DNA of 64,000 nt, taken from NCBI RefSeq assembly GCF_031954525.1, contig NZ_CP134867.1:4931956-4995955 (forward strand). The letters are read 5' to 3'. This document shows positions 1 through 64,000 of this stretch, piece by piece. Every line of letters begins with the position of its first letter. Within the stretch, counting starts at the first letter, position 1. This stretch comes from Dyella sp. BiH032. GTDB lineage: Bacteria; Pseudomonadota; Gammaproteobacteria; Xanthomonadales; Rhodanobacteraceae. The translations under genes and the position numbers were made by a program. Under the pieces are notes generated by a model. That model was given only the letters and a program-made list of their open reading frames with translations. It did not search any database and was not told the DNA's origin.

Positions 1-1
1 C

Positions 2-2065
2 GCCCTCGGCACGGATCGGCCTTGCATCGCGTTCCAGGCTGCCGGGATAGACGCTACCGAGCCGCCCCTGGGTTCGGTCGAGGAAATGGCGCGGCGCTAT
101 ATCGGCGAGTTGAAGGCGATCCAGCCGACCGGCCCCTACCATCTCGCCGGCCACTCGTTCGGCGGGCTGGTAGCCTTCGACATGGCCAGGCAGCTCACCG
201 AGCAGGGCGACGAGGTCGCCGACTTGCTGCTGCTCGACACCACGACCGTCGGCGGCCCGGGGCCGTCCGATATGCCCGCCGATGTCATGGCGCTGTACGA
301 GCTGGCCTATGTCGCGCACCGCTTCACCGGGCGCGCCATGCCAGGCGGATCGGTGGACGCGCTGGCCGGGCTGGATGCACAAACGCAGCGCACCCTGCTC
401 GCGGACGAGCTGCGCGGAAACGCGGGGAATGCGCTCGCCGGCGATTCGCTCGACGCCCTGGTCCGCGTGCATATGGCGAGCTTCGACGCGATGGTGGCTT
501 ACGAGCCCCGGTATTACACGGGACCGGTCGTGCTGTTCCGCGCACTTGGCGGTTTTCCCAGGCACGCCGTCCATCCTGCGCGTCGCCTGGAGCATCGCTT
601 CGACGAGCGAACCATGGGCTGGGACCGGCATTGTCCGCGTTTGTCGATCGTGGAGGTTCCCGGCGATCACTACGCCATGGTGCTTGCGCCCCACGCGCAG
701 ACCCTCGCCGAGGCGATGAACGCCCGCCTGCGTCCGACGCGCTATGAACTGACGCTCACCCGGCTGGCTGGCCGGCCCCTGGCGAAGGGCGAGGGACGTG
801 CGTTCGCCGCCACGCACGACAGCATCGTGTTCCATCCCGAACACGACGATTTCATCGAAGACCCTTATCCCATCCTCCGGCAGCTGCGGGCTCGCGAGCC
901 GGTCTACCGCATGACGGACGCATCCACCGGCGCGTCCGTGTGGTGGCTGACGCGCCATGCCGACGTCTCGGCCGCGCTGCGCGACAAGCGGCTTCTGCTG
1001 GATGGCCGCCATCTCCTGGGCGAAAGCACGCCTTCCGAGAAGAGCGGGGTGGTGACGATCATTTTCCAGCTCATCCGGCAGCGCTCCGGTCCTGCCGCGG
1101 ACTTCATCAACCAGGCCATGCTTTTCATCGACGGCGAGGCGCACCGACGCCTGCGCCATCTGATGAATCCCTTGTTCGACGCGGCGTCGGTGCGGCGCTG
1201 GCAAGCTTCCATCGATGAGCGGACGAACTATCTCGCCCGGCGTCTGCGCGATGCCGACCAGCCGGACATCATGCGGGATTTCGCCCTGGGCCTGCCCAGG
1301 CACGTGATGTTCGGCATGCTGGGTATTTCCGTTCGCGACGCGGAAGCGCTGGACGCGCTGGCGGGCGATGCCTTCCGCATCATCGAGGCGACCGCATTCG
1401 CCGGCGACCCCACCCGGGCCGAAAAAGCCATCGCCACGGTCATGGACTACCTGCGCGCCCACGTCGCCGAACGCCGCCGCACGCCGGCACGCGACGATCT
1501 GCTGGGGCATCTGCTGGACGTGCGTGCGAATGGCGACCGCCTGTCGGACGAAGATCTCGCGGCGAACTGCTCGCTACTGCTGCTTGCGGGCACCGAAGTG
1601 CTGTCCTATGCGATCGGCAACGGCGTGCTCGCGCTGCTCAGGCATCCGGACCAGCACGAACGCTTGCGTCGCCAGCCCGAGCTGGTGGATTCGGCCATCG
1701 AGGAGCTGCTGCGGTACGACGGCCCCATGCGCACGAACATCCGCGTCGCGGCCGAAGATCTAACGATTGGCGACCGGCTCGTGCGCCGCGGCGAACCGGT
1801 CGTGCTCGACCTGGGTGCGGCCAATCGCGATCCGGCCATGTTTCCGCATCCCGACCGGCTCGATCTCGCGCGGCCGATCCGGCAGCTCACCGCATTCGGC
1901 CAGGGCGTGCATTACTGCCTGGGCGCGCCGCTGGCCAGGCTGCAGATGCGCAGCGCGCTACTGGCGCTGTGCCAGCTTCGCTTCGAACGAGTTCCCGGCC
2001 AGCTGGTCTGGGAAAAGAGCAGCGTCGTGCGCCGCCTGCAACGGTTCGGCGTCCGTTTCAGCTGA
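2..2065 (+). CDS. NRPS/PKS C-terminal thioesterase fused to cytochrome P450 (5' partial)
   Basis: The open frame enters from the left edge with no start in the window, so this is the tail of a larger protein. The first ~240 codons form an assembly-line type I thioesterase: the [14 protein letters not shown] lead-in, nucleophile GHSFGG (Ser codon 155-157), LLLLD acid and a GDHYAM histidine. Without a stop, the frame continues into a complete class I P450 from about 790: [11 protein letters not shown]-helix, AGTEVLS I-helix, EELLR ExxR and [10 protein letters not shown] haem loop (Cys codon 1916-1918). The TE would release a thioester-bound product and the P450 would oxidise the chain or product. 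The I-helix position that is usually Thr is Val (codon 1598-1600). The gene ends inside the 3' end of convergent ttcA. Family calls are strong; the order TE then P450 is directly seen, and the upstream modules are inferred. Confidence 0.88.
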
Positions 2066-2942
2066 GCGCGGCTTCGTCATCGGCGGGCGCACCGGCTAGC
2101 CATTGGTGCGCGTCCGCGCGGGCCGCGCCTTCGCGCGAGCCGAGCGAGGCGAAATCGAACAGGTGGCGGTCGGCCAGCTGGGAAGGCGCCACCGAACCGA
2201 GCGCGCGGAACATAGTTTCGCTGCGGCCCGGATACTGCTTTTCCCAATCCTCCAGCATGCGCTTGACCACCTTGCGCTGCAGGTTCTCCTGCGAGCCGCA
2301 CAGGTTGCACGGGATGATCGGGAACTGCCGCTGCCCGGCGTATTCGGCGATGTCGCTTTCCTTGCAGTACGCCAGCGGGCGAATCACCACGTGGCGTCCA
2401 TCGTCCGAGCGCAGCTTCGGCGGCATCGCCTTCAGGCTGGCCTGATAGAACAGGTTGAGGAAGAACGTGCCGAGGATGTCGTCGCGATGGTGGCCTAGCG
2501 CGATCTTGGTGATGCCGTTGGCCGCCGCCCAGGTGTACAGCGCGCCGCGCCGCAGGCGCGAGCACAGGCTGCACATGGTCTTCCCTTCCGGAATCACGCG
2601 CGTGACGGTGCTGTAGGTGTCCTGCTCGATGATGTGGAACGGCACGCCGCGCGCGGTGAGGTAGTCCGGCAGCACGTGTTCCGGGAAGCCAGGCTGCTTC
2701 TGGTCCAGGTTCACCGCGATCAGCTCGAAATGCACCGGCGCCTTGGCCTGCAGGGACAGCAGGACGTCCAGCAACGTGTACGAATCCTTGCCGCCGGAGA
2801 GGCAGACCATCACCTTGTCGCCCTCTTCGATCATGTTGAAGTCGGCGATGGCCTGGCCGACCTGGTGACGCAGGCGCTTGGCCAGCTTGGCGGCCTCGTA
2901 CTGCTGCTTGCGATGGGCGTCGGGCTGGACGGACATAGGCAT
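2058..2942 (-). CDS. ttcA: tRNA 2-thiocytidine(32) synthetase
   Basis: 294 aa, normal length for TtcA, which uses ATP and a 4Fe-4S cluster to put sulfur on cytidine 32 of tRNAs in the cytoplasm. Visible are the PP-loop SGGKDS near residue 50, the CSLC cysteine pair, GHHRDD, and the CNLC pair in [11 protein letters not shown], in the family order. The start lies 105 bp from the small YdcH-like gene on the other strand. Its last 8 bp overlap the stop of the convergent TE-P450 gene, so no terminator fits between them. Identification is secure. Confidence 0.97.
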
Positions 2943-3046
2943 GGATCGTGCGTAACGCGGGAAGGCCGGCCATTGTAGCGGCCCGCGCCGCCCGGGGTCC
3001 GGCGGGGTTACACTCGGCTACCGTCCTTCTTCCGTCGCCGCCGCCC

Positions 3047-3253
3047 ATGCAGGTCCAGGATCCCGCCGAGATTGCCCACTTGCTGGCCGAACTGCGCGTG
3101 GAGCACCGCGACCTGGACGTGGCCATCGAGGCTCTTTCCAGCGCCATCGGCCGCGACGAGCTGCAGCTGACCCGCATGAAGAAGCGCAAATTGTTGCTGA
3201 AAGACGCCATCGCCCGCCTGGAAAGCAAGCTGATCCCCGATCTCGACGCCTGA
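3047..3253 (+). CDS. YdcH/DUF465-like small protein
   Basis: 68 aa. The ATG at 3047 is chosen because the in-frame upstream extension is low-complexity and not family-like. The protein is an almost continuous amphipathic helix: an acidic N-terminal part with a VEHRDLDVAIEAL core, then a basic LTRMKKRKLLLKDAI segment, which is the DUF465/YdcH pattern. Function is unknown in the family; there is no signal peptide or TM segment, so it is cytoplasmic. It is followed 15 bp later by the GNAT gene on the same strand, a likely operon. Confidence 0.75.
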   Translation: MQVQDPAEIAHLLAELRVEHRDLDVAIEALSSAIGRDELQLTRMKKRKLLLKDAIARLESKLIPDLDA

Positions 3254-3268
3254 CGCGTCCCCGCCGGA

Positions 3269-3871
3269 ATGCCCATGCCCACGCTGGAACCGACCCGCCT
3301 GGAGGACAGTCACGTCCTCCTCGAACCCTTGTGCCCCGAACACGCCCCCGACCTGGAGGCCGCTGCGGCCGACGGCGAGCTGTGGAAGCTCTGGTTTACC
3401 AGCGCGCCCGCGCCCGGCCAGGCCGCCGCCTATATCGAGGCGGCGCTGGCCGGCCAGGCCAAGGGTGCGATGCTGCCGTTCGCCGTCCGCGAGAAAACCA
3501 GCGGCGAGATCGTGGGCACCACCCGCTATTACGACTTCGCGCCCGAACTGCCGCGCATCGCCATCGGCTACACCTGGTACGCCAAGCGCTGGCAGAAAAG
3601 CCACCTCAACACCGCCTGTAAGCGCCTGCTGCTGGGGCATGCCTTCGACGCGCTCGGCTGCGTCGCGGTGGAGTTCCACACCGACGGCCGCAACCAGGAT
3701 TCGCAGCGCGCGATCGAGCGGCTCGGCGCGCACCGCGACGGCGTGCTGCGCGCCCACAAGCGGCGCCCGGATGGCAGTCTTCGCGACACGGTGTGCTACA
3801 GCATCCTCGCCTCGGAGTGGCCCGACGTCTCGCGATGGCTGGCGATGCGGCAGGAGCGGCTCGCCTCCTGA
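3269..3871 (+). CDS. GNAT family N-acetyltransferase (RimJ/RimL-like)
   Basis: 200 aa. The sequence follows the RimL-like acetyltransferase pattern: an N-terminal LxPLxxEHAPDLEAA strand-helix, GEIVGTTRYYDF, the AIGYTWYAKRWQKSHLNTACKRLLLGHAF acetyl-CoA region (~residues 95-125), and FHTDGRNQDSQRAIERLGAHRDGVLR near 140-165. It would transfer an acetyl group from acetyl-CoA to an amine, in this subgroup often an amino acid, peptide or ribosomal protein N terminus; the substrate cannot be read from sequence. A second ATG two codons downstream (3275) is an alternative start. Confidence 0.85.
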   Translation: MPMPTLEPTRLEDSHVLLEPLCPEHAPDLEAAAADGELWKLWFTSAPAPGQAAAYIEAALAGQAKGAMLPFAVREKTSGEIVGTTRYYDFAPELPRIAIGYTWYAKRWQKSHLNTACKRLLLGHAFDALGCVAVEFHTDGRNQDSQRAIERLGAHRDGVLRAHKRRPDGSLRDTVCYSILASEWPDVSRWLAMRQERLAS

Positions 3872-3964
3872 CCGGCGGCGCCCGCGGGCGGCCTCGGGCT
3901 CGCCCGCATGCCGCCACGCGGCCCGCGCATGCTCGCGGCTTTCCGCCACGGCATGCCGTTTCGC

Positions 3965-4576
3965 ATGGACATGCGCACCCGCCTCTCCCTCTCCCGTCGT
4001 CGCCGCCGCCTGCGCTTCATGCTGCGCCTTGGCGGCTTCGGCTTGCTGCTGTGGATGATCTGCGCGCTTGCCATCGCCGTTGCCGGCCTGAACACCCGGC
4101 CGGCGCGCACGGCTGACCTGGCGCTGGTCCTCGGCAACACGGTCGGCCCTGGCAATCGCCCCCTGCCCCGCCTGCGCGTCCGGCTTGAAGCGGCGCTGGC
4201 GCTATACCGGCAAGGCGGTTGCCGCACGATCATGGTCAGCGGCGGAGTAGAAGCGGATGGCCGCGACGAGGCGGCTGGCATGGAGCGGTGGCTGGTCGAG
4301 CATGGCGTGCCCGCCGGCGCCATCGTCGAAGATCCGCATGGCGACAACACCCGCGCCTCGGCGCGCCACGCGCGGGACTGGCTGGCCGCGCACGGGCAGC
4401 GCAGCGTGGTGGTGGTGTCGCAGTACTTCCATTTGCCGCGGGCGCGGCTGGCGGTGCGGCAGGAGGGATTGGTGGATGCCGGCGGGATCTATGCGCGGCA
4501 GCTGTTCCTGCGCGATGCGTATTCGAGCCTGCGGGAAGTGCTGGGGTATGTCGCGTATGGGATGAGGCTTGCGTGA
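3965..4576 (+). CDS. YdcF/SanA/ElyC family DUF218 membrane protein
   Basis: 203 aa from the ATG at 3965; an in-frame ATG at 3908 would add 19 residues unlike the family. One N-terminal TM helix (FGLLLWMICALAIAVAGL) is followed by the DUF218 core: ADLALVLGNTV, the RLEAALALYRQGGCRTIMVSGG Rossmann-like part, an EDPHGDNTRASAR motif and VVVVSQYFHLPRAR. ElyC and SanA act in envelope integrity and lipid-carrier or murein metabolism, so an inner-membrane envelope role is inferred. It precedes a GGGGAGAG palindrome shared with the convergent peptidase gene. Confidence 0.82.
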   Translation: MDMRTRLSLSRRRRRLRFMLRLGGFGLLLWMICALAIAVAGLNTRPARTADLALVLGNTVGPGNRPLPRLRVRLEAALALYRQGGCRTIMVSGGVEADGRDEAAGMERWLVEHGVPAGAIVEDPHGDNTRASARHARDWLAAHGQRSVVVVSQYFHLPRARLAVRQEGLVDAGGIYARQLFLRDAYSSLREVLGYVAYGMRLA

Positions 4577-4687
4577 TGCACGGCCGTCTTCGGGTGAGGA
4601 GGAGCGCCTTCGACAGAAGCGGTGGTGAAAGGCAGCGCACGGGTGTTGGTTTCCCGCTTCTCCGCTCCGTAGGTCCCCTCACCCCAA

Positions 4688-4710
4688 CCCTCTCCCCGGA
4701 GGGGAGAGGG
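4688..4710. repeat. Dispersed CCCTCTCCCC/GGGGAGAGGG palindrome, copy 1
   Basis: A perfect 10-bp stem with GGA loop sits between two convergent genes and is preceded by CCCCTCACCCCAACC. Near-identical copies occur at 49594-49612, 55862-55884 and, with CCTTCTCCCC arms, at 32248-32274, 49735-49758 and 58994-59016. There is no T-run, so a plain intrinsic terminator is not shown; it could still stop or protect transcripts as a hairpin. Confidence 0.8.
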
Positions 4711-4723
4711 AGTCGGAGTGCGG

Positions 4724-6439
4724 TTACTTGGTAGGCTGCGGCAGGCCCAGCACGTCCAGGCCCTGCTCGAACACGACGTCGACCGGGATCTTCGCGCCTT
4801 CCAGCTTCTTCAGGTCGCCGGCCAATTCGGCGTCGACGTTGCCCATCCCATCCGTGAGCTGTTTGGCCGCGTCGTAGTCGCCATCGCCCTGGATGGTCAG
4901 CAGCTTGGCGGACAGCGCATTCATCGCCGCAGTCATCTTGTCGAAGTCCACGCGATAGCGGCCGGTGGTGGCGTCGCGGCTGAAAGCACCCTGCTGCTTG
5001 AAGAAATTGAAGCGCACCATGTTCGCCTTCGCATGCGCGTCGCTCGCGCCGAAGCGCACCGAGCGCAGGATGCCGGCCAGGAAGGTGACGTAGTTGTCCA
5101 TCAGCTTGGCTTTGTCCAGCTCGCCCTTCTCGGCCAGCTTGGTAACCATGTACAGGCCGAGGATGTCGGCCTTGCCTTCCTCGAAGCTCGACGCCTGGTC
5201 CTTCAGCGCACCGCGCACCAGGCCCTTGCCGGTGAGCGTGTTCTTGATGCCGAGACCATGCGCCACTTCGTGGAACATGGTGTTCTCGAAGAACGCATCG
5301 AAGGTGAGGTGCGACTGCTGGTCGGCGGCGATCAACTCCTTCGCGATCGGCAGCATGATCTTGTCGAACTTCGCCTGCATCACGTTCTCCAGCTGCAGGC
5401 GGCGCGTACCCTTCTTGAGCTGGACTTCTTCGTCGTTGGGCAGGTTGATGGCGATGGTCTTGGCGCCGACGTTGGCATCGCCCGCGTAGTACACAGCAAA
5501 GTAGGCATTGAGATCGGCGTCGGAGCCGGGCTTCTCGGCCTTGTACTTCGCATCCACCGGCAGCTCGCGCTGCAGTTCCGGCAGGTATTTCACGAAGCGT
5601 GCGAGCTTCTCGCTCCAGGCCTGGTCCTTCACCAGCACATAGCTTTCGTAGCTGGCCTTGTAGCCGAACAGCTGGTCTTCGTAGGTTTCGATCGGGCCGA
5701 TCACGATGTCGACCGGGTTCTTCTTCATCGCCATCCAGGCGAAGTCGCTCTTGCGGTATTCGTCGCTGAGCAGCGCGTCGGCGCGCAGCTTCAGGTAGTC
5801 GGCGAAATCCTTGTCGGCGGAAAGCCCGGCCGCCTCGCGCAGCAGGCCGGCGGCCTTCTCGAGATCCGCCTTGTAGGCCTCATGGAACGGCAAGGTCGCC
5901 AGCTTGCCCTGCGCATCGCGGCGCAACAGGGTGTAGAGCGATGCCTTGTCCTTCAGGTCGGCCTGCTCGAACTCGTCCTTGCTCATGTCCGCCGGATAGA
6001 ACTGCACGCCCGGCGGGCGCGGACCGACGCCGGCGACGAAGGGCTGATCCTCGTGCAGGCGGTCCCAGGGGCCGTAGTTGATCTCGGCGTAGCGGTGCGT
6101 TTCCTCGTCGGGGATGCGCTTCATCAGCGCGTCCTTGTCGCCCCAGGATTGCTGCCAGTACAGGCTGTTGGTGACGTCCGCGGCCTGCACCAGCAGGGCG
6201 ATCATGCGCTTGTGCTTGTCGTCGAAGCCCGACAGGTCGGCGCTTAGCTTCACCGTCGCGTAGTCGCCCATGCGCTGCTTCGCCAGATCCGCATCGGTGG
6301 ACGGCGGCGCCGGTTGCGTGGGCGCGGCGGAAGCGGACGCCGCCGGCTTCGGTTCCGCTGGCGCGGCGGCTTCCTGATGGGAGGAACCGCAGCCGGCGAG
6401 GGCGGCGGCGAGGCTCAGGGCGAGCAGGCGATGGCGCAT
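4724..6439 (-). CDS. M49 (dipeptidyl-peptidase III-like) zinc peptidase, lipoprotein
   Basis: 571 aa from MRHRLL, chosen because it gives a clean lipoprotein signal peptide ending LAGC (Cys about residue 18); an ATG 30 bp upstream would spoil it. An Ala/Pro-rich linker follows to about residue 50. The zinc site is HEVAH (residues 390-394) with EEGKAD (420-425). This matches M49 metallopeptidases but with the five-residue HExxH spacing rather than the usual HELLGH. GPWDRLHEDQPFVAG and a large helical C-terminal part also fit. It should sit on the periplasmic face of a membrane and release dipeptides or hydrolyse another substrate. Confident at family level only. Confidence 0.85.
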   Translation of the reverse strand: MRHRLLALSLAAALAGCGSSHQEAAAPAEPKPAASASAAPTQPAPPSTDADLAKQRMGDYATVKLSADLSGFDDKHKRMIALLVQAADVTNSLYWQQSWGDKDALMKRIPDEETHRYAEINYGPWDRLHEDQPFVAGVGPRPPGVQFYPADMSKDEFEQADLKDKASLYTLLRRDAQGKLATLPFHEAYKADLEKAAGLLREAAGLSADKDFADYLKLRADALLSDEYRKSDFAWMAMKKNPVDIVIGPIETYEDQLFGYKASYESYVLVKDQAWSEKLARFVKYLPELQRELPVDAKYKAEKPGSDADLNAYFAVYYAGDANVGAKTIAINLPNDEEVQLKKGTRRLQLENVMQAKFDKIMLPIAKELIAADQQSHLTFDAFFENTMFHEVAHGLGIKNTLTGKGLVRGALKDQASSFEEGKADILGLYMVTKLAEKGELDKAKLMDNYVTFLAGILRSVRFGASDAHAKANMVRFNFFKQQGAFSRDATTGRYRVDFDKMTAAMNALSAKLLTIQGDGDYDAAKQLTDGMGNVDAELAGDLKKLEGAKIPVDVVFEQGLDVLGLPQPTK

Positions 6440-6474
6440 GGGGTCTTCCTCGTTTACGGAAGGCGCCATGTTAT

Positions 6475-6530
6475 ATGCCCCGGGGGTATATGGCCTGGGG
6501 CTATATGGCCCCGGGGCCGCCACGTCCCCG
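6475..6530. repeat. Short TATATGGCC tandem motif upstream of the M49 gene
   Basis: Two direct TATATGGCC units sit within CCCCGGGG-type flanks, 40-90 bp upstream of the M49 start codon. Palindromic GGCC/CCGGGG pieces make it fold-prone. Function unknown; it may simply be the promoter region. Confidence 0.4.
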
Positions 6531-6549
6531 GAGCCACGCCACCGGTGCG

Positions 6550-7751
6550 TCAGCCGGAAATCGCCAGTCGCTCCGAGCGGTACAAGTGCGCCGTGATCAG
6601 CGTGGCGGCCAGCGCCGCGGCCAGCGTTCCGCCCAGACAGAACAACACCTGCTGCGGTGCCACGCCATCGCCGCGCAGTGCGCCCATCACACCCAGGTGC
6701 TGGCCCAGCAGGGGCACGGCGTACATCCAGGCCTTGGCTTTGATCGGGAACACCGACATCAGCAGGCTCGGCACGATCGGCACGAACATCAGCAGCGACA
6801 CGTACATCTGCGCCTCGCGGTAGCTCTTGGCGAAGGCCGCCACCAGCGTCTGCAAGGCGGCGGTGAGCATCACCAGCGGCAGCATCAGCAAAAACACGGT
6901 GCCGGCGAACCGCAAGCCGAGGTTCAACTCCATGCCGAGCTTGTCCACCGGCACGAACGGCCCCAGCACCGCGAAGGCGGCCAACGTAATCACCAGGCTG
7001 GCGCAGGAGAAGGTGCAGATCGCTGCCAGCTTCCCCGCCAGGATCTTCCAGCGCGGCACCGGGTTGGCGAACAGCGGCTCCAGCGATTGCCGTTCGCGCT
7101 CGCCGGCGGTCAGGTCGATCGCCAAGTACATGCCACCCAGGAAGATGGTGACCACGAAGAAGTACGGCAGCATGTTGAACATCAGTACGCCGCGCGCCTG
7201 TGCCGTGGCCTGGTCGCGCCGCGCCACGCTGATCGGCCACGCCGTGCCGGGCGAGAGTCCGCGCGCCACCAGGCGCATCGCGCCCTGCTGCCGGGCATAG
7301 CCTTCCACGATCTTGCTCACGCGCTCCACCGCGGTGTTGGCATCGCGCTGCGAGGAATCGAAGATCACCTCCACCTGTACCACTTCGCCCTTGCGCCAGG
7401 CCTGGGCGTAGTCGTCGCCGATGCGTACCACTACGTCGGTGTCCTGCCGCCGCACGGCCTGTTCGGGGTTGGCAATGGCCGGTTGCGGCACGATGCCGCC
7501 GGCCTTCAGCGCATCGACCAGGTTGGGCGCGCGCTCTGCGCCGATCACCGGCACTTTCAGCGGTTGCTCGGCCTTGTCCAGTTCGCGGTTGAGGATGGAA
7601 CCGAGCAGCAGCGAGAAGATCAGCGGCCCCACCAGGGGCCCGGTGAGCAGGGCGGTGACGATGGTGCGGCGGTCGCGCAGGTTTTCGCGCACCTCCTTCA
7701 GGAACACGGTGAGAAACGCGCTGGCGCGCTTGGCCTTGACGGTCGTGGCGT

Positions 7752-7755
<4 letters not shown>
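6550..7755 (-). CDS. ABC-2 type transporter permease (NatB-like)
   Basis: 401 aa from ATG 7755, which overlaps the stop of the ATPase gene by four bases (ATGA). Layout is typical of NatB/ABC-2 permeases: a TM helix near residues 35-52 (TALLTGPLVGPLIFSLLLG), a large extracytoplasmic domain to about 190, then about five TM helices, beginning with MLPYFFVVTIFLGGMYLAIDL and the conserved GERERQSLEPLFANPV coupling loop. With the ATPase it would export a substrate; NatAB exports sodium, but the substrate here is unknown. It is the third gene of the coupled operon 10057-6550. Confidence 0.88.
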
Positions 7756-8482
<727 letters not shown>

Positions 8483-8486
<4 letters not shown>

Positions 8487-10057
8487 GGCGAAGCTCCGTT
8501 GAAATCGATGAACATGGGCGTGGCGCGCAGGCGGTCCAGGCACTTGGCGTCGAGCTTCGCCGGTGCCAGGTCTTCCACGAAATGCTTGACCAGCTCCGGC
8601 GCGCAGCCGGCCGCGATGACGTTGTGGCCCTGCCCCTTGAGCACGAAATGGCGCGCGTTGGAGAGCCCCTTGAGTACTTCGTCGCCGTAGGCAGGCGGCG
8701 TGACCGGGTCGTATTCGCCGGAGAACAGCAGGGTGGGCTTGTCGCTCTTGATGGGCTGATGGAAATCGGCCGGCCGCGTGCCCTTCGGCCACACCGAACA
8801 GACGGCCTGCAAGGTGTCGACCATGCGCGTGCCGAGCATGGAATGCGCATCCTGCGGACGCGGCGTGAACAGGTCGGCGTCCTCGCTGCAGATGACCGAG
8901 GACTGCATGCCGCCGTTCATCGTGTCGGAGAGATCGCCCGAGAGCAGCTTGGCCTGCCCCAGCAGCGGGCCGACGTCCCCATGCGCGGCCGCGTCGATCG
9001 ACACCGGCAGCAGCGCGGCCGTCACCGGCGAATAGGCGAACATGCGCACCACGCTGGCCAGCGAGTACTCGCTGAGCACGCGCTGCACCGACTGGTAGTT
9101 CTGCGGATCACGGAAGCTGACCTTGTGCGGGTTGGCGCGCAGCGCGTCGCGCAGCTGGTAAAGCGTCTGGTATGGATCGCCGAAGCGCTCGTGGCAGGCC
9201 TTGTCCGCCACGCAGCGCGCGAACTGCGCCTTGAGCGCGTGCTCCAGGTTCTGCGCGAAGTCTTCGCCCAGCACCAGGGCGTTGGGCACCACGCCATCGA
9301 GCACCACGCTGCGCACCGCGTCAGGATGACGCATCAGGTATTGCTGCGCCATGCGCGTGCCGTAGGAGACGCCGACCAGGTCGAAGGTCGGCGCGCCGAG
9401 TGCCTGGCGCACGTCTTCCAGGTCTTGCACCGCCACGGTGGTGGTGTAGAAGCGCGGGTCGGCCTTGCCCTCCAGTTCCTTGACGCAATGCGCGGCTTCA
9501 TCGCGCAGCCTGGCCGCGTCGAAACCGCCTTCGTCGTCGCCGGCCTTGGCTTCTTCCGGCTTGCAGGTGAGCGGATTGGAGCCGCCCGTGCCGCGCTGGT
9601 CGAGCAGCAGTACGTGGCGATGCGCCAGCAACGGCTGCAGCGCGGACGCGACGCCGGGCCAGCTTTCCGTCGCGGCTTGGCCGGGCCCGCCGGCGAGCAG
9701 CACCAGCATGTCCTTGCTCGCCACCTGCGCGCCGCTGCGGATGATGCCGAGCTTGAGCTTGATCTTGCGGCTGTGCGGATCGTCGCGGTTTTCCGGTACC
9801 TCGAACGGCGCGCACCACGCCGCGGTCGAAAGCCCGCTGTTCGGCTGCCCCAGCTCGCAGGGCGTCAGCGTGAGCGAGCCCAGTGTCCAGGTTTCCGGCT
9901 TGGCCGGTGCGCTCGGCGCGGCGGCCGTGGCGGATGCGTCGGCGGCGGCGTTGTCCTCGCTGCGATCGCCGCGCGCGTGGAACTGGTTCCACGCCAGCGC
10001 CCCCAGCCCCAGTGCGACGGCGGCGATGCGCACTACGGTGCGTCCCTTGATAGCCAT
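8483..10057 (-). CDS. Exported alpha/beta hydrolase, tripeptidyl-aminopeptidase (TAP) type
   Basis: 524 aa. The ATG at 10057 gives a basic start, a hydrophobic segment (VVRIAAVALGLGALAW) and an Ala-rich linker: an export signal or N-terminal anchor, with the enzyme outside the cytoplasm. The S33/TAP fold is visible: LLAGGPGQAA oxyanion region, LLLDQRGTGGSN, nucleophile elbow GVSYGT, acid GEYDPVTPP and His GQGHNVI, plus a C-terminal TAP-like domain. It should cleave short N-terminal peptides or a Pro-containing substrate. It is first in an operon whose next two genes encode an ABC exporter, all joined by 4-bp overlaps, so enzyme and transporter are probably made together. Confidence 0.88.
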
Positions 10058-10113
10058 GTGCTTGCGTACCCCTCGATCGTGAGCCTCGCGGCCCGTCTTT
10101 CCCCGTGATGCTT

Positions 10114-10320
10114 TCAGGTCCCCGCCTCGCCGTCCGGCCGGAAGATCGCCTCGATCGGCTGCTCGAACAACCGCGCGATCTTGAAGGCCAGCGGCAGGCT
10201 GGGGTCGTATTTGCCGGTCTCGATGGCGTTGACCGTCTGGCGCGAGACGTCCAGCCGTGCGGCCAGATCGGCCTGCGACCAGGCGCGCTCCGCGCGCAGT
10301 TCGCGTACCCGGTTCTCCAT
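10114..10320 (-). CDS. XRE-family transcriptional regulator
   Basis: 68 aa from MENRVREL; an upstream in-frame ATG would overlap the preceding gene and is not family-like. It is almost only a helix-turn-helix: RAERAWSQADLAARLDVSRQTVNAIETGKYDPSLPLAFKIA, followed by LFEQPIEAIF, the short YozG-like form. The start codon shares one base with the stop of the membrane-protein gene (TGATG), so the two are translated together. It probably represses its own promoter through the palindromes at 10968-11028. Confidence 0.92.
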   Translation of the reverse strand: MENRVRELRAERAWSQADLAARLDVSRQTVNAIETGKYDPSLPLAFKIARLFEQPIEAIFRPDGEAGT

Positions 10321-10940
10321 CAGTCGCGATAGCGCCGCTTGGCCCACGCAAGGGTCGGGCCGTAGACGCACATCAGTGCGGGAAACACCAGCAGCAGCGC
10401 CGTGCCGTCCAGCGCGATCACCTTGGCGGCGGCGAGGAAACCCGTGGCCACGCTAACCACGGCCACCACACCGGCGGCGAACGCCAGCGCCTGCAAGTGC
10501 AGGCGCTGCATGAACTCGTCGCTGGCCATGACGTAGCGAAACAGCGAGAACGCCATCGCGGCGACCGGCAGCGCGGGCAGCAAGGCGATCAGTCCCTTGA
10601 GCCAGAGCGCACCGACGGTCCTGTGCAAGGGCCAGGCGAACAACATGATGGCGAAGTACACCGCCATCGCCGGCACGAACTCGGCGAGGTAGCGGCGATC
10701 CTCCCGCCGCATCTCGCCCTCCGCCTCGACGCAGGCGGCCGCGCGCGACACGTACGCCAGTACCCAGGTCAGCCCGATCAGCAGGACTAGGCCCAGGAGC
10801 CGTAGGCCGAGGCCCGGCGCCTGCAGCGTCGCCGCCAGGGTGACGAAGTAGCCGCCCATGACCAGCGCCAGCGCCGCGCGCCGTCCCCAGGCCGGCCAGG
10901 CGGCCATGCGCTTGGTCAGACGCTCCATGCTCCCCTCCAT
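10320..10940 (-). CDS. Multi-pass membrane protein paired with XRE regulator
   Basis: 206 aa. The start at 10940 (MEGSMERL) is preceded by AAAGGGGGG; an inner ATG at 10928 is possible. Hydrophobic segments suggest about six TM helices in three pairs (ALALVMGGYFVTLA / LGLRLLGLVLLIGLTWVLAYV; FVPAMAVYFAIMLFAW / GLIALLPALPVAAMAFSLF; ALAFAAGVVAVVSVATGF / ALLLVFPALMCVYG). No enzymatic motif is recognised. Such small membrane proteins are often found next to YozG-like regulators; the function is unknown. Confidence 0.75.
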   Translation of the reverse strand: MEGSMERLTKRMAAWPAWGRRAALALVMGGYFVTLAATLQAPGLGLRLLGLVLLIGLTWVLAYVSRAAACVEAEGEMRREDRRYLAEFVPAMAVYFAIMLFAWPLHRTVGALWLKGLIALLPALPVAAMAFSLFRYVMASDEFMQRLHLQALAFAAGVVAVVSVATGFLAAAKVIALDGTALLLVFPALMCVYGPTLAWAKRRYRD

Positions 10941-10967
10941 GCTTAGCCCCCCTTTAGGCGCCCGCCG

Positions 10968-11028
10968 TGTCAAGCGAGCTTGACATGATGCTAGGCGCGC
11001 CCCTGCCCCGTGTCAAGCATGCTTGACA
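10968..11028 (-). promoter_or_regulatory. Promoter with two palindromic operators for the membrane protein/XRE pair
   Basis: On the minus strand, TTGACA (11016-11011), 17 bp, then TAGCAT (10993-10988) form a good sigma70-type promoter. A perfect 18-bp palindrome TGTCAAGCATGCTTGACA (11011-11028) covers the -35, and a second copy with the same 8-bp arms and a 2-bp centre (10968-10985) covers the start region. Two identical operators around one promoter, directly before an XRE gene pair, is the expected layout for autorepression. The binding protein is inferred. Confidence 0.85.
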
Positions 11029-11100
11029 AGCCCCCATGGAAACCGTGGCCATCGGGTCAGATTTGTTAAGCACGGCAGCCACTTGGACGCCCTTGGTCAC

Positions 11101-11192
11101 TTTTTGACGCTATGGGACCTCGACATCTTTTTGACGCGGCTTAACGAGAGAGACGTAAATTCCGTGAGACACTTCTCAAAACTAAGTGAGAA
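11101..11192 (+). promoter_or_regulatory. Candidate control region of the fimbrial operon
   Basis: In the 338-bp gap before the pilin gene, the stretch 11041-11210 is clearly AT-richer than its surroundings. It holds a direct repeat TTTTTGACGC at 11101-11110 and 11128-11137 (27 bp apart) and an inverted repeat TTCTCA-N8-TGAGAA at 11173-11192. These look like regulator sites. A start point was not assigned, and the rest of the leader (11210-11366) shows nothing further. Confidence 0.5.
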
Positions 11193-11366
11193 CTAGGTCA
11201 CGTTTTTTGGCATGGCTTCTGCATGAGGCCGCTCGCCATCGAGGAAGGGCTCCGGCAGCGCCCGTCTCCTCGACGACAAGACGCAGGGGGACGAGACACC
11301 AAGCCCGCGTCCGGAACGCAACGAATCTGCCGTACCCACCCAAAACCGTTTAAGGACTAAGGCCCG

Positions 11367-11906
11367 ATGAGCAAGAACGTCATTGCCACCGCCCTGATCG
11401 CCGCCCTGGGCTTCGCCGCCCTGGCCCCGAATCAGGCTTCCGCCGCCGACGGCACCATCAACATCACCGGCTCGGTCAACGCCTCCACCTGCAAGATCAA
11501 TGGCGGCAACAGCCCGGCCACCGTCAACGTGGCCCTCCCGACCGTGTCCACCACGTCGCTGAGCGCCTCCGGCCAGACCGCCGGCCGCACCGCCTTCGCG
11601 CTGAACCTGACTAACTGCGGTTCCCTGACCAAGGCCCAGACCTTCTTCGAGCCGGGCCCGACCATCATGGCCGACGGCAACCTGAAGAACGCCTCGGGCA
11701 CCGCCACCGGCGTGGAAGTGCAGCTGCTCAACAGCGACTTCACCACGATCAACCTGGCCGGCACGGCCTCCACGCAGTCCTCGCAGCAGGCCACGCTGAC
11801 CAGCGGCGCCGGTTCCCTGAACTACTACGCGCAGTACTTCGCGACCGCCGCCGCCGGCGCCGGTACCGTGAGCACCAGCGTGCAGTTCACGATGCTGTAC
11901 CAGTAA
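11367..11906 (+). CDS. Fimbrial major pilin subunit
   Basis: 179 aa with a Sec signal peptide ending near ASAADG. The mature protein has the chaperone-usher pilin pattern: TINITGSVNASTCKI with the first Cys, a second Cys in LNLTNCGS that would form the disulfide, and a C-terminal donor-strand region ending FTMLYQ with the conserved penultimate Tyr. It polymerises by donor-strand exchange into a surface fimbria. As first gene of the operon, with a 111-bp gap to the chaperone gene, it is expected to be the most abundant subunit. Confidence 0.93.
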   Translation: MSKNVIATALIAALGFAALAPNQASAADGTINITGSVNASTCKINGGNSPATVNVALPTVSTTSLSASGQTAGRTAFALNLTNCGSLTKAQTFFEPGPTIMADGNLKNASGTATGVEVQLLNSDFTTINLAGTASTQSSQQATLTSGAGSLNYYAQYFATAAAGAGTVSTSVQFTMLYQ

Positions 11907-12017
11907 GACCCGCGGCAACGCGGTGTTGTAAGAGGCAAGTCCGCGCCGGAACCCCGAGCGGTTCCGGCGCTCTCCGCCGCCAGGCGGCGGATTCTGATTT
12001 CGCAGCGAGGGAAACCC

Positions 12018-12755
12018 ATGAGGAAGTTCGTCTGCGCCCTGGGCGCGGGCCTGCTGGCCCTGTGCCTCGGCGCCCCGGCCGCGCACGCTAATGTGCTGAT
12101 CGGCGGCACCCGTGTCGTGTTCCCCGCGAAGGACGGCGAGGTCACCGTGCGCCTGACCAACGACAACGACCACCCCGTGCTGGTCGAGTCGTGGATCGAC
12201 CGCGGCGACGTGCATTCCACCCCCGAATCCGTCGATGTGCCGTTCCTGATCACGCCGCCGCTGTTCCGCATGGAGGCGAAGAAGGAACAGAGCCTGCGCA
12301 TCGTCTATACGCACGAGCAACTGCCCGCGGACCGCGAGTCCCTGTTCTGGCTCAACGTGCTCGAAGTGCCGCCCAAGCCCGCCGGCCCGCAGGCGGAAGG
12401 ACAGAACCTGCTGCAGCTGGCGCTGCGTTCGCGGCTGAAGCTGTTCTACCGCCCGGCCGGCCTGCAAGGCGATCCGCTGAAGGCGCCCTCCCAGCTCACC
12501 TGGAAGGTCGATGCCGACGGCAAGGCCCTGGTCGCGCACAACCCCACGCCGTTCCACATCACGATTTCCGAGATCTCGGTGAACGTCGGCGGCAAGAATG
12601 TGAGCGCGGAGCTGGGCATGGCCGCGCCGCTCTCCGACCTGCGCCTGCCGCTGGCCGCCGGCGCGCCGCGTCCGACCGCCGGCAGCGCGGTGAAGTACAC
12701 GGCCATCAACGACTACGGCGCCGCCGACAGCTACACGGGTACGGTCGCGCCGTGA
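12018..12755 (+). CDS. Periplasmic fimbrial chaperone (PapD family)
   Basis: 245 aa with a signal peptide ending AHA. Two Ig-like domains are apparent: the first holds VIGGTRVVFPAKDGEVTVRLTNDND and FRMEAKKEQSLRIVYT, with the QSLRI subunit-binding strand; the second begins near LFYRPAGL, with HNPTPFHITISEI. It shuttles folded pilins to the usher by donor-strand complementation. The last four bases are shared with the usher's GTG start (GTGA), so chaperone and usher are coupled. Confidence 0.95.
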   Translation: MRKFVCALGAGLLALCLGAPAAHANVLIGGTRVVFPAKDGEVTVRLTNDNDHPVLVESWIDRGDVHSTPESVDVPFLITPPLFRMEAKKEQSLRIVYTHEQLPADRESLFWLNVLEVPPKPAGPQAEGQNLLQLALRSRLKLFYRPAGLQGDPLKAPSQLTWKVDADGKALVAHNPTPFHITISEISVNVGGKNVSAELGMAAPLSDLRLPLAAGAPRPTAGSAVKYTAINDYGAADSYTGTVAP

Positions 12756-15487
12756 GCTTCCTGCGCGCCAGGGACGGCCACGCCCGCGCCCTCGGCCATC
12801 CGGCCCGGCGCGCGCTGCTGTGCCTGGCGATCGCCGGCGCGCTCGGCCTGTCCCACGCGGCGACGGCGACGGACGCTTCGCCCAACGGTGCGTCCGCCTC
12901 CGCGGCGGTCGACGCCAGCTTCGACCGCAACCTGCTGTCGGGCGCCGGCCGCAACACCGGCGACATCAGCCGTTTCGAGCGCGGCCCAGTGATCATGCCG
13001 GGCACGTACCGCACCGATCTTTTCCTCAACGGCGCCTGGGTCGGCCGCGCCGACGTGCGCTTCGCTGCGCCGAAGCCGGACGCGGGCGCGATTCCCTGCC
13101 TCACCCGCGCGCTGTACGACCAGCTCGGACTGCCGCTGCAGAAGCTTTCCGCCGAACAGCAGGCCAGTCTCGCCGCCACGGGTTGCATCGACATCGGCGA
13201 ACTCATTCCCAGTGCAGCGATGAATTTCGACCAGCCGAACCTGCGGCTGGACGTGAGCATTCCGCAAGCCTGGCTGGGCACGCGCGCGCGCGGCTACGTC
13301 AGCCCGGAAAACTGGGACCGCGGCGTGAACGCGGCGCTGCTCAACTACAACTTCAACAGCTACCGCAGCACCAGCCGCGGCGTGAGCCAGACCTCGTCCT
13401 TTCTCGGCCTCAACGCGGGCCTGAACCTGGGCGGCTGGCAGCTGCGCCACGATTCGACGCTGCTGATGCAATCCGGTGCGGCTGGCACGCCTTCGCGCCG
13501 GCGCTGGCAGAACCTCGACACTTACCTGCGCCGCGACCTGCCCTCGTGGCGAGCACAGATGGTGATCGGCGATTCGTATACCGGCGGCGAACTGTTCGAC
13601 AGCGTCAGCCTGCGCGGCGTGCGCATCGCCACCGACGACCGCATGCTGCCGGACTCGATGCGCGGCTACGCGCCGACCGTGCGCGGCGTGGCGGAGACCA
13701 ACGCGAAGGTCACCGTGCGCCAGAACGGCGTGGTGCTGTACGAAACCACGGTCGCGCCGGGCCCGTTCACCATTGCCGACCTCTATGCCACCGGCTATGG
13801 CGGCGATCTCAACGTGACCGTGACGGAAGCGGACGGCCGTGTGCGCACCTTCGCCGTGCCCTACGCCTCGGTGCCGCAGCTGATGCGCCCTGGCGTCACG
13901 CGTTTTTCGGTGGCGGCGGGCGAGCTGCACGATGCCTCGATCCACGCGCGTCCGGCGCTGGCGCAGGCGACGATCCAGCACGGTTTCACCAATCTGCTCA
14001 CCGGCTATGCCGGCATCGTGGCCTCGTCCGGCTACGGCGCGGCGCTGCTGGGCGGCGCGCTCAATACCCGCTACGGCGCGCTGGCGCTGGACGTGACCGC
14101 GGCGCGCGCGGAGATCCCCAACCAGGCCACCCAGAACGGCCAGAGCGTGCGCCTGAGCTACAGCAAGATCCTGCCCGACAGCGATACCTCGTTCTCGCTG
14201 GCCACCTATCGCTATTCGACCAGCGGCTACCTCGGCCTGCGCGACGCCATGCTGGCGCGCGACCTGGCGCGCGGCTATCGCTACGTCGATCCGACCACGG
14301 TCAGCACGATCGACGGCGTCATCGTGAACAACGTGCTCACGCCCGAGCAGCGCAGAGCGCTGTCCGGCGACACGACCAACGACTTCACCGCCTACAGCAG
14401 CCAGCTCGACCGCCAGCGCAGCCGCTTCGACATCAACGTCAGCCAGCGGCTTGGCCAGCACGGCGGCTCGCTGTACGTGACCGGCTCGGCCGCCGATTAC
14501 TGGAACCGTCCCGGCACCGACGTGCAGTTCCAGCTCGGCTACAACAACACCTTCCGCCGCCTCAGCTACAACCTGTCGGCCACGCGCCTGCGCGATGCCT
14601 ACGGCCGCTACAGCAACCAGTTCTTCGCCAGCTTCACCTTGCCGCTGGGCGACAGCCTGCACGCGCCGATGTTCGGCGCCAGCCTCAACCGCGACAGCAG
14701 CGGCCGCACGATGGAACAGGCCACGCTGAGCGGCACCGCCGGCGTGGACAACCAGTTCAGCTACGGCGCCACCGCTTCGCACGACCACGGCGGCGGCAGC
14801 ACGGATACGGGCAGCTCGGGCACGGTCTACGGCGGATACCGCGGGCCGTACGCGCAGGTCAACGCCAGCTACGGCAGCGGCAAGGGCTACTCGCAAGGCT
14901 CGGTGAACCTGTCCGGTTCGATCGTGGCGCATGCCGGCGGCGTGGTGTTCGGCCAGCCGATGGGCGACACGGTGGCCATCATCGCTGCGCCGGATGCCGC
15001 GGGCGCGCGCGTGGTCAATGCCTCCGGCGTGCGGATCGGCCACGGCGGCTACGCGCTGGTGCCGTACCTGACGCCCTACAACCTCAACACCGTGCAGGTC
15101 GATCCGCGCGGCCTGCCGCTGTCGGTACAGCTGGACAGCACCAGCAGCCAGGTGGCGCCGCATGCGGGCGCGGTGGTGCTGGTGCGCTTCAAGACGTCGA
15201 GCGGCCGCTCGATGATCGTCCGCGTGCACCAGAGCGACGGCAAGCCGGTGCCGTTCGGCGCCGACGTGCTGGACGAGCAGGCGCGCAGCGTGGGCGTGGT
15301 CGGCCAGGCCGGACGCATCCTGGTCCGCGGCGCCAACGAAAGCGGCCGCCTGACCGTGCAGTGGACGGTCGGCGACGACCAGCCGGTGCGCTGCAGCTTC
15401 CCCTATCAGTTGCCGGCGGCCGCCAAGGGCCGCGGCGATGTCTACGAACAGATCGAGGCGACGTGCGCGCCGGGAGACAAGTCGTGA
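12752..15487 (+). CDS. Outer-membrane fimbrial usher
   Basis: 911 aa from a GTG that overlaps the chaperone stop; the longer frame upstream is out-of-register noise. A long Arg-rich signal region ends near SHAATA. Then come the N-terminal chaperone-binding domain (FDRNLLSG, YRTDLFLNGAWVGRADV), the 24-strand barrel, the plug region (YAPTVRGVAETNAKVTVRQNG), IHARPALAQATIQHGFTN, and C-terminal domains ending with PYQLPAAAK. This is full length for FimD/PapC. It secretes and assembles the pilins across the outer membrane. Its TGA shares one base with the ATG of the next gene. Confidence 0.95.
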   Translation: MSFLRARDGHARALGHPARRALLCLAIAGALGLSHAATATDASPNGASASAAVDASFDRNLLSGAGRNTGDISRFERGPVIMPGTYRTDLFLNGAWVGRADVRFAAPKPDAGAIPCLTRALYDQLGLPLQKLSAEQQASLAATGCIDIGELIPSAAMNFDQPNLRLDVSIPQAWLGTRARGYVSPENWDRGVNAALLNYNFNSYRSTSRGVSQTSSFLGLNAGLNLGGWQLRHDSTLLMQSGAAGTPSRRRWQNLDTYLRRDLPSWRAQMVIGDSYTGGELFDSVSLRGVRIATDDRMLPDSMRGYAPTVRGVAETNAKVTVRQNGVVLYETTVAPGPFTIADLYATGYGGDLNVTVTEADGRVRTFAVPYASVPQLMRPGVTRFSVAAGELHDASIHARPALAQATIQHGFTNLLTGYAGIVASSGYGAALLGGALNTRYGALALDVTAARAEIPNQATQNGQSVRLSYSKILPDSDTSFSLATYRYSTSGYLGLRDAMLARDLARGYRYVDPTTVSTIDGVIVNNVLTPEQRRALSGDTTNDFTAYSSQLDRQRSRFDINVSQRLGQHGGSLYVTGSAADYWNRPGTDVQFQLGYNNTFRRLSYNLSATRLRDAYGRYSNQFFASFTLPLGDSLHAPMFGASLNRDSSGRTMEQATLSGTAGVDNQFSYGATASHDHGGGSTDTGSSGTVYGGYRGPYAQVNASYGSGKGYSQGSVNLSGSIVAHAGGVVFGQPMGDTVAIIAAPDAAGARVVNASGVRIGHGGYALVPYLTPYNLNTVQVDPRGLPLSVQLDSTSSQVAPHAGAVVLVRFKTSSGRSMIVRVHQSDGKPVPFGADVLDEQARSVGVVGQAGRILVRGANESGRLTVQWTVGDDQPVRCSFPYQLPAAAKGRGDVYEQIEATCAPGDKS

Positions 15488-16428
15488 TGCGCCGGGTTCT
15501 GCTCTTGCTGCTGACGATCGTGCTCGGGCTGCCGCTCGCGGCGCAGGCCCGCTGCAGCTTCACCAGCGGCGGTACGGCGAACGTCAATATCTCGTTCCCC
15601 AACTCCACCATCACGATCGATCCCAATCTGCCGGTGGGCGCCGTGCTGGCGACCTCCGCGCAGTTCTCGCCCTCGCCCGTCTCGCAGATCTCGTGCACCG
15701 GCACCACCGCGATCGGCGTGCAGAACGTCGCCGGCAGCCAGCCGAGTTCAGGGTCGATCATCTTCCCGACCGGCGTGGCCGGCATCGGCTACCGGGTGAC
15801 CCACCCGGATACCTCCAACTACCTCGCGGCCTATCCGGGGGATTCGATCGCCTCGGGCAGCTACCAGATGTCGGTGACGTCGGGACTGGAGTTCGTCAAG
15901 ACCGGCCCCATCGCCAACGGGGCGACGGTGAGCAGCGGCACCATGGGCTACTGGCGGTACGACAGCAACAGCAATTCGCGGATCGAGAACTTCAACCTCG
16001 GCACCACGCTGACCTTCATGTTTCCCTCGTGCTCGGTCAACACGAGCACGATCAACGTCACCTTGCCCACCGTTTCGAATACCGCATTCAACGGCGTGGG
16101 TACCGTCGCCGGCGCGACGGTGGTGCCGATCTCGCTGCAATGCGCCTCGGGCAGTCAGCTGTACATCCAGTTCGATACGGCCAATCCGGTCGGCGGCGCC
16201 ACCGGTGTGATCGCGCCGGCGACGGGCACTGGCCGCGCCAAGAACATCGGCGTGCAGTTGATCAATCAGAGTTTCACGCCGGTGACGTTCGGTACGCCGG
16301 CTTTGGTCGGCGCCACGCCGGACGGTCCGTTGAACCTCACCTACTACGCGCGCTATTACCAGACGGCCACGCCGGTAGCGGCGGGTACGGTCAGTGCGAC
16401 GGCGACGTTCACCCTGACGTACCAGTGA
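15487..16428 (+). CDS. Two-domain fimbrial tip subunit/adhesin
   Basis: 313 aa, with a signal peptide ending AAQARC. The N-terminal ~160 residues form a separate domain with its own cysteines (RCSFTSGG, ISCTGTT), and the C-terminal part from SCSVNTSTINVTLP is a standard pilin domain ending FTLTYQ. This receptor domain plus pilin domain layout is that of tip adhesins such as FimH, though no ligand can be deduced. The C-terminal pilin domain shares the STxxxxLPTVS and LNxxYYAxYxxT patterns with the major pilin of the same operon. Start by TGATG overlap with the usher gene. Confidence 0.85.
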   Translation: MRRVLLLLLTIVLGLPLAAQARCSFTSGGTANVNISFPNSTITIDPNLPVGAVLATSAQFSPSPVSQISCTGTTAIGVQNVAGSQPSSGSIIFPTGVAGIGYRVTHPDTSNYLAAYPGDSIASGSYQMSVTSGLEFVKTGPIANGATVSSGTMGYWRYDSNSNSRIENFNLGTTLTFMFPSCSVNTSTINVTLPTVSNTAFNGVGTVAGATVVPISLQCASGSQLYIQFDTANPVGGATGVIAPATGTGRAKNIGVQLINQSFTPVTFGTPALVGATPDGPLNLTYYARYYQTATPVAAGTVSATATFTLTYQ

Positions 16429-16432
16429 CGCT

Positions 16433-16777
16433 TCAGTCGTAGGTCTGGGTGACCAGCGTCGGCTGCGCGCTCAAGTATTGGGCGAAGTAGACGATTAAGG
16501 GGTCTGAGGCGAGCGGCGTGCCGACGGTGTTGTTCACCGACAGCGCATACGACTGCGCGAGCTGCCCGGGGGTGGCGTTGGCGCGCTCCGAGCAATGGAA
16601 GCGCACGGGCGCCACCGCGCCCTGCGCGCTGCCGATGCGCTCGGCGCCTACCGAGCACGTGGGTTCGACGACCGCGCCGGAAAAGACGATCGTCCCGCCG
16701 TCGGCCATCGCCGCGGCCGGAGCCAGGGCCATCGCGACCAGGCCCACCACCAGCGTCTTGCGTATCCAGATCCGCAT
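16433..16777 (-). CDS. Small fimbrial-type pilin on the opposite strand
   Basis: 114 aa from MRIWIRK, supported by GGGAGGG before the ATG; the longer frame upstream lacks a signal peptide. A signal peptide ending AAAMADGG is followed by IVFSGAVVEPTCSV and RFHCSE (one disulfide pair) and an FAQYLSAQPTLVTQTYD end. It is short for a pilin and converges on the tip-subunit gene with 4 bp between stop codons. It may be a minor subunit or a terminator of the fibre made from its own promoter. The CRP-like site 98 bp upstream is a candidate activator site. Confidence 0.75.
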   Translation of the reverse strand: MRIWIRKTLVVGLVAMALAPAAAMADGGTIVFSGAVVEPTCSVGAERIGSAQGAVAPVRFHCSERANATPGQLAQSYALSVNNTVGTPLASDPLIVYFAQYLSAQPTLVTQTYD

Positions 16778-16874
16778 ACCGCCCTCCCGCGCCCCCTGAA
16801 ACGGATGAGCGCTTTTCCGGTCTGTCGGCTGCCGGCGACCGGGCTTTAATGGCAAACCCGATGGCCGTCTGGAT

Positions 16875-16892
16875 TTGTGATGAACATCACAA
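16875..16892 (-). promoter_or_regulatory. CRP/Clp-type binding site
   Basis: TTGTGATGAACATCACAA contains TGTGA-N6-TCACA, an exact match to the CRP core consensus, which the xanthomonad protein Clp shares. It lies about 98 bp upstream of the minor pilin start on the minus strand and downstream of the fpr gene, so the pilin is the likely target. The rest of the 307-bp gap (16778-17084) shows no gene. Confidence 0.7.
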
Positions 16893-17084
16893 TGCGCGAG
16901 CGTATGTCGTCAGGCCTATGCCGAAAGGTTTCAGGCCTGTCAGTGACTTACATCAATGTCATGCTGCCGGATCGTGGTAGCGCACCTAGGTGCCCGCCGG
17001 CACGTGGCTTTACCGCCGAAGCGACCGGGAGAGGAACGCGGGCACGCCGCGGCGAAAAGACGCCGCGATGCAGTAGGGCCCGGC

Positions 17085-17831
17085 TCAGCGGGAGGAGATG
17101 TACTTCTCGCGACGGATCTGCGGCACCGGCAGGCCGTATTCCTTCAGCGCATTGAAAGCGCCGTCGACCATGTTGGGATTGCCGCAGAGATAGGCGATGT
17201 CGCGGTCCGCGCTGGGCGAAAGCTCGGCCAGCACGCCCTGCACATGGCCGCTGCGGTCGTGCGGACGCGGCTCGGCGCGCGCCTGACGGCTGAGGCAGGG
17301 GTGGAAGGAGAAACCCGGGTTCTCGCGGGCGAAGGCTTCGAATTCGTCGCCGTACAAGAGCTCGGTTTCATTGCGGGCGCCGTACAACAGGGCCACCTCG
17401 CGCCCGCCCTTGGCGAGCAACTCGCGCAGCAACGGCAGCATGGCGCGGTACGGCGTGACGCCCGTGCCGGTGGCCAGCAACAAATAGCGCGGGTGCGCGT
17501 CGCCCGGCTGCAGGCAGAAGCGGCCGTAGGGGCCGCTGGCCTCGATGGTCTGGCCCTGCTCCAGGCTGCCCAGCAACTTGGTGGCTGCGCCGCCTTCGAC
17601 GTAGCTCACGGCGATCTCGATGCGCTGCACCGGCGAATGGCCATCGCCCACGGTGGCGATGGAATAGCTGCGCTTGGTCGGCGCGCCGTCGTCGTAGTGG
17701 AAGTGCACCTGCAGGAACTGCCCGGGCACAAAGGCGAGCGCCTGCCCGTCCTCGCGCTCGAACACGAGATGGCGCACGGTGGGCGCCAGCATGTAGCTGT
17801 CGACGAGGCGGAGCGTGAAATGGTCGGCCAT
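17085..17831 (-). CDS. fpr: Ferredoxin/flavodoxin--NADP reductase
   Basis: 248 aa, the length of the bacterial Fpr subclass. FAD-binding RSYSIA near residue 55, the NADP-binding LLATGTGVTPYRAML, YLCGNPNMVD, and the C-terminal REKYISSR ending typical of bacterial Fpr are present. It is a soluble enzyme that passes electrons between NADPH and ferredoxin or flavodoxin. Divergent from the ABC transporter gene, with 91 bp between starts. Confidence 0.93.
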   Translation of the reverse strand: MADHFTLRLVDSYMLAPTVRHLVFEREDGQALAFVPGQFLQVHFHYDDGAPTKRSYSIATVGDGHSPVQRIEIAVSYVEGGAATKLLGSLEQGQTIEASGPYGRFCLQPGDAHPRYLLLATGTGVTPYRAMLPLLRELLAKGGREVALLYGARNETELLYGDEFEAFARENPGFSFHPCLSRQARAEPRPHDRSGHVQGVLAELSPSADRDIAYLCGNPNMVDGAFNALKEYGLPVPQIRREKYISSR

Positions 17832-17922
17832 GGGAATCCGGGAAACAGTGAGTGCGCCCCGCGGAACCGGCCGGCGGGAACCAGCCCGCTATAATAAGAG
17901 GCTGGCCCCTTCGGTGCAGCCC

Positions 17923-18891
17923 ATGCCCACCCAGCCATCCTCATCCGCACCCGCACTCGTCGTCGACAACTTGCGCAAGACCTACGGCAATGGCGTCGAA
18001 GCCCTCAAGGGCGTCAGCCTGACCGTGGAACCGGGCGACTTCTTCGCCCTGCTCGGCCCCAATGGCGCGGGCAAGTCCACCCTGATCGGCATCCTTTCCT
18101 CGCTCGTCAACGCCAGCAGCGGCGACGCGCGCATCTTCGGCGTCTCGGTCAACCAGCAGCGCGGCAAGGCCATGCAGCTGATCGGCCTGGTGCCGCAGGA
18201 AATCAACTTCAACGTGTTCGAGAAGCCGTTCGACATCTGCGTGAACGAAGCCGGTTTCTACGGCATCCCGCGCCGCGTCGCGACGGAACGCGCGGAGAAG
18301 TACCTGCGCGAGCTGCGCCTGTGGGACAAGGCCCAGGAACAGGCCCGCACGCTCTCCGGCGGCATGAAGCGCCGCCTGATGATCGCCCGCGCGATGATGA
18401 ACGAGCCGAAGCTGCTGATCCTCGACGAGCCCACCGCGGGCGTGGACATCGAGATCCGCCGCTCCATGTGGCAGTTCGTCAGCGGCATCAACGCCGCCGG
18501 CACCACGGTGATCCTCACCACGCACTACCTGGAGGAAGCCGAGCAGCTGTGCCGCAACATAGCGATCATCGACCGCGGCACCATCGTGGAAAACACCACG
18601 ATGAAGCGCCTGCTCGCCACGCTCGACTCCGAGACCTTCGTGCTCGACGTCGCCGACGTGCCCGGCGAACTGCCGGCGCTGGCCGGCGTGAACCTGCGCC
18701 GCGTGGACGACCACACGCTGGAAGCGGAAATGTCGCGCGCGCACGACCTCAACTCGATGTTCACCGCACTGTCCTCGCACGGCGTCACCGTCACCTCGAT
18801 GCGCAACAAGACCAACCGATTGGAAGAACTGTTCGTCCGCCTGGTGGAACAGGGCCGCAGCGCCAAGGCCGCACAGGAGCAGGTCGCATGA
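17923..18891 (+). CDS. yadG: ABC transporter ATP-binding protein (YadG-like)
   Basis: 322 aa from the ATG at 17923, 28 bp after a TATAAT (17890-17895); the frame upstream of it overlaps fpr and is not family-like. Walker A GPNGAGKST, signature LSGGMKRRL, Walker B LLILDEPT, switch His in TTHYLEEAEQL, and a C-terminal extension as in YadG. It pairs with the next gene, whose ATG overlaps its TGA by four bases. Substrate unknown, an exporter by family. Confidence 0.9.
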   Translation: MPTQPSSSAPALVVDNLRKTYGNGVEALKGVSLTVEPGDFFALLGPNGAGKSTLIGILSSLVNASSGDARIFGVSVNQQRGKAMQLIGLVPQEINFNVFEKPFDICVNEAGFYGIPRRVATERAEKYLRELRLWDKAQEQARTLSGGMKRRLMIARAMMNEPKLLILDEPTAGVDIEIRRSMWQFVSGINAAGTTVILTTHYLEEAEQLCRNIAIIDRGTIVENTTMKRLLATLDSETFVLDVADVPGELPALAGVNLRRVDDHTLEAEMSRAHDLNSMFTALSSHGVTVTSMRNKTNRLEELFVRLVEQGRSAKAAQEQVA

Positions 18892-19664
18892 ACGCCTCCG
18901 GCAACCTCGTCGCCCTGGGCACCATCGTCCGCCGCGAAATCGTGCGCATCATGCGCATCTGGACGCAGACGCTGATCCCACCGGCGATCACGATGACGCT
19001 GTACTTCGTGATCTTCGGCAAGCTGATCGGCAGCCGCATCGGCACCATCGAAGGCGGCTTCACCTACATGCAGTACATCGTGCCGGGCCTGGTGATGATG
19101 AGCATCATCACCAACAGCTACGGCAACATCTCCAGCTCGTTCTTCGGCGCCAAGTTCAGCCGCGCGGTGGAGGAGATGCTGGTGTCGCCGATGCCCAACT
19201 GGGTGATCCTGCTGGGCTATGTCACCGGCGCCGTCACGCGCGGCATGATCGTGGGCGCGCTGGTGCTGGTGATCGCGCTGTTCTTCACCCATCTGCAGGT
19301 CGTGCATCCGCTGATCACCTTCGCCTCGGTGCTGCTGGGCGCGACGATCTTCTCGCTGGCGGGCTTCGTGAATGCGGTGTACGCCAAGAAGTTCGACGAC
19401 ATCGCCCTGGTGCCGACCTTCGTGCTCACCCCGCTGACCTACCTGGGCGGCGTGTTCTATTCGGTGAACATGCTGGCCGAGCCGTGGCAAAGCATCTCGC
19501 GCGTCAACCCGATCCTGTACATGGTCAACGCCTTCCGCTTCGGCGTGCTGGGCGTGAGTGACGTGAGCATCGGCGTCGCCTTCGCGGTGATGCTGGTCTT
19601 CGTGGCCGGCCTGGCGGCGATCGCGCTGTACCTGCTCAAGCGGGGCGTGGGCCTGCGTTCGTAA
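18888..19664 (+). CDS. yadH: ABC-2 transporter permease (YadH-like)
   Basis: 258 aa with six predicted TM helices: LIPPAITMTLYFVIFGKLIG, YIVPGLVMMSIITNSY, GAVTRGMIVGALVLVIALFF, FASVLLGATIFSLAGFV, VPTFVLTPLTYLGGVFYSV and FAVMLVFVAGLAAIALYLL. The PGLVMM and EEMLVSPMPNW motifs mark the ABC-2/YadH subgroup. It forms the membrane half of the exporter with the preceding ATPase, and is 8 bp from rluF. Confidence 0.92.
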   Translation: MNASGNLVALGTIVRREIVRIMRIWTQTLIPPAITMTLYFVIFGKLIGSRIGTIEGGFTYMQYIVPGLVMMSIITNSYGNISSSFFGAKFSRAVEEMLVSPMPNWVILLGYVTGAVTRGMIVGALVLVIALFFTHLQVVHPLITFASVLLGATIFSLAGFVNAVYAKKFDDIALVPTFVLTPLTYLGGVFYSVNMLAEPWQSISRVNPILYMVNAFRFGVLGVSDVSIGVAFAVMLVFVAGLAAIALYLLKRGVGLRS

Positions 19665-19672
19665 GGCTGTCC

Positions 19673-20392
19673 ATGCGCGTCAACAAATACATCAGCGAGG
19701 CCGGGATCTGCTCGCGCCGCGAGGCGGACGAGCTGCTGCTGGCCGGGCGCGTCACCATCAATGGCGAGGTGGTGACCACCGGCGCCAAGGCGCTGGAAGG
19801 CGACGAGGTGCGCGTGGATGGCGAGATCGTCAAGCCGCGCATCCTGGCGGCGACACCGGCGGCCAAGCGTGCCGTCTACATCGCGCTGAACAAGCCGGTG
19901 GGCATCACCTGCACCACCGACCAGAGCGTATCCGGCAACATCGTCGACTTCGTCGACCACCCGCAGCGCATCTTCCCGATCGGCCGCCTGGACAAGGATT
20001 CCGAAGGCCTCATCCTGCTCACCAGCAACGGCGACATCGTCAACGAGATCCTGCGCGCGGAGAACAACCACGAGAAGGAATACCTGGTGGCGGTGAACAA
20101 GCCGGTCACTGAGGAATTCCTCGCCGGCATGGCCAAGGGTGTGCGCATTCACGGCCAGATGACCAAGCCCTGCCGCACTCGCAAGATCGCCAAGTTCGGC
20201 TTCGGCATCGTGCTGACGCAGGGGCTGAACCGGCAGATCCGCCTGATGGCTGCCGCGTTCGGCTACCGGGTCACGCAGCTGCGCCGCGTGCGCATCGTCA
20301 ACGTCAAGCTCGGGCACCTGAAACCGGGACAGTGGCGCAATCTCACCGACGCGGAGTTGAAGGGGCTGCTGCCGCATCGCACGCAGTGGTGA
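19673..20392 (+). CDS. rluF: 23S rRNA pseudouridine(2604) synthase RluF
   Basis: 239 aa. The N-terminal S4 RNA-binding domain (MRVNKYISEAGICSRREADELL...GRVTINGEVV) is followed by a RsuA-type catalytic core with GRLDKDSEGLILLTSNGD holding the catalytic Asp. The TKPCRTRKI and QGLNRQIRLMAAAFGYRVTQLRRVRI segments favour RluF over RluB/RluE. Modifies 23S rRNA (U2604; U2605 in related enzymes). Confidence 0.9.
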   Translation: MRVNKYISEAGICSRREADELLLAGRVTINGEVVTTGAKALEGDEVRVDGEIVKPRILAATPAAKRAVYIALNKPVGITCTTDQSVSGNIVDFVDHPQRIFPIGRLDKDSEGLILLTSNGDIVNEILRAENNHEKEYLVAVNKPVTEEFLAGMAKGVRIHGQMTKPCRTRKIAKFGFGIVLTQGLNRQIRLMAAAFGYRVTQLRRVRIVNVKLGHLKPGQWRNLTDAELKGLLPHRTQW

Positions 20393-20423
20393 TTCCATTT
20401 TCGAGCGACGCCTCATCCGGCGC

Positions 20424-20478
20424 TTGACCCGGCGGGGCGCCGGGGCTATACATTTAGCAACTTCGTTAATTGCTTAAG
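20424..20478 (+). promoter_or_regulatory. Promoter and operator of the ArsR-type gene
   Basis: TTGACC (20424-20429), 17 bp, TATACA (20447-20452) make a sigma70-like promoter. Just downstream, TTTAGCAA (20453-20460) and TTGCTTAA (20470-20477) form an imperfect inverted repeat in an AT-rich patch six bases before the ATG. A repressor site over the start point fits autoregulation by the encoded ArsR protein. Confidence 0.7.
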
Positions 20479-20483
20479 AGCTG

Positions 20484-20801
20484 ATGGCCGTCGATCTCGT
20501 CTTCGAAGCCCTGGCATCCCGCCCTCGCCGTGAAATCCTGGCCTATCTTTCGGCCCAGGAATTGACGGCCGGCGAGATCGCCAGCCGTTTCGCGATGAGC
20601 GCGCCGGCGATCTCGCGGCACCTGTCCGTGCTGGAAGGCGCCGGCCTGGTGAGCAGCGAGCGGCGCGGCCAGTACGTGGTGTACCGGCTCAACAAGGACA
20701 ACCTGGTGAATACGCTCACCGGTTTCGCCTTCGAGGTCTGCCCCAAGGCCGGCCCGCTGAAGCGCGAGTCCCGCCGGCTCGCTGCGCGCAAGGCGACCTG
20801 A
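20484..20801 (+). CDS. ArsR/SmtB-family winged-helix regulator (SdpR-like)
   Basis: 105 aa. LASRPRREILAYLS, LTAGEIASRFAMSAPAISRHLSVLEGAGLV (recognition helix), then the beta-wing RRGQYVVYRL. No cysteine metal site of the ArsR type is seen, so SdpR-like, non-metal sensing is more likely. It is followed by a cupin/DUF2867 gene 80 bp downstream; a local regulator for itself and that gene is inferred. Confidence 0.9.
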   Translation: MAVDLVFEALASRPRREILAYLSAQELTAGEIASRFAMSAPAISRHLSVLEGAGLVSSERRGQYVVYRLNKDNLVNTLTGFAFEVCPKAGPLKRESRRLAARKAT

Positions 20802-20881
20802 CGGGCGCCGGACGGAAGTCAGGGGAACGCAAGAAGGATGTTCATCCGGTGGCGCCGCGCGCCGCCCAGGAGGAGTGCGTC

Positions 20882-22294
20882 ATGGCGATACAGGCACGGA
20901 GCGTCGGCACATTTCCAGGCACGTCGATTCCCTCGCCCACCGGCGGCCTGCCGGTGGAAGTCACGCTGATCGCGCAGCTCGGTCACGGTGTCGGCGACCA
21001 GCTGCACGCCGGTGCCTCGGCGCGCCAGCGTGCCCACCCTGCCTTCGTCGACGCGCTGGACGAACCCTCCACCCGGCTGGGCGGCAGCGATTTCGCCCGC
21101 GGCGATGCCACCGCGCTCTACACCTTCGCGGTAGGCGCCAAAGGCCACCCGTTTCACCGGCACGCCGGGCATCGCGTCTTTACCGCCATTTCCGGCAGCG
21201 GCGGCGCGCAGCTCCGCTTCGCCGCGGCGACGCCGGGCGAGCTGGCCGAGGATCCCGGATGCTTCGGGCGCCGCTTGCACCATGTGAATATCCCGCCGGA
21301 TTGTCTGTTCACCGTGCGCTTCGACGGGGAAACCTGGCACCAGTTCGCCCCATTGAATGCCAAGAGCGGACACCCGGCACTGTTCGCCATCTCCTGCCAC
21401 ACCAATGAACTCGGCGGGGAGCTCAGCGACACGCTGCGGCGACAGGTGCTCGCGGGGGAGGCTTCGATCCCCTCGCTCACCGAAACGCTGCCCGATGCCG
21501 TCGTCGCATGGCTGGCGGCCAATCCTCCTTCGCCCGAAGACGTTCCCACCATAGCGCTTGCGCTGGATGCCGCCCCGGGCTCGCTGCAAAGCCGGCTGTG
21601 CCGATGGGCACGGAGCACGCTGGGCCGGCTGCGGGGCATGCTTGCGGCCTGTCGCCGCGCGAGCGGCTTTCTCCGGGAAACGCATGGGCGGATGCCGGTC
21701 CAGGCCATCGAGACGCCCGCTGACTCGCTGCTGCGCGGACAGCTGGAAACCACCTATCAGCACGAGGACATGGTGCGCATCCGGCTGCATGCCCCAGCGC
21801 TGGCAAAGATGGGCGCACCACGCTTGCTCGCCGCACTGCTCGACGGCTTCCTGCACAATCCGCCGGCCAGCGTGTCGCGCATGATGGCCTTGCGCAACGC
21901 ACTGGTGCGTCCACTGGGGCTGCGTACGTCACCGCTAGGCTGCCCGGTGTCGTCGCTGTTGTCGCGCCATGCGACCGACACCTTCGACGGGCGTTTTCCG
22001 GTGCTCGCGCAATCGGTGCAGGAGCGACACGCCCAGGTCATTCTCGGCGCCGACGACAAGCATCTGCGCTTCCGCTCCTGCGTGGCGGTACGCGTGGTGG
22101 ACGTGGCGCATATCGAGCTGAGCCTAGGCACGCGCGTGCATTGCAGGAACCTGTTCGGCCACGTCTACATCGCGCTGATCGAACGGGTGCACCGGCACCA
22201 TGTCAGCCCGGCGATGCTGCGCATGGCGGCTGGGCACGCGTTCGCCGAAACCGGAATGAAACGCACCGCCCTGCAGATCGCAACCTCGCCATAA
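20882..22294 (+). CDS. Cupin-like plus DUF2867 two-domain protein
   Basis: 470 aa from ATG 20882, preceded by AGGAGG; an upstream ATG adds 11 unneeded residues. Residues ~1-190 look like a cupin: FHRHAGHRVFTAISGSGG, RLHHVNIPPDCLFTVRFDGETWHQFAP. A linker to about 285 is followed by a DUF2867 domain: LPAHxx-like HAPALAKMGAPRLLAALLDG, then VILGADDKHLRFRSCVAVR and GTRVHCRNLFGHVYIALIERVHRHHVSPAML. DUF2867 proteins are often linked to ArsR/SdpR genes, as here. No enzyme activity can be assigned; no signal peptide. Confidence 0.7.
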   Translation: MAIQARSVGTFPGTSIPSPTGGLPVEVTLIAQLGHGVGDQLHAGASARQRAHPAFVDALDEPSTRLGGSDFARGDATALYTFAVGAKGHPFHRHAGHRVFTAISGSGGAQLRFAAATPGELAEDPGCFGRRLHHVNIPPDCLFTVRFDGETWHQFAPLNAKSGHPALFAISCHTNELGGELSDTLRRQVLAGEASIPSLTETLPDAVVAWLAANPPSPEDVPTIALALDAAPGSLQSRLCRWARSTLGRLRGMLAACRRASGFLRETHGRMPVQAIETPADSLLRGQLETTYQHEDMVRIRLHAPALAKMGAPRLLAALLDGFLHNPPASVSRMMALRNALVRPLGLRTSPLGCPVSSLLSRHATDTFDGRFPVLAQSVQERHAQVILGADDKHLRFRSCVAVRVVDVAHIELSLGTRVHCRNLFGHVYIALIERVHRHHVSPAMLRMAAGHAFAETGMKRTALQIATSP

Positions 22295-22461
22295 CGATGC
22301 CCTACCGGGCGCCATTGGGCGGGATCGCCTCCGGCCGGCGGTTGGCAAACCATTACCGCCGCTGCGAAAATCGGCGCTCCATCGCGCCAGAGGGACGCGG
22401 TGGCTACGCGCGCGACCCGCTCGCGCGTGCTCATCAACGGACGATACCCAGGGACCCGCAC

Positions 22462-23388
22462 ATGAAAACCAGACTCCTGCCGGCGCTCGGCTTGCTGGCC
22501 GCCTTCGCATGGACCTCGCCGCTCCTCGCCGCGCCCGCCGACGAACCGGCGAGCGAAGAAGCCGCGTCCACCGAGACCGAGGCTTTCCTCCAGTCGCTGC
22601 ATCCGGCCACCGGCAACGTCGCCATTCCCGGCGCGCAGGCCACGCTGAAGCTGGAGAGGGGTTATAGCTTCCTTCCGGCCAAGGAAGCGCAGGATGTGCT
22701 GACCCGCCTGTGGAACAACCCGCCGGACAACGAAGTGCTGGGCATGATCCTGCCCAGCGAGGACACCAAGGTCCTGCTCGACGACAAGGCCTGGGCGGTG
22801 GTGGTGACCTTCGTCGACGAAGGCTACGTGTCGGACGAAGACGCCGCCAAGATCGACTACAACGAGATGCTCAAGGAGATGCAGGCCTCCGCCAAGGACG
22901 ACAACGAGGAACGCCTGAAGCAGGGCTACCCCGCCGTCGAACTGGTCGGCTGGGCCGAGGCGCCGCACTACGATGCGTCCACGCACAAGCTGTACTGGGC
23001 GCGCAACCTGCGCTTCAAGAAGGCCGACGGCGCCGACGAAGGCGCTTCGCTCAACTACGACATTCGTGTGCTCGGCCGCCGGGGTTATCTCTCGCTCAAT
23101 GCACTGGCGCCGATGGACCAGCTCGCCCAGGTGCGCGCCGATATGCCGAAAGTGCTCGAGATGACCGAGTTCAACGACGGCGAGCGCTACACCGACTACA
23201 ACGCCAAGACCGACAAGGCGGCCGCCTACGGCATCGGCGCGCTGGTGGCGGGCGGCATCGCGGCCAAGGCCGGCCTGTTCGCCAAGCTCGGCGCGATACT
23301 GCTGGCCTTCAAGAAAGTGCTGGTAGCCGGTGTGATCGCGCTCGGCGCCGCCCTGGCCAAGCTGTTCGGCCGCAAGAAGGCGGAGTAA
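22462..23388 (+). CDS. DUF2167 membrane-anchored protein
   Basis: 308 aa with an N-terminal signal peptide (LLPALGLLAAFAWTSPLLAAP). The conserved body has ATLKLERGYSFLPAKEAQ, LGMILPS, WAVVVTFVDEGYVSDEDA and GWAEAPHYDASTHKLYWA, the DUF2167 hallmarks. Two closely spaced TM helices near the C terminus (AAYGIGALVAGGIAAKAGLF; LLAFKKVLVAGVIALGAALAKLFG) end in a basic tail. The protein is expected in the inner membrane with the main domain in the periplasm; its role is unknown. Confidence 0.85.
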   Translation: MKTRLLPALGLLAAFAWTSPLLAAPADEPASEEAASTETEAFLQSLHPATGNVAIPGAQATLKLERGYSFLPAKEAQDVLTRLWNNPPDNEVLGMILPSEDTKVLLDDKAWAVVVTFVDEGYVSDEDAAKIDYNEMLKEMQASAKDDNEERLKQGYPAVELVGWAEAPHYDASTHKLYWARNLRFKKADGADEGASLNYDIRVLGRRGYLSLNALAPMDQLAQVRADMPKVLEMTEFNDGERYTDYNAKTDKAAAYGIGALVAGGIAAKAGLFAKLGAILLAFKKVLVAGVIALGAALAKLFGRKKAE

Positions 23389-23428
23389 GCCGCGGCATGC
23401 GGGGGCGCAGGTTGGGGCTTGTCCCGGC

Positions 23429-24133
23429 CTACGCCTCCTCCTCCAGCCGCACGCCGAGCGTCGACAGTCGCCGCAGGCCGTCCGCACTGGGTACCAGCGC
23501 ACGGCCCTGCGATGCGCGGCGCAACCAGCCGGCATCGAGCATCGACGCCGTCATCGCTACGCCGAGCGGGCCACCGACGTGGAGGCGCCGCTCGGTCCAA
23601 TCCAGACATCCGCGGCCGTGCAGGCGCAGCAGTCCATCGGTGGACCCGGCTTCCAGGCCGGCAGCGATCAGCGCCGCCGCGCCGACCGGCAGCAGGCGCA
23701 GGCCTTCGCTCGCCGTTTCCAGGTAACCACGCGCGAGCATCGACTCGCATAGCGCGACGCCAAGCTGCCCGGCCAGATGGCGGTAGCAGGTGCGCGCGCG
23801 GCGCACCGCGGCGTCGGCTGCGGGCTTGAGCGCGGCCGCGCTGGAGGCACGGGGCATGGCCAACGCTTCGAGCATCGCTGCCACCTCTTCGTTGGCGAGG
23901 CGGTAATAGCGATGCCGGCCCTGCGCATGCAAGGCCAGCAGGCCGCCATCGAGCAGACGCTTCAGATGCGCGCTGGCGGTCGCCGCGCCGACGCCAGCGA
24001 CGCGCGCGAGCTCGCCCGCCGGACGCGCGGTGCCATCGGACAACGCCAACAGCATGGCCGCCCGCGCCGGCTCGGCAAGCAACGCGCCGACTTCGGCCAA
24101 CTGGTAGCGGGTCATGGCGGTGCCGTCGTTCAT
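23429..24133 (-). CDS. ArsR-family regulator with long C-terminal domain
   Basis: 234 aa, twice the usual ArsR length. The N terminus has the winged helix (LLAEPARAAMLLALSDGT, GELARVAGVGAATASAHLKRLLDGGLL, RHRYYRL). The C-terminal ~130 residues, with RRARTCYRHLAGQLGVAL, CLDWTERRLHVGGPLGVAM and GWLRR, match larger ArsR proteins whose C-terminal half probably senses a ligand. A start at the second Met (MTRYQ) is possible. The regulated genes are unknown; it stands alone between DUF2167 and LysR genes. Confidence 0.82.
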   Translation of the reverse strand: MNDGTAMTRYQLAEVGALLAEPARAAMLLALSDGTARPAGELARVAGVGAATASAHLKRLLDGGLLALHAQGRHRYYRLANEEVAAMLEALAMPRASSAAALKPAADAAVRRARTCYRHLAGQLGVALCESMLARGYLETASEGLRLLPVGAAALIAAGLEAGSTDGLLRLHGRGCLDWTERRLHVGGPLGVAMTASMLDAGWLRRASQGRALVPSADGLRRLSTLGVRLEEEA

Positions 24134-24233
24134 GCGTGGAGTCTAGTGGCAGGGAGCGCGCCCATGATTCGCTCGCGGGCAAAACGTGAAGGCGCCATTG
24201 GGAAGCTCCGGCAACGGTCCGGTGGCGGTCGGC

Positions 24234-25142
24234 TCAGGCCACCGCTCCGCTGACGCGCTCCAACAGCCAGCGCAAGCCCGGGTCGGCATGATTGCGCGGA
24301 TGCCACGCCGCCGAGAGCGTGAAGCCGTGCGCTTTGAACGGCAGCCTGAAGCTGTCGAGCCGATCCGCATGGCGCATGGCCAGGCGGGCCGGCAGCGTGG
24401 CGACACAGTCCGTCGCGCACAGCAGCTCCACCGCCATCGCGAAGCTCTGCACGGACGCCACCACGTCGCGCTTGCGACCCAGCGCCTCCAGATGTTCGTC
24501 CATGAATCCGTGGAAGCTGCCGCCGCTAGTGGACACGAGCACATGGCGCAAGGCGCAATAGCCAGGGAGAGTCGGCGGCCGCGCGCCGCGCGGGTGGCCC
24601 TTGCGCTGGGCGAGGACGAAGCGTTCGTCGTAGAGCTTCCGCGCCTTCATCGCCGAGGGGACCATACGCTCCGAACCCAGCAACAGATCCACCTCGCCGC
24701 TTTCGAGCTGCGCGGCGATGCGTTGCAGCTCGGGCACCACGAACGCCACGGCCACGCCGGGGCCCGCCTCACGGCTGAGCGCTTCCATCAGGCGGATGCC
24801 GAGCACCGAGGTGGCGTTATCGCTGGCCGCGATCACGAAACGACGCTTCGCTTCGCGCGGGTCGAAGCCAGCGCGATAGCGCAGCACCGATTCCAGGTCT
24901 TTCAGCGCGGCGCGCAGGGGCTCGGCCATGGCCAGCGCATAGGCGCTCGGCACCATGCCGCGCCCGCTTTCGGCGGGTATCAGCAGCGGATCGCCGAAGA
25001 CGCGGCGCAGGCGCGCCAGCTGGGTGGAGACCGCCGGCTGGGTCAGATGCAGCCGCGTCGCCGCGCGGGTGACGTTGCGCTCGGCCAGCAGCATGTCGAG
25101 GGTCACCAGCAGGTTCAGGTCGATACCGCGAAGATCAACCAT
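24234..25142 (-). CDS. LysR-family transcriptional regulator
   Basis: 302 aa. HTH at residues ~5-64 (DLNLLVTLDMLLAERNVTRAATRLHLTQPAVSTQLARLRRVFGDPLL), then a NodD-like effector domain with GEVDLLLGSERMVPSAMKARKLYDERFVLAQRKGHP. It is divergent from the MDR oxidoreductase gene, with 87 bp between starts carrying inverted repeats; it probably regulates that gene and itself. Confidence 0.93.
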   Translation of the reverse strand: MVDLRGIDLNLLVTLDMLLAERNVTRAATRLHLTQPAVSTQLARLRRVFGDPLLIPAESGRGMVPSAYALAMAEPLRAALKDLESVLRYRAGFDPREAKRRFVIAASDNATSVLGIRLMEALSREAGPGVAVAFVVPELQRIAAQLESGEVDLLLGSERMVPSAMKARKLYDERFVLAQRKGHPRGARPPTLPGYCALRHVLVSTSGGSFHGFMDEHLEALGRKRDVVASVQSFAMAVELLCATDCVATLPARLAMRHADRLDSFRLPFKAHGFTLSAAWHPRNHADPGLRWLLERVSGAVA

Positions 25143-25145
25143 GTT

Positions 25146-25180
25146 GATAGGTCCTATCTTCGATATTCATTTCAAAGATA
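25146..25180. promoter_or_regulatory. Operator region between LysR and MDR genes
   Basis: GATAGGTCCTATC at 25146-25158 is a palindrome around a central T. TATCTT (25155-25160) with AAGATA (25175-25180) forms a second, overlapping inverted repeat, with AT-rich DNA between. Dyads of this kind between a LysR gene and its divergent neighbour are the usual LysR site arrangement; exact boxes are inferred. Confidence 0.6.
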
Positions 25181-25229
25181 GGTCGGCGCTCCCTAAGGTG
25201 GCAACCAGACCTCACCAAGGAGATTCGCC

Positions 25230-26303
25230 ATGCAAGCCTGGTTCCTCGAACATCCCGGCCAGCCGCTCGCCTTGCGCGACGTGGAGCCGCCGCAGGTGCG
25301 TCCCGGCGCCGTACTCGTGAAGATGGAAGCGGTGCCCCTGCTCAGCTATACGCGCGCCTATCTGCAGGGCAAGTTGCCCTACGCCTATCCGCCGTTGCCG
25401 TTCACGCCGGGCACCAATGGCATCGGCACGGTCGTCGCCATGGGAGCAGGCGTGCATCACTTCCGCCCGGGCCAGCGCGTGGCGCTCAACCCCTATTGGG
25501 TGGCCGACGAAGCCGCCGCGGAGCCGGCGCAGGCCTTGCTGGGCCTGACCGGCATCAGCGCCGACAGCGCCGGCATGCTGGCCGCCTTCCCGCACGGCAC
25601 GCTGCGCGAGTTGAGCGAGATGCCGGCCGCCGTCCTGGTGCCGCTCGATGGGCTGGATCATCTGGCTGCGGAACGGCTGGCCGTCCTATCGAAATTCGCG
25701 ATCCCCTTCGGCGGCTTGCGCCGTGGCCGGCTCGCCGCGGGCGAAACCGTCGCGGTGAATGGCGCGGGCGGCAATTTCGGCGCCGGCGCCGTGCTGTCTG
25801 CGCTGGCGATGGGCGCGGGCAAGGTGATCGCGATCGGTCGGCGCCCCGCGCCGCTGCAACGGCTGGTGGAACTCGGCCAGGGGCGCGTGGTGCCTGTGGT
25901 GCTTGGCGGAGACGTAGAACAGGACACGGCGGCGATCCGCTCGGCCGCGATTGGCGGTGTCGACCTGGCCTTCGACATGGTCGGCCAGGCTGGCGATCCG
26001 CATAGCACGCTCGCCGCGCTCCATGCCCTGCGCCGCGGGGGCCGCCTGGTGCTGATGGGCAGCATGCAGACCGAGCTGCCGGTGCCTTACGGGCAGATGC
26101 TGCTCAACAACTGGGAGCTGATCGGACACTTCATGTACACGCGCGCCGACTACCTGGCGCTGGTATCCCTGGTGCGCGCGGGACTGCTATCGCTGGATGC
26201 GGTGGAGATTCATCGGTTTGCGTTCGATGCGCTGGAGCAGGCGATCGACGATGCGGAGAAGCTGCAAGGCTTGCAGTCCACGGTGGTGTCGTTCGCTGTG
26301 TAG
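25230..26303 (+). CDS. MDR-superfamily NAD(P)-dependent oxidoreductase
   Basis: 357 aa. GroES-like N-terminal domain (PGAVLVKMEAVPLLSYTRAYLQG, PFTPGTNGIGTVVAMGAGV, FRPGQRVALNP) and Rossmann domain (GETVAVNGAGGNFGAGAVLSALAMGAGKVIAIGR, then GVDLAFDMVGQAG). No structural zinc Cys cluster is seen, so a quinone-oxidoreductase-like, zinc-free enzyme is likely. Substrate unknown. Probably controlled by the divergent LysR; the gene shares a hairpin terminator with the convergent icd. Confidence 0.85.
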   Translation: MQAWFLEHPGQPLALRDVEPPQVRPGAVLVKMEAVPLLSYTRAYLQGKLPYAYPPLPFTPGTNGIGTVVAMGAGVHHFRPGQRVALNPYWVADEAAAEPAQALLGLTGISADSAGMLAAFPHGTLRELSEMPAAVLVPLDGLDHLAAERLAVLSKFAIPFGGLRRGRLAAGETVAVNGAGGNFGAGAVLSALAMGAGKVIAIGRRPAPLQRLVELGQGRVVPVVLGGDVEQDTAAIRSAAIGGVDLAFDMVGQAGDPHSTLAALHALRRGGRLVLMGSMQTELPVPYGQMLLNNWELIGHFMYTRADYLALVSLVRAGLLSLDAVEIHRFAFDALEQAIDDAEKLQGLQSTVVSFAV

Positions 26304-26366
26304 CACTGGTCGGGCGTCATGGAAGATCGCCCGCAGGAGACCGCCGGTTTACCGGCACCTTTCCGG

Positions 26367-26402
26367 AAAAAGAACGGGCGCCCAAAGGCGCCCATTCTTT
26401 CA
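26367..26402. terminator. Bidirectional intrinsic terminator between MDR gene and icd
   Basis: GGGCGCC-CAAA-GGCGCCC, flanked by AGAA and TTCT, forms a stem of about 11 bp with one mismatch. Reading minus-strand RNA, the stem is followed by a TTCTTTTT run, a good end for icd; the plus-strand run is weaker. Confidence 0.75.
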
Positions 26403-26417
26403 CCGCCTGGATACCGC

Positions 26418-28676
<2,259 letters not shown>

Positions 28677-28957
28677 TTACAGGGAGGAAGTCGCCGACCG
28701 GCGGCGGGCGGAACCGACCACATGGCGGCGGGCTCCGCGAAAGCCAAGCATTGTCGCGGTTTCGTCCAGGCAGCGAAACCGGCGGGCAGTTCTTGCACGA
28801 TGCTCCGGAGGAAGCAGGCGTACGGCGCGGTATGGAGCGATGCGCCGATGCGCCGCCCCCCGGCGCACAGCGCGCGGATGGATCCTTCACGCGCGGTGCC
28901 GGAGGATGGCGAACGTCTCGCCGCCGGGACCGTCCTTGCCCGATACCAGGAGAGGCC

Positions 28958-29458
28958 ATGCCCCGCCGATCGATCATCCTCCCCCTGCTGACCGCCACGC
29001 TGCTGGTGGCCGGCGCACCGCCCGGCCATGCCGCCACGGCCGACACCCAGGTCCTGCTCAAGACCACGCGCTCCTGGGACGGCAAGCCGTATCCGGCCTA
29101 CGGCCGCGGGCAGCCGCAGGTCACCGTGCTGCGCATCCGCATCCCCGCCCATAGCGCGCTGGGCTGGCACCACCATCCGGTGATCAATGCCGCCTACGTG
29201 CAGGAAGGCTCGATCACGGTCGAGAAGCGCGGCGAGGGCGACGAACCCGGCGCCTCGTGCTCGATCGGCGCGGGCGAGGTGCTGCCCGAGCTGGTGGACC
29301 AGGTGCACCGCGGCCGAACCGATGCCGAGCCCGTCACGCTGATCGTCTTCTATGCCGGCACGGAGGGCGGGGAGATCACCGTGCCGGACGTGCTGCCTGC
29401 CGCCGGGCCACCTTCGGGACCCGCGCCGCCTTGCCGCGACCTGCCGAAGCGGCCCTGA
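28958..29458 (+). CDS. Exported cupin-domain protein
   Basis: 166 aa from ATG 28958, preceded by CCAGGAGA; the longer frame upstream is noise. Signal peptide SIILPLLTATLLVAGAPPGHAA. Single cupin: the GWHHHPVINAAYVQEGSITVE metal-binding motif (HHH) and a second motif IGAGEVLPELVDQVHRGR. Likely a periplasmic metal-binding cupin; activity unknown. Confidence 0.8.
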   Translation: MPRRSIILPLLTATLLVAGAPPGHAATADTQVLLKTTRSWDGKPYPAYGRGQPQVTVLRIRIPAHSALGWHHHPVINAAYVQEGSITVEKRGEGDEPGASCSIGAGEVLPELVDQVHRGRTDAEPVTLIVFYAGTEGGEITVPDVLPAAGPPSGPAPPCRDLPKRP

Positions 29459-29516
29459 ACGAGCTGGGGCGCGGCCATGCCGCGCCCCAGCCGCGTACAC
29501 GCCCTCCGGCAGCGCT

Positions 29517-29620
29517 CACTTCACCGAGAACTCCTTCGTCCCCGCCGGCTGCCCGTTGAGGGTGATCTCCACCTTGTAGTTGCCTGTCGGCCAGCCGTCC
29601 GGCTTGCTGATCTCGGACGT
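29517..29620 (-). pseudogene. 3' fragment of a second copy of the 31.3-31.8 kb lipoprotein gene
   Basis: The minus strand reads a C-terminal piece like ISKPDGWPTGNYKVEITL, then NGQPAGTKEFSVK and a TGA stop. It matches the last ~34 codons of the intact gene at 31322-31819 with only scattered differences. Homology stops abruptly near 29620 at the edge of AT-richer DNA, and no start or signal peptide is present. It is a truncated paralogue or a duplication scar. Confidence 0.85.
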
Positions 29621-29683
29621 ACCGTACGTCAAGCTATGGAACCGCATGCCTTAGATGCCAGTCCCAGCGGCGAGAAGGAGCAT

Positions 29684-29697
29684 GCAAAACGTTTTGC
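29684..29697. promoter_or_regulatory. LacI/GalR-type operator palindrome without an obvious gene
   Basis: GCAAAACGTTTTGC is a perfect 14-bp palindrome with the central CG and AA/TT arms of LacI-family operators. It lies in a 296-bp non-coding patch (29621-29916) between the pseudogene fragment and the 3' end of the glycosidase-like gene. No gene starts next to it, so it may be a leftover of a sugar-regulated promoter. Confidence 0.5.
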
Positions 29698-29916
29698 GAT
29701 AACGTGGGCAACACAACCGCTCGACCGAGCACCATTCAACCCAATGCCATGCCGGCTCGCCAGGGATAACGCGCCTCAACCTGCCCTTCCATTACTGATA
29801 CTGGCGGCCGGCGCGATGCCAAACCGCCAGAGGCGAGATATGCCGGCGACGCGAAGCCCTTCCGATGCCACCGATCACGCCGAGGTCATATCCCCGCGAA
29901 TAACGCCATCCTCAAG

Positions 29917-31185
29917 TCAAGGCACGACGATGTTTCCAGAATTACCTACGGCATTGTTATTGCCGTTATAGGTCGCTATGCCGTATACGTAAATTTTCTT
30001 ACCGAAGTACTGAGTTCTGATCTGCGTGGTTAACGGAATAGCGAATCGGTAATTCCCACCGGAAACAGCACAACTGCTAGCCACTGCCGGTTCGCTGGCT
30101 GCATTGGCCAGATAACGACCGACATAGATGCCGCCGGCTCCATAAGGAGCGCCGACATAGACGTCGACATAGATCGACTGCGGGACACCCTTTGTGCACG
30201 ACCAGCCACTCAGGATCGGGTCTCCACCTGAATAGGCGATGCCATCCAAGTTACCTATGACCGGATTTGACCATTGTTTGAAAGTTTGACCTATTTGATT
30301 GTAAGGCGTAGTAAGCGAGGGAATATCCCGTACGCCGGGACAGTTGACGTCAGGGCTAAACCAGCGGAACGGTGACAGCCAGATCGCCGTCGGGTCGTCC
30401 AGCATCAGGTCATAGAACTTGAACGGATTGGGGTAGCTGCTACCACCACCAACATCACAGCCACTTGATGCCTTGGGAACGAGGATGGTGCGCTGGTTCG
30501 GTGCAAGCATCGACTTGAGCTGGTCGTACTCCTGGTCCCACCGAGCATCGCTTGCACCATAGTCATCGAAACCTACCCAATCCGTCAGCGTGACGGTATT
30601 GGGCATGTTGACGAACCCCGGCGTCAGAATCATTGCAAGCGGCACCGAGGCAGTTGCTGGATTGCCACGTATCGCGTTGATGGCATTGATCATTGCCGGG
30701 TGTGCAGCACCATCTTGGTCGTACAGACCAGAGAGCTCCGGCTCATCGATGAGGTAGATTGCGGCCACAGTACTGAGCTGCGGATTGCCCGGAATCAGAT
30801 AACCAGCGGATATCAGCCTATCGACGAAGGCTGACCACACAGCGCTTGCGTTGGGTTCGGCCTGCCATTGGCCGGACGCGTTGTACTGAAATACGAACGG
30901 CGTCGCCGTAATAATGGCTTTCACCCCGTTTATGCGGGCCTGTTCCAGCTGCGAGAGTACATACGTCGTCGTACCATCCCTGCCGGCCGCCGTCGTATTA
31001 CCAGCCCACATATCGATGTGATACAGATTGATGCGATTATAGTTCTCGCTGAACGAGGTCGCGCTGCTGTTATAACTTGAAGCATCGTTGTAGAAGTAAC
31101 CGAAATATTGCGGGCTGGCAGATTGTGCCCACCCCATTAACGGGAAAAGCAATATCAATGCCAGCATCCACCTGATCGACGACAT
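29917..31185 (-). CDS. Secreted glycosidase-like TIM-barrel protein, probably acquired
   Basis: 422 aa with a signal peptide (WMLALILLFPLMGWAQSA). The body resembles a (beta/alpha)8 glycoside hydrolase: FGYFYNDASS, VKAIITATPFVFQ, AAIYLIDEPELSGLYDQ with candidate acidic residues, and TDWVGFDDYG. A separate C-terminal domain from about residue 305 (LDGIAYSGGDPILSGWSCTKG...IYVDVYVG) carries two Cys and looks like a beta-sandwich accessory module. No GH family number can be given. Base composition is clearly lower in GC than every neighbour (29 of 60 in 30001-30060), and codon use differs, so transfer is likely. No partner genes are nearby. Confidence 0.7.
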   Translation of the reverse strand: MSSIRWMLALILLFPLMGWAQSASPQYFGYFYNDASSYNSSATSFSENYNRINLYHIDMWAGNTTAAGRDGTTTYVLSQLEQARINGVKAIITATPFVFQYNASGQWQAEPNASAVWSAFVDRLISAGYLIPGNPQLSTVAAIYLIDEPELSGLYDQDGAAHPAMINAINAIRGNPATASVPLAMILTPGFVNMPNTVTLTDWVGFDDYGASDARWDQEYDQLKSMLAPNQRTILVPKASSGCDVGGGSSYPNPFKFYDLMLDDPTAIWLSPFRWFSPDVNCPGVRDIPSLTTPYNQIGQTFKQWSNPVIGNLDGIAYSGGDPILSGWSCTKGVPQSIYVDVYVGAPYGAGGIYVGRYLANAASEPAVASSCAVSGGNYRFAIPLTTQIRTQYFGKKIYVYGIATYNGNNNAVGNSGNIVVP

Positions 31186-31277
31186 ACACAGCCTCCTTTC
31201 CTTATCGATAGTCCTTACTCACCAGCACATGAACATAGACTTGTGACAATCGTGCGTCACCTACCAATCACATGTAG

Positions 31278-31306
31278 AAAAAAGCGCGGTCGTCCCGCGC
31301 TTTTTT
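31278..31306 (-). terminator. Intrinsic terminator of the LysM/lipoprotein genes
   Basis: A perfect 12-bp stem AAAAAAGCGCGG / CCGCGCTTTTTT with loop TCGTC lies 16 bp after the lipoprotein stop. It carries T-runs in both directions, so it would also insulate the glycosidase-like gene's upstream side. Confidence 0.9.
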
Positions 31307-31321
31307 CTCGAAGAAATCAAC

Positions 31322-31819
31322 TTACTTCACCGAGAAGTCCTTCGTCCCCGCCGGCTGCCCGTTGAGGGTGACGTCCACCTTGTAGTTGCCCGCAGGCCAG
31401 CCATCCGGCTTGCTGATCTCGAACGAGGTGGTGGCCGGGCCGGTCGGCGCGATGGTCTTGCTGTCTTCCTTCACCGTCTGGCCGTCCTGGTAAGTCCACT
31501 TCACTGCGATAGTGGCGTTGCCGCTGCCGGTGGTGCTGACGGCGGCGTAGATCGAATCCTTCGGACTGAACGTGGTGGTGGCGGTCGTGACCTTCTGGTC
31601 CGCGCCCACGGCGCTGCCCAGATCGATGGATGCCAGGCTGACGGCCTCTGCCGGCGCCGGTGCCGGCGCGGCGGGCGTAGCCGGCTGCGCCGCGGTGGCG
31701 CTCGCGGCCGGCGGCGCGGCGGTAGGCGCCGTGGCGTCTTCTTTCTTGCCGCAGGCGGACAGGGCGACCGCCGCGGTCAGGGCGAAAGCAGCAAGGTAAG
31801 CGGTACGGGTGATCTTCAT
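31322..31819 (-). CDS. Lipoprotein with Ala/Pro linker and Ig-like C-terminal domain
   Basis: 165 aa. Signal peptide with lipobox LSAC (Cys ~residue 23), an Ala/Pro/Thr linker to about 58, then a ~105-residue beta-rich domain (SIDLGSAVGADQKVTTATTTFSPKDSIYAAVSTTG...EISKPDGWPAGNYKVDVTLNGQPAG). The same architecture recurs at 59114-59674 and, broken, at 29517-29620, so it is a small paralogous family. Function unknown; the domain resembles bacterial Ig-like folds. It lies 14 bp after the LysM gene and ends at a strong terminator, so the two form one unit. Confidence 0.75.
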   Translation of the reverse strand: MKITRTAYLAAFALTAAVALSACGKKEDATAPTAAPPAASATAAQPATPAAPAPAPAEAVSLASIDLGSAVGADQKVTTATTTFSPKDSIYAAVSTTGSGNATIAVKWTYQDGQTVKEDSKTIAPTGPATTSFEISKPDGWPAGNYKVDVTLNGQPAGTKDFSVK

Positions 31820-31833
31820 GCGTCGTTTCCTCT

Positions 31834-32127
31834 TCAGTCCTTGGCGGGGATCTTCAGTACCTGACCGGGCTTGATCAGGTCAGGGTTGCTCAGCTGGTCG
31901 CGGTTGGCATCGAAGATGCGCTTCCAATCGGCACTGCCGTAGAAGTGCTTGGCGATCTTGGAGAGGTTGTCGCCGGATTGCACCGTATAGGTCTGCTCGC
32001 CATCCGGCGCAGTCGAAGCGACCTTGCTCTCCACATTGCTGAAGTCCGCCTTGGGCGCATCGGGCGCCGTCGAACGGACCTCGCTCTGCACATTGGAGAA
32101 ATCGGGTTTTCCCGTTTCATTGCCCAT
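31834..32127 (-). CDS. LysM-domain protein
   Basis: 97 aa. Two imperfect N-terminal repeats of PDFSNVQSEVRSTAPD type (residues ~8-25 and 26-43) are followed by one LysM domain (YTVQSGDNLSKIAKHFYGSADWKRIFDANRDQLSNPDLIKPGQVLKIP), which in related proteins binds peptidoglycan. There is no signal peptide, as in YgaU/LysM-BON-like cytosolic or periplasm-associated proteins. First gene before the lipoprotein gene. Confidence 0.85.
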   Translation of the reverse strand: MGNETGKPDFSNVQSEVRSTAPDAPKADFSNVESKVASTAPDGEQTYTVQSGDNLSKIAKHFYGSADWKRIFDANRDQLSNPDLIKPGQVLKIPAKD

Positions 32128-32240
32128 CGAACACTCCTCCTTCCCGTAAGGAGCGGCCAGTGTTCCGGCTCGGGGGTTAACGTGCCGTTATTGCGGGGGC
32201 TCGGTGACACTGGCGTGGGGTTTTTCGCCAGCACCCACAC

Positions 32241-32617
32241 CTTATCCCGCCTTCTCCCCAGAGGGGAGAAGGCGAAGTGAGGTACCGCGGCAAGCAGCCA
32301 ACGACCAAGCAAGAGCGAGCGAAGCGACGCTCCGTACGGCTCTTGATCTCCCGGGTTCCCTTCGCGGCGGTGAGGGCTGGACGATCAGGCCGCCGCAGGC
32401 GGGCGGGGACAGGACGTCCCCGCCTTTTCGATTCGGGCATGGATGCCCGATCGAAAAGCCCGGCCAGCCCTCAACGCACCCGGAGCAGCGTAGGCTGCGG
32501 AGGGCGCCGCGCAGGGGGCCCTTCTTCTTGGTTACTTCTTCTTGGGCAAGCAAGAAGAAGTAACTCGCTCTCCGGCAGGAGAGCGAAACCCTCGCCCTCC
32601 GGGCGAGACAAGGCTGG
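32241..32617 (+). repeat. Structured interspersed repeat, copy A
   Basis: About 375 bp that recurs in inverse orientation at 58653-59027. It is a chain of nested stems: 32248-32259/32263-32274; 32310-32316/32339-32345 enclosing 32317-32321/32328-32332; 32363-32369/32505-32511 enclosing 32372-32380/32464-32472, which encloses 32402-32410/32416-32424 and 32424-32432/32450-32458; then 32531-32544/32551-32564; 32565-32573/32578-32586; and 32591-32597/32601-32607. Open frames across it are not gene-like. It fills most of the 543-bp gap between mdtC and the LysM gene. Confidence 0.9.
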
Positions 32618-32670
32618 CAACCAGCTACGCGAGGGCGTGGACCAGTCCCCGCGGGACCACCAAGCGCCGC

Positions 32671-35600
32671 TCACGACGCGCGCACCACCGCCCCCGCGCG
32701 CTCACGCCGGCGCGCCCGCCGCACCTTCCACCGATCCGCCAGACAACTGAAAATCACATACAACGCCGGCGTACTCAGCAACGTCAAACTCTGCGAGATC
32801 AACAAACCGCCGATCAGCGCGATACCCAGCGGCCGCCGCAACTCCGACCCCTCGCCCAACCCGATCGCGATCGGCAAGGCCGCGAGAATCGCCACCATCG
32901 TCGTCATCATGATCGGCCGGAAGCGCACGATGCAGGCCTCGCGTGCCGCCTCGAGCGGCGACTTGCCGTGCTCGCGCTGCGCAACCAGGGCGAAGTCGAT
33001 CATCATGATCGCGTTCTTCTTCACGATGCCGATCAACAGCACCAGTGCGATCTGCGCAACGATCGACAACTCCGTATCCGTGACCCACAGCGCCAGCAAC
33101 GCGCCCATGCCGGCCGCCGGCAAGGTCGAAAGAATCGTCACCGGGTGGATAAGGCTCTCGTAGAGCATGCCAAGCACGATGTACACGGTGATGATCGCCG
33201 CCGCGAGCAACAACAGCATGCCGCTCTGCGACTGCTGGAAACGCCGGAAATCACCGCCGACGTTGAGCCGGATGTCGCCCGGCATGCGCATGTTCGAGAT
33301 GGTCGCCTGCACGATCTGCATCGCCTCGCCCATGCTCACGCCAGGCGCGAGATTGAAGCTCAGGTCCATCGTCGAATACTGGTCCTCGTGCGAAATGGTG
33401 GACGGCGCCACCCCGGGTTCCTGCCGCGCGAAGGCGGTGAGCGGCACCATCTCGCCCTTGTTGCTGGAGACGTAGATGCGGTTGATTGCCTCCGGCGTAG
33501 CCGTCTCGTTGGGCAGCGCGTTGAGCACCACCTTGTACTGATTGATGTCCGAATAGATGGTGGAGACCTGGCGCTGGCCGAAGGCGTTGTACAGCGCACT
33601 GTCGATGGTGCCGATGCCCACGCCCAGGCGCGCGGCTTTGTCGCGATCGACGACGATGTTCTGGCGCAGGCCCGCATCGTCGATGTCCGAGCCCACGTCC
33701 TTGAGCTTGGGGTTCTTCTTCAGCTCGTTGACCAGCTTAGGCAGCCATTCCTGCAATTCGTTGACGTCATTACCCTGCAGCGAAATCTGGTACTGCGCGC
33801 CCTGCCCACCGCCGCCGAATCCGCCGCTGGGCAGGTCCTGCAGCGGGCGCAGGCGCAGGTTGAGGTCCGGATACTTCGCCGCCTTGGCGCTCAGCCGGTC
33901 CAGCACCTGGAAGGTGGTCTCGCGGCGTCCATCGGCGCGGGTCTTCAGCTCGATGCTGAAGGAGCCGCTGGTGCCGGTGCGGCTGGTACCCAGGCGCGAG
34001 CTGACCGACTTCACCGCCGGATCGGCCAGCAGCATCGCGGTGATGCGCTCCTGGCGGCTGATCGTCTCGCCGAAGGACACCGTGGCGCTGGAGGTGGAGC
34101 GGCCCCAGATCAGGCCGGTGTCCTGCTGGGGAAACAGGCCGGTGCGCACGGCGCTGCCCAGGAACACCGTCGCCACGATCAGCGCCAGCGGCGTCAGCGC
34201 GAACAGCAGTGCGTGGCGCAACGAAAAATTGAGTGCAGCCGTATAGATGGCCAGCATGCCGCCGTGGAAGCGATCAAGCGCCCGATCCAGCCGCGAAGGC
34301 TCCTTGCGCTTCTGGTCGTCGTGCGCGCGCAGGAACCGCCCGCACAGCGAGGGCGTCAGGGTCAGCGACACGAACATCGACATGACGATGGCGGCCACCA
34401 GCGTCAGGGTGAATTCGTGCATGAACAGACCGACGAAGCCGCTGGCGAACAGCAGCGGGATGAATACCGCCACCAGCGAGGCGGTAATCGAGACGATGGT
34501 GAAGCCGATCTCCCGCGCGCCCAGCAGCGTGGCCTGCAGCCGGGGAATGCCCTCGTCCATGTGCCGGATCACGTTCTCGATCACCACGATGGCATCGTCC
34601 ACCACGAAGCCGATCGCGATCACCAGGGCCAGCAGAGTGAGGTTGTTGAGCGTATAGCCGAACACGTACATGCATACGAAGGCGCCGGCGAGCGACAGGG
34701 GCACGGCCACCGCGGCGATGAGGGTAGGCGCCAGCCGGCGCAGGAACAGCGCCATGGTCAGTACCACCATGGCCAGGCTGATCAGCAAGGTGGCCTGCAC
34801 TTCATGCAGCGAGGCACGGATGGTCGGCGTGCCGTCGAAATACGGAGTCAGCGTGGTTCCTGGCGTCAGGAAGCCGCGCAGCGTCGGGATCAGGTCACGC
34901 ACCGCGTCCACGGTGGCGATGACGTTGGCGTCCGACTTCTTGTACACGTACATCAGCACCGCCGGCTTGTCCTGGAACCAGGCGGCCTGGTACGCGTCCT
35001 GCTGGCCGGCGTAGACCTTGGCCACGTCCGAGAGGCGCACCGGCGTGCCGTTGCGCATGGCGATCACCAGGTCGGCGAATTCCTCGGCGGAATGCAGGTT
35101 GTCGTTGGCGGTGATCGCCATGGTGGTCAGGCCGTTCGACAGGAACCCCTGCGGCGAGGTCACGTTGGCGGCGATCAGCGCATTGCGCACCTGATCCGGC
35201 GACAAGCCCATCGAGTTGAGCGCGCGCAGATTGAGGTCCACGCGGATGGCCGGCGTGGCCGCGCCGGCGATGTCCACCGACGACACGCCGTCCAGCTGGC
35301 GCAGGCGCTGCGCCAGCAGCGAATCGGCGACGTTGTAGAGCGCAGCCGCGGATTGCGTATCCGACGTCAGCGCGAACGCGATGATCGGGTCGTCGTTCGG
35401 ATTGGCCTTCTGGTAGCTCGGCGGGCTGTTGAGGCCGGTCGGCAGATCCGGCTGGGCGGCATTGATCGCCGCCTGCACGTCGCGCGCGGCCGAGTCCAGG
35501 TTGCGACCGCTCTGGAAGATCATGAATACCGCGGTGCTGCCCTCGGAACTGCGCGAGCGCATGGTGTCGATGCCCGGCACCTGGCCCAGGTGGCGCTCCA

Positions 35601-35799
35601 GCGGCGCGGCCACGGTAGAGGCCATCGTGTTGGCGTCGGCGCCGGCCTGGCTGGCCTGCACGAAGATCACGGGGAACTGGATCTCCGGCAGCGCGGCTAC
35701 GCCGAGCAGGGAGTAGCAGATGATCCCGAGCACGAACACGCCGATGGCGAGCAGCGAGGTACCGATCGGGCGGCGGATGAACGGGCCGGAGATGTTCAT
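32671..35799 (-). CDS. mdtC: RND multidrug efflux permease subunit MdtC
   Basis: 1042 aa, full length. The opening MNISGPFIRRPIGTSLLAIGV, PLERHLGQVPGI, TM4 GFVVDDAIVVIENV with the proton-relay Asp pair, FVGLFMHEFTLTLVAAI, and the C-terminal KKNAIMMIDFAL are RND/MdtC features. It works in the inner membrane as a proton-driven exporter, normally as a heterotrimer with MdtB, with MdtA and TolC. Third gene of the minus-strand set 40606-32671; 196 bp separate it from mdtB. Confidence 0.93.
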   Translation of the reverse strand: MNISGPFIRRPIGTSLLAIGVFVLGIICYSLLGVAALPEIQFPVIFVQASQAGADANTMASTVAAPLERHLGQVPGIDTMRSRSSEGSTAVFMIFQSGRNLDSAARDVQAAINAAQPDLPTGLNSPPSYQKANPNDDPIIAFALTSDTQSAAALYNVADSLLAQRLRQLDGVSSVDIAGAATPAIRVDLNLRALNSMGLSPDQVRNALIAANVTSPQGFLSNGLTTMAITANDNLHSAEEFADLVIAMRNGTPVRLSDVAKVYAGQQDAYQAAWFQDKPAVLMYVYKKSDANVIATVDAVRDLIPTLRGFLTPGTTLTPYFDGTPTIRASLHEVQATLLISLAMVVLTMALFLRRLAPTLIAAVAVPLSLAGAFVCMYVFGYTLNNLTLLALVIAIGFVVDDAIVVIENVIRHMDEGIPRLQATLLGAREIGFTIVSITASLVAVFIPLLFASGFVGLFMHEFTLTLVAAIVMSMFVSLTLTPSLCGRFLRAHDDQKRKEPSRLDRALDRFHGGMLAIYTAALNFSLRHALLFALTPLALIVATVFLGSAVRTGLFPQQDTGLIWGRSTSSATVSFGETISRQERITAMLLADPAVKSVSSRLGTSRTGTSGSFSIELKTRADGRRETTFQVLDRLSAKAAKYPDLNLRLRPLQDLPSGGFGGGGQGAQYQISLQGNDVNELQEWLPKLVNELKKNPKLKDVGSDIDDAGLRQNIVVDRDKAARLGVGIGTIDSALYNAFGQRQVSTIYSDINQYKVVLNALPNETATPEAINRIYVSSNKGEMVPLTAFARQEPGVAPSTISHEDQYSTMDLSFNLAPGVSMGEAMQIVQATISNMRMPGDIRLNVGGDFRRFQQSQSGMLLLLAAAIITVYIVLGMLYESLIHPVTILSTLPAAGMGALLALWVTDTELSIVAQIALVLLIGIVKKNAIMMIDFALVAQREHGKSPLEAAREACIVRFRPIMMTTMVAILAALPIAIGLGEGSELRRPLGIALIGGLLISQSLTLLSTPALYVIFSCLADRWKVRRARRRERAGAVVRAS

Positions 35800-35927
35800 G
35801 CGGTTAGCGTAGCGGGGGAATGGCCGGTCCCGCGTAGGGAACGGGTGAAGCGGAGTCCGTCATGCTCAACGCGCCAGCGCCGCATCGGTTGATCGGGTGC
35901 CATGGCAACTGCCGCCCCAGGACGCCG

Positions 35928-35963
35928 AAAGGGGCGGGGCCTCACGGCCCCACCCCTCGTTTC
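35928..35963 (-). terminator. Possible hairpin between mdtB and mdtC
   Basis: GGGGCGGGGCC / GGCCCCACCCC with loop TCAC and one mismatch lies 33-70 bp downstream of the mdtB stop, flanked by AAA and a short T stretch. It is strong enough to attenuate transcription into mdtC; weak T-run, so partial termination is the better guess. Confidence 0.5.
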
Positions 35964-35995
35964 GCAGCGCGCTCCGGCCGGCCGGTCGGGCGGCT

Positions 35996-38900
35996 TCACG
36001 CCGCCGCGCTTCCGCCGGTGGCCGCGCGTTCCAGCGCACGGCGTTCGCGACGAACCTTCAGCCATTCGGAGAACCGCTCCATGTACAGGTAGATCACCGG
36101 CGTCGTGTACAGAGTGACGAGCTGGGACAACAGCAGGCCGCCGACGATGGAGACGCCCAGCGGCCGGCGCAGCTCCGCGCCGATGCCGTTGCCCAGCGCC
36201 AGGGGCAGCGCGCCGAGCATGGCCGCGGCGGTGGTCATCATGATCGGGCGGAAGCGCAGCAGGCAGGCCCGGCGGATCGCCTCGGCAGCGCTCATGCCGG
36301 TGCGCTGCGCCTCAATCGCGAAGTCGATCATCATGATCGCGTTCTTCTTCACGATGCCGATCAGCAGCACGATGCCCACGATGCCGTCCACCGACAGGCT
36401 CATGCCGCACAGGATCAGCGCCAGCAATGCGCCCACGCCGGCCGGCGGCAGGGTGGAGATGATGGTCAGCGGGTGGATGTAGCTCTCGTAGAGCACGCCC
36501 AGCACGATGTAGATCACCACGATGGCGGCGAGCAGCAACAGCACTTCATCGCCCAGCGAGGAGGAGAACTCCGCCGCCTTGCCGATGAACTGGCCGCGCA
36601 CCTGCGCCGGGAAGTTCAGCTGCTGCTCCAGCTCGTGGATGGCCTTGACCGCGTCGGACAGCGAATAGCCCGGCGCCACGTTGAACGACAACGTCACCGC
36701 CGGCAGCTGCTGCTGGTGGCTGACCACCAGCGGCGCGCTGGTGACTTGCGCGCTGGCCAGCGAGGCGATCGGAATGGTGCCGCCGGCGCCGACCTGGAAG
36801 CCGATGTTGCCAGTGTTGCCGATACCCGAAGGCGTGGCGGAGTTGCTCGACGCCGCCTGGCCGAACGTGGTGGCGTTGCTGCCGGTCAGCGCACCGTTGC
36901 CGTTGCCGCGCACGGTGAGCTTGTTGAGCAGGTCCTGGCTGGTGCGGAACTCCGGCGCCACTTCCAGCACCACGCGGTACTGGTTGAGCTGGGTGAAGAT
37001 GGTCGAGATCTGGCGCTGGCCGAAGGAGTCGTACAGCGTGTCGTCGATGGTCTGCACCGGCACGCCCAGGCGGCTGGCCTTTTCGCGGTCGATGGTGAGC
37101 TTCAGCGCGTTGCCGCTGTCGGCCAGGTTGTTGTCCACGTCGGCCAGTTCGGGCCGCTGGCGCATGGCCTGGGTCATCTGATTGGCATAGCCGGCCAGCT
37201 CGACCGAGTTCACCGCGGACATCGAGTACTGGTATTCGGTGGCCGCCACGCGGCTGTCCAGCGTGACGTCCTGCACCGGCTTGAGGTACAGCGCGACACC
37301 CGGGATGCCGGACACCGCCTGCTGCAGGCGCGGCAGGATGTCGCCCAGTCCGCCGCGGTCGCCGCGATCCTTCAGCACGATGCTCAGCTGGCCCTGGTTG
37401 AGCGTGGGGTTGATCGAACCGGCGCCGATGAAGGCAGCCACGCCACTGACCGCCGGGTCCTTGCGCAAGGCCTCGGCCACGGCCTGGGTGCGCTGCTCCA
37501 TCTGCGGGAAGGCCACGTTCTGGTCCGCCTGCACCACGCCGGTGATCAGGCCGGTGTCCTGCTCGGGCAGCAGGCCCTTGGGAATCGCGACGTAGAGGAA
37601 CACCGTCACCACCACGGTGACCAGCGCGACGAAGATGGTGAAACGCTGGTGCGCGAGGACCCAGCCCAGGGTGCGGTCGTACAGGTCCACCGTGCGCGAC
37701 CACACGGTCTGCTTGCCGGCGGCGGCGTGGCGCTCGTGCGCGTCGTCGCCCTCCGGCAGCGCGTCCGGCTTGAGCAGGTAGGCGCACATCATCGGCGTCA
37801 GGGTCAGCGACACCAGCATGGAGATCGCCACCGCGATGGTCAGCACCCAGGCGAACTCGTGGAACAGGCGTCCGGTGACGCCGGGCATCAGCAGCAGCGG
37901 CAGGAACACGGCGATCAGCGAGACGGTCAGCGACAGCACCGTGAAGCCGATTTCCTTGGCGCCGATCTCCGCCGCCTCCTTGCCGCTCTTGCCTTGCTCG
38001 ATGTAGCGGACGATGTTCTCGATCATCACGATCGCGTCGTCCACCACGAAGCCGGTGGCGACGGTCAGCGCCATCAGCGAGAGGTTGTCCAGCGACATGC
38101 CGGCGAAGGCCATCACGCCGAAGGTGCCCATCAGCGACAGCGGCACCGCGACCGATGGAATGATCGTCGCCCACAGGCGCCGCAGGAACACGAAGATCAC
38201 GGCCACCACCAGGAAGACGGTGAGGATCAGCGTGAACTGCACGTCCTCCACCGACGCGCGGATGGTGATGGTGCGGTCGGCGAACACATCCAGGTGCACG
38301 TCCGCCGGCAGCACGCTGCGCAGTTCCGGCATGATTGCGCGGATGTGCTCGACCGTCTGCACGATGTTGGCACCCGGCTGGCGGCGGATATCCAGCAGCA
38401 CCGCCGGCTTGCCGTTGGCCCAGGCGGCGAGCTGGTCGTTCTCCACGCCGTCGACCACGCGCGCCACGTCGGACAGGCGCACGGGCGCGCCGTTCTTGTA
38501 GCTGATGATGGTGGTCTTGTACTCGGCCGCGTCGACCAGCTGGTCGTTGGTGCCGATGCTGTAGCTCTGGGTCTTGCCGTTGAGCGTGCCCTTGGGCGCA
38601 TTCACGTTGGCCTGGGTGAGCGCGCTGCGCACGTCCTCCATGGTCAGGCCGAGGTTGGACAGCTGCGCCGGATTCACCTGGATGCGCACGGCCGGGCGCA
38701 CGTTGCCGGCGATCGACACCAGGCCCACGCCCTGCACCTGCGAGAGCTTCTGCGCCAGGATCGAGTCGGCGTAGTTGTTGACCTCACGCAGCGGCAGGCT
38801 GTCGGAAGTGAGCTTGAGCGTGAGGATCGGCGCGTCGGCCGGGTTCACGCGGTTGTACACCGGCGGATACGGCAGATTGTTCGGCAGCGTGCCCTTGGCC

Positions 38901-39241
38901 TGGTTGATGGCGGCCTGCACGTCCTGCGCGGCGATGTCGATGTCGCGATCCATGGCGAACTGCAGCACGATGGTCGACAGGCCCGCGGACGAGTCCGAGG
39001 TCATCATCGTCAGGCCGGAGATCTGGCCGAAGTTGCGCTCCAGCGGGGTGGTGATCAGCGCCGCCATGGTGGACGCGCTGGCGCCCGGATACTGGGTGGT
39101 GACCACCAGGCTGGGCGCGTCGATTTCCGGCAGCGCCGACACCGGCAGCTGCCGGTAGCCCAGGATGCCGAGCAGCATGACCGCCACCATCAGCAGCGAG
39201 GTGGCGATCGGCCGGCGGATGAAGAGCGTCGAGAATCCCAT
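35996..39241 (-). CDS. mdtB: RND multidrug efflux permease subunit MdtB
   Basis: 1081 aa, about 40 longer than the E. coli protein. Visible are FIRRPIATSLLMVAVMLLG, PLERNFGQISGL, TM4 GFVVDDAIVMIENI with two Asp, GRLFHEFAWVLTIAV and KKNAIMMIDFAI. The extra length is largely a Gly/Asn/Ser-rich stretch around residues 778-816 in the periplasmic domain. It forms the transporter together with MdtC and MdtA. 105 bp separate it from mdtA. Confidence 0.93.
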   Translation of the reverse strand: MGFSTLFIRRPIATSLLMVAVMLLGILGYRQLPVSALPEIDAPSLVVTTQYPGASASTMAALITTPLERNFGQISGLTMMTSDSSAGLSTIVLQFAMDRDIDIAAQDVQAAINQAKGTLPNNLPYPPVYNRVNPADAPILTLKLTSDSLPLREVNNYADSILAQKLSQVQGVGLVSIAGNVRPAVRIQVNPAQLSNLGLTMEDVRSALTQANVNAPKGTLNGKTQSYSIGTNDQLVDAAEYKTTIISYKNGAPVRLSDVARVVDGVENDQLAAWANGKPAVLLDIRRQPGANIVQTVEHIRAIMPELRSVLPADVHLDVFADRTITIRASVEDVQFTLILTVFLVVAVIFVFLRRLWATIIPSVAVPLSLMGTFGVMAFAGMSLDNLSLMALTVATGFVVDDAIVMIENIVRYIEQGKSGKEAAEIGAKEIGFTVLSLTVSLIAVFLPLLLMPGVTGRLFHEFAWVLTIAVAISMLVSLTLTPMMCAYLLKPDALPEGDDAHERHAAAGKQTVWSRTVDLYDRTLGWVLAHQRFTIFVALVTVVVTVFLYVAIPKGLLPEQDTGLITGVVQADQNVAFPQMEQRTQAVAEALRKDPAVSGVAAFIGAGSINPTLNQGQLSIVLKDRGDRGGLGDILPRLQQAVSGIPGVALYLKPVQDVTLDSRVAATEYQYSMSAVNSVELAGYANQMTQAMRQRPELADVDNNLADSGNALKLTIDREKASRLGVPVQTIDDTLYDSFGQRQISTIFTQLNQYRVVLEVAPEFRTSQDLLNKLTVRGNGNGALTGSNATTFGQAASSNSATPSGIGNTGNIGFQVGAGGTIPIASLASAQVTSAPLVVSHQQQLPAVTLSFNVAPGYSLSDAVKAIHELEQQLNFPAQVRGQFIGKAAEFSSSLGDEVLLLLAAIVVIYIVLGVLYESYIHPLTIISTLPPAGVGALLALILCGMSLSVDGIVGIVLLIGIVKKNAIMMIDFAIEAQRTGMSAAEAIRRACLLRFRPIMMTTAAAMLGALPLALGNGIGAELRRPLGVSIVGGLLLSQLVTLYTTPVIYLYMERFSEWLKVRRERRALERAATGGSAAA

Positions 39242-39346
39242 GGTTACCTGGATGGCCGTCCGTTGTGGACTTCAAGGCGCGGCGCGTCTCTGCGCCGCAC
39301 GTGGCGCCGGGCGTCGCGCTGCAAGCGCGCGCCCGGCCGGTTTGGC

Positions 39347-40606
39347 TTAGCCGCCGCGGCGACCGCCGCCGCGCTGCTGACCCTTCTTGCTCTGCTGCTG
39401 CAGTTCCTCGGCGGTCGGCGCGGCCGGCACTTCGCCGGGCTTGAGCGCCTTCACCTTGCTGCCCGGCTTCAGGCGGAACTGGCCTTCGGTGACCACCTGG
39501 TCGCCTTCCTTGAGGCCCGAGCCGATCATCACGTGGCTGTCGCCCACCTCGCCGGCGACCTTCACCGGCTGCATCTTGACCGTGGCATCGCCCTGCACCT
39601 GGTAGACGTAGTCGCCATCCGGGCCGCGCTGCACCGCCTGCGACGGGATCACCAGGCCGCCCGCCACGGTACGCACCTTCAGGCGCACGTTGACGAACTG
39701 GCCGGGCCACAGGTCGTTCTTCTCGTTGGTGAACTGCGAGCGCAGGCGGAAGGTGCCGGTGGTGGTGTCGATCTGGTTGTCGATCACCTTCAGCTCGCCG
39801 CCTTCGGCGATCGGATGGGCATCGACGCGGTCCAGCGCGGTCACCTGCAGCGGCTCGCCGCTGCCGCGCACGGCATTGCGCACCATCTCCAGGTTCTGCT
39901 CCGGCAGCGTGAACATCACGTAGATGGGATGCAGCTGGGTGATGGTGACGATGCTGCTGGTGGTGGTGACCAGGTTGCCCGGGTCGACGCCGCGGATGCC
40001 GGTGACGCCGTCGATCGGCGACAGCACCTTGGTGAAGCCCAGCTGCACCTGCGCGCTGGCGATGGCGGCCGCATCGGCCTCGACCGCGGCCTGGTACTGC
40101 AATACCTGGTTGCGCTGGGTGTCCAGGTCCTGCTTGGAGATGTAGCCCTGCGGCGCGAGATTCTGGCTGCGCACCAGGTTGGCGCGCGCCGTGGCCAGCA
40201 GCGCCTCGTCCTGCGCCTTCTTGCCCACGGCCTGCTGATAGTTGGCCTGGAACGTGCGCGGGTCGATCTGGGCGAGCACGTCGCCCTTCTTCACTTCCTG
40301 GCCTTCCGTGAAGTTCAGGGTCATCAGCTGGCCGGAGACCTGCGGATTGATGGTCACCGTGTTCAGCGCCTGTACCGTGCCCAGCGCCGTCAGGTAGACG
40401 GGCACGTCGCGCTTGGCCACCGGCTCGACCGTGACTGGCACCGGCGCCTCCTTGCCATCGCCCTTGCCCGGGCCGCCCTGGCCGTTGCCAGCCTCCTGGC
40501 CGGGACCGCCTTGGCCGCCGCCGGACTTGTGCATCACACGGAAACCGACCGCTCCCACCGCGATCACGGCGATGACGATCAGCGCGATCTTCCAAAAACG
40601 CGACAT
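39347..40606 (-). CDS. mdtA: RND efflux membrane fusion protein MdtA
   Basis: 419 aa from MSRFWKIAL, which places the TM/signal anchor (FWKIALIVIAVIAVGAVGF) at the N terminus; the longer upstream frame adds Arg-rich noise. A Gly-rich linker precedes VPVTVEPVAKRDVPVYLTALGTV, the lipoyl half-motifs, the alpha-hairpin (residues ~110-180), GVTGIRGVDPGNLV and the beta-barrel. The C terminus is a Gln/Arg/Gly tail. It bridges MdtBC to an outer-membrane channel; no tolC gene lies in the window. Confidence 0.92.
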   Translation of the reverse strand: MSRFWKIALIVIAVIAVGAVGFRVMHKSGGGQGGPGQEAGNGQGGPGKGDGKEAPVPVTVEPVAKRDVPVYLTALGTVQALNTVTINPQVSGQLMTLNFTEGQEVKKGDVLAQIDPRTFQANYQQAVGKKAQDEALLATARANLVRSQNLAPQGYISKQDLDTQRNQVLQYQAAVEADAAAIASAQVQLGFTKVLSPIDGVTGIRGVDPGNLVTTTSSIVTITQLHPIYVMFTLPEQNLEMVRNAVRGSGEPLQVTALDRVDAHPIAEGGELKVIDNQIDTTTGTFRLRSQFTNEKNDLWPGQFVNVRLKVRTVAGGLVIPSQAVQRGPDGDYVYQVQGDATVKMQPVKVAGEVGDSHVMIGSGLKEGDQVVTEGQFRLKPGSKVKALKPGEVPAAPTAEELQQQSKKGQQRGGGRRGG

Positions 40607-40961
40607 GAAGAAACTCCTGGATGAAAGGCGGGCCACCCGAACCCGCCGCGCGCGGCTGCACGCCTGATTGGTACGACGGCGAAAGGATAGGGGCAGTTCA
40701 ACGATATTGGACAATGCCAGTTGACAGGGGTAGCGCATGACCGATGGCAGGGATCCCGCGCCACTATGCGATCCGACGATGTCGGCACGGTGTCCGTTCC
40801 CGGCGATGGACCGGGCGCGGGCGCCCTGGTTCCCTCATCGGGGCGGCCGCGGGACGCCTGGCAGACTTGGCGCTTCGTTCGTCTATAATCCCGGGCTTCT
40901 TGCCTGAACCCGCGGTCCGGCCAGGCCCGACGGTTCGCCCACCGAAACCGGGAGTACTTGC
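40607..40961. other. Divergent intergenic region between mdtA and cytochrome c5 gene
   Basis: 355 bp without a gene. On the plus strand a TATAAT is seen at 40883-40888, about 75 bp before the cytochrome start, but no good -35 at standard spacing. No convincing operator for mdtABC was found. Confidence 0.5.
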
Positions 40962-41495
40962 GTGAGCGGTTCCATGACCAAATCCGACCAGAGCTTCATG
41001 CGCAGCTTCTCGTTGCTGATCGCTGGCCTGGGTGTGCTGACGCTGCTGCTGATCGGCGGTGCGTGGATGATCTACGACGCCGAGCCCAAGGAAATCAACC
41101 CGGAAGCGGCCAAGAAGGTGGCCGAGCGCATCTCCCCGGCGGGTGCCGTGTACGCCGGCGACACTGGCCGCGCCGCCATGCAGGCCGCGGCCGAGGCCGC
41201 CGCGAAGGCCGCCGCTTCGCAGGTCGCCTACGGCGGCAGCACCGACGGCAAGACCATCTACGACAACCTCTGCCACAGCTGCCACACCGCCGGCGTCGCC
41301 GGCGCGCCCAAGCTGGGCGACAAGGGCGCCTGGGGTTCGCGCATCGCCCAGGGCCTGGACACGCTGGTCAAGCACGCCATCGAGGGCTACCACGGTCCGG
41401 ACGGCAACTTCATGCCGGCGAAGGGCGGCAACCCGGCCCTCACCGACGAGCAGGTGAAGAACGCCGTGCACTGGATCGTGGACCAGGCCAAGTAA
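40962..41495 (+). CDS. Cytochrome c5-type membrane-anchored cytochrome c
   Basis: 177 aa from a GTG at 40962, supported by GGGAG seven bases upstream; an ATG at 40974 is the alternative. An N-terminal TM anchor (FSLLIAGLGVLTLLLIGGAWMIY) is followed by an Ala-rich linker to about 92, then a single haem domain: CHSCH and the distal Met in NFMPAKGG. This is the c5 family, carrying electrons in the periplasm to terminal oxidases. Monocistronic, ends in a strong terminator. Confidence 0.9.
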   Translation: MSGSMTKSDQSFMRSFSLLIAGLGVLTLLLIGGAWMIYDAEPKEINPEAAKKVAERISPAGAVYAGDTGRAAMQAAAEAAAKAAASQVAYGGSTDGKTIYDNLCHSCHTAGVAGAPKLGDKGAWGSRIAQGLDTLVKHAIEGYHGPDGNFMPAKGGNPALTDEQVKNAVHWIVDQAK

Positions 41496-41522
41496 GCCTC
41501 GTTCGCGAAACCGCGATGAGAG

Positions 41523-41546
41523 AAGCCGCCCCAGGGCGGCTTTTTT
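41523..41546 (+). terminator. Intrinsic terminator of the cytochrome c5 gene
   Basis: AAGCCGCC-CCAG-GGCGGCTT with a TTTTTT run (41541-41546), 28 bp after the stop codon; it overlaps the very end of convergent acpH. Confidence 0.92.
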
Positions 41547-42157
41547 CATGCCTGCGCGGTATCGGACGGAGAGCGCTCGGCGATCCAGTCCGCCGCAAAA
41601 ACGAGCAGCTGCGGGAAGAACGCCTCGAAGTGCATGCGCAACGGCTGCTCCAGTTCGACCAGCACGGGCAGCGCGATGCCGACCGGATTGGCCCGGCTCA
41701 ACCGCCCGGACAGGCCCTGCAATGCGCGCCCGATCTCGGTGCGATCGGCGTAGGCCGCCGGCAGGTTCCGCGCGTCCATATAGTTGCGGAAGCGCTTGAG
41801 TCCGTCGGGCAGCAGCGCGTCGTGCCGGTGCAGCAGCGCGCGCAGCTGGTCCGAATAGGGATCCAGCGGTTGCCCGCTCCAGCGCGTGAAATCGCGCGCC
41901 AGTTCGTGATCGAACCACATGTCCAGCAGGATGCCGCCGAAGCGCCGGAACGGCGGCGGCAACAGGCGCCTGGCCGCGGCCACTTCGGCGTGGCTGTCGG
42001 TATAGACGTCGATCGCGCGATGCAGGCGGATGCCATCGATCACCCGCGGCGGAAAGCGCTCCGGATCAGGCTGCCCGTGCACGAAGTCGCCGAGCATGCC
42101 GCCGAGCCGCAGCGCTTCCTCGTCGCCGGCCAGCAGGGCGTGGGCCAGATGGTTCAT
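41546..42157 (-). CDS. acpH: Acyl-carrier-protein phosphodiesterase
   Basis: 203 aa from MNHLAHALLAG, the family opening. FVHGQPDPERFPPRVIDGIRLHRAIDVYTDSH and GGILLDMWFDHELARDF carry the His/Asp residues of the AcpH metal site. It removes 4'-phosphopantetheine from holo-ACP. The longer open frame upstream is antisense to the hydrolase gene, with which acpH is divergent (57 bp between starts). Confidence 0.9.
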   Translation of the reverse strand: MNHLAHALLAGDEEALRLGGMLGDFVHGQPDPERFPPRVIDGIRLHRAIDVYTDSHAEVAAARRLLPPPFRRFGGILLDMWFDHELARDFTRWSGQPLDPYSDQLRALLHRHDALLPDGLKRFRNYMDARNLPAAYADRTEIGRALQGLSGRLSRANPVGIALPVLVELEQPLRMHFEAFFPQLLVFAADWIAERSPSDTAQA

Positions 42158-42214
42158 GCCGCCGGCCCCCGCGCGGACGGGCGGCGGGCCGGCCCGGCGG
42201 TTATCATCCTGCGC

Positions 42215-42901
42215 ATGACTCCCATCGCCTTCCCCAACGATCCGGATCAATTCCCCGGAGAAGAGGCCAGCTTCGCGCTCCAAGGCCCGGCCGGCAAGCT
42301 CGAAACGATCACCAGCGTGGCCGACCCTGCCGAAGCGCGCCGCGGCGTGGCGGTGATCTGCCACCCCAATCCCGTGCAGGGCGGCACCATGCACAACAAG
42401 GTGGTGACCATGGTGGAGCGCAGCCTGCGCGAGCTCGGCGTGGACACCGTGCGCTTCAACTTCCGCGGCACCGGCGCTTCCGAAGGCAGCTACGACGACG
42501 GCAACGGCGAGAGCGACGATCTCGCCGCGGTGGTGCGCTGGGTGCGCAAGGTGCGGCCAGGCGATGCGCTGTGGCTGGCCGGCTTCTCCTTCGGCAGCTA
42601 CGTGAGCCTGCGCAATGCGGTGGTGCTGAAGGCCGACGCGCTGATCAGCATCGCCCCGCCCGCCGACCGCTATGCGTTCGAGACCCTCGCGCTGCCGCAG
42701 TGCCCGTGGCTGGTGGTGATGGGCGAGGAAGACGAAGTGGTCGAGCCGAAGAAAGTGTTCGACTGGATCGACAGCCTCGCCAAGAAGCCCGAACTCGTAC
42801 GCATGCCCGAGACCGGGCACTTTTTTCATCGCCGCCTGATGGACCTGCGCGGCGCCATCAAGCACGTCGTGCAGGACTGGCTGCCGCCCAAGCGCGGCTG
42901 A
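42215..42901 (+). CDS. Alpha/beta hydrolase (dienelactone hydrolase-like)
   Basis: 228 aa. VICHPNPVQGGTMHNKVVTMVERSLRELGVDTVRFNFRGTGASEG is the hallmark of the YgfF/COG2945-like hydrolases. Nucleophile elbow GFSFGS, acid in GEEDEVVEP, and His in ETGHFFHRRL. Cytoplasmic, substrate unknown. Followed 19 bp later by zapE on the same strand. Confidence 0.88.
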   Translation: MTPIAFPNDPDQFPGEEASFALQGPAGKLETITSVADPAEARRGVAVICHPNPVQGGTMHNKVVTMVERSLRELGVDTVRFNFRGTGASEGSYDDGNGESDDLAAVVRWVRKVRPGDALWLAGFSFGSYVSLRNAVVLKADALISIAPPADRYAFETLALPQCPWLVVMGEEDEVVEPKKVFDWIDSLAKKPELVRMPETGHFFHRRLMDLRGAIKHVVQDWLPPKRG

Positions 42902-42920
42902 CTGCCTTCCCCGGTTTCCC

Positions 42921-44045
42921 ATGAGCGATACATCCACGATCGCGCCCAGCGCGCGCTACCACGAAGGCGTCGCCGCGCACCGCTGGGAATGCGACCCCGC
43001 GCAGCTGGCCGTGCTCCCCGAATTCGACCGCATGCATGCGGAGCTGTCCGCCGCCCAGGCCAGCGCCGGTGGCAATGGCCTGTTCGGACGACTGAAGTCG
43101 CTGCTCGCCGGCGAGGCGCGCGAAGCGGTGCCCGGCCTGTACCTGTGGGGCAGCGTAGGCCGCGGCAAGACCTTCCTGATGGACCTTTTCGTCGCCAGCC
43201 TGCCCCAGGGCGTGGCGCTGCGCCGGCACTACCACCGCTTCATGGGCGAGGTGCACCAACGCCTGCGCGAACTGGGCAATCGCCAGGATCCGTTGCTGGA
43301 AGTGGCCGACGGCATCGCCGAGCGCTGCCGCGTGCTGTGCCTGGACGAGTTCCTGGTCAACGACATCGGCGACGCGATGATCCTGGGCACGCTGCTGCAA
43401 GCCCTGTTCGAGCGCGGCGTCAGCCTGGTCACCACGTCGAACACGCAGCCGCAGAACCTCTACAAGGACGGCCTGCAGCGTGCGCGCTTCCTGCCGGCGA
43501 TCGCGCTGATCGAGCAGTACTGCCACGTGGTGGAGATGGTCTCCTCGCACGACTGGCGCCTGCGCGCGCTCACCCAGGCGCCGGTGTACTTCACGCCGCC
43601 CAGCGTCGAGGCCGAGCGCTCGCTGGCGCGTATCTTCGCCACGCAGGCACAGGGCGACACGATCGAAGGCGGCGAGATCACGGTCAACGACCGCCCGATC
43701 CCGGTGCGCAAGCGCGCCGACAACATCCTGTGGTTCGACTTCGATGCATTGTGCGAAGGGCCGCGCGCCGTTTCCGACTACATCGAGATCGCCAAGAGCG
43801 GCCCGGCCGTGATCGTCTCCAACGTGCCGCAGTTCTCCATCTACAGCGAAGATGCGGCCCGCCGCTTCGTGCTGCTGGTGGACGAATTCTACGACCGCCA
43901 CGTGAAGCTGATCCTTTCCGCCGCCGCGCCGATCACCGAGCTGTACGACGGCCAGCGCCTGCGTGCCGAGTTCGGCCGCACGGAGTCGCGCCTGATCGAG
44001 ATGCAGAGCGAGGAATACCTGGCCGCCGAGCACCGGGCGGACTGA
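42921..44045 (+). CDS. zapE: Cell-division ATPase ZapE (AFG1-like)
   Basis: 374 aa. Walker A GSVGRGKT near residue 77, HRFMGEVHQRLRELG, Walker B LCLDEFLVNDIGDAMIL, the SNTQPQNLYKDGLQRARFLPAI segment and C-terminal FSIYSEDAARRFVLLVDEFYDRHVKLIL all match ZapE. It modulates Z-ring stability under stress in E. coli. Cytoplasmic, downstream of the hydrolase gene. Confidence 0.95.
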   Translation: MSDTSTIAPSARYHEGVAAHRWECDPAQLAVLPEFDRMHAELSAAQASAGGNGLFGRLKSLLAGEAREAVPGLYLWGSVGRGKTFLMDLFVASLPQGVALRRHYHRFMGEVHQRLRELGNRQDPLLEVADGIAERCRVLCLDEFLVNDIGDAMILGTLLQALFERGVSLVTTSNTQPQNLYKDGLQRARFLPAIALIEQYCHVVEMVSSHDWRLRALTQAPVYFTPPSVEAERSLARIFATQAQGDTIEGGEITVNDRPIPVRKRADNILWFDFDALCEGPRAVSDYIEIAKSGPAVIVSNVPQFSIYSEDAARRFVLLVDEFYDRHVKLILSAAAPITELYDGQRLRAEFGRTESRLIEMQSEEYLAAEHRAD

Positions 44046-44131
44046 CACCCCGCGAAATCGCGACCACGACACGCTCCGGCCCGTTTCCCGGACGTACCAT
44101 CCCCCCGCGCCAGCCACCGTGCGGGGGCTCC

Positions 44132-44734
44132 ATGACCGACAACATCATCGATGTTTCCCACTGGAACGAACCGGTGGATGTCCGCAAGGTCGCCGCGGCC
44201 GGCATCGTGGCGGTGATCGCCAAGGCCACCCAGGGCACCGCCTATGCCGACCCGGCCTACGCTTCGTTCCGCCGAAAGGTGGCCGCGCAGGGGCTCCTAT
44301 GGGGCTCCTACCATTTCGGCACCGGCGACGACGTGGCGGCCCAGGTCGGCCATTACCTCGACGTTGCCTCGCCCGGCGATGACGACCTGGCCTGCCTGGA
44401 TTTCGAACCCGATCCGCATGGCGCCAGCATGACCTTGAGCCAGGCGCGCGATTTCGCCGGCATCTTCCGCCAACGCACCGGCCGCTACCCCGTGCTGTAC
44501 GGCGGCTACTGGCTGAAACAGCAACTGGGCACCCATGCCGATGCCCTGCTCGCGCAATGCCCGCTCTGGCTGGCGCAATACGGGCCCGCCGCCGTGCTGC
44601 CGCCAGGCTGGACGGCTTACACGCTGTGGCAGTTCACCGACCGCGCCCAGGGCATCCCGGGTGTGCGCAAGGTGGATCGCGACCGCTTCACCGGCAGCGA
44701 CGCGGTGCTGCGGCGGCGCTGGCCGTTCGGCTAG
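44132..44734 (+). CDS. GH25 lysozyme-like protein
   Basis: 200 aa from ATG 44132 with GGGGG upstream. The GH25 fold is recognisable: IIDVSHWNEPVDVRKVAAAGIVAVIAKATQG, GLLWGSYHFGTGDD, LACLDFEPDPHG (acidic catalytic region DFE) and YTLWQFTDRAQGIPGV. Such enzymes cleave peptidoglycan between MurNAc and GlcNAc. No signal peptide is visible, so it would need a holin-like route or cell lysis to reach the wall. No phage genes are adjacent. Confidence 0.85.
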   Translation: MTDNIIDVSHWNEPVDVRKVAAAGIVAVIAKATQGTAYADPAYASFRRKVAAQGLLWGSYHFGTGDDVAAQVGHYLDVASPGDDDLACLDFEPDPHGASMTLSQARDFAGIFRQRTGRYPVLYGGYWLKQQLGTHADALLAQCPLWLAQYGPAAVLPPGWTAYTLWQFTDRAQGIPGVRKVDRDRFTGSDAVLRRRWPFG

Positions 44735-44806
44735 GCGGTCAGCGCGCCTCCCTGGCCGCCGCGCAGCTGGTAACGTGGCCGCTTCTTCCGCGCCGGATCA
44801 CGCCAC

Positions 44807-45187
44807 ATGTCCACCCTGCTCGCCCTGGCCCTGCTCTCCGCCCCCGGCGCGCCGGGGGACGATTTCTCGTCGCGCGTCACGCAGGCCAAGCTGGCCGAAG
44901 CCGCGAGCACCGGCCCGGACTACCAGAAGCAGTTGTGGAACCTCATCGGCGACCGCACCACCGACGCGCTCAAGGGCTGCATTTCCTCGCTGCCCCGACC
45001 GGACAAGTCGCCCTTCACGCTGGTGGCCGACGTCGCACCGAACGGCAGCCTGGGCCGCGTCGAGGTACGCCCGACCACGGACGTGGCGACCTGCCTGCTG
45101 AGCCGCTTCGCCACCTGGACATTGCCCAAGCCGCCGGCCGATCCGGCGCCTTATCCGATCGAAGTCGATTTCTCGATCACGCCGTAG
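44807..45187 (+). CDS. Small exported protein of unknown function
   Basis: 126 aa with a short hydrophobic N terminus (LLALALLSAPGAPG) that may be a weak signal peptide. The body has CISSLPRPDKSPFTLVADVAPNGSLGRVEVRPTTDVATCLLSRFATWTLPKPP, with two Cys. It is reminiscent of TonB-C/AgmX-like domains (strand, xGxV, C, xxxxxWxFP). Not recognised further. Confidence 0.6.
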   Translation: MSTLLALALLSAPGAPGDDFSSRVTQAKLAEAASTGPDYQKQLWNLIGDRTTDALKGCISSLPRPDKSPFTLVADVAPNGSLGRVEVRPTTDVATCLLSRFATWTLPKPPADPAPYPIEVDFSITP

Positions 45188-45341
45188 CCGGGTTTCACGA
45201 CGTCGCCCGGCGCCTCCCGCACACCGGAACCTGCTGCCCGGATTTCATCCAGGAAGCGCCGGCGAAACCCGTAGATCGGAGAATGGCCCAAAGATTTTTC
45301 TTCAGGCCGGCCAGCCCGCGCCCGGCCTCGCGCCAAGCCAC

Positions 45342-45413
45342 TTATCCACCGCGATATGCACCGACATATGCACAAGTGGTTGGGTTGACCCGCCAGACCT
45401 ACCCCGATATGTT
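45342..45413 (+). promoter_or_regulatory. nrdAB promoter with DnaA-like and NrdR-like sites
   Basis: TTGACC (45385-45390), 17 bp, TATGTT (45408-45413) form a sigma70-like promoter that starts transcription just before the riboswitch. CGATATGTTGTG (45405-45416), overlapping the -10, resembles half or more of an NrdR box. Upstream, ATATGCAC occurs twice (45354-45361, 45366-45373), and TTATCCACC (45342-45350) is one base off a DnaA box. NrdR and DnaA control of nrd genes is known in other bacteria; here it is inferred from motifs only. Confidence 0.6.
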
Positions 45414-45423
45414 GTGCCCCGTC

Positions 45424-45616
45424 GGTGCCTCTCTCAGACCCACGGTCGGATTGGCTTAATAGGGAATCCGGTGCAAATCCGGAACTGCCCCGCAGCGGTA
45501 AGCAGAAACGAAAGTCCCCATCGCACTGGCCCTGACGGGCTGGGAAGCGGGGGCGAGTAGGCCGGATCGGTCGTCTACGAGCGATCCATGTCTGCAAGTC
45601 CGAAGACCTGCCGGCA
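45424..45616 (+). promoter_or_regulatory. Cobalamin (B12) riboswitch upstream of nrdA
   Basis: The conserved elements appear in order: GGTGCC (45424-45429), AATAGGGAATCCGGTG, AAATCCGGAACTGCCCCGC, AGCGGTAAGC, a variable arm, then AGTCCGAAGACCTGCCGGCAC. The 5' GGTGCC pairs with the 3' GGCAC to close P1. Riboswitches of this class turn genes off when adenosylcobalamin is present. The start codon of nrdA follows about 168 bases later. Confidence 0.95.
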
Positions 45617-45670
45617 CATCGCGACCTGAGCGTCGCGGTGAGTGATGGCGGCTTCCGCGGGGAGGCGCGT

Positions 45671-45700
45671 CGTGGCGCGGGGCCTTCGCCCCGCCGCACG
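45671..45700 (+). promoter_or_regulatory. Hairpin in the nrdA leader (candidate expression platform)
   Basis: GCGGGGC-CTTC-GCCCCGC (45676-45693) with flanking CGTG/CACG arms makes a very stable hairpin between the riboswitch and nrdA. No T-run follows, so it is not a classic terminator; a Rho-dependent or antiterminator role is possible. A smaller stem CGCGAC/GTCGCG lies at 45621-45637. Confidence 0.5.
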
Positions 45701-45783
45701 GCCGTCCGCGCTGGAAACGCCTTCGCCTCAGCCCTGCGCGCGGGAGCAGGTCGTTGAAGCCCTTGGCCTGGAGCGATGCCGCC

Positions 45784-48294
45784 ATGCAACCCATCGATAC
45801 CGACTCGCGCGAGCGCACCGGCGACCGCGCGCACGCATCCGCTTTCCCCGCCGCCGACGCGGCCGCCACCATCCACGAGCCCGCGGCCATGGAAGCCGTC
45901 GCGGAAACCCCGTTTGCCCTGACCCCGCCGCACAACCCCGGCCAGATGCGTGTGACCAAGCGCAACGGCGGCCAGGAGGTGGTGGACGTCAACAAGATCG
46001 TCCGCGCGGTCACCCGCAGCGGCGAAGGCCTGCATGCGGTCGATCCGCTGCGCGTGGCCCTGAAGACCATCGGCGGCCTCTACGACGGCGCCACCACGCG
46101 CGAACTGGACGAGCTCTCCATCCGCACCGCGGCCGCGCTCACCGCCGAAGAGCCCGAATACGGCCAGCTCGCCGCGCGCCTGCTCGGCGCCTATATCGAT
46201 AAGGAAGTGAGCGGCCAGGAAATCCAGAGCTTTTCGCAGTCGATCGCGCGCGGCGCGGAGCTGGGCATCCTCAACGACCGCCTGCGCGATTTCGTCGCCG
46301 CCAACGCGCGCAAGCTCAACGACGCGATCGACCCGCTCGCCACGCGCCGCTTTGAGTACTTCGGCCTGCGCACCGTGTACGACCGCTACCTGTTGCGCCA
46401 TCCGCAGCTGCGCAAGGTGATCGAGACGCCGCAATACTTCTTCATGCGCATCGCCTGCGCGCTGGGCGGCAACGAGATCGGCGAGACGCTGGAGCTGTAC
46501 CGCCTGCTGTCCTCGCTGGAATACATCGCCAGCTCGCCGACGCTGTTCAACGCCGGCACCGCGCACGAGCAGCTCAGTTCCTGCTTCCTGCTGGACTCGC
46601 CGACCGATTCGCTGGAGTCGATCTACGAGAAGTACGGCGACGTGGCCAAGCTCAGCAAGTTCGCCGGCGGCATCGGCCTGGCTTACTCGCGCGTGCGTTC
46701 GCGCGGTTCGCTGATCAAGGGCACCAATGGCCACTCCAACGGCCTGGTGCCGTGGCTGAAGACACTCGACGCCTCCGTCGCCGCGGTGAACCAGGGCGGC
46801 AAGCGCAAGGGCGCGGCCTGCGTGTACCTGGAGCCGTGGCATGCGGACATCGAGGAATTCCTCGAACTGCGCGACAACACCGGCGACGAAGCGCGCCGCA
46901 CCCACAACCTCAACCTCGCCAACTGGATCCCCGACGAGTTCATGCGACGGGTGGAGAGCGACGGCGACTGGTCGCTGTTCGATCCGAAGATCGTCCCGCA
47001 CTTCGTCGACAGCTGGGGCGAGACCTTCGAGCGCTCCTACCGCGAAGCGGAAGCCGCGGGCCTGGCGACGAAGAAGGTCAAGGCACGTGAACTCTACGCA
47101 CGCATGCTGCGCACCCTGGCCCAGACCGGCAACGGCTGGATGACCTTCAAGGACCGCAGCAACGCCACCAGCAACCAGACGGCCAAGGCCGAGAACGTCA
47201 TCCATCTGTCCAACCTGTGCACCGAGATCCTGGAGGTCACCAACGCCGGCGAGACGGCGGTGTGCAACCTCGGCTCGGTGAACCTGGCGCGCCACGTGGT
47301 GGACGGCACCTTCGACTTCGACAAGCTGGCCGCCACCGTGCGTACCGCGGTGCGTCAGCTGGACCGCGTGATCGATCTGAACTTCTATCCGATCGATACC
47401 GCACGCACCGCCAACATGAAATGGCGCCCGGTCGGCCTGGGCGTGATGGGCCTGCAGGACGTGTTCTTCAAGCTGCGCCTGCCGTTCGATTCGGCCGAAG
47501 CGCTGGCGCTGTCCACGCGCATCGCCGAGGAGATCTATTTCCACGCGCTGAGCATGTCCAACGAGCTGGCCAGCCAGCACGGCGCGCACCCGGGCTTCGA
47601 CGAGAGCCGCGCGGCGAACGGCGAACTGCAGTTCGATTACTGGCCGCAGGCCAAGCCGCACGACGAAACGCGCTGGGCGAACCTGCGCGCGAGCGTCAAG
47701 GAGCATGGCCTGCGCAACTCCCTGCTCATCGCCATCGCGCCCACCGCGACCATCGCTTCGATCGCCGGCTGCTACGAGTGCATCGAGCCGCAGGTGAGCA
47801 ACCTGTTCAAGCGCGAGACGCTGTCCGGCGACTTCCTGGTGGTGAACCGCTATCTGGTCGACGAGCTGAAGACGCTGGGCCTGTGGACGCCGGAGATCCG
47901 CGACGCGATCAAGCTGGCCGAAGGCTCGATCCAGGGCATTGCGGCGATCCCCGAGCGGCTGCGCCAGATCTACCGCACCGTGTGGGAGCTGCCGCAAAAA
48001 GCGCTGATCGACCTGGCCGCCGCGCGCGGGGCGTATATCGACCAGAGCCAGTCGCTGAACCTGTTCATGGAGAACCCGAACATCGGCCAGTTGAGCTCCA
48101 TGTACATGTACGCGTGGAAGTCGGGCATCAAGACGACCTACTACCTGCGCTCGCGTCCGGCCACCAGGATCGCCAAGACCACGGTGTCCTCCGCGCCGGC
48201 CGCCAGGGCCGCGCCGCAGGCGGAACAGGAAGAGGCGACCGCGGCGGTGTTCTGCTCGCTGGAAAACCCCGAGTACTGCGAGGCCTGCCAATAA
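45784..48294 (+). CDS. nrdA: Class Ia ribonucleoside-diphosphate reductase, alpha subunit
   Basis: 836 aa from ATG 45784, with a ~50-residue N-terminal extension before the ATP-cone (MRVTKRNGGQEVVDVNKIVRAVTRSGEGL). Catalytic residues are present: Cys267 in SSCFLL, Cys479/Glu481 in SNLCTEI, Cys494 in VCNLGSV, the Tyr786-Tyr787 radical pair in TTYYLR, and the C-terminal CEAC redox pair. It reduces ribonucleotides for DNA synthesis with NrdB, without B12. The cobalamin riboswitch upstream should repress it when B12 is available, as in bacteria that also own a class II enzyme. Confidence 0.96.
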   Translation: MQPIDTDSRERTGDRAHASAFPAADAAATIHEPAAMEAVAETPFALTPPHNPGQMRVTKRNGGQEVVDVNKIVRAVTRSGEGLHAVDPLRVALKTIGGLYDGATTRELDELSIRTAAALTAEEPEYGQLAARLLGAYIDKEVSGQEIQSFSQSIARGAELGILNDRLRDFVAANARKLNDAIDPLATRRFEYFGLRTVYDRYLLRHPQLRKVIETPQYFFMRIACALGGNEIGETLELYRLLSSLEYIASSPTLFNAGTAHEQLSSCFLLDSPTDSLESIYEKYGDVAKLSKFAGGIGLAYSRVRSRGSLIKGTNGHSNGLVPWLKTLDASVAAVNQGGKRKGAACVYLEPWHADIEEFLELRDNTGDEARRTHNLNLANWIPDEFMRRVESDGDWSLFDPKIVPHFVDSWGETFERSYREAEAAGLATKKVKARELYARMLRTLAQTGNGWMTFKDRSNATSNQTAKAENVIHLSNLCTEILEVTNAGETAVCNLGSVNLARHVVDGTFDFDKLAATVRTAVRQLDRVIDLNFYPIDTARTANMKWRPVGLGVMGLQDVFFKLRLPFDSAEALALSTRIAEEIYFHALSMSNELASQHGAHPGFDESRAANGELQFDYWPQAKPHDETRWANLRASVKEHGLRNSLLIAIAPTATIASIAGCYECIEPQVSNLFKRETLSGDFLVVNRYLVDELKTLGLWTPEIRDAIKLAEGSIQGIAAIPERLRQIYRTVWELPQKALIDLAAARGAYIDQSQSLNLFMENPNIGQLSSMYMYAWKSGIKTTYYLRSRPATRIAKTTVSSAPAARAAPQAEQEEATAAVFCSLENPEYCEACQ

Positions 48295-48308
48295 GGAAAG
48301 CGCATCCG

Positions 48309-48536
48309 ATGAAGCCCTACCGGAACCGCAGCGGGAAATCCGGGGTCGCCGCCTACGAAAACGGCGAGGGCTTCATCCGGGTGCGCTTCGTCCACGACGG
48401 CACCTACGAATACACCGACACCCGGCCCGGTCGGATGCACGTGAGGAACATGCAGAAGCTCGCCGAAGCCGGGATCGGCCTGTCCACCTACATCAGCCGC
48501 TTCGTGCGCGAACGCTACGCGCGCAAGCTCGATTGA
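48309..48536 (+). CDS. KTSC-like small protein between nrdA and nrdB
   Basis: 75 aa, 14 bp after nrdA and 31 bp before nrdB, same strand. The pattern VAAYENGEGFIRVRFVHDGTYEYT...MQKLAEAGIGLSTYISRFVRERYA resembles the KTSC fold (Y-x-L-V-F-GxxYxY, then A-xxG-xxxxxxIRxxY), a short RNA-associated domain family. No metal ligands or TM segments. Its conserved position inside an nrd operon suggests a link to reductase or translation, which is inference. Confidence 0.65.
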   Translation: MKPYRNRSGKSGVAAYENGEGFIRVRFVHDGTYEYTDTRPGRMHVRNMQKLAEAGIGLSTYISRFVRERYARKLD

Positions 48537-48567
48537 GCGCCGCCGGCGCCCGCCCCAAGGAACGCCC

Positions 48568-49572
48568 ATGTCGCACATCCTCGATCCCGGTTTCGAACTC
48601 ACCCTGCGCCCGATGCGCTACCCCGAGTTCTACGAGATGTACCGCAACGCCATCAAGAACACCTGGACGGTGGAAGAGGTGGACTTCTCGCTGGACGTGA
48701 CCGACCTGAAGTCCAAGATGACGGATGCCGACCGCCACTTGATCCATCGCCTGGTGGCGTTCTTCGCCACCGGCGACACCATCGTGGCGAACAACCTGGT
48801 GCTGAACCTCTATCAGCACATCAACGCGCCCGAGGCGCGCATGTACCTCTCGCGCCAGCTGTTCGAGGAAGCGCTGCACGTGCAGTTCTACCTCACCCTG
48901 CTGGACACTTACATTCCCGACCCGGCCGAGCGCCACAAGGCATTCGCGGCGATCGAGAACATTCCCTCGATTCGCCAGAAAGGTGAGTTCTGCTTCAAGT
49001 GGATCGATTCGGTGCAGAACCTGCACCGCCTCGAGACGCGCGAGCAGCGCCGGCAGTTCCTGCTCAACCTGATCTGCTTCGCCGCCTGCATCGAGGGGCT
49101 GTTCTTCTTCGCCGCGTTTGCTTACGTCTACTTCCTGCGCTCGCGCGGCCTGCTGCATGGCCTGGCCTCAGGCACCAACTGGGTGTTCCGCGACGAATCG
49201 GGCCACATGGCCTTCGCCTTCGACGTGGTGCGCACGGTACGCGCGGAGGAACCGGACCTGTTCGACGACACGATGCGCACGCAGGTAGAGGAAATGCTGG
49301 AGGAAGCCATCGCCTGCGAAACGCAGTTCGCCGAGGACGTGCTTTCCGGCGGCGTGGCCGGACTTTCGGTGAAGGACATGCGCCAGTACCTGGAGTACTG
49401 CGCGGACCAGCGCCTCGCGCAGCTGGATCTTCCGAAGAAGTACGGCTCGAAGAATCCGTTCGACTTCATGGACCTGCAGGACGTGCAAGAGGTAACGAAC
49501 TTCTTCGAGCGCCGCGTCTCGGCCTACCAGGTGGGCGTCGAAGGCGAAGTCGCGTTCGACATGGCGTTCTGA
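48568..49572 (+). CDS. nrdB: Class Ia ribonucleotide reductase, beta (radical) subunit
   Basis: 334 aa. All diiron ligands of class Ia are seen: Asp70, Glu101 and His104 (FEEALH), a Glu in ACIEGLFF, and Glu/His in DESGHM. Tyr108, seven residues after Glu101, is the radical tyrosine, so this is not a Tyr-less class Ic enzyme. Supplies the radical for NrdA. Last gene of the riboswitch operon; followed by palindromes at 49594-49612. Confidence 0.96.
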   Translation: MSHILDPGFELTLRPMRYPEFYEMYRNAIKNTWTVEEVDFSLDVTDLKSKMTDADRHLIHRLVAFFATGDTIVANNLVLNLYQHINAPEARMYLSRQLFEEALHVQFYLTLLDTYIPDPAERHKAFAAIENIPSIRQKGEFCFKWIDSVQNLHRLETREQRRQFLLNLICFAACIEGLFFFAAFAYVYFLRSRGLLHGLASGTNWVFRDESGHMAFAFDVVRTVRAEEPDLFDDTMRTQVEEMLEEAIACETQFAEDVLSGGVAGLSVKDMRQYLEYCADQRLAQLDLPKKYGSKNPFDFMDLQDVQEVTNFFERRVSAYQVGVEGEVAFDMAF

Positions 49573-49593
49573 ACTCCACGCAGCCCTTGCCAG

Positions 49594-49758
49594 CTCTCCC
49601 CTCCGGGGAGAGGGCTGGGTCGAGGGACCACCCGAAGCGAACCATCGAATCTCGCGACAACTGCAGCGCTTTTTTACCTCGCTCCGCAGAAGCCTCCCTG
49701 CGGGCACTCGCCCCTCATCCGCCTCTCCGGGGCACCTTCTCCCCCGAAGGGGAGAAGG
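49594..49758. repeat. Two GGGGAGAG palindromes after nrdB
   Basis: CTCTCCCC-TCC-GGGGAGAG at 49594-49612 and CCTTCTCCCC-CGAA-GGGGAGAAGG at 49735-49758, both of the dispersed type, lie in the 202-bp gap between convergent nrdB and the DUF2076 gene. They probably act as ends for both transcripts. Confidence 0.75.
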
Positions 49759-49774
49759 ATTTGGCGATTACGCC

Positions 49775-50434
49775 TTACACCCAGCTGTTGTCGCTGTCGT
49801 CGTCGAAGCCGACGTCGCCGATGTCGCTCAGATCGCTGTTGAAGTCGTTGTTGTCCGCGAACGTGTGGTCGTTCTGCGAGGCGTTGTTGCCGTCATCGTA
49901 AAAATTGTTCTGCGTGATGTTCTCCACCACGGTCTCCTGGCCATTGCCGCCGAAGAAGCCGCCGCCGTGGTGCCCGCCCAGCAGGCTTTCGATGCCGTTG
50001 AACAGGAACATGCCGCCAGCGACACCCGCCGCGGTGGTCGCGGCGCTGGCGAGGAAGCTCGGCGCGGCGGCGGCAGGTTGGGGTGCGGGGGCGCCGCCGC
50101 CGAACAGGCGCTCGCGCCAGCCCGGCGCGGCCTGCTGCTGCGGCATCGGGGGTGGCGCGGACGGCTGCGGCTGTCCCCAGGCACCGCCCTGGCCGCCGAG
50201 GAAGCTGCCGCCCTGCCCGCCCAGTTGGGCCTGGAGTTGCGCGATCTGCGCCTTGGCGTTGTCCAGCGCCTGCTGCTGCAAAAGGCTGCGCTGTACCAGC
50301 AGGTAGAGCGCGTCGGGATGGCCGGCCAGGCGCTGCTGGATCAGCGCATCGGCCTGTGCGTCCTTGCTCACGCCGCGCACGGCGGCCAGGCGCTGCAGGA
50401 AATCGTCGAGGAGTTGCTGTTCCTGGGGAGTCAT
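49775..50434 (-). CDS. DUF2076 protein
   Basis: 219 aa. N-terminal MTPQEQQLLDDFLQRLA and DALYLLVQRSLLQQQALDNAKAQIAQLQAQL are the DUF2076 hallmarks; a Gly/Gln/Pro-rich middle contains FLASAATTAAGVAGGMFLFNGIESLLGG, a possible membrane-associated segment, and an acidic Asp/Asn-rich tail. Family members are periplasmic ligand-binding sensor-like proteins of unknown role. No signal peptide. Confidence 0.85.
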   Translation of the reverse strand: MTPQEQQLLDDFLQRLAAVRGVSKDAQADALIQQRLAGHPDALYLLVQRSLLQQQALDNAKAQIAQLQAQLGGQGGSFLGGQGGAWGQPQPSAPPPMPQQQAAPGWRERLFGGGAPAPQPAAAAPSFLASAATTAAGVAGGMFLFNGIESLLGGHHGGGFFGGNGQETVVENITQNNFYDDGNNASQNDHTFADNNDFNSDLSDIGDVGFDDDSDNSWV

Positions 50435-50619
50435 GTAAAGCGACCTCGTAGCTGGGGTTGCCGCGGCCGACCACTAAGATCGCGCGCGTGAGAAAGAAGT
50501 ATGCGTGCACCGGATGACATCAAGCCCACCGTGCCAACCGTTGGGTGACGAGCGTTCAGCTCGGCAAGAAATTGCGTCCATGGCAGTGAAGCGGCGGGGT
50601 TCGCGCCCCGCCGCCATCT

Positions 50620-51501
50620 TCACTTCGACGCTTCGTGCGCCTGCAGGTTCACGAACGGCAGCGCGCCGCCGCCGTTGTACGTGGGCAGGTGGCCATCCCA
50701 TTTCTCGATCGCCGACATCTGCACCACGTTGGGGTTCTGGCGCAGCGCATCGCCCTTGAGCGCGATGGCCTTGGCCTCGGCTTCGGCGATCGTGATGGCA
50801 GCCTGTGCCTTGCCTTGTGCCTCCGCTTCCAATTTCTGAGCCTCAGCCTGAGCCTGCGCGACTTCGTTCTGGCGCTGCTCGGCCATCTGGGTTGCCTGGA
50901 TCTTCGCGTTGATGGACTGCACCACATTGTCGGGCAGGCGCAGCTCGCCGACCCAGTAGATCTTCTCGACCACGATGCCCACCGGAGCGACCTCGGCGGC
51001 CACGTCCTGTTGCACGGCTTCGATCAGGCGCGCCTTGCCCTTGCCGTACACCGATTCGATGTCCAGCCCGGCGGCCTCCTTCACCAGCGCATCGCGCACC
51101 ATGTTGCGCAGGTAGATATCGGTGATCTCGTCGATGCCCTTGCGGTACTTCTGGAAGATCAACGCCACCTTGGTGGGATCGATGTGATACGTGATGCCCA
51201 CGTCGGCATTGACGGTCAGGCCCTGCGCCGTCTGAAAGCTCAGCGACTCGTCGACCGGCCTTCCCTCGCTGGCGGAACGGGTGAAGGTGTAGGTCTGCGT
51301 GAACGTGGGGAACGTGTACATCTCATAACCCCAGCCCACCCAATAGCGGCCCGGCGGCATTTCCTGCAGCGAACCCTTGCCGTCGCCGTAGAGCTGGAAC
51401 TTCACGCCCACGTGGCCGGCGGGCACCTTGTCGCAGGCGGCCAGCAGCAGCGCGCACAGCGCGACGGCCATCATCGTGAGACGTTTCATCGTGTGATTCA
51501 T
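50620..51501 (-). CDS. SPFH/prohibitin-domain lipoprotein
   Basis: 293 aa. The first ATG (51501) is preceded by AAGGAA; a second start is four codons in. Signal with lipobox LLAAC (Cys about residue 23), then a band-7 domain: VGVKFQLYGDG, QGLTVNADVGITYHIDP, RNMVRDALVKEAAG. A long coiled coil follows (QMAEQRQNEVAQAQAEAQKLEAEAQGKAQ...AKAIALKG). SPFH proteins form large membrane-associated scaffolds; a lipid-anchored bacterial form is less common. It follows a small membrane-protein gene with 6 bp between them. Confidence 0.85.
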   Translation of the reverse strand: MNHTMKRLTMMAVALCALLLAACDKVPAGHVGVKFQLYGDGKGSLQEMPPGRYWVGWGYEMYTFPTFTQTYTFTRSASEGRPVDESLSFQTAQGLTVNADVGITYHIDPTKVALIFQKYRKGIDEITDIYLRNMVRDALVKEAAGLDIESVYGKGKARLIEAVQQDVAAEVAPVGIVVEKIYWVGELRLPDNVVQSINAKIQATQMAEQRQNEVAQAQAEAQKLEAEAQGKAQAAITIAEAEAKAIALKGDALRQNPNVVQMSAIEKWDGHLPTYNGGGALPFVNLQAHEASK

Positions 51502-51507
51502 GGATAG

Positions 51508-51705
51508 TCATTCCTTGTGACGAAGAGAGCGGCGGAGCAACCGATAGCTCCAGGCCGCCAACAGGCCCAACACGATCAGGCCGACGATCACGGCGAGCGT
51601 GTCCGTGGCGGAGATCAGCTGCGGGCCGACGAAACCGACATACAGCAGCAGGCAGAGCGCGAGCAGCCAGGGACTGGCCAACGCTCGCGCGAACAACGCT
51701 TTCAT
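51508..51705 (-). CDS. Small two-TM membrane protein
   Basis: 65 aa from MKALFARALAS, chosen for the AAGGAG eight bases upstream. Two hydrophobic helices (WLLALCLLLYVGFVGPQL; LAVIVGLIVLGLLAAWSYRLL) and a basic tail. Co-transcribed with the SPFH gene 6 bp downstream; a partner of that scaffold is a reasonable guess. Not recognised. Confidence 0.65.
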   Translation of the reverse strand: MKALFARALASPWLLALCLLLYVGFVGPQLISATDTLAVIVGLIVLGLLAAWSYRLLRRSLRHKE

Positions 51706-52121
51706 GGCGATGACTCCTTGCAAGGTCATGGCGGACGCGAAGCGATCCTTGCATCGCCGCTCCGCCGCACCGAGGCACGGGCACAAGCAGCGATGCGCCG
51801 ATGGCTTCGGCGGCTCAGAGGATGGCTGGCGGTCTCAGGTCCGAAGGACGGAGAAGGCGGTGCGCGGAACCGCGCGACGGGAAAGGGAAGCCAGGCGACG
51901 TGCGTCGAAAGTCTTCATATGCGCACTCCGGTGCGCGGGAAGGTGGTGGTGGCCGCGCATTCTACTCCCGCTTTTTCGCACCGGCGCGAAAACGCTACAT
52001 CGTTACACCGCGCGGGTGACCGCAGGGCCGCAACGCATCGAGGGCACGGCAAGTTCCGCGTGCGCACTGGCTGTAAAGCCGGGATCGCCTTCGGCTCATC
52101 CGATGACGGAGTTCCGGCCTA
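51706..52121. other. Intergenic region between small membrane protein and blaI-like gene
   Basis: 416 bp. A 27-codon minus-strand frame (51835-51918) with GGAG upstream is the only coding hint and is weak. No RNA gene or repeat recognised; promoters for the two divergent operons must lie here and at 52122-52166. Confidence 0.4.
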
Positions 52122-52166
52122 TTGACTACACCTGTAGTCAGGCGTAGCTTGCCTACAACTGTAGTC
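52122..52166 (+). promoter_or_regulatory. Promoter with twin BlaI/MecI-type operators
   Basis: TTGACT (52122-52127), 17 bp, then a weak TAGCTT -10 (52145-52150). Operator 1 TGACTACACCTGTAGTCA (52123-52140) overlaps the -35; operator 2 CCTACAACTGTAGTC (52152-52166) lies just after the -10. Both share the CTACA-N2-TGTAG core of BlaI/MecI operators, 29 bp apart. This is the classic self-repressed layout. Confidence 0.85.
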
Positions 52167-52181
52167 ACAAGGATGCCGCTC

Positions 52182-52568
52182 ATGTCCAAGCCTTCCATCG
52201 GCGACCAGGAACTCGCCTTGCTGCATTACCTCGCCGAGCACGAGCCCGCCTCGGTCGGCGAGGTAGCCACCGGCTTTGGCGAAGCGCGCGGTCTCGCGCG
52301 CTCGACCGTGCTGACGATGATGGAACGCCTGCGCGGCAAGGGATTCCTGCGCCGCCGCCAGGTCGGGGGCGTGTATCGCTACAGCACCTCCACCGGTCCC
52401 GGCGAAGCCATGCGGCAGGCGGTCGGCCAGTTCGTGGAGAAGACACTGGCCGGATCGGTGTCGCCCTTCGTGGCCTGGATGTCCGAGAAGGCCGAAGTGA
52501 GCGACCACGAACTCGCCGAACTCGAAGCCTTGGTCAACCAGTTGCAGTCGCGGCGCAAGGAGAAATGA
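52182..52568 (+). CDS. blaI: BlaI/MecI/CopY-family repressor
   Basis: 128 aa from MSKPSIG; AAGGA lies nine bases upstream, while the longer frame would run through the operators. The winged helix (LALLHYLAEHEPASVGEVATGF, RSTVLTMMERLRGKGFLRRR, YRYS) and a C-terminal dimer helix region (LAGSVSPFVAWMSEKAEVSDHELAELEALVNQL) match BlaI. It should bind the twin operators and be cleaved or released when the M56 protein signals. One base separates its stop from the M56 start. Confidence 0.92.
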   Translation: MSKPSIGDQELALLHYLAEHEPASVGEVATGFGEARGLARSTVLTMMERLRGKGFLRRRQVGGVYRYSTSTGPGEAMRQAVGQFVEKTLAGSVSPFVAWMSEKAEVSDHELAELEALVNQLQSRRKEK

Positions 52569-52569
52569 T

Positions 52570-54723
52570 ATGGACGCCTATACCCATTTCGCCGAGGTGC
52601 TGACCGACCGCCTCGCAGGGACGTCCATCCAGGCCGTCGCGCTGATCGGCGCCGTGTGGCTGCTGTGCCGATGGCTGCCGCGCTGGTCGCCGGCGATGCG
52701 CTGCCTGCTGTGGTGGCTGGTGGGCTTGCAGCTGATACTCGGCCTGGCCCTGGGGCGTCCGCTCGAACTGCCCTTGCTCGCGCCGCCGGGCGATTCCACG
52801 GCGCTGTCCGGCGAAGCCCCCGGCGCGCATGGCATCGCCATCCATACCACGTACACGAGCGGAACCTGGGCCACGCCCACCGCGGTGCCGGCAATCAACC
52901 CGGCGGTGCCTCCGATGAAGCCGTGGCCGTGGCGGGAAATGCTGGCCGGATTCTGGCTGATCGCCATGGCGATGCAGGCATTCGCCGCGTTGCGCGAATG
53001 GCGCGAAACGCGTGCGGTGATCCGCGCCGCCGTGCCGATCGAGGATCCCATGCTGCGCGCTCAGTGCGTCGACCAGGCGCGCGAGCTGGGCCTGCGCCGC
53101 TGCCCGGAGCTGCGCCAATCCGACGTCATCGTTTCGCCCCAGGTCGCCGGATTGTGGCGTCCCATAGTGCTGCTGCCCGCCGAACGCACGCTCGACCCGC
53201 GCGAATGCGCGATGGCACTGGCGCACGAGCTGGCGCACCTGCGCCGGGGCGACTTGTGGCTGGGCTGGATCCCGGCGCTCGCCCAGCGCGCGTTCTTCTT
53301 CCATCCGCTCGCGCGCTGGGCGATGCGCGAGTACGCCTTCCATCGAGAAGCCGCCTGTGACGCGCAGGTGCTCGACCGTTCGCGCGCCGAACCGCAGGAC
53401 TATGGCCGCTTGCTGCTGCGCCTGGGTGTCGCCTTCCCGGTCGCGTCCGGCCTGGCCGGGGCCTCGCCCACGTTCCAGAACCTCAAGCGACGCCTTACCC
53501 TGCTGCAGCAGTCCGACCGAGTGCCGCCGCGCCCCGGCGCGTGGCTGCTGGTGGCGCTGGTCGCGCTGGCCGGTGCGCTTCCCTACCGCGTCACCGCGCG
53601 CAACACGGACCTGAGCGCGACGGCCTACGATGGGAACGCAACCACCGGCGAACCGCAGGCGTCCCGATTGTCACCGGTCGTTCCCGACACCGTGGCGCAT
53701 GACGCAGTGCTGCCCCAGCCCACGCCCGACACCGCTGCCGCGGCCAGTGCGGCGCCGCGGCCCGCTCCGGGGGCGTTGAGCCAACCCGCTCCCGAGGTTT
53801 TGGCGCGACCCGCACCGGAGATGACGACGCAGCCGAAACCTGCCGCCGCTCCGAAGCCCGCCGCTCGCGCCATGAGCGCGCTCGCCGCGAAACCCGCGCC
53901 GCAGCCTTCGCCGCTCGCGCCGCTCGCACCGATCGCCACGCCGTTGACCATGCCGCCGGCTCCGGTGGCTCCGGCGGCTCCCGCGGCTCCCCCCGCACCG
54001 CCGGCACCTTCAGCTCCTCCGGCGCCACCCGCGCCACCGTCGCCGGTACGCATCGGCCATGCCACGCACGTCGACGTCGATCTCCAGGCCAACGCGCCAC
54101 GCGGCTTCGCCATCATCGAGCCGGACTTCATCACCCTCCAGGGCAGCGAAAGCGATCTCGCCACTGCGCGCGCGCTCCAGCAAGGCGATGCGCCGCTCGT
54201 CTGGGTCCGCCGCGGCGACGCCGGCTATGTGGTACGTGACCGCGCCTTCCTGCAACGCGCCAAGGACGCCTATGCGCCGATGCGCGACGTGGCGCGCCGG
54301 CAGGGCGAGCTCGCGAGCCAGCAGGGAGAACTCGCGGGCCGGCTGAGCGGCGTGGCCGCGCAGCTGTCGGCGCTCTCGCTGCGCCACTTGGAGCTGGATG
54401 GCGAACGCGCCGCGCTCGCGCGCGAGCGTCTGGCTCTGAGCCGGGCGCGATCAGGTGACGACGCGGGAGCGGCAGGCGCCGCCGCTTCGTTCGACGGACG
54501 CCTCAAGGCCATCGATGCGCAGGTGGCGGACCTCGCGCGCCAGCAGGCCGACATCGACCGCGCACAGGCGGACCTCAACCGCCGCCAGGCGGAACTGTCC
54601 CGCCAGCAGGCCGACATGTCCCAGCAGGAGCGCGACATCTCCCGCCGGGTCGATAGCCGGCTCGCGCAACTGATCGACGACGCGGTCGCCAGCGGCCAGG
54701 CCCAGCCCAGCAAAACCCGCTGA
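52570..54723 (+). CDS. BlaR1-like M56 metalloprotease with non-PBP C-terminal domain
   Basis: 717 aa. Four TM helices (~17-35, 42-60, 121-140, 322-340) frame a cytoplasmic zinc protease HELAH (219-223) with Glu260 in HREAACD: the M56/BlaR1 protease. After the last TM comes a Pro/Ala linker (~375-500). Then, instead of a penicillin-binding sensor, there is a ~60-residue domain (FAIIEPDFITL...PLVWVRRGDAGYVVRDRAFLQRAKDAYA) and a long coiled coil with RQGELAS-type heptads. No SxxK/SxN penicillin-binding motifs are seen. It probably cleaves BlaI on receiving an envelope signal. The same terminal domain recurs in the next gene. Confidence 0.88.
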   Translation: MDAYTHFAEVLTDRLAGTSIQAVALIGAVWLLCRWLPRWSPAMRCLLWWLVGLQLILGLALGRPLELPLLAPPGDSTALSGEAPGAHGIAIHTTYTSGTWATPTAVPAINPAVPPMKPWPWREMLAGFWLIAMAMQAFAALREWRETRAVIRAAVPIEDPMLRAQCVDQARELGLRRCPELRQSDVIVSPQVAGLWRPIVLLPAERTLDPRECAMALAHELAHLRRGDLWLGWIPALAQRAFFFHPLARWAMREYAFHREAACDAQVLDRSRAEPQDYGRLLLRLGVAFPVASGLAGASPTFQNLKRRLTLLQQSDRVPPRPGAWLLVALVALAGALPYRVTARNTDLSATAYDGNATTGEPQASRLSPVVPDTVAHDAVLPQPTPDTAAAASAAPRPAPGALSQPAPEVLARPAPEMTTQPKPAAAPKPAARAMSALAAKPAPQPSPLAPLAPIATPLTMPPAPVAPAAPAAPPAPPAPSAPPAPPAPPSPVRIGHATHVDVDLQANAPRGFAIIEPDFITLQGSESDLATARALQQGDAPLVWVRRGDAGYVVRDRAFLQRAKDAYAPMRDVARRQGELASQQGELAGRLSGVAAQLSALSLRHLELDGERAALARERLALSRARSGDDAGAAGAAASFDGRLKAIDAQVADLARQQADIDRAQADLNRRQAELSRQQADMSQQERDISRRVDSRLAQLIDDAVASGQAQPSKTR

Positions 54724-54753
54724 ATCCCTTTCCTGCCGCACGAGGTCCGATCG

Positions 54754-55656
54754 ATGAAGCTGCTCCCGCTTTCCTTCCGTCTGCCCCGTCGTGCCGATTG
54801 GCGGACGGTCCTCTTCTCGGCCCTGCTCTTTGCCGCGCCGATGGCGCTCCTGGCTGCCCAGAACATGGCGTCTCCACCGCCTCCTCCCGCTGCGCCACCA
54901 CCTCCTCCGGCCGCGCCACCGCCCCCACCGCCTCCTCCGCCCCCGCCGGTGCCACCGGCGCCGCCCGCGTTCTTCGGCGGATCCGGCGCGCGGCATGTGT
55001 CCATCAACACGCATGACGAAGCCGCTACTGCGCTGGCGATGATCGACCGCGACTCGGTGATGTTCGACGGCACAGACCGCGATATCGAATCTGTCCGCCG
55101 GCTGCAGGACGGCAAGGATGCGCTGCTGTGGTTCCGTCGCGGCAACCAGGCCTGGGTCATCCGCGATCCCGCCTACCTCGAGCGCGCGAAGGCGGCCTAT
55201 GCCGAGGTGGAAGCGATCGGCCGCGAGCAGGGCAAGCTGGGCGGCGAGCAAGGCAAGCTCGGTGCGCAGCAAGGCGCCATCGGCCAGCGCCAGGGCATGC
55301 TCGGCGCGCGTCAGGGCAGCCTGGCCAGCAAGGAAGCCGAGCTCTCCAGTCGTGAAGCACGGCTGCAATCGCTGGAAGCGCAAGGCCAGCGCGCCGCCGA
55401 CCTCGCCACGCAACGCCGGCAGATCGCCGATGCGCGGGCCGATATGGAAAGGCAGCAGAAGGACCTGGAAAAAGCGCAGGCAGCACTGGGCGACGACCAG
55501 GAGGCGCTCGGCAAACAGCAGGCCGAGCTGGGCGCAAAGCAGGAGGCGCTCGGCCAGCGCCAGCAGCGCGCCAGCGAGAAGGCGCGCGAACAGATCGACG
55601 CCTTGATCAAGGAAGCGCTGGCCAAAGGTGTGGCCAAGCCGGTGGAGGCGCGCTGA
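54754..55656 (+). CDS. Exported Pro-rich coiled-coil companion of the M56 protein
   Basis: 300 aa. N-terminal signal/anchor (WRTVLFSALLFAAPMALLAAQ), then an almost pure proline run (~41-66). The domain FDGTDRDIESVRRLQDGKDALLWFRRGNQAWVIRDPAYLERAKAAYA aligns with the end of the M56 protein. Then come strict seven-residue repeats (EQGKLGG, EQGKLGA, QQGAIGQ, RQGMLGA) and more coiled coil to a basic end. 30 bp after the M56 gene, with a terminator after it: the third gene of the unit. Function unknown; it may be a partner, decoy or target of the M56 sensor domain. Confidence 0.8.
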   Translation: MKLLPLSFRLPRRADWRTVLFSALLFAAPMALLAAQNMASPPPPPAAPPPPPAAPPPPPPPPPPPVPPAPPAFFGGSGARHVSINTHDEAATALAMIDRDSVMFDGTDRDIESVRRLQDGKDALLWFRRGNQAWVIRDPAYLERAKAAYAEVEAIGREQGKLGGEQGKLGAQQGAIGQRQGMLGARQGSLASKEAELSSREARLQSLEAQGQRAADLATQRRQIADARADMERQQKDLEKAQAALGDDQEALGKQQAELGAKQEALGQRQQRASEKAREQIDALIKEALAKGVAKPVEAR

Positions 55657-55692
55657 CGGCCGGACGCCGTCTCCCCTCTTGGAAGCAAACGG

Positions 55693-55719
55693 GAGGGCAC
55701 ACGGATGTGCCTCTTTTTT
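55693..55719 (+). terminator. Intrinsic terminator of the blaI-M56 operon
   Basis: GGCACA-CGGA-TGTGCC stem (55696-55711), flanked by GAG/CTC and a TTTTTT run (55714-55719), about 40 bp after the companion gene. Confidence 0.85.
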
Positions 55720-55861
55720 GGGAAGCGACGGAGGGGTCGGCTTGCGAGGGTAGTCTACGGTCGTGTCTGGATGAGGTGGTGAGTGTTTGCGATTGGATCG
55801 GCGGGATCTTGCTCGCTCCTGCGCTTCCGCTTCACCGCTCCGTAGGTTCCCCTCACCCCAG

Positions 55862-55884
55862 CCCTCTCCCCGGAGGGGAGAGGG
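55862..55884. repeat. Dispersed CCCTCTCCCC/GGGGAGAGGG palindrome
   Basis: Perfect 10-bp arms with a GGA loop, the same as the copy at 4688-4710, including the CCCCTCACCCCA lead-in. It lies just before a strong terminator. Confidence 0.8.
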
Positions 55885-55892
55885 GGTAGAAG

Positions 55893-55920
55893 AAAAACGG
55901 GCCCTTGTGGGCCCGTTTTT
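55893..55920 (-). terminator. Intrinsic terminator of the DPP IV gene
   Basis: AAAAACGGGCCC-TTGT-GGGCCCGTTTTT: perfect 12-bp stem with T-runs on both sides, 12 bp after the minus-strand stop; works for both directions. Confidence 0.92.
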
Positions 55921-55931
55921 TCGTCGACGCT

Positions 55932-58274
55932 TCAGTCCTTCGGCGCCTTCAACTCGTATTCCTTCGGCGGCACCGCACCCATCAGGTTGCGCACGAAGTA
56001 GTCCCAGCGCTTGCGCGTCATGTACAGGCTGGCCGAACCGTAACCGTGGTGCGCGTTGGGGATCAGCAGCAGGTCGAAATCCTTGTTCGCCTTGATCAGC
56101 GCGTCCACCACCAGCAGCGTCTGGTACGGCGGTACGTTGTCGTCCATGGTGCCGTGCGCCAGCAGCAGATGGCCCTTCAGCTTGTCGGCATAGGCCTGGT
56201 TGGCCTGCTTGTCGTAGTTGCTCTTGCCGTCCTTGTCCTTCACCAGCAGGCCCTGCCACTTCTCCGCCCAGTCGTCTTCATAGTTGCGGTTGTCGTGGTT
56301 GCCGCTCTCGGCGATGCCGACCTTGAAGAAGTCCGGATAGAAGAACATCGCGCCCACCGTGGCGTTGCCGCCGCCGGAATGGCCCCACATGCCCACGCGG
56401 TCCATGTCGATCCACGGATAGCGCTTGCCCAGTTCCTTCAGGCCCGCCACCTGGTCCGGCAGAGTGTTATCGATGATGTTGCCGAAATAGGCATCGTGGA
56501 ACGCCTTGGAGCGCCACGGCGTGCCCATGCCGTCGATGGCGACCACGATGAAGCCCAGCTCGGCCAGCGACTGGTGGTCGGTGCGGCCGACCGTGAAGCT
56601 GCGCGTACCGACCGAACCGGTCTGCGGGCCCGGATAGACGTAATCGACGATCGGGTATTTCTTCTTCGGGTCGAAATGCGTCGGCTTGAACATCACGCCG
56701 TACAGGTCGGTCTTGCCGTCGCGGCCCTTCACGGTGAACGGCTCCGGCGCTTTCCAGCCGGTGGCGAGCAGGCGGCTGATATCGGCCTTGGCGACCTGGG
56801 CGACGGTACGGCCGTCCTCGCTGGAGCGCAGTACGGTGACCGGCGGCGTCGTGGTGGTCGAATAGGCGTCGACGAACAGCTTGCCGTCGGGCGACAGCGT
56901 GATGGTGTGGTCCGAGGCTTCCGGCGTGAGCAGCGTCGGCGTGCCGCCATCGAGGTTCACTTTCCAGAACTGCTGGTAATAGGGATCCACGCCCGGCGTG
57001 CGGCCGACGCCGCGGAACCACACCGTGCGCGTCTTCGGATCCACGCGCAGCACCTGGGTGACGTTGCCTTCGCCGGTGGTGATGGCGCGCTTGAGCTTGC
57101 CGGTCTCCAGGTCGTACAGGTACAGGTTGCCCCAGTTGTTGCGCTCGCTGAACCAGATCGCCTCGTGCGTCTCCGGCAGGTAGCTCCAGTTGACCTTGTC
57201 GTTGCCGCTCTCGTAGTAGGTGGCGACCTTCTCGTCGAACACGGTGCGCACCGCGCCGGTCTTGGCGTCGGCGATGCGGAACCACGACTGCTTGTGATCG
57301 CGCGAGGTGGAGACGAAGGCCAGCGTCTTGCCGTCCGGCGCCCACTGCACGTCGTCCCAGCCACCGTCGCGGCCGCAGCTGATGTCGTCGCACAGGGTGG
57401 AGCGATGCTGGTCGGGCTCCATCTTCAGGCGCAGCACTTTCTTGTCCGGCACGTCGATGATCACGCGCTCGATCATGGTGATGTGTTCGTCGCCCACCAG
57501 CGGGTACTTCCACTTCTCCAGCTTCGGATGGCCGACATTGGTGGTGACCAGGTACATGTCGCCGGTCTTGCGCTGGTCCTGCTGGAAGGTGGCGATCTGC
57601 TTCGAATCCGGCGACCACACCAGGATGGCGTTATCGGTGTGCTTCCAGCCGGCGTTGTCGGTGGCGTAGCCGTAATCCTCGACGCCATCGGTGGTGAGCT
57701 GGGTTTCCTTGCCAGTAGCGACGTCGCGCAGCCAGAGGTTCCAGTGGCGGATGAAGGCCTCGGTCTTCTTGTCCGGCGACAGCACGCCCGGCTCGCTGCC
57801 GGCCTCGCCTTCCTTCGCCTGCGTACCCTTGCCCGGTGCGCACACGCCATCGCCCTTGAGGTCGCAGAGGTAGTGCTTGTCGCGCAGGTTGACGTCGAGG
57901 CTGCCGTCCGCCGCCACGGTGAAGTCGGTGACACCCAGCTTGGCCGCATTCACCGGCTTGCCCGTGGCCTTGCCCAGCGCCGCGGCGAGCTTGGCCTGGT
58001 CGAACGCGGGCTCGGCCTTGCCGGTGGCGGCGTCCATGCGCAGGTAGTGGTCGCCCTGGGCGTCGTGATCGCGGTACCAGAAATGGCCGTCGTCGAGCCA
58101 GGTCACGCTCTGTACGGCGTGGTCCACCAGCGGCGCCGTGCGGTAGCTCATGAAGCGCTCCGCCTTGGCGTAGTCGTCCGCCGTCAGCGTCCTGGTCTGC
58201 GCGGCCACACCGGCCGACAGCGCGCTCAATACCAGCGCGCTCAGCAGGCGCGATCCGTCCGTCTTCGAAACCAT
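55932..58274 (-). CDS. Dipeptidyl peptidase IV (S9B)
   Basis: 780 aa with a signal peptide (LLSALVLSALSAGVAAQ). An N-terminal beta-propeller (~30-520) is followed by the alpha/beta hydrolase domain with nucleophile GHSGGG (Ser633), acid in GTMDDNVP and His in AHHGYGS. EDDWAEKWQG and YPGPQTGSVG also fit S9B. It removes X-Pro dipeptides from N termini in the periplasm and is common in xanthomonads for peptide use. Monocistronic with its own terminator. Confidence 0.92.
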   Translation of the reverse strand: MVSKTDGSRLLSALVLSALSAGVAAQTRTLTADDYAKAERFMSYRTAPLVDHAVQSVTWLDDGHFWYRDHDAQGDHYLRMDAATGKAEPAFDQAKLAAALGKATGKPVNAAKLGVTDFTVAADGSLDVNLRDKHYLCDLKGDGVCAPGKGTQAKEGEAGSEPGVLSPDKKTEAFIRHWNLWLRDVATGKETQLTTDGVEDYGYATDNAGWKHTDNAILVWSPDSKQIATFQQDQRKTGDMYLVTTNVGHPKLEKWKYPLVGDEHITMIERVIIDVPDKKVLRLKMEPDQHRSTLCDDISCGRDGGWDDVQWAPDGKTLAFVSTSRDHKQSWFRIADAKTGAVRTVFDEKVATYYESGNDKVNWSYLPETHEAIWFSERNNWGNLYLYDLETGKLKRAITTGEGNVTQVLRVDPKTRTVWFRGVGRTPGVDPYYQQFWKVNLDGGTPTLLTPEASDHTITLSPDGKLFVDAYSTTTTPPVTVLRSSEDGRTVAQVAKADISRLLATGWKAPEPFTVKGRDGKTDLYGVMFKPTHFDPKKKYPIVDYVYPGPQTGSVGTRSFTVGRTDHQSLAELGFIVVAIDGMGTPWRSKAFHDAYFGNIIDNTLPDQVAGLKELGKRYPWIDMDRVGMWGHSGGGNATVGAMFFYPDFFKVGIAESGNHDNRNYEDDWAEKWQGLLVKDKDGKSNYDKQANQAYADKLKGHLLLAHGTMDDNVPPYQTLLVVDALIKANKDFDLLLIPNAHHGYGSASLYMTRKRWDYFVRNLMGAVPPKEYELKAPKD

Positions 58275-58652
58275 CGTGTGACTCCCCGAGAAAGAAATGG
58301 CGGCAGGCCGGCCGTGGCTGGCCGGATCGTGTGCCCGGCGCTTTCCAAGGTCATGGATCGTAGTCCGGAGGTCATGCTTCGACCCCTGCCAGAAGTCTCC
58401 CTCGGGTTGGGGTGTTCTGGTGTGGGCCGGGGGTGGGTGGCGCGCCGCAGAGGGGTGGGGGCGCGCGGCGGCGTAGGTTGGGGTGCGCTTGCGAACCCCA
58501 ACGGGTGCTAGGGGCCGCCTCGCCCTACCTACTCGTCATGCCGTCGCAGGCCGGACGGAGCGCGTCGCGCAGAGAACGCTCGGAGGGCGGCCCCAAAGGG
58601 GCGAGCGTAGCGAGTCATCCAGTGGCGACATCGCTCGGTTGTCGCCTCATGG
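58275..58652. other. Non-coding stretch upstream of the DPP IV gene
   Basis: 378 bp; contains the unseen DPP IV promoter and GC-rich sequence with no gene, then runs into the structured repeat. A few short frames here look like noise. Confidence 0.5.
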
Positions 58653-59027
58653 CCTGCCTTGTCTCGCCCCTCGCGGGGCGAGGGTTTCGCTCTCCTGCCG
58701 GAGAGCGAGTTACTTCTTCTTTGCTTGCCCAAAGAAGAAGTAACCAAGAAGAAAGGGCCCCCTGCGCGGCGCCCTCCGCAGCCTACGCTGCTGCGGGTGC
58801 GTTGAGGGCTGGCCGGGCTTTTCGACAGAGCATCCTGCCCTGATCGAAAAGGCGGGGACGTCCTGTCCCCGCCCGCCTGCGGCGGCCTGATCGTCCAGCC
58901 CTCACCGCCGCGAAGGGAACCCGGAAGATCAAGAGCGTTACGGAGCGTCGCTTCGCTCGCTCTTGTTTTTGCTTGCCGCGGTACCGCACTTCTCCTTCTC
59001 CCCTTCGGGGAGAAGGCGGGATGAGGG
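58653..59027 (-). repeat. Structured interspersed repeat, copy B (inverted)
   Basis: The reverse complement of copy A over ~375 bp, with substitutions. Stems are kept even where bases differ: GTTACTTCTTCTTTG / CAAAGAAGAAGTAAC (58709-58744) is one pair longer than in A, and CTCGCCCC / GGGGCGAG (58663-58682) also gains a pair. The terminal palindrome is at 58994-59016. Lies between the DPP IV gene and the lipoprotein gene. Confidence 0.9.
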
Positions 59028-59113
59028 GCGGGTGCTCGCGAAAACGTGGCTAGAGCGCAAGCAACGCGGGTAGAGGCAGCACGCACGCCACCCATCGCTC
59101 ACCCCATCACCCC

Positions 59114-59674
59114 CTACCCCTTACTCACCTCGAATTCCTGCGTCGACACCGCCTTGCCATCCACCGCGATCACCACCTGATACTTCCCCAGCGGCCACAG
59201 GTTGGGATTGCGTACCTCGAACGTGGTGACAGCTGGTCCAGTGGTGGCGATCGACTGGCTGGTGCTCACGATCTGCCGCGACTGGCCTTCGAGGTAATTC
59301 CAGGTCGCCGTCAACGTAGCACTGTCCGTGACGCCTTCCGTTTCCACCGCGGCGTAGATCGTCTTGTCGGTCGGCGTGAAGCGTGTCTTCGCCTGGGTGA
59401 CACGATGGTCCGCGGCGACTTCGTTGCCGAGGGTGACGGTGGCGACGCGGAAATGCGTATCCGCCGTGGCGGCGGCGGTCGTGGGAGCGGCGGTCGGCGC
59501 GGCCGGCGGATTCCGGGTGGCCGCAGGGGCCGGCGCAGGTGCCGCGGCGGGGGTGCTGGCCGCGGCGGCAGGCGTCTTCGGTGCGGGCGGTGGCTCGTGC
59601 TTGCCGCAGGCGGCCAGGGTAAACACGGCCAGCAGCGCGGCGGTCGTGCTGACGTGGCGGAGGAGGCGTTTCAT
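59114..59674 (-). CDS. Lipoprotein paralogous to the 31.3 kb gene
   Basis: 186 aa from MKRLLRHVS. Lipobox LAAC (Cys ~residue 22), a long Ala/Pro/Thr linker to ~75, and the same beta-rich domain (VATVTLGNEVAADHRVTQAKTRFTPTDKTIYAAVETEG...PNLWPLGKYQVVIAVDGKAVSTQEFEV). Shares VGADxKVTxAxTxFxPxDxIYAAV-type positions with the 31322-31819 protein. Function unknown. Both intact copies sit close to a structured repeat. Confidence 0.75.
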   Translation of the reverse strand: MKRLLRHVSTTAALLAVFTLAACGKHEPPPAPKTPAAAASTPAAAPAPAPAATRNPPAAPTAAPTTAAATADTHFRVATVTLGNEVAADHRVTQAKTRFTPTDKTIYAAVETEGVTDSATLTATWNYLEGQSRQIVSTSQSIATTGPAVTTFEVRNPNLWPLGKYQVVIAVDGKAVSTQEFEVSKG

Positions 59675-59830
59675 GGGCGGTCCCCTTCGAGTCGTGATCC
59701 GTGTCGTTGCGCGACAGCGGGCGGCTGACGCCACTCGCCGAGACTGAGGACGCCGCCATGAGCCCGCGGTCGACGATCGCACGGCGCCACGGTCTTTACG
59801 AACGCTTCGCGCCGCCCGGGGCGCGCTGTC

Positions 59831-60652
59831 TCATTGGCGCGCGCCGCGTGGATTGCCGGGGACGTCCTCGACGCTGCCGCGGAACGGATTGATGTCCAGC
59901 CCGCCACGACGCGTGTACCGAGCGTAGACGCTCAGGCGCTGCGGCGCACAGCGCCGCGTCACATCCATGAAGATGCGCTCCACGCACTGCTCGTGGAATT
60001 CGTTGTGATTGCGGAAGGAAACCAGGTAGCGCAGCAAGCCTTCGCGATCGATGCGCGGCCCCGCGTAGCGGATCTGCACGCTGCCCCAGTCCGGCTGCCC
60101 AGTGACCGGGCAATTGGAGCGCAGGAGATCGGAGACCAGCGTTTCCTCCACCGCATCGTCTGTGTCGGCGCAGAGGTAATCGGCCTTCGGCGGGCCATAG
60201 TCGTCGATGGCCACATCGAGCGTATCGATCGATGCGCCGTCGAGATCGGCGATGGCATGCACTTTCGCGCTGGGTTCGCTCAAGTGCACTTCCACCGTTG
60301 CGCCAGCGGCGGCGGAGAGATCGCGGCGCAGCGTCACGGCGAGCGCTTCGACGCTGGCGAGGCGTTCCTGCGCGAAGCCATTGAGGTACAGCTTGAACGA
60401 CTTCGACTCGATGATGTTGGGCGAAGTGGCCGGCACGCGGAATTCCGCCAGCGCCACGCGCGGTTTGCCGCGTTCGTCCAGCCACGAGAGTTCGTAGGCG
60501 TTCCAGATGTCCACGCCGTGGAACGGCAGCGGCAGGCTCACGCCGATCTCGTCGCGCTTGGCCTGGCGGGGGATGGGGAACAACAGGCCGGGATCGTAGC
60601 GATCGGCATAGACGGTGGTCTTGCCGAGGGGGGAATGTTCGGGAGTGCTCAT
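59831..60652 (-). CDS. queF: NADPH-dependent preQ0 (7-cyano-7-deazaguanine) reductase
   Basis: 273 aa, the long (E. coli-type) QueF with two T-fold halves. The QueF signature [12 protein letters not shown], catalytic Cys in [13 protein letters not shown], and [18 protein letters not shown] are present. Makes preQ1 for queuosine in tRNA. Adjacent genes are unrelated; the 156 bp after its stop (59675-59830) hold no gene. Confidence 0.96.
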
Positions 60653-60753
60653 CGCCGCATTTTACCGCGCCCCGGCGGCAGAACCGCCGCCGGGGCCGGT
60701 GGAACGGAAGAGGCGGCCAGGCCTGCTCCCGTCCGGCTGCAGCCAGCGCGCCG

Positions 60754-61746
<993 letters not shown>

Positions 61747-61808
61747 GGCGGGAGCTCCGTAGCTGGGGAGGGGCGAGTGGACAGTCCGCACATCCTGCGC
61801 CCGCGCGG

Positions 61809-61827
61809 TTGATCGATAAATGATCAA
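61809..61827. promoter_or_regulatory. Operator between aldo/keto reductase and LysR genes
   Basis: TTGATCGATAAATGATCAA: arms TTGATC and GATCAA with 7 bp between, in the 128-bp divergent gap. Fits a LysR T-N11-A-type site. Confidence 0.65.
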
Positions 61828-61874
61828 TAATCGCCAGGTCTGTTTCAAAAACGCCAACAATGAGGACCGACGCC

Positions 61875-62792
61875 ATGGATCAGCTGCAAGCCATGCGCGT
61901 GTTCACGCGCATCGTCGAGCTGGGCAGTTTCACCCGCGCCGCCGACGACCTGAACCTGCCGCGCGCCACGCTCACCCACACCATCAAGCGGCTGGAGACG
62001 CGGCTGGGCGCGCACCTGCTGCAGCGGACCACGCGCAGCGTGCGGCCGACCCGCGACGGCGAGATCTATTACGGCCACTGCGTACGGCTGCTGGCCGACG
62101 TGGACGAAGTGGAATCCAACTTCCGCGCGGCGGCTGAGCAGCCGCAAGGGCGCCTGCGCGTGGACATGCCCGGTTCGGTAGCGCGCCACATGGTCGTGCC
62201 GGCGCTGCCGGCCTTTCTTGCGCGCTATCCGCGCATCGAACTGGACCTGAGCACCACCGACCGCTTCATCGACCTGGTGCAGGAGGGTGTCGATTGCGTG
62301 CTGCGCTCGGGCACGCTGGCCGATTCCACCCTGGTGGCCAGGCGCGTGGCCTTGCTGCCGCAGATCACCGTGGCCAGCGCGGACTACGTGAAGAAGCACG
62401 GCATGCCGAAGTCCCTGGCCGATCTCTCGCAAGGCCACTTCGCAGTGAACTGGATTTCGCCCAACTCCTGGCGCCCGACGCCGCTGGAGTTCCTGGTCGG
62501 GCGCAAACTGCACGAGGTGGACATGCCTTCGCGGGTCACGGCCAACGGATCAGACGCCTACCTGGCATGCTGCGAAGCCGGCCTCGGCATTGCGCAGTTC
62601 CCGAGCTATCGCATCGAGGCGGCTCTCGCCAGCGGCCGGCTCAAGGAGTTGCTGCCGCAATTCCCCTCGCCTCCGCTACCGGTGCACGTGGTGTACCGCC
62701 GGCAGGGCGTACTGCCGGCGCGGCTGCGCGTCTTCATCGACTGGCTGGCCGAGATCATTGCCCCGCTCAGCGAAGGAGCGCCTCCGCGCTAG
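61875..62792 (+). CDS. LysR-family transcriptional regulator
   Basis: 305 aa from [14 protein letters not shown] (61875). HTH at residues ~1-60 ([40 protein letters not shown]) and an effector domain with [54 protein letters not shown], the AaeR/DmlR-like (CrgA) subgroup. Divergent from the aldo/keto reductase gene. Confidence 0.93.
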
Positions 62793-62797
62793 CCATC

Positions 62798-63190
62798 TCA
62801 GCCGTGCAGCGGCGGCACGTGCGTCGGCGTGCCATTGGAATCCAGCGCCACCATCACGAAACGTCCGGTGGTGCAGACGCGGCGGTCGCCGGTGAGCGGA
62901 TCTTCCGCTGTCATCTCCACCTCCACGTGCATCGAGCTGCTGCCCACCTTCACGATGCGCGCGAGCAGTTCCACCAATTGCCCCTTGCGCACCGGCACGC
63001 GGAAGTTGACCTCCTCCGAACGCGCCGTGACCACCGTGCGCCGAGCATGGCGCGACGCCACGATGAAAGCCGCCTTATCCATCCACGCCAGCGCCTGACC
63101 GCCGAACAGGGTGCCAAGGTGGTTCGTATGGTCCGGGAAGACCATTTCCAGCAGCGTGGCTTCGGGCAGGGGTGCGGCGTTGTTCGTCAT
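62798..63190 (-). CDS. Acyl-CoA thioesterase (YciA-like hotdog)
   Basis: 130 aa from MTNNAAPLPEATLLEMVFPDHTNHLGTLFGGQALAWMDKAAFIVASRHA, with the hotdog HLGTLFGG and Asp in MDKAAF. VVTARSEEVNFRVPVRKGQLVELLARI follows. It hydrolyses acyl-CoA esters in the cytoplasm. Converges on the LysR gene with a 5-bp gap and is divergent from the SMR genes. Confidence 0.88.
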   Translation of the reverse strand: MTNNAAPLPEATLLEMVFPDHTNHLGTLFGGQALAWMDKAAFIVASRHARRTVVTARSEEVNFRVPVRKGQLVELLARIVKVGSSSMHVEVEMTAEDPLTGDRRVCTTGRFVMVALDSNGTPTHVPPLHG

Positions 63191-63244
63191 GGCGTGACCG
63201 GGCGATGGGATTAGGATGGACGGGACGGCCTGAAGGAGGAACGG

Positions 63245-63601
63245 ATGCGCTACTGGCTCTTCATGGCGGCGGCTATTCTGACGGAAGTCGCCGGCACCTT
63301 GGCGATGAAATACGGCTCGCACCACGATACCCGCGCCCTCGGCCTGGGCGTGATGTACGCGATGCTGGTGCTCTCCTATACCTCGCTGGCGCTGGCGGTG
63401 CGCAAGATCCCTCTCGCCGTCGCCTACGGCGCGTGGGAAAGCCTGGGCCTGGTACTGATCACGCTGTGCAGCGCCTGGCTGTTCGACGAAGCGCTGAGCG
63501 TGGCCAAGCTGATCGCCATCGCCGTGATCATCGTGGGCATCGTGCTGCTGGAACAGGGCACTGAAGAAGCGCCGGCGAAGGAGGCACGCGATGCTGCCTG
63601 A
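63245..63601 (+). CDS. mdtJ: SMR-family transporter MdtJ-like
   Basis: 118 aa, four TM helices: WLFMAAAILTEVAGTLAMK with the conserved Glu14, LGVMYAMLVLSYTSLALAV, VAYGAWESLGLVLITLCSAWLF and LIAIAVIIVGIVLLEQG. KIPLAVAYGAWESLG matches the MdtJ subunit of the spermidine exporter. GGAGGA precedes the ATG. Overlaps the next SMR gene by 11 bp. Confidence 0.88.
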   Translation: MRYWLFMAAAILTEVAGTLAMKYGSHHDTRALGLGVMYAMLVLSYTSLALAVRKIPLAVAYGAWESLGLVLITLCSAWLFDEALSVAKLIAIAVIIVGIVLLEQGTEEAPAKEARDAA

Positions 63602-63923
63602 GTTCGCGCCCATCCATCTGCTCTACCTGGCGATCGCCATCGCGCTGGAGATCGCCGCGAACGTGCTGATGAAGCAATCGCACGGCTTCGCACGCAAGGC
63701 GCCCGCAGTGGCGGCCATCGCCTGCGCGCTGGCGGCGTTCACGGCGCTGAGCTACGCGGTAGAGGGAATCCAGCTGTCGGTGGCCTACGGCGTGTGGGGT
63801 GGCGTGGGCCTGATCGCCACCGCGGTGCTAGGCATCGCGATGTTCGGCGAACGGCTGCGCGTCAAGGGTTGGCTGGGACTGGCGCTGATCATGGGCGGCG
63901 TGATCCTGCTGAAATTCGCCTGA
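63591..63923 (+). CDS. mdtI: SMR-family transporter MdtI-like
   Basis: 110 aa, four TM helices: LLYLAIAIALEIAANVLMK with the conserved Glu, AAIACALAAFTALSYAV, VAYGVWGGVGLIATAVLGIAMFGE and LGLALIMGGVILLKFA. HGFARKAPAV and QLSVAYGVWGGVG mark MdtI. With MdtJ it makes a heterodimeric proton antiporter that exports spermidine. Starts inside mdtJ, so the pair is coupled. Confidence 0.88.
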   Translation: MLPEFAPIHLLYLAIAIALEIAANVLMKQSHGFARKAPAVAAIACALAAFTALSYAVEGIQLSVAYGVWGGVGLIATAVLGIAMFGERLRVKGWLGLALIMGGVILLKFA

Positions 63924-64000
63924 GGTTCGCGCGGCTTCGCACGCAAGCCGCTCGCAACTTCCCGTTGCGCGCGGCGCCGCACTCACACACCGAAATACGC

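Follow-up and report, generated by a model that had tools for sequence, protein, structure and literature searches.

A single-gene FAAL-ACP-TE-P450 protein of Dyella as a probable self-contained fatty-acid tailoring enzyme

INTRODUCTION

Tethering of the substrate to a carrier is one route to selectivity for natural-product cytochromes P450. P450BioI (CYP107H1), a separate protein of biotin synthesis, acts on acyl-ACP, and PikC and Vdh use free macrolides and vitamin D. A threonine in the I helix has a role in P450 oxygen activation, and P450eryF is a working P450 that lacks it. A different oxidising domain occurs in HmqF, which reportedly has the make-up fatty-acid-AMP ligase (FAAL)-acyl-CoA dehydrogenase-ACP-TE.

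HmqF of Burkholderia is described, in the available part of the source, as a putative AMP-dependent ligase behind side-chain unsaturation, encoded in an operon (PMC6403149). Polyyne clusters (caryoynencin, protegencin) combine a FAAL, an ACP, three desaturases and a thioesterase, and pgnH of these systems is a desaturase-thioesterase didomain (PMC8406139, in part). FAAL-ACP didomain starters pass their chain to a PKS or NRPS according to a 2025 review, in whose main text, as partly available, the term “P450” has no occurrence (PMC11837247). A Pseudomonas protein termed “NRPS 10” is given as A-T-TE-P450, with an unpredicted A domain and no function in the accessible part of that paper (eLife 2021, PMC8719888). 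In our searches of the open-licence literature, we found no functional study of FAAL-ACP-TE-P450 proteins. Here, we describe a gene for such a protein from Dyella sp. BiH032.

RESULTS

The complete gene encodes four domains in one frame

We analysed a 64,000-nucleotide stretch of contig NZ_CP134867.1, referred to as the window (G000:C1:4931956-4995955 within a 5.25-Mb genome). A sequence-only reading of its first lines had proposed that a thioesterase and a P450 lie in a single uninterrupted frame, with the P450 covalently joined behind an assembly-line thioesterase. Pfam bears out the fusion: forward frame 2-2065 is open throughout in the ORF reading of the window, matches p450 (E 1.8e-28) and only the opening part of the Thioesterase profile (E 3.7e-22), and contains the motifs cited in that reading (27 residues, comprising GHSFGG, GDHYAM and the P450 haem-binding loop; Table 1). 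The gene starts at an ATG at G000:C1:4929782, 2,174 bases left of the window, and its full product, P0001, has 1,412 residues; a relative, P0003, starts at the same position. Neither a stop nor a frameshift separates thioesterase and P450, the frame stays open over 1,465 codons of the genome, and 33 other proteins are likewise built with the same motif order, making it very unlikely that the assembly is wrong or that a stop was overlooked there.

Table 1 Features of the fused gene and of related loci (window positions unless a locus is given)
Feature	Position	Strand	Remark
Window part of the FAAL-ACP-TE-P450 gene	2..2065	+	residues 726-1412 and stop
Thioesterase domain, first ~20 residues (~706-725) upstream of the window	2..721	+	end approximate; PF00975
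Thioesterase nucleophile (presumed), Ser777 (GHSFGG)	155..157	+	invariant in 34/34 aligned proteins
Thioesterase Asp804, probable triad acid	236..238	+	at least 90% conserved over 34 rows; role inferred
Thioesterase His948 (GDHYAM)	668..670	+	invariant in 34/34
TE/P450 junction, ~20 residues, without stop	722..784	+	boundaries approximate; alignment with the stand-alone P450 9w6b begins at residue 987
Cytochrome P450 domain, residues 987-1412	785..2062	+	
Val1258 where the I-helix Thr is expected (AGTEV versus AGxET)	1598..1600	+	alignment of 34 rows
ExxR motif, Glu1293-Arg1296	1703..1714	+	invariant in 34/34
Haem-binding loop (15 residues), Cys1364	1895..1939	+	Cys invariant in 34/34
ttcA-like PP-loop gene, convergent	2058..2942	-	8-base overlap with the fused gene, 3' end to 3' end; borders the insertion on the right
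Divergent neighbour, Halomonas	L040:8463-9281	-	RhlA homologue by PDB 8ik2 match
Divergent neighbour, Halomonas	L039:8259-9077	-	resembles that of L040 by eye

The fused gene is a four-domain FAAL-ACP-TE-P450 gene whose last half is shown by the window. In P0001, Pfam places AMP-binding at residues 12-413 (PF00501, E 4.3e-72), a DIP2-like AMP-ligase part at 457-569, PP-binding at 608-672, Thioesterase at 706-806 (PF00975, profile positions 2-103 of 226) and p450 at 1092-1382. There is one loading domain, of FAAL type, and one carrier; Pfam finds no C, KS, AT or acyl-CoA dehydrogenase domain anywhere in the protein. The upstream sequence, where a free-standing hydrolase had been named as the result that would overturn the sequence-only reading, contains instead a FAAL-type ligase and an ACP in the same frame.

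The surroundings are those of a lone gene. Ten neighbouring proteins, about 10 kb to the left and 4.4 kb to the right, have unremarkable Pfam assignments (aminotransferase, PP-loop, TonB plug, DUF2252, GNAT, DUF218, M49 peptidase, RdgC, YgjP-like and MFS), and none of the ten has a condensation or ketosynthase domain or is a redox partner. The stretch beyond these on the left encodes an M1 peptidase, an RHS-repeat protein and a glycerol-3-phosphate acyltransferase, and it also has phage-tail genes. Five of the eight frames there have an ordinary Pfam match; of the three that do not, two are antisense to matched frames and the third is L003:8595-9884 (+). The phage tail-tip genes occupy L003:12464-16153, at a distance of about 45 kb from the fused gene. 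All condensation-domain matches of the genome fall within a small gene set at C1:1080832-1088866, and no ketosynthase match is nearer than C1:3.73 Mb. By eye, the fused gene also stands alone at its locus in four other cases (L037, L038, G182 and G171).

The loading domain is FAAL-like

Searched against NCBIfam, the N terminus of P0001 is matched first by PRK05691, a giant NRPS/PKS model, at positions 10-656 of 4,334, that is, at that model's own N terminus, and next by fatty-acid-AMP ligase models (PRK05850, E 2.9e-125). Both of the best-matching FAAL models stay under their curated cut-offs, PRK05850 with 419 bits (cut-off 775) and the other with 400 bits (cut-off 922). Because the ligase scores under every curated FAAL cut-off shown, we use the wording “FAAL-type” for a domain that is, by sequence, FAAL-like and outside the named FAAL subfamilies. 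The amino-acid adenylation model TIGR01733 reaches 172 bits, below its cut-off of 317.4. The nearest solved chains are 7r7f (labelled polyketide synthase), 3kxw (Saframycin Mx1 synthetase B), FadD23 and FadD32, and both the P-loop YTSGST..PKG and the catalytic lysine region KTSSGK of the AMP-binding fold are in place. FAALs have a specific insertion that is absent from acyl-CoA ligases and whose known site follows the motif GYGLAE. Extra residues stand behind GYGLAE (AYGLAE in two) in 7/7 family rows, those of P0001 and six relatives, relative to a single comparator, an acyl-CoA-ligase-like protein from the same genome. The carrier serine is invariant in 34/34 rows. The genome contains one match to ACPS-family phosphopantetheinyl transferases, one other P450 and five Fer2 matches; with the ACPS-family and Fer2 matches, carrier activation and electron supply are possible.

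Thioesterase and P450 keep their catalytic residues, except for the I-helix threonine

The thioesterase region aligns over most of its length to PDB chains such as 4zxh and Pks13, and its homologues in P0007, P0014 and P0033 cover nearly the entire Thioesterase profile. Ser777, Asp804 and His948 are conserved and would, by analogy, form the triad of a type I thioesterase; Ser777 is presumably the nucleophile, a role known for the family.

The haem cysteine and the ExxR motif, which identify a cytochrome P450, are invariant in 34/34 rows. By sequence the closest P450 in the PDB is 9w6b, and PikC and Vdh appear by name among the P450s related to that of P0001. A fold search with the P450 domain alone places P450BioI first, in a tie with StaP and PksS to within 1 Z; the P450BioI structures listed include complexes with C14, C16:1 and C18:1 acyl-ACP. 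The I-helix acid-threonine pair is absent from P0001 (AGTEV). Threonine occupies this site in 29/34 rows, and valine in all three members of the clade to which P0001 belongs (P0001, P0003 and P0004). This clade spans divergence to 73% identity, retains Cys and ExxR, and has tree support of 100/100. Judged from the alignment, the missing threonine puts ordinary oxygen activation in doubt for these proteins and may leave room for an unusual reaction; it lowers confidence in ordinary monooxygenation and leaves the fold assignment untouched.

A family with added and missing domains

Our homologue search scored 8,000 candidates and found 1,313, the best 120 of which we examined. AMP-binding, thioesterase and P450 occur together in 34 of these best 120, one being the window's own cluster. 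Motif order is identical across the 34 aligned rows, and P0026 is without the ligase P-loop stretch. Among the source names are Pseudomonas, Lysobacter, Luteibacter, Halomonas, Serratia, Collimonas and Sorangium, and some members are labelled plainly “cytochrome P450” or “acyl-CoA-binding protein”. Six of the 34 have an added acyl-CoA-binding domain, and three Sorangium members have an extra hydrolase. The latter, P0033-P0035, are longer; the extra domain is an alpha/beta hydrolase, which in P0033 follows the P450. By source name, P0032, P0033 and P0035 come from one strain, So ce269, as three paralogues. Two further proteins among the best 120 of 1,313, P0078 and P0105, are FAAL-acyl-CoA dehydrogenase-ACP-TE with the dehydrogenase ahead of the ACP, by sequence a parallel design with the dehydrogenase as the other oxidising domain. 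A contig scan with two conserved thioesterase-region patterns gave 10 loci, six family members and four weak matches. Two copies look interrupted, and are decaying or mis-sequenced: in L042 (Pseudomonas khavaziana) the P450 part lies outside the first ORF, and G022:C1:1423890-1426304 has one in-frame TGA.

ACP-TE-P450 proteins that lack the ligase account for 7 of the best 120 of 1,313; that of G154 is encoded at L052:8890-11421. Five genomes with such short forms were searched for FAALs at E<=1e-30. Four (G154, G022, G275 and G276) have none, so that not every member depends on a FAAL for loading; in the fifth, Microbulbifer G277, two FAALs are encoded elsewhere. In the tree, rooted at the midpoint only, short forms fall into two supported groups that also contain four-domain rows, a placement that suits FAAL loss better than short forms as ancestors.

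The Halomonas short genes in L039 and L040 each adjoin a divergent gene. The L040 neighbour matches 3-(3-hydroxydecanoyloxy)decanoate synthase 8ik2 over residues 1-272 of 273 (E 8.8e-64), and neither neighbour protein exceeds the cut-off of any NCBIfam model. These loci hint at 3-hydroxyacyl chemistry there, possibly HAA-type lipid synthesis, in one lineage that carries no evidence on the product of the window's gene. The C-terminal hydrolase of P0033 is not close to the RhlA-like neighbour (21% identity, E 0.004). We rejected an RhlA-like neighbour as a general partner: it was seen at L039 and L040 and was not noted, by eye, in the ORF lists of L037, L038, L041, L042 or L050-L053.

In G014, G061 and G072, genomes of the same family or order, a P450 gene stands behind a FAAL-ACP gene and ahead of genes that by eye appear to encode PKS/NRPS. 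The loci L074, L075 and L076, from three relatives of this same rank, have a FAAL-ACP gene, then an unfused P450 gene and what look like PKS/NRPS genes; this arrangement is possibly a split counterpart of the fused gene.

The gene is sporadic and its site is empty in relatives

At E<=1e-125, the fused gene is found in 5/233 genomes of the same family, the window's own included, and in 3/26 genera; none of the five other species of the genus matches at this limit. Such tallies hang on strict E-value limits (1e-125, 1e-140) set to exclude lone FAALs, as illustrated by congener G001, which has an unfused FAAL-region match at 4.5e-117. In a draw of 298 Pseudomonas genomes the one match is the centre genome itself, yet the Pseudomonas loci L038 and L042 exist.

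The site occupied here is empty in 5/5 congeners, in which the flanking aminotransferase gene and the ttcA-like gene are direct neighbours (sites read; junctions approximate). The two genes adjoin directly in 5/7 other genomes of the same family that were tested; in the remaining two, and in seven genomes from other families, the short stretch retrieved did not show the aminotransferase. GC3 is 0.82 in the fused gene (0.79-0.84 by domain) versus 0.89-0.92 in the surrounding aminotransferase, ttcA-like, GNAT and TonB-receptor genes, which were named beforehand and so are spared the bias of the ORF lists. Relatives in G182, G171, G154 and G022 have GC3 of 0.57-0.63 and most of their neighbours are higher, with an ORF picker that biased neighbours upward. 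Together, these features suggest that a lone gene was probably gained by horizontal transfer. We rejected carriage as plasmid or phage cargo on record searches: 0 of 72,556 plasmid records cover at least 80% of the TE-P450 region at E<=1e-50 (tblastn; four partial matches, P450 region only), and no match was found in 50,697 phage records at E<=1e-30.

DISCUSSION

We propose, with a probability of roughly 0.7, that P0001 is a self-contained and probably horizontally acquired fatty-acid tailoring enzyme that loads its substrate, oxidises it on the ACP in cis and releases it. The FAAL would use ATP to convert a free fatty acid to acyl-AMP and pass the acyl group on to the neighbouring ACP. The P450 at the C terminus would oxidise the tethered chain, most likely by hydroxylation, and the thioesterase would then free the product as the oxidised acid or as its lactone or ester. 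The gene order in G014, G061 and G072, the polyyne clusters and HmqF are taken as supporting logic for this scheme.

The sequence-only reading had placed the fusion as the last protein of an NRPS/PKS, with the cluster to the left. The thioesterase and carrier do resemble those of assembly lines, and the genome has condensation-domain matches at C1:1080832-1088866. However, the whole gene is without C, KS and AT, the neighbours are ordinary, and no condensation or ketosynthase match lies nearby, so that the upstream sequence and the genome positions of these matches rule out a cluster in cis; a trans partner is conceivable, and the assembly-line reading is very improbable. What survives of that proposal is the covalent attachment of the P450 behind the thioesterase; action on a carrier-bound chain is plausible. 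One target it had named, the released product, is a rather unlikely one: the P450 would oxidise a free product after release, or an unrelated small molecule, and the fusion would serve merely for co-expression. The P450 does follow the thioesterase in sequence, and its relatives PikC and Vdh take free substrates. A place behind the thioesterase does not oblige the P450 to act on released product, since the ACP could swing to either side; moreover, the acyl-ACP enzyme P450BioI is among the closest folds, the ACP is retained with TE-P450 even in FAAL-less forms, and loading, tethering and immediate hydrolysis with no tethered step would amount to a futile cycle.

The same domain order is given as A-T-TE-P450 in Pseudomonas (PMC8719888, as partly available; shared family inferred from order), and P0001 might thus be a single-module NRPS-like protein acting on an amino or aryl acid, like “NRPS 10”. 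This is improbable given the far higher scores of the N terminus on FAAL models than on the adenylation model, the FAAL-like extra segment and the acyl-CoA-binding domain fused in 6/34 members. Somewhat more weight, though still well short of an even chance, goes to a different role for the P450 in the window's clade, in which the valine would mark another reaction on the tethered chain (desaturation, chain cleavage or peroxide-driven oxidation) or a structural remnant. Its retention in 3/3 clade members alongside Cys and ExxR fits such a change; against it, P450eryF works without the threonine, and substrate-assisted hydroxylation would suffice. We retain on-carrier oxidation of a fatty acid as the preferred reading.

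More tentatively, the family may represent a mobile, elongation-free, one-gene lipid-oxidising synthase, a miniature assembly line that serves solely to load a cellular fatty acid, oxidise it on its own carrier and release it. It would have shed and gained parts (acyl-CoA-binding domain and hydrolase added, FAAL lost, RhlA neighbour) and would make signals or surfactants, hydroxy-fatty-acid or HAA-like, of a class not assigned before, with a Thr-less P450 performing an unusual reaction on the tethered chain in the window's clade. If the preferred reading holds, one transferable gene packages fatty-acid oxidation on a built-in carrier. The fused, cluster-free protein would be a simple system for testing whether a P450 reads its carrier, and it might also serve as a biocatalyst in making hydroxy fatty acids. 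Proteins labelled “cytochrome P450”, “acyl-CoA-binding protein” or single-module NRPS may be lipid-tailoring enzymes. As far as our searches of the open-licence literature reach, the new points are the FAAL-type reading, the conservation across the family, the variants with added or lost domains, the insertion of a single gene and the clade without the threonine.

Among known systems, P450BioI is the nearest fold and has been solved with acyl-ACP, but it shares 32% identity and is without fused ligase, carrier and thioesterase. “NRPS 10” has, like P0001, the order loading-carrier-thioesterase-P450 in one protein; in the available part of its source it is described as an NRPS, whereas the loading domain of P0001 reads as a FAAL, and the two are likened by domain order alone (PMC8719888). 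The proposed logic of HmqF, as partly sourced, is similar in that a fatty acid, once activated, is modified in the tethered state and then used, but the oxidising domain is reportedly a dehydrogenase and not a P450, and hmqF lies in an operon whereas the fused gene is alone. In polyyne clusters, too, a FAAL, an ACP, oxidising enzymes and a thioesterase cooperate; these clusters are multi-gene with three desaturases (PMC8406139, in part), and no desaturase is among the fused gene's ten neighbours. FAAL-ACP starters, as far as the partly available source describes them, have the FAAL fused to its ACP as in P0001, which would instead serve its own thioesterase and P450.
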